The position numbers and the translations under genes are program-made. A stretch of DNA of 7,345 bases from Hyphomicrobium sp. Its GTDB lineage: Bacteria; Pseudomonadota; Alphaproteobacteria; Rhizobiales; Hyphomicrobiaceae. A model generated the notes under the pieces. That model had not been told where the DNA came from, ran no database searches, and saw nothing but the letters and a program-made list of their open reading frames with translations. The stretch lies in assembly GCA_030598645.1 (NCBI GenBank), contig JAUVPN010000135.1:1-7345 (forward strand). The letters are read 5' to 3'. Shown here in pieces: positions 1-7,345 of the stretch (position 1 is its first letter; each line of letters starts with the position of its first letter).

Positions 1-1263
1 AAGGACCGAGAAGCAAACCTCCGCGCCATCGCGGGGTTCTCGGCATTAGACGCCGAAGCTTGGAAAACTTGGAATGCCGACTTTGATCGCTGCGCCCCTT
101 ACCTCTTTCGTATTCTCGGATCGCCTCTTGCTCGTGCAGGTCCCCTTGAGCACGTGTTCGATGATGAGGATGGCGTACCGGATTCCGTACGGCAAACGTT
201 GCGTGAAATCTTGTTTAGCTCATTGAGAGAGGTCCTAACCACTCGATTTGAGAGCGACGCGGTCCAGGCCATGATCGCGGCCTGGGCGCTCCATTTCGAC
301 TACGCTCCGGACATCGCGGGCGGCTGCTGGTACCCGTTTATCGAAACAAATGTCGGCCAGCAGTCGGGAGCGATGCTAGCCAAGGGTGGATCGGGACGGG
401 TCGCATCGGCACTAGCCGAACTGATATCTGATGTGGGCGGAGAAGTTCGCACGGAACAGACGTTCGAGAAGATTGTGGTGGAAGATGGCCGCGCCGTTGG
501 TGTCCGGTTGGCGAGCGGCGAGGAACTGCGAGCCTCGCGTGCGATTGTTGCCTGTGTCACGCCGACGGCGCTTCTAAAGTTGACGGATGGGCACCTGACA
601 GAGCGAGAAGCCAACTTGGCGCGGAACTATCGATACGGTCCCGGCGCTCTGCTTATCCATTTGGCTCTGTCGGACCTGCCGAATTGGAGGGCCGAAGGTG
701 CCCGCCGCTGTTTCTACATCCACGTCGGCTCCTTTCTTGACTACCTTGCCGCAACGTACCAGCAAGCAATGGCCGGGTTGCTTAGTGCGGAACCGTTCTT
801 TTGCATCACGCAGCCGACACTGCATGACCCCTCCATCGCGCCCGGAGGCCATCATGTGTTGCGCATCTTTGTCCGGGCTGTCCCGGCCGAGATTCGGGGC
901 GATGCGGGCAGAATGATCCAAGGCCAAACCTGGACTGAAGAAGTCAAGGAGTCATTTGCTGACCATGTCCTGGACCTCGTGGAGGAGCACGCTCCAGGCA
1001 TCCGCGATAAAATCCTGGCCAAGGTGATCCAATCACCCTTGGACCTGGAAGAGTTGAATCCCAACCTAGTCGATGGAGACAACAACGCGGGCAGTATGCA
1101 ACTTGCGCAGTTTTATTGGGGCCGCCCATTCCCTGGCTCCACCGACCAGCGGATGCCAATCTCAGGGCTCTATATGTGCGGCGCCGCGACCTGGCCGGGC
1201 GGGGGAACAAACCCCGGCTCGGGGGTATTTGTGGCGCAGGAGATTCTAGCGGACAACCAATAG
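1..1263 (+). CDS. NAD(P)/FAD-dependent oxidoreductase, phytoene desaturase (CrtI)-like, 5'-truncated by the window
   Basis: Frame 1 is open from the first base to the TAG at 1261-1263, giving 420 visible residues, so the real start and the N-terminal FAD-binding GxGxxG motif lie upstream. The GTG at 154 is internal. The residues encoded at about 370-450 (MLAKGGSGRVASALAELI, then GGEVRTEQTFEKIVVEDGRA) are the typical central part of CrtI/FAD amine-oxidase-like enzymes, where a substrate-side loop precedes the returning FAD-binding strands. The C-terminus at 1168-1260 carries GLYMCGAATWPGGGTNPGSG, the conserved C-terminal FAD contact of carotenoid desaturases and their relatives. Family members oxidise carotenoids, retinoids or other lipophilic substrates in the cytosol or at the membrane; the substrate here cannot be deduced. 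No crt neighbours are visible, so a carotenoid role is not supported. The next gene is convergent. Confidence 0.9.
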   Translation, partial: KDREANLRAIAGFSALDAEAWKTWNADFDRCAPYLFRILGSPLARAGPLEHVFDDEDGVPDSVRQTLREILFSSLREVLTTRFESDAVQAMIAAWALHFDYAPDIAGGCWYPFIETNVGQQSGAMLAKGGSGRVASALAELISDVGGEVRTEQTFEKIVVEDGRAVGVRLASGEELRASRAIVACVTPTALLKLTDGHLTEREANLARNYRYGPGALLIHLALSDLPNWRAEGARRCFYIHVGSFLDYLAATYQQAMAGLLSAEPFFCITQPTLHDPSIAPGGHHVLRIFVRAVPAEIRGDAGRMIQGQTWTEEVKESFADHVLDLVEEHAPGIRDKILAKVIQSPLDLEELNPNLVDGDNNAGSMQLAQFYWGRPFPGSTDQRMPISGLYMCGAATWPGGGTNPGSGVFVAQEILADNQ

Positions 1264-1322
1264 GTCGCTAGCGGTGCCGGTCTCTAAGGCAGGACCCGCC
1301 GCGATCTGTTGTTTAGCCCTCG

Positions 1323-1350
1323 GTGTCCGCTTTGGGTCAAAAGCGGACAT
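1323..1350 (+). repeat. Palindromic repeat, TGTCCGCTTT/AAAGCGGACA type, single copy
   Basis: A perfect 10-bp inverted repeat (TGTCCGCTTT at 1324-1333, AAAGCGGACA at 1340-1349) flanks the 6-nt loop GGGTCA. The same unit recurs at 2729, 2774 and, in variant form, 2819, and in inverted orientation at 6769-6842. It lies between two convergent genes, where a hairpin could act as a bidirectional terminator, but no T-tract follows on either strand. A dispersed REP-like element is an equally good reading. Confidence 0.85.
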
Positions 1351-1502
1351 GGCCTTAGATCTCACCTGAATGGATGGCGTGTTGAGACAATCGTATGCGA
1401 ACGCTGCCATGTCGATCGAAGTGCATCAGCCGGATTCGCTCAGCCAACATGGTACCGTTTCAGGGGAGCAGGTCGGCTCCTCTTTCCGCTTCCTTCTTTT
1501 TA

Positions 1503-2480
1503 TCAGGTCGGGTGTGCCATCTGTCGGTTGCCGACCTTATCGAAATACTCTTTTCTGGCTCGCCCGAGGCGCTTATTGAGCAGGCTCCTCCACGCGAACG
1601 GAGCGACCCAGATCTTATATCGATAGTACGGTAAAAGGAGCAGACGCACGATGTCACGAGGATCAAACGCTTGGTTCAACGTCCTTGCCGCCTCGTCGCA
1701 GACAAGCTGGATGTCCTCTACCTGAGTAATCTTGTGAAGTAAGAAATCGACGGGGTTGCGTCGCTCAATTTCAGCTATTGTCTCGCAATCGACATATGGC
1801 AGTACCTTTTCGTCTGAAGATAGAACGTTTTGGCTTCGGGGTTTGTGGCCAGTCTCATAGCCAATGAACTCAAGAAAATCGTCGACCTCTGCAATATCGT
1901 GGAAGCGATCGAAGCGTTTGATTGTGGCACAGGCCAGATCAAACTTGCGCTTGTCGCTCATGAAGAAATACGTCCATCCGCGAAGATCCGCACAGTAAAG
2001 CAGCAAGTGCGCCGTCATTGGATTGCGGAGCATTGATCTGCAGAAATCATCAAGGCGAAGCCTTCGCTTGATCGACTCCGAATTACGATGATGCCGATAA
2101 TTATATAATGATAGACACCACCTGGCTGGATGTCGCCAGAAACACACTTTGTGATAGTTGCGCTCACGACCGTGCAGCAGAGAAAAAGACGCATAGTGTC
2201 CTACAATGGTGTTGTCTGCGACACCTCGCGGCGCAAGAAATTTCTTTTTCAAAAATAAGTCGCAGATCAGCACTTTGTTCTTTGGCGGGTCAACGATCGC
2301 ACTCTTTCCGCACCAGTTCTCTATGTGTCTTATGACCGTGCGTCCGCCTGTCTTTGGGATGTGGAAAAAGTACAAGTCCTTTGCGCCGTCATTGTCTGAC
2401 TTCGCTGTTAAACCAGTCTGCGGCGTGTCCATTCTACGAGTGTTCATTGGCACTGCCTCGTTGGGAGCCAACTCGAACAT
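1503..2480 (-). CDS. PAPS-dependent sulfotransferase family protein (heparan-sulfate 2-O-sulfotransferase-like)
   Basis: 325 residues. Residues 37-48 read YFFHIPKTGGRT, the 5'-phosphosulfate-binding loop that holds PAPS in the Golgi/bacterial carbohydrate sulfotransferase superfamily. GHY at 94-96 sits where the family carries a GH motif after the second strand. Residues 114-128 (FWRHPARWCLSLYNY) match the 3'-phosphate-binding motif, with R116 and S124 as the expected contacts. Length fits a single-domain enzyme. It should transfer sulfate from PAPS to a sugar hydroxyl, probably on a surface polysaccharide or lipo-oligosaccharide; the acceptor is unknown. No signal peptide is evident. The ATG at 2480 has AGAGAG about 9 nt upstream, whereas the ATG at 2447 (residue 12) has GAGG at 8 nt, so the true start may be 2447. 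The gene stands alone, without sulfate-activation (cysDN/nodPQ-like) neighbours, and looks richer in A+T than its flanks, which suggests transfer. Confidence 0.85.
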   Translation of the reverse strand: MFELAPNEAVPMNTRRMDTPQTGLTAKSDNDGAKDLYFFHIPKTGGRTVIRHIENWCGKSAIVDPPKNKVLICDLFLKKKFLAPRGVADNTIVGHYASFSLLHGRERNYHKVCFWRHPARWCLSLYNYRHHRNSESIKRRLRLDDFCRSMLRNPMTAHLLLYCADLRGWTYFFMSDKRKFDLACATIKRFDRFHDIAEVDDFLEFIGYETGHKPRSQNVLSSDEKVLPYVDCETIAEIERRNPVDFLLHKITQVEDIQLVCDEAARTLNQAFDPRDIVRLLLLPYYRYKIWVAPFAWRSLLNKRLGRARKEYFDKVGNRQMAHPT

Positions 2481-3103
2481 ATGCAGGAACTCTCTGAATC
2501 CTCGTAGCCCGAGTCGTAAAAGTGTGTGGAGACATTCATCAACTGGATTCGGCCGGATCGCGAACAGCGATAGTTCTGTATTGTATAATTGCGACGCGCC
2601 GCCAGGCGCTCGTTATGGCTCTAGATGATGGTCACCCATCTCTCGGTTCGCCCGGGAGCGGGAGCCCAAAGTTGTCGGGCACTCAAGAGCATAGGTTGGA
2701 GCCCGGGCAGTCTCCTTTCGGGCCTCCTATGTCCGCTTTGGGTCAAAAGCAGACATTTGATCCTGCCTCGCTGATGTCCGCTTTGGGTCAAAAGCAGACA
2801 TTTGAGCGTTCGTCGGCGATGTCCGCTTTACCCCCGAAAGCGGACATTCCCACTGACAGGAAACAGCTCCTCATAGAGCCTTTCCACAAACTTGTGGACA
2901 GCCGCGCCTTGCTGCCTAACGTAGGGTGCCCAAACCCCCTTAGATTCTTACGGACGTGTCGCGGCCACCGTAAACCAAGATTCTTGGATGCCTCCAGATG
3001 GCACAACGCGTTGCGCACCGGCTGAAATGGACGCATTGCAACGCCCGCAAGGCGCACTGTTGGCCCGAGCCTTATGGGATTGAGCTGAAGGGTTAGTAGC
3101 GCG
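2481..3103. other. 623-bp stretch without a convincing gene; carries a repeat array
   Basis: The only long plus-strand frame here (2522-3025) exists because the 45-bp repeat period is a multiple of three. An imperfect hairpin (GGAGCCCG at 2698-2705 with CGGGCCTCC at 2719-2727) precedes the array. From 2848 to 3103 I see no domain, tRNA or clear repeat. Short frames such as 2998-3096 have no ribosome binding site and resemble nothing I know. The array may lie in the 3' untranslated part of the minus-strand operon that ends at 3104. Confidence 0.6.
2729..2847 (+). repeat. Tandem array of three palindromic units, period 45 bp
   Basis: Units start at 2729, 2774 and 2819, exactly 45 bp apart: a 28- to 29-bp palindrome plus a 17-bp spacer. 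The first two carry the GGGTCA loop and one mismatch in the right arm (AGCAGACA instead of AGCGGACA). The third has the variant loop TACCCCCG and intact GTCCGCTTT and AAAGCGGAC arms. The last two units with their spacer (2774-2847, 74 bp) match, in inverted orientation, the 74-bp segment at 6769-6842. The array is a dispersed, probably structured, repeat and not protein coding. Confidence 0.88.
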
Positions 3104-3205
3104 TCAATCCTTGGTCTGCTGATAGACTACCCAAATGATCCCGCTCAGCATCACAATTTCCAATAAGCCAGTCCGCAGCACTGGTTCAGTCAGTAAGTCC
3201 GTCAT
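3104..3205 (-). CDS. 33-aa single-helix membrane microprotein, unknown function
   Basis: The frame MTDLLTEPVLRTG... ends in TGA at 3104-3106. Residues 14-28 (LLEIVMLSGIIWVVY) form one hydrophobic segment, followed by a polar tail QQTKD, as in small membrane-anchored regulators or subunits. The start at 3205 is chosen because AAAAGGGGG lies 5 nt upstream; the longer frame back to 3325 would overlap the preceding gene heavily and has no such signal. It begins 16 nt after the stop of the 79-aa gene, so it is probably the last gene of the same transcript. I do not recognise the family. Genes this small are uncertain, but the strong ribosome binding site and the amphipathic layout support it. Confidence 0.6.
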   Translation of the reverse strand: MTDLLTEPVLRTGLLEIVMLSGIIWVVYQQTKD

Positions 3206-3210
3206 GACTG

Positions 3211-3219
3211 CCCCCTTTT
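3211..3219 (-). promoter_or_regulatory. Ribosome binding site of the 33-aa gene
   Basis: On the minus strand AAAAGGGGG is followed by CAGTC and then ATG. It closely resembles the leader of the 80-aa gene (AAAAGAGGGGGTAGTT before ATG), which suggests a shared origin or a shared translation level. It decides the start at 3205. Confidence 0.65.
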
Positions 3220-3221
3220 GT

Positions 3222-3461
3222 TCATTGCAGCAGCCCTGATCCCCTGTCGTCTTCGTGGCTGTCGGCGACTTCGAGCGCCTTCTGGTAAAGCTTGATCCGC
3301 GAGCGCCGAAGCTCGCGGGGCTCAATCGATGATAAGATGCCCACCATCGACGTTATTAGGGCTTCGAGGCAGCCTTCCCTGGTGATTGGACCGTCTGACG
3401 AGTCATAGGCATCGATCACATCCGATATCTTTGCATTCAGACGCTCAGCGTGATCGGCCAT
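3222..3461 (-). CDS. 79-aa helical hypothetical protein, translationally coupled
   Basis: The sequence starts MADHAERLNAKISDVIDAYD and looks almost entirely helical: one helix at 3-20, a polar turn SSDGP, a second at 28-45, and a long basic helix at 48-67 (ELRRSRIKLYQKALEVA). There is no signal peptide or membrane helix. The start at 3461 is preferred over the ATG at 3491 because GAGGG (3469-3473) lies 7 nt upstream and because its ATG shares one base with the upstream gene's stop codon (TGATG), a classic coupling arrangement. The stop TGA is at 3222-3224. The family is not recognised. It could be a small binding partner of the preceding 80-aa protein, to judge only from the coupling. Confidence 0.75.
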   Translation of the reverse strand: MADHAERLNAKISDVIDAYDSSDGPITREGCLEALITSMVGILSSIEPRELRRSRIKLYQKALEVADSHEDDRGSGLLQ

Positions 3462-3703
3462 CAGTGTGCCCTCGATACTGCGTCTTGCCACTCGTTGGTG
3501 GTTGACAGGCCCAATTCCGTAACCCGAACCCAGGTCGTTTCATCGACAAGTTTGAACTCCGCCAACCCGTCGCACTGCATCCTGAGCATGAGAGCGGCGA
3601 ACTCGCTGTCGTTGAGGTCCGGCATCTCTCGCCTCAGGTCGTCCGTGAGAATCCATCCGTCCTTACGAAGAGCGCATTCGCTCGTTCCCTGAAACTGAGC
3701 CAT
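3461..3703 (-). CDS. 80-aa small protein, possible winged-helix fold
   Basis: The sequence starts MAQFQGTSECALRKDGWILT. After a short polar start come a helix at 19-27 (LTDDLRREM), a second at 31-45 (NDSEFAALMLRMQCDG), and a strand-turn-strand at 47-62 (LAEFKLVDETTWVRVT). That order, helix-helix then a beta wing, is what compact winged-helix domains show, so DNA binding is possible; this is a pattern reading, not a family match. The start at 3703 is supported by GAGGGGG five nucleotides upstream. It lies 36 nt after the stop of the 434-aa gene and its TGA overlaps the next ATG, placing it in the middle of the operon. No membrane segment is visible. Confidence 0.78.
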   Translation of the reverse strand: MAQFQGTSECALRKDGWILTDDLRREMPDLNDSEFAALMLRMQCDGLAEFKLVDETTWVRVTELGLSTTNEWQDAVSRAH

Positions 3704-3708
3704 AACTA

Positions 3709-3715
3709 CCCCCTC
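3709..3715 (-). promoter_or_regulatory. Ribosome binding site of the 80-aa gene
   Basis: GAGGGGG on the minus strand, then TAGTT, then ATG at 3703. It is unusually strong and G-rich. It shares the AAAAG(A)GGGGG-N5-ATG form with the 33-aa gene, and GGGGG-N5-ATG with the 39-aa gene. Confidence 0.7.
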
Positions 3716-3739
3716 TTTTCACTCACTGAGGCCAAGTGG

Positions 3740-5044
3740 TTACAAAGAACCCGCAAAGCGCACATTTACGAGTTGAATAATGTCGTTACGCTCGCGCGTA
3801 AAAACGTCGGTTCCCTTAAAGACCTGCTTTATCCGTTCGGTAAAATCGTATGGCGTCAGAGGAGGCGCGCGATGATGCTGACACCAAGCCTCATAGTCGA
3901 GGTATACGTCGCTGAATGGGACCGCCGTGCCCCCGCGCTCCTCAAGCCGATCAACTACGTATTCATAAACCTTCCGCGTTGGCGTCAGCGCCGATAAATG
4001 ACGTCCGCGCGCCAAACCTCTTCCATGCATCTTAGGCATCGGCTTGGGCGATGTAGCTGCGGGTTGGCACGCCTTGGGGCGCATAAGCGCGAGCGCCACA
4101 AAAGCAAACGCAATCAACAGTTCTAGAAACGCTGCGAGCGCAAACTTCTGCCAGGTCGCTGCTGTAACGGCGGTCACGTTGGGAAACCGGAAAAGCGGCG
4201 TGTGCTCCGCCACCTCAGTCTGCAAGTCTTTCGGCGGCGCGGCTTCGGCGCGGGGCGTTTTGATCACTGGCGTTGAAGCTTCTTCGGTGCGCGGCGTCTC
4301 GATCACTGGCGATGGGGTTTCTTCGGTGCGCGGCGTCTCGATTACTGGCTTCGGGGCGTCGGCAAGCCGCATCTGGATCATGGCGCGCTCAACTCTGAGC
4401 GCGTTGACGCGTTCAGTTGCCGCTCGGTTCTTTTTTGCTTCCTCGACGGCCGCAAGCGCCTGGCGCTCATCGGATTCGCGTTGGCGACATGGATTGCTCT
4501 CGCTGCTGCGACTCGATGAGCATGCCGCCTCGCGGCTCTCCTTTGCTGCGGCCGCCGCCGTTTTCGCAGCCTCAACCACCGCGGCGGTAATCATTTCATA
4601 GTCACGCAGGCCGGCCAGCTCGCGTTGAATGCGATCTAAGGCGTCGCGGTCCTCTGCATACGGATCGAAGACCTTGATGGGTTCCACGTCGGGTTCAGGT
4701 ACGGGTTCCACCGGCGGTTCGTCGTAGAGTTCCACCGGCGGTTCGTCGTAGCGTTCTTGAACCGCACGTAACGTGATTGAAAGAGTTGCCCCTAGGGCTA
4801 CGAGCGCCAAGAACCCCACGAAGATCGAGCCCGCGCGACTACGCTGCCAGAGGTACACAGCGATGGCGGGGTCAACCAGACCGCCAATTGCAAATAGCGC
4901 GAAGATGAGTGCAACGACGGCGCCGCTCGCGGGCGCACCGCTCGACACGTAGCCATAGCGGGCTACGAGCCCCACGACGATCATGCCCGCCACGACGGCG
5001 GACGCACCGATAATTCGATGCATGATTCCCCGGCCCCCAATCAT
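3740..5044 (-). CDS. 434-aa membrane protein: three TM helices, coiled coil, Pro-rich repeats, fourth TM helix, C-terminal winged-helix-like domain
   Basis: I do not recognise the whole protein. Hydrophobic helices lie at about 11-32, 42-66 and 72-94. An acidic, proline-rich linker (99-125) contains YDEPPVE twice. Residues 131-228 are Ala/Glu/Lys/Arg-rich and probably coiled coil, broken by the Ser-rich CSSSRSSESNPC (175-186). Three 13-residue repeats (KPVIETPRTEETP type) fill 232-270, and a fourth membrane helix lies at about 301-321. Residues 354-430 form a soluble domain, with FSDVYLDYEAWCQHHR and PLTPYDFTERIKQVF, then a DIIQLVNVRF strand. This resembles the winged-helix domain at the C-terminus of P4/D5-type phage primases. 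The start codon overlaps the preceding stop (ATGA) but has no good ribosome binding site; the ATG at 5023 (residue 8) has GGGG four nt upstream and may be used. A membrane-anchored nucleic-acid-binding scaffold is the inferred role. Confidence 0.87.
   Translation of the reverse strand: MIGGRGIMHRIIGASAVVAGMIVVGLVARYGYVSSGAPASGAVVALIFALFAIGGLVDPAIAVYLWQRSRAGSIFVGFLALVALGATLSITLRAVQERYDEPPVELYDEPPVEPVPEPDVEPIKVFDPYAEDRDALDRIQRELAGLRDYEMITAAVVEAAKTAAAAAKESREAACSSSRSSESNPCRQRESDERQALAAVEEAKKNRAATERVNALRVERAMIQMRLADAPKPVIETPRTEETPSPVIETPRTEEASTPVIKTPRAEAAPPKDLQTEVAEHTPLFRFPNVTAVTAATWQKFALAAFLELLIAFAFVALALMRPKACQPAATSPKPMPKMHGRGLARGRHLSALTPTRKVYEYVVDRLEERGGTAVPFSDVYLDYEAWCQHHRAPPLTPYDFTERIKQVFKGTDVFTRERNDIIQLVNVRFAGSL
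4235..4351 (-). repeat. Three in-frame 39-bp tandem repeats within the 434-aa gene
   Basis: They encode residues 232-270 as KPVIETPRTEETP, SPVIETPRTEEAS and TPVIKTPRAEAAP. The period is 39 bp, so copy-number change would keep the frame. The segment is probably an extended spacer between the coiled coil and the last membrane helix. Confidence 0.85.
4705..4751 (-). repeat. Two nearly exact 24-bp tandem repeats within the 434-aa gene
   Basis: The units begin at 4705 and 4729 on the plus strand and match over 23 bases. They encode the repeated YDEPPVE motif (residues 99-112) just after the third membrane helix. The near-identity at DNA level indicates a recent duplication. Confidence 0.85.
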
Positions 5045-5160
5045 CGTATCAACGTTATGACCTGACTAATCACCAACCAGCCGCACACCAGGTAAGCCAC
5101 TGCGATCAGCACTAAGCAAACGTCGTGGATGACGCTGATTATGTCCGCTATGCGGTCCAT
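5041..5160 (-). CDS. 39-aa single-helix membrane microprotein, first gene of the operon
   Basis: The sequence starts MDRIADIISVIHDVC and continues with a hydrophobic span at about 12-36 (VCLVLIAVAYLVCGW, then VISQVITLI), so it is essentially one membrane helix with a short acidic/basic N-terminal tail. The ATG at 5160 is preferred because GGGGG lies 5 nt upstream. A longer version from TTG at 5223 (60 residues, polar extension) is possible, and the GGAGG/GAGGAGG runs near 5180-5215 keep it open. Its TGA overlaps the ATG of the 434-aa gene by four bases (ATGA), so the two are very likely co-translated and may interact in the membrane. I recognise no family. Confidence 0.62.
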   Translation of the reverse strand: MDRIADIISVIHDVCLVLIAVAYLVCGWLVISQVITLIR

Positions 5161-5229
5161 GTCTTCCCCCGCTTTTGCGCTTGTTGGACTGTCCTCCTCT
5201 GTTGCCTGGCCTCCTTGCTGCAAATGAAA

Positions 5230-5249
5230 TAGCGGGATTCGCTCCGCTA
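5230..5249. repeat. Short inverted repeat upstream of the operon
   Basis: TAGCGG (5230-5235) and CCGCTA (5244-5249) flank 8 nt. It sits about 70 bp before the 39-aa start, in a position suited to an operator or a leader hairpin. Confidence 0.45.
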
Positions 5250-5382
5250 CCTACACCGATTTGACCCAATCTACATTCAGCTTGCCCAGCCAAATCGCGA
5301 GCGTCAGGGATCGTTTGACCCACGCCCTAGGTCGCGATCACACGAGTCGTTGTGCCTTGCGCCGCCTCCTCGCGGGGACAAT

Positions 5383-5422
5383 TGGGCCACTTTTATTTTG
5401 AGGGATTTTCGAGAGTGGCCCA
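5383..5422. repeat. Perfect 8-bp inverted repeat TGGGCCAC/GTGGCCCA
   Basis: Arms at 5383-5390 and 5415-5422 with a 24-nt AT-rich loop; GCTTTTT follows the right arm on the plus strand. It could be a protein-binding site or a weak terminator. The arm core TGGGCCA recurs at 5489, 6197 and 6406. Confidence 0.55.
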
Positions 5423-5587
5423 GCTTTTTGCCTGATTATCCCTTTGACGTTGTTATTGAAAATGCACCGCTGGGGCTCGGAGGCCATTTGGGCCACGAAA
5501 TCACGGTACATAGGCCTGACAAGAAGTTCGGCAGCTTCTTTATCTCGAAGGCCACCACCTCCTTGTGGTGTGAGCAACTCGAATTCT

Positions 5588-5624
5588 CCTGGCGCCGAAA
5601 AATTCTCCGTCGAAGGCGCCAAGG
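5588..5624. repeat. Inverted repeat CCTGGCGCC/GGCGCCAAGG with an overlapping direct repeat
   Basis: Arms at 5588-5596 and 5615-5624 pair with one bulge around an 18-nt loop. AATTCTCC occurs at 5582-5589 and 5601-5608, a 19-bp period overlapping the left arm. Together these suggest a structured or protein-bound site. Confidence 0.5.
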
Positions 5625-5794
5625 CACAAACTGGGATTTCGCATCAGCAAACCCCCCGTTCCTAACGAGTCCTCATTCTGTAAGAATCTGGGACGTTCGC
5701 AAACAACACCAGCGAGGGAACTATTAGTGCTGCGGGGAGTCTTGAAGCGGAACGAGCCGGAGACGGTGCCGCCCAAACCGGTACCCCCCCTGCC

Positions 5795-6184
5795 GTGACT
5801 CCCAATGTGGACTCCGCACTAGGACCCGTTACGCGGACTCCCGACCATGACGCCCAACCCTGCGCATCAACACGGCGCCCAAAGCGGCGGCGCAAACCTG
5901 CCCCTCTCGGCAGCCTCTATCCGCAAACCGATTCCGAACCTTTGATGCACGCCATGGCGATCCTGCAACAAATCCAGATGTACGCGGAGGATGTGATTGG
6001 CACGTACATACCGCAGTCCCAACTAGAACGATTTTATGGAGAACTGTGCGAACGTGAGGGGGGGACGCCTCGGAGCTGGACTGCTATCGGCCGGCGGCTC
6101 AACGGTTTGACGGATCGAAGAAGGCTCAAACGCAACGGGAAGCAGTTTCGCGCTTACCGCATTCCGCGCGCACGCTCCGAGTGA
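5795..6184 (+). CDS. 129-aa basic protein with C-terminal winged-helix-like domain; start uncertain
   Basis: Residues 1-50 are polar and probably disordered, with a basic patch RRPKRRRK at 27-34. Residues 54-125 form a folded domain: helix AMAILQQIQMYAEDVI, then IPQSQLERFYGELCE, PRSWTAIGRRLNGL, and a basic strand pair RLKRNGKQFRAYRIP. The layout is that of a winged helix, with the recognition helix at about 94-105, and it resembles residues 354-430 of the 434-aa protein. DNA or RNA binding is therefore likely, perhaps as a regulator of the divergent operon (inference). The GTG at 5795 has no ribosome binding site. The frame stays open back to 5684, where GAGGGA (5714-5719) precedes an ATT; ATG at 5945 would give only the domain. 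The stop codon overlaps the first TGATGGGCC repeat. Confidence 0.65.
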   Translation: MTPNVDSALGPVTRTPDHDAQPCASTRRPKRRRKPAPLGSLYPQTDSEPLMHAMAILQQIQMYAEDVIGTYIPQSQLERFYGELCEREGGTPRSWTAIGRRLNGLTDRRRLKRNGKQFRAYRIPRARSE

Positions 6185-6203
6185 TGGGCCTCTTGATGGG
6201 CCA
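6181..6203 (+). repeat. Pair of direct repeats (GATGGGCC, period 12), candidate recombinase arm sites
   Basis: GATGGGCC begins at 6183 and again at 6195, the second within TTGATGGGCCA (6193-6203). The first copy overlaps the stop of the 129-aa gene. A matching pair with the same 12-bp period lies at 6390-6412. Paired short direct repeats beside an integrase gene are typical of arm-type integrase sites; the role is inferred. Confidence 0.55.
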
Positions 6204-6389
6204 CACCGGCTAGCTTACGAAAAACCGTGCAAAATCAATGCGATTTGCCGGAACAAGCCTCAGGCCCTTTCCGGTCTTTCGCTGTCGGCATACATCTGTT
6301 GGTGTCGTCAAAAACCCTTGTAAAATAGGCTCTTCGTTAGGGTCAGTGTCTGTTACTGTCTCTTGAGGACGGTCCACAGCAAACTTCAA

Positions 6390-6412
6390 TTGACGGGCCA
6401 ATTGATGGGCCA
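6390..6412 (+). repeat. Second pair of direct repeats (GAYGGGCC, period 12), candidate recombinase arm sites
   Basis: TTGACGGGCCA (6390-6400) and TTGATGGGCCA (6402-6412) lie 12 bp apart, about 30 bp upstream of the integrase remnant's GTG. TTGATGGGCCA is identical over 11 bases to 6193-6203. The roughly 186 bp between the two pairs could contain an attachment core, but I see no second copy of such a core in the window. Confidence 0.55.
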
Positions 6413-6443
6413 GCTTGATTGTGCGTTTCACATGGGGGGCCTC

Positions 6444-6736
6444 GTGACGCGAAGCATTCACCGGATGACTGCCGTCAAGGTCAACGCATTGAAGCGGCCG
6501 GGCTACCACAGTGACGGCGGTGGGTTGTTCTTGAGGATCAAAGGCGGTGGCTCGAAGAGCTGGGTGTTTAGGTACGTGATCGCGGGACCGAGGCGCGAGC
6601 CGGACTTGGCCGTTACCCTGCTGTAGGACTCGCTGGAGCGCGAGAATTGGCCGAGGAGGGCCGCAGGCCAGTCGCCGCTGGCCATTAGCAGCGTGCCAAA
6701 GAGCGCCAAGCTGAGCGCGCTGACGCGGCGGCTTGA
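6444..6736 (+). pseudogene. Remnant of a P4-type tyrosine recombinase (integrase), N-terminal arm-binding domain only, frameshifted
   Basis: From GTG 6444 (GGGGGG four nt upstream; ATG 6432 is also in frame) the translation reads MTRSIHRMTAVKVNALKRPG, then YHSDGGGLFLRI, then GSKSWVFRYVIAGPRRE. This is the arm-type DNA-binding domain (DUF4102-like) found at the start of P4-family integrases. At about 6599-6601 the frame breaks, and the expected continuation appears in the +2 frame: GLGRYPAVGLAGARELAEEG, then RRPVAAGH, a TAG at 6686, then QRAKERQAERADAAA up to a TGA at 6734-6736. The damage fits one lost base in the codon after RRE plus a nonsense change. The core-binding and catalytic domains (R...HxxR...Y) are absent, so the product cannot be active. 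It marks the end of an old integrated element. Confidence 0.87.
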
Positions 6737-6768
6737 AGCTCCACCTGCCGGAAACCGCCAGACTGCGC

Positions 6769-6842
6769 CCGGCCGCTTTTGGGGGTAAAGTGGACATTCC
6801 TGACGCACGCTCCAATGTCCGCTTTTGACCCAAAGCGGACAT
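6769..6842 (-). repeat. Inverted copy of the composite palindromic repeat
   Basis: 6815-6842 is the exact reverse complement of the GGGTCA-loop palindrome with intact arms. 6769-6797 is a degraded, inverted copy of the CCCCC-loop variant seen at 2819 (about 24 of 29 positions). The 17-nt spacer between them matches the inverted 2802-2818 spacer at about 13 positions. The whole is 74 bp, exactly the length of 2774-2847. It lies between the plus-strand integrase remnant and a minus-strand gene, another convergent junction. Confidence 0.82.
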
Positions 6843-6864
6843 CGTTACCCCTCACCGGATACCG

Positions 6865-7345
6865 TTATCCGATACCAATGACGATCTTGCCGCCAGTCTC
6901 TGCCCTGTCCCATGAAGCGGTGCCAATCTCTAAGTTAGGATCCGGCGCAGATGCATGAACCGCCTTAAGTGGGCGAAACATCGAACCATCGCCGGGCACG
7001 GCCCATCCGGTTTCTCTTGCGCCCGCTGGTTCGAGCGCATCTCTTCCAGTGCCGGTCTCAACGATCTTGGCGTGCGCGGCACGGCGCACGTCGCGCACCA
7101 CAAAGAACCCGATCAAGAATCCCATGACCTGCAGCGGCCAGCGGACAGGAACGGGGAGAAAGTGCGTCTCCTGCATGGCAGTCGTGAGTCGCTTCGACCA
7201 CGGCACATCAAAGGGAACATGGAGCGCGATGGTCAGCGCATAAGCGACGTAGATGACAAGGCTGATCGCGAGGCCATCGAGAATCCGCTCGGTCGCATTT
7301 GGGTATCGACCGAGGCCCGGGAGAATCGGCCACGATGGCATCCGG
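6865..7345 (-). CDS. Hypothetical membrane protein with two TM helices, possibly 5'-truncated by the window edge
   Basis: The frame ends in TAA at 6865-6867. From the ATG at 7341 it gives 158 residues, but the frame is still open at the window edge, so the start may lie outside; no ribosome binding site can be seen. Hydrophobic helices are at about 20-42 (ILDGLAISLVIYVAYALTIA) and 68-83 (WPLQVMGFLIGFFVV), the second followed by the basic RDVRRAAHAK, which favours a cytoplasmic C-terminal tail of about 70 residues ending GGKIVIGIG. I recognise no family. It is not linked to the minus-strand operon, being separated by the integrase remnant and repeats, and may belong to the chromosome backbone. 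Confidence 0.62.
   Translation of the reverse strand, partial: RMPSWPILPGLGRYPNATERILDGLAISLVIYVAYALTIALHVPFDVPWSKRLTTAMQETHFLPVPVRWPLQVMGFLIGFFVVRDVRRAAHAKIVETGTGRDALEPAGARETGWAVPGDGSMFRPLKAVHASAPDPNLEIGTASWDRAETGGKIVIGIG

Follow-up and report, generated by a model that had tools for sequence, protein, structure and literature searches.

A ParA-less gene cluster in Hyphomicrobium as a possible mosaic offshoot of a type-Ib-like partition cassette with a membrane-anchored third protein

ParA partition cassettes are usually described as an ATPase, a DNA-binding partner and a centromere. ParF-ParG of TP228 belongs to type Ib. Loci related to the cluster reported here resemble ParF-ParG in a ParA of about 215 aa (ParF profile match 5.9e-38), in a small gene after parA whose product is weakly like ParG and CopG and, for most loci, in repeats upstream of parA. 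The related cassette adds a gene for a membrane-anchored winged-helix protein, whereas the window (the whole stretch analysed, 7,345 nucleotides of a Hyphomicrobium contig) is without ParA, partner and repeats. Published work on plasmid R388 describes stbABC as a three-gene operon in which a ParA-like ATPase and a DNA-binding protein are joined by a third, orphan protein. Without StbB the plasmid does not form its foci close to the membrane at the cell poles, and StbC is reported to lack significant homologues and to be deleted without effect. The likeness to the related loci lies in this three-gene make-up. In Agrobacterium, the ParA-like VirC1 and the accessory factor VirC2 position the transfer intermediate at the pole. 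The published work searched, mostly the openings of abstracts and with most subscription papers outside the search, holds no description of the module considered here. We give an even chance to the reading that the window cluster derives, as a mosaic without ParA, from a partition cassette of type-Ib-like kind in which the third protein serves to tether DNA to the envelope.

The cluster consists of five minus-strand frames, of 39 aa (5041..5160), 434 aa (3740..5044), 80 aa (3461..3703), 79 aa (3222..3461) and 33 aa (3104..3205), joined by an ATGA overlap, a 36-nt gap, a TGATG overlap and a 16-nt gap; an ORF check of the window bears out the frames and spacings listed in an earlier note on this DNA. 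In 500 base shuffles of positions 2901-5300, read on one strand, the longest open frame was 288, shorter than the 434-aa frame. G-rich runs lie just 5' of the 39-, 80- and 33-aa starts, in keeping with the ribosome binding sites that the note had seen at several genes. Hydropathy likewise agrees with its single-helix first and last products, giving one membrane helix each to the 39-aa protein (residues 14-32) and the 33-aa frame, a putative gene; the 79-aa protein has none. The 434-aa gene is likelier to start at codon 8 (position 5023), behind GGGGGCCGGGGAATC, than at codon 1, yielding 427 aa, which is the length of the database record of the window protein. Among the 30 relatives in alignment A1, eight start at codon 1, 13 at codon 8 and six at codon 11 or 21, and three are cut short. 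The ATGA overlap of the 39- and 434-aa frames is present in the sequence as the note had it, but if the codon 8 start is used the junction is a 17-nt gap.

The large product was predicted to combine three N-terminal helices, a coiled coil, a fourth helix and a nucleic-acid-binding-like domain, and this layout is recovered. Kyte-Doolittle peaks place three membrane helices at residues 10-92 (4769..5017, minus strand, as are the following), and a helical hairpin of the coiled-coil type follows at residues 130-228 (4361..4657) with Cys175 and Cys186, a fourth membrane helix at residues 303-321 (4082..4138) and a C-terminal winged helix at residues 356-431 (3752..3979). The structure model has a mean pLDDT of only 56. 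The charge pattern of the window protein (+2 before TM3, -6 after TM3, +7 after TM4) fits a hairpin outside and a winged helix inside, and the charge after TM4 is not positive in 12 of the 30 family proteins. The winged helix overlaps a match to Pfam PF03288 Pox_D5 at residues 358-420 (25.9 bits against a cut-off of 21.4), a D5/phiC31-type primase C-terminal domain that also passes its cut-off in the relative L051. The C-terminal end of another relative, L021, shares 37-41% identity with the ends of primases from TG1, phiC31 and related phages, and primase PHROGs were matched in all three orphan family members tested. In contrast to D5-type primases, the window domain would sit on a membrane anchor, and Pfam searches up to E 1 found no primase or helicase domain in the 434-aa protein. 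That protein also gave no sequence match in the PDB and none in plasmids or phages; alignments A1 and A8 gave none in viral contigs, and the L024 membrane protein none in plasmids.

Two cysteines in the hairpin loop occur in 30/30 family proteins checked. Together with the C-terminal winged helix they would suit a membrane-integrated regulator, with the cysteine hairpin as a periplasmic sensor (of redox or envelope state) and transcriptional control exerted by the winged helices, an arrangement that may be like that of ToxR/CadC-type proteins. The 80-aa product, for which a second winged helix had been suggested, is modelled as one, and the model resembles MarR/HxlR regulators, including redox regulators such as HypR. 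Orphan family members that occur without ParA point the same way. The recurrent coupling to ParA with repeats speaks against such a putative regulator, and we regard it as rather unlikely.

The partition reading draws on this coupling. With a threshold of E 0.001, a profile of window-type proteins alone (A1) finds matches in 14 of the 103 family genomes. In nine of these 14 the match is immediately preceded by ParA and RHH-like genes in the same orientation, eight of the nine loci having also gone into building the profiles that detect ParA and RHH. The full order is repeats, parA (about 215 aa, ParF-like), an RHH-like gene (about 100 aa) and the membrane winged-helix gene. Independent support for the ParA identity comes from the Pfam CbiA model, whose cut-off is passed by 11 of 11 ParAs tested; KGG..K is invariant across the 11 aligned sequences, and their profile matches ParA and ParF structures in the PDB at about 1e-38 (ParF 5.9e-38). 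With NCBIfam ParA_partition, the two ParAs tried scored 140 and 127 bits, under the cut-off of 180. The RHH-like proteins had no Pfam match in the four tested. Their PDB profile matches are weak, the best being a carboxysome-positioning B protein (E 0.0053), followed by ParG (0.035) and CopG (0.13), and include capsid proteins that are not RHH (0.11-0.41); an RHH identity is thus only weakly suggested.

Upstream of parA, CTAG occurs 5-8 times per 200 bp in seven of 12 loci and at most four times in 762 other windows. A motif-free repeat score marks eight of the 12, at most 20 of the 762 windows reaching their scores; L017, L023, L049 and L082 miss this mark, five of the 12 have no CTAG clusters, and both tests were run after the repeats had already been noticed. 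In the family tree, eight window-type rows group as a single clade (97/90), and the 16-row side to which this clade belongs (100/100) has trio proteins in its other eight rows. The nesting depends on the midpoint root and leaves three trio proteins on the opposite side. Much of the membrane-protein family works without ParA. Among 64 loci not used for the profiles (four from window-type searches, the others found with broader family profiles), ParA and RHH are both absent from the adjoining genes in 50, nine have RHH only, one has ParA only, two have ParA elsewhere in the locus, and two have the full trio, one of which (L012) is already among the nine. A single-copy paralogue is present in 95 of the 103 family (Hyphomicrobiaceae) genomes.

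The same neighbourhoods can be read in terms of conjugation, with ParA, the RHH-like protein and the membrane protein bringing element DNA or its relaxosome to the envelope for transfer, in the manner of VirC1/VirC2 or StbA/StbB of R388. Relaxase genes adjoin some family members (L078 and L024 by Pfam, L072 and L075 by eye), published accounts of VirC1 and StbB tie ParA-like ATPases to transfer, and the VirC1 Pfam model matches 8 of the 11 related-loci ParAs above its cut-off. This match is, however, not specific, because the MipZ and CbiA models match the same ParAs. L021 carries a terminase gene, other trio loci have phage-like neighbours by eye, and a Pfam scan of 12 ORFs of the window met no relaxase. 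VirC1/VirC2 is not known to have a membrane winged-helix partner. On balance, a role in positioning for transfer seems to us rather improbable.

If the cassette instead partitions DNA, as we favour, the RHH-like protein would bind the repeats upstream of parA, ParA would move the resulting complex, and the membrane protein would hold it at the envelope through its cytoplasmic winged helix, with the cysteine-bearing hairpin in the periplasm and a possible effect on inheritance. The window keeps the anchor and the small genes but neither ParA nor RHH, and what it keeps may work with a ParA in trans or hold element DNA passively. More tentatively, and as a possibility that we consider clearly short of an even chance, the membrane proteins may constitute a family of DNA tethers, nameless in the libraries and papers searched, that serves both chromosomes and mobile elements of Rhizobiales. 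The paralogue might attach the chromosome to the envelope, for example during budding, elements would add ParA, the RHH-like protein and repeats, and the window would show an anchor freed from ParA and joined with one-helix proteins and small winged-helix proteins. ParA cassettes would gain an envelope attachment point from a third gene that is recurrent, membrane-anchored and probably DNA-binding, and the paralogue, single-copy and near-universal in this family of budding bacteria, makes it genetically testable how their DNA is held or moved. Of the roles that the earlier note had proposed, element maintenance is favoured, from the ParA and RHH-like neighbours of the relatives; a single membrane complex of all five products, likewise suggested there, is conjectural.

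As it stands, the window cluster is no working partition cassette, because it has no ParA, RHH gene or repeats: no window frame of at least 30 aa matches a ParA profile at E 0.1 (best tblastn E 0.046), no RHH gene was found in the window, and the repeat score of 5161-5360, upstream of the cluster, is reached by 494 of 762 background windows. The missing ParA and RHH genes, the mosaic neighbours and the inverted repeats that flank the cluster could mark a decaying remnant without function. A truncated integrase (6363..6626, plus strand, its frame ending at a stop) adds to this; its Arm DNA-binding domain (PF13356) scores 32 bits against a cut-off of 27 over profile positions 2-44 of 83, and it agrees with the decayed integrative element that had been postulated. 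Searches of the window for tRNAs and, at gathering scores, for Rfam families were negative.

Selection argues against decay. dN/dS for the 434-aa gene is 0.16/0.52 (about 0.31) between the window and L001, and for the 80-aa gene 0.18/0.89 and 0.22/0.80 (0.20-0.27) between the window and L031 and L032, with 0.12/0.31 between the latter two; the 39-aa pair gives 0.55/1.0 over just 27 synonymous sites, which decides little. The 434-, 80- and 79-aa proteins have 30, nine and 14 relatives, the last a conserved family, and we consider a functionless remnant very unlikely. The 39-aa protein has a 38-aa homologue in L031, at a score reached by none of 100,000 shuffles, and a 25-aa counterpart frame in L001; its sole match in the 103 genomes is on contig C401 of G001 (E 0.0062). 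Four frames (434, 80, 79 and 39 aa) are thus supported as genes, whereas the 33-aa frame is without support, tblastn against the related loci, its only homology search, having found no relative.

Small membrane proteins with a coiled coil had also suggested defence or signalling. PADLOC gave the five window proteins a sole match, of the 434-aa protein to LmuB at E 0.024, the match of the L021 ParA to PDC-M28B (7.6e-4) is confined to the 36 N-terminal residues of the ParA, and the Pfam scan of 12 window ORFs brought up no effector domain. Such a role is highly improbable.

The five genes had further been taken for one conserved unit, which their relatives contradict. In the Hyphomicrobium MAG Nau_7 (G001), the 434-aa homologue lies on one contig, followed by other genes, and the 80-aa homologue on a separate contig with other neighbours (L031), in the order ParA, RHH-like gene, membrane paralogue, 38-aa kin of the 39-aa protein and 80-aa homologue. 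L031 alone has the small helix gene and 80-aa winged-helix gene after the trio, in the same MAG as a window-type gene. The 79-aa homologue was not found in this MAG, and a search of the 103 family genomes met it in one, as a 29-residue match (E 0.0024); L032 has the 80-aa gene and lacks the membrane gene. The cluster looks like a shuffled, incomplete offshoot of a cassette found together with ParA partition genes on mobile DNA of Hyphomicrobium-like bacteria. The three named relatives from the search with the 434-aa protein and one from a further search are Hyphomicrobium MAGs, not Bradyrhizobiaceae, but where genes are mobile this says little about the host.

Some minor observations concern the borders of these genes. 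In one 79-aa relative (P0042), an upstream extension looks to us like the out-of-frame end of an 80-aa gene. When contigs were matched by size, one (642) was common to the 80-aa and 79-aa hits, weak evidence for their linkage, and none to the 434-aa and 80-aa hits. In the conserved DNA adjoining the end of the operon, two ParAs had tblastn matches at 3004-3084 (E 0.046-0.065); a ParA remnant was dropped as an explanation because the window, L032 and L001 have a plus-strand reading frame in common there. A dispersed repeat was also rejected: with at most eight candidates scored per genome, the DNA of this tail turned up in the 103 genomes clearly at two places and, over 26 bp, at one more. The frame encodes a convergent peptide tail (2998..3096, plus strand) in which RKAHCWPxPYGIxLK is common to the window, L032 and L001, and the preceding RLKxTHCNx is shared with L032 only.

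The five minus-strand frames at 3104..5160 are present in the window exactly as an earlier note had stated. A G-rich run precedes codon 8 (5023) of the 434-aa frame, which is probably where this gene starts; among 30 aligned relatives (alignment A1), the start falls at codon 8 in 13, codon 1 in eight, and codon 11 or 21 in six, with the remaining three cut short. With the start at codon 8, the ATGA overlap described between the 39-aa and 434-aa genes becomes a 17-nt gap. These 30 relatives found by BLAST are 37-72% identical to the 434-aa protein, and all three that carry an organism name come from Hyphomicrobium. The 80-aa and 79-aa proteins have nine and 14 relatives, respectively, nearly all of conserved length. 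For the 434-aa and 80-aa genes, dN/dS is below 1, which argues for their being functional. Support for the 33-aa frame as a gene is limited to its helix and a G-rich run ahead of its start.

The order of domains proposed for the 434-aa protein is borne out: three N-terminal helices come first, then long helices folded into a hairpin (residues 130-228, block pLDDT 76-95) and a spacer rich in proline; a fourth membrane helix precedes the winged helix at the C-terminus (block pLDDT about 70). As a whole, the predicted model is of low confidence (mean pLDDT 56). The spacer differs in length between relatives, and part of it is encoded by three 39-nt direct repeats (4243-4359). The loop between the third and fourth membrane helices (TM3, TM4) carries two cysteines, 7-12 residues apart, in all 30 family proteins checked. 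Net charge is positive before TM3 in 28 and after TM4 in 18 of 30 family proteins, and net charge around these helices in the window protein suggests a topology in which the hairpin would lie outside and the winged helix inside. The winged helix exceeds the Pfam cut-off for Pox_D5 (25.9 versus 21.4 bits), and the relative at locus L021 resembles the C-terminal ends of primases from TG1, phiC31 and kindred phages of Streptomyces (10 records, with E from 4e-5 to 8e-3), as well as one primase PHROG (1.3e-4). In Foldseek searches with the 434-aa model, ORC1/Cdc6/RFX winged helices rank first, at E 0.18 or worse. The suggestion that the 80-aa product is a second winged helix agrees with its predicted model (pLDDT 75), which resembles MarR/HxlR/TubR proteins.

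As a conserved set, the five genes do not hold together, gene content differing between the window and related loci L001, L031 and L032. In L001 (Hyphomicrobium MAG Nau_7, G001, contig C66), the 39-aa gene is represented by a 25-aa counterpart; a homologue of the 434-aa gene and then other genes follow. L031, from contig C401 of the same genome, encodes on one strand a ParA, a ribbon-helix-helix (RHH)-like protein, a 366-aa membrane paralogue, a 38-aa homologue of the window's 39-aa protein, a homologue of its 80-aa protein, and a 56-aa helix protein. L032 (G038:C85) has the 80-aa gene without the membrane gene, and its flanks align with those of L001 on either side of the spot where the latter carries its helix gene and membrane gene (at 76% across 223 bp and at 97% across 66 bp), so that gene content seems to have been shuffled between common flanks. 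The 66-bp segments (L001 1704-1769, L032 2017-2082) are near-identical leaders ahead of different small genes, as if these had been swapped behind one common leader. Beyond the genes, a convergent peptide tail, RKAHCWPxPYGIxLK, is common to the window, L032 and L001. Searches of 103 Hyphomicrobiaceae genomes located the tail DNA clearly at two sites, with a further match of 26 bp, and the 80-aa profile at two clear (G001, G038) and two weak sites; the 79-aa profile gave a single weak partial match, and the 39-aa protein one match.

In some related loci the membrane gene is linked to partition genes. The A1 profile matches 14 of the 103 genomes, and in nine of these (G076, G006, G095, G025, G092, G054, G017, G014 and G086) genes for ParA and an RHH-like protein directly precede it. 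Only the RHH gene lies upstream in G037, and neither was seen at G001:C66, G064, G058 or G062; the upstream sequence covered at G058 and G062 is short, and the match at G064 is doubtful. The ParA and RHH profiles were built from eight of the nine trio loci together with L025 and L031, and their detection in those eight is thus by construction. Among 64 loci outside the profile set, 50 have neither gene, several of them ending close upstream of the membrane gene; nine have RHH only, two have both (L049, and L012, which is G086 and already counted), two have ParA elsewhere in the locus and one, L082, has ParA only, its RHH match being at E 0.0065. Independently of these profiles, all 11 aligned ParAs carry KGG..K, and all 11 tested with Pfam exceed the CbiA cut-off; NCBIfam ParA_partition is the top match in both ParAs tested with it, though under cut-off, and PDB profile comparison gives matches to ParA and ParF at about 1e-38. 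The cut-off for VirC1 is exceeded in 8/11. At the ParA-RHH locus of G086/L091, the third gene (4487-4855) keeps the winged helix, and membrane helices are not apparent. L021 also contains a terminase gene (2662-5634), whose product matches LAGLIDADG_3 over and Hint_2 under cut-off, as would be expected of an intein.

A repeat search found iterated palindromic motifs upstream of parA in most of nine loci. CTAG occurs, per 200 bp upstream of parA, five times in L017 and L031, eight in L018, seven in L020 and L022, six in L021 and L024, twice in L091 and not at all in L019, L023, L049 and L082, with at most four in each of 762 windows elsewhere (hypergeometric 2.5e-14, post hoc). The clusters are absent from L049, L082 and L091, all three added once the repeats had been seen. 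On a motif-free repeat score, the values of eight of 12 parA loci, including L091, are reached by no more than 20 of the 762 windows, while L017, L023, L049 and L082 fall short; by this score, the window, L001 and L032 have no comparable repeats.

Orphan members of the family include a paralogue of the membrane winged-helix protein. A profile of five orphans, none adjoined by ParA or RHH genes, hits 95/103 family genomes exactly once each at E 1e-90 or better, on megabase contigs in some. Examples of this single-copy, near-universal Hyphomicrobiaceae paralogue are L040, L051, L057 and L066. Orphan C-termini match phage primase PHROGs in 3/3 tested, Pox_D5 is over cut-off in one of two, and NCBIfam gives one weak primase_Cterm match; the whole protein is unnamed in Pfam, NCBIfam and PHROGs. 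In a midpoint-rooted tree of 32 proteins, the eight window-type rows form one clade (97/90) within a 16-row side (100/100), the other eight rows of which all come from ParA-RHH trios. Another three trio proteins group outside this side, among orphans and RHH-only members. Branches are long for two of the trio rows, and the tree requires four changes of the trio label. The simplest reading, with genomic context from two of the eight window-type rows (window, L001), is that the window lineage lost its ParA/RHH linkage.

Complete cassettes resemble a type Ib partition system to which a membrane-anchored winged-helix protein has been added, and this protein may tie the partition complex to the envelope. 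Placement of plasmid DNA at membranes by ParA-like proteins has precedents in StbB of R388 and VirC1 of Agrobacterium. Judged by the libraries and open literature searched, the wider cassette is a form of ParA partition system that has not been described. Of such a cassette, the window keeps only the anchor and small partners. The earlier interpretation is supported in part. Element maintenance is favoured as the role of the window cluster; a single complex of all five proteins is a conjecture, and their genes are not kept together as a set.

The cluster is flanked by inverted arms of 71 nt (2773-2843 and 6773-6843, 89% complementary, 3929 nt between), which together with a truncated integrase Arm domain fit a decayed mobile region. 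Palindromic ATGTCCGCTTT...AAAGCGGACAT repeats occur at 1321-1350, 2729-2847 and 6773-6843. For a 129-aa ORF (5795-6184, plus strand), Pfam gives nothing up to E 1, and the single PHROG match is at E 0.3. A 325-aa ORF (1503-2480), also lacking Pfam matches up to E 1, bears an HIPKTGG motif of the kind known from sulfotransferases.
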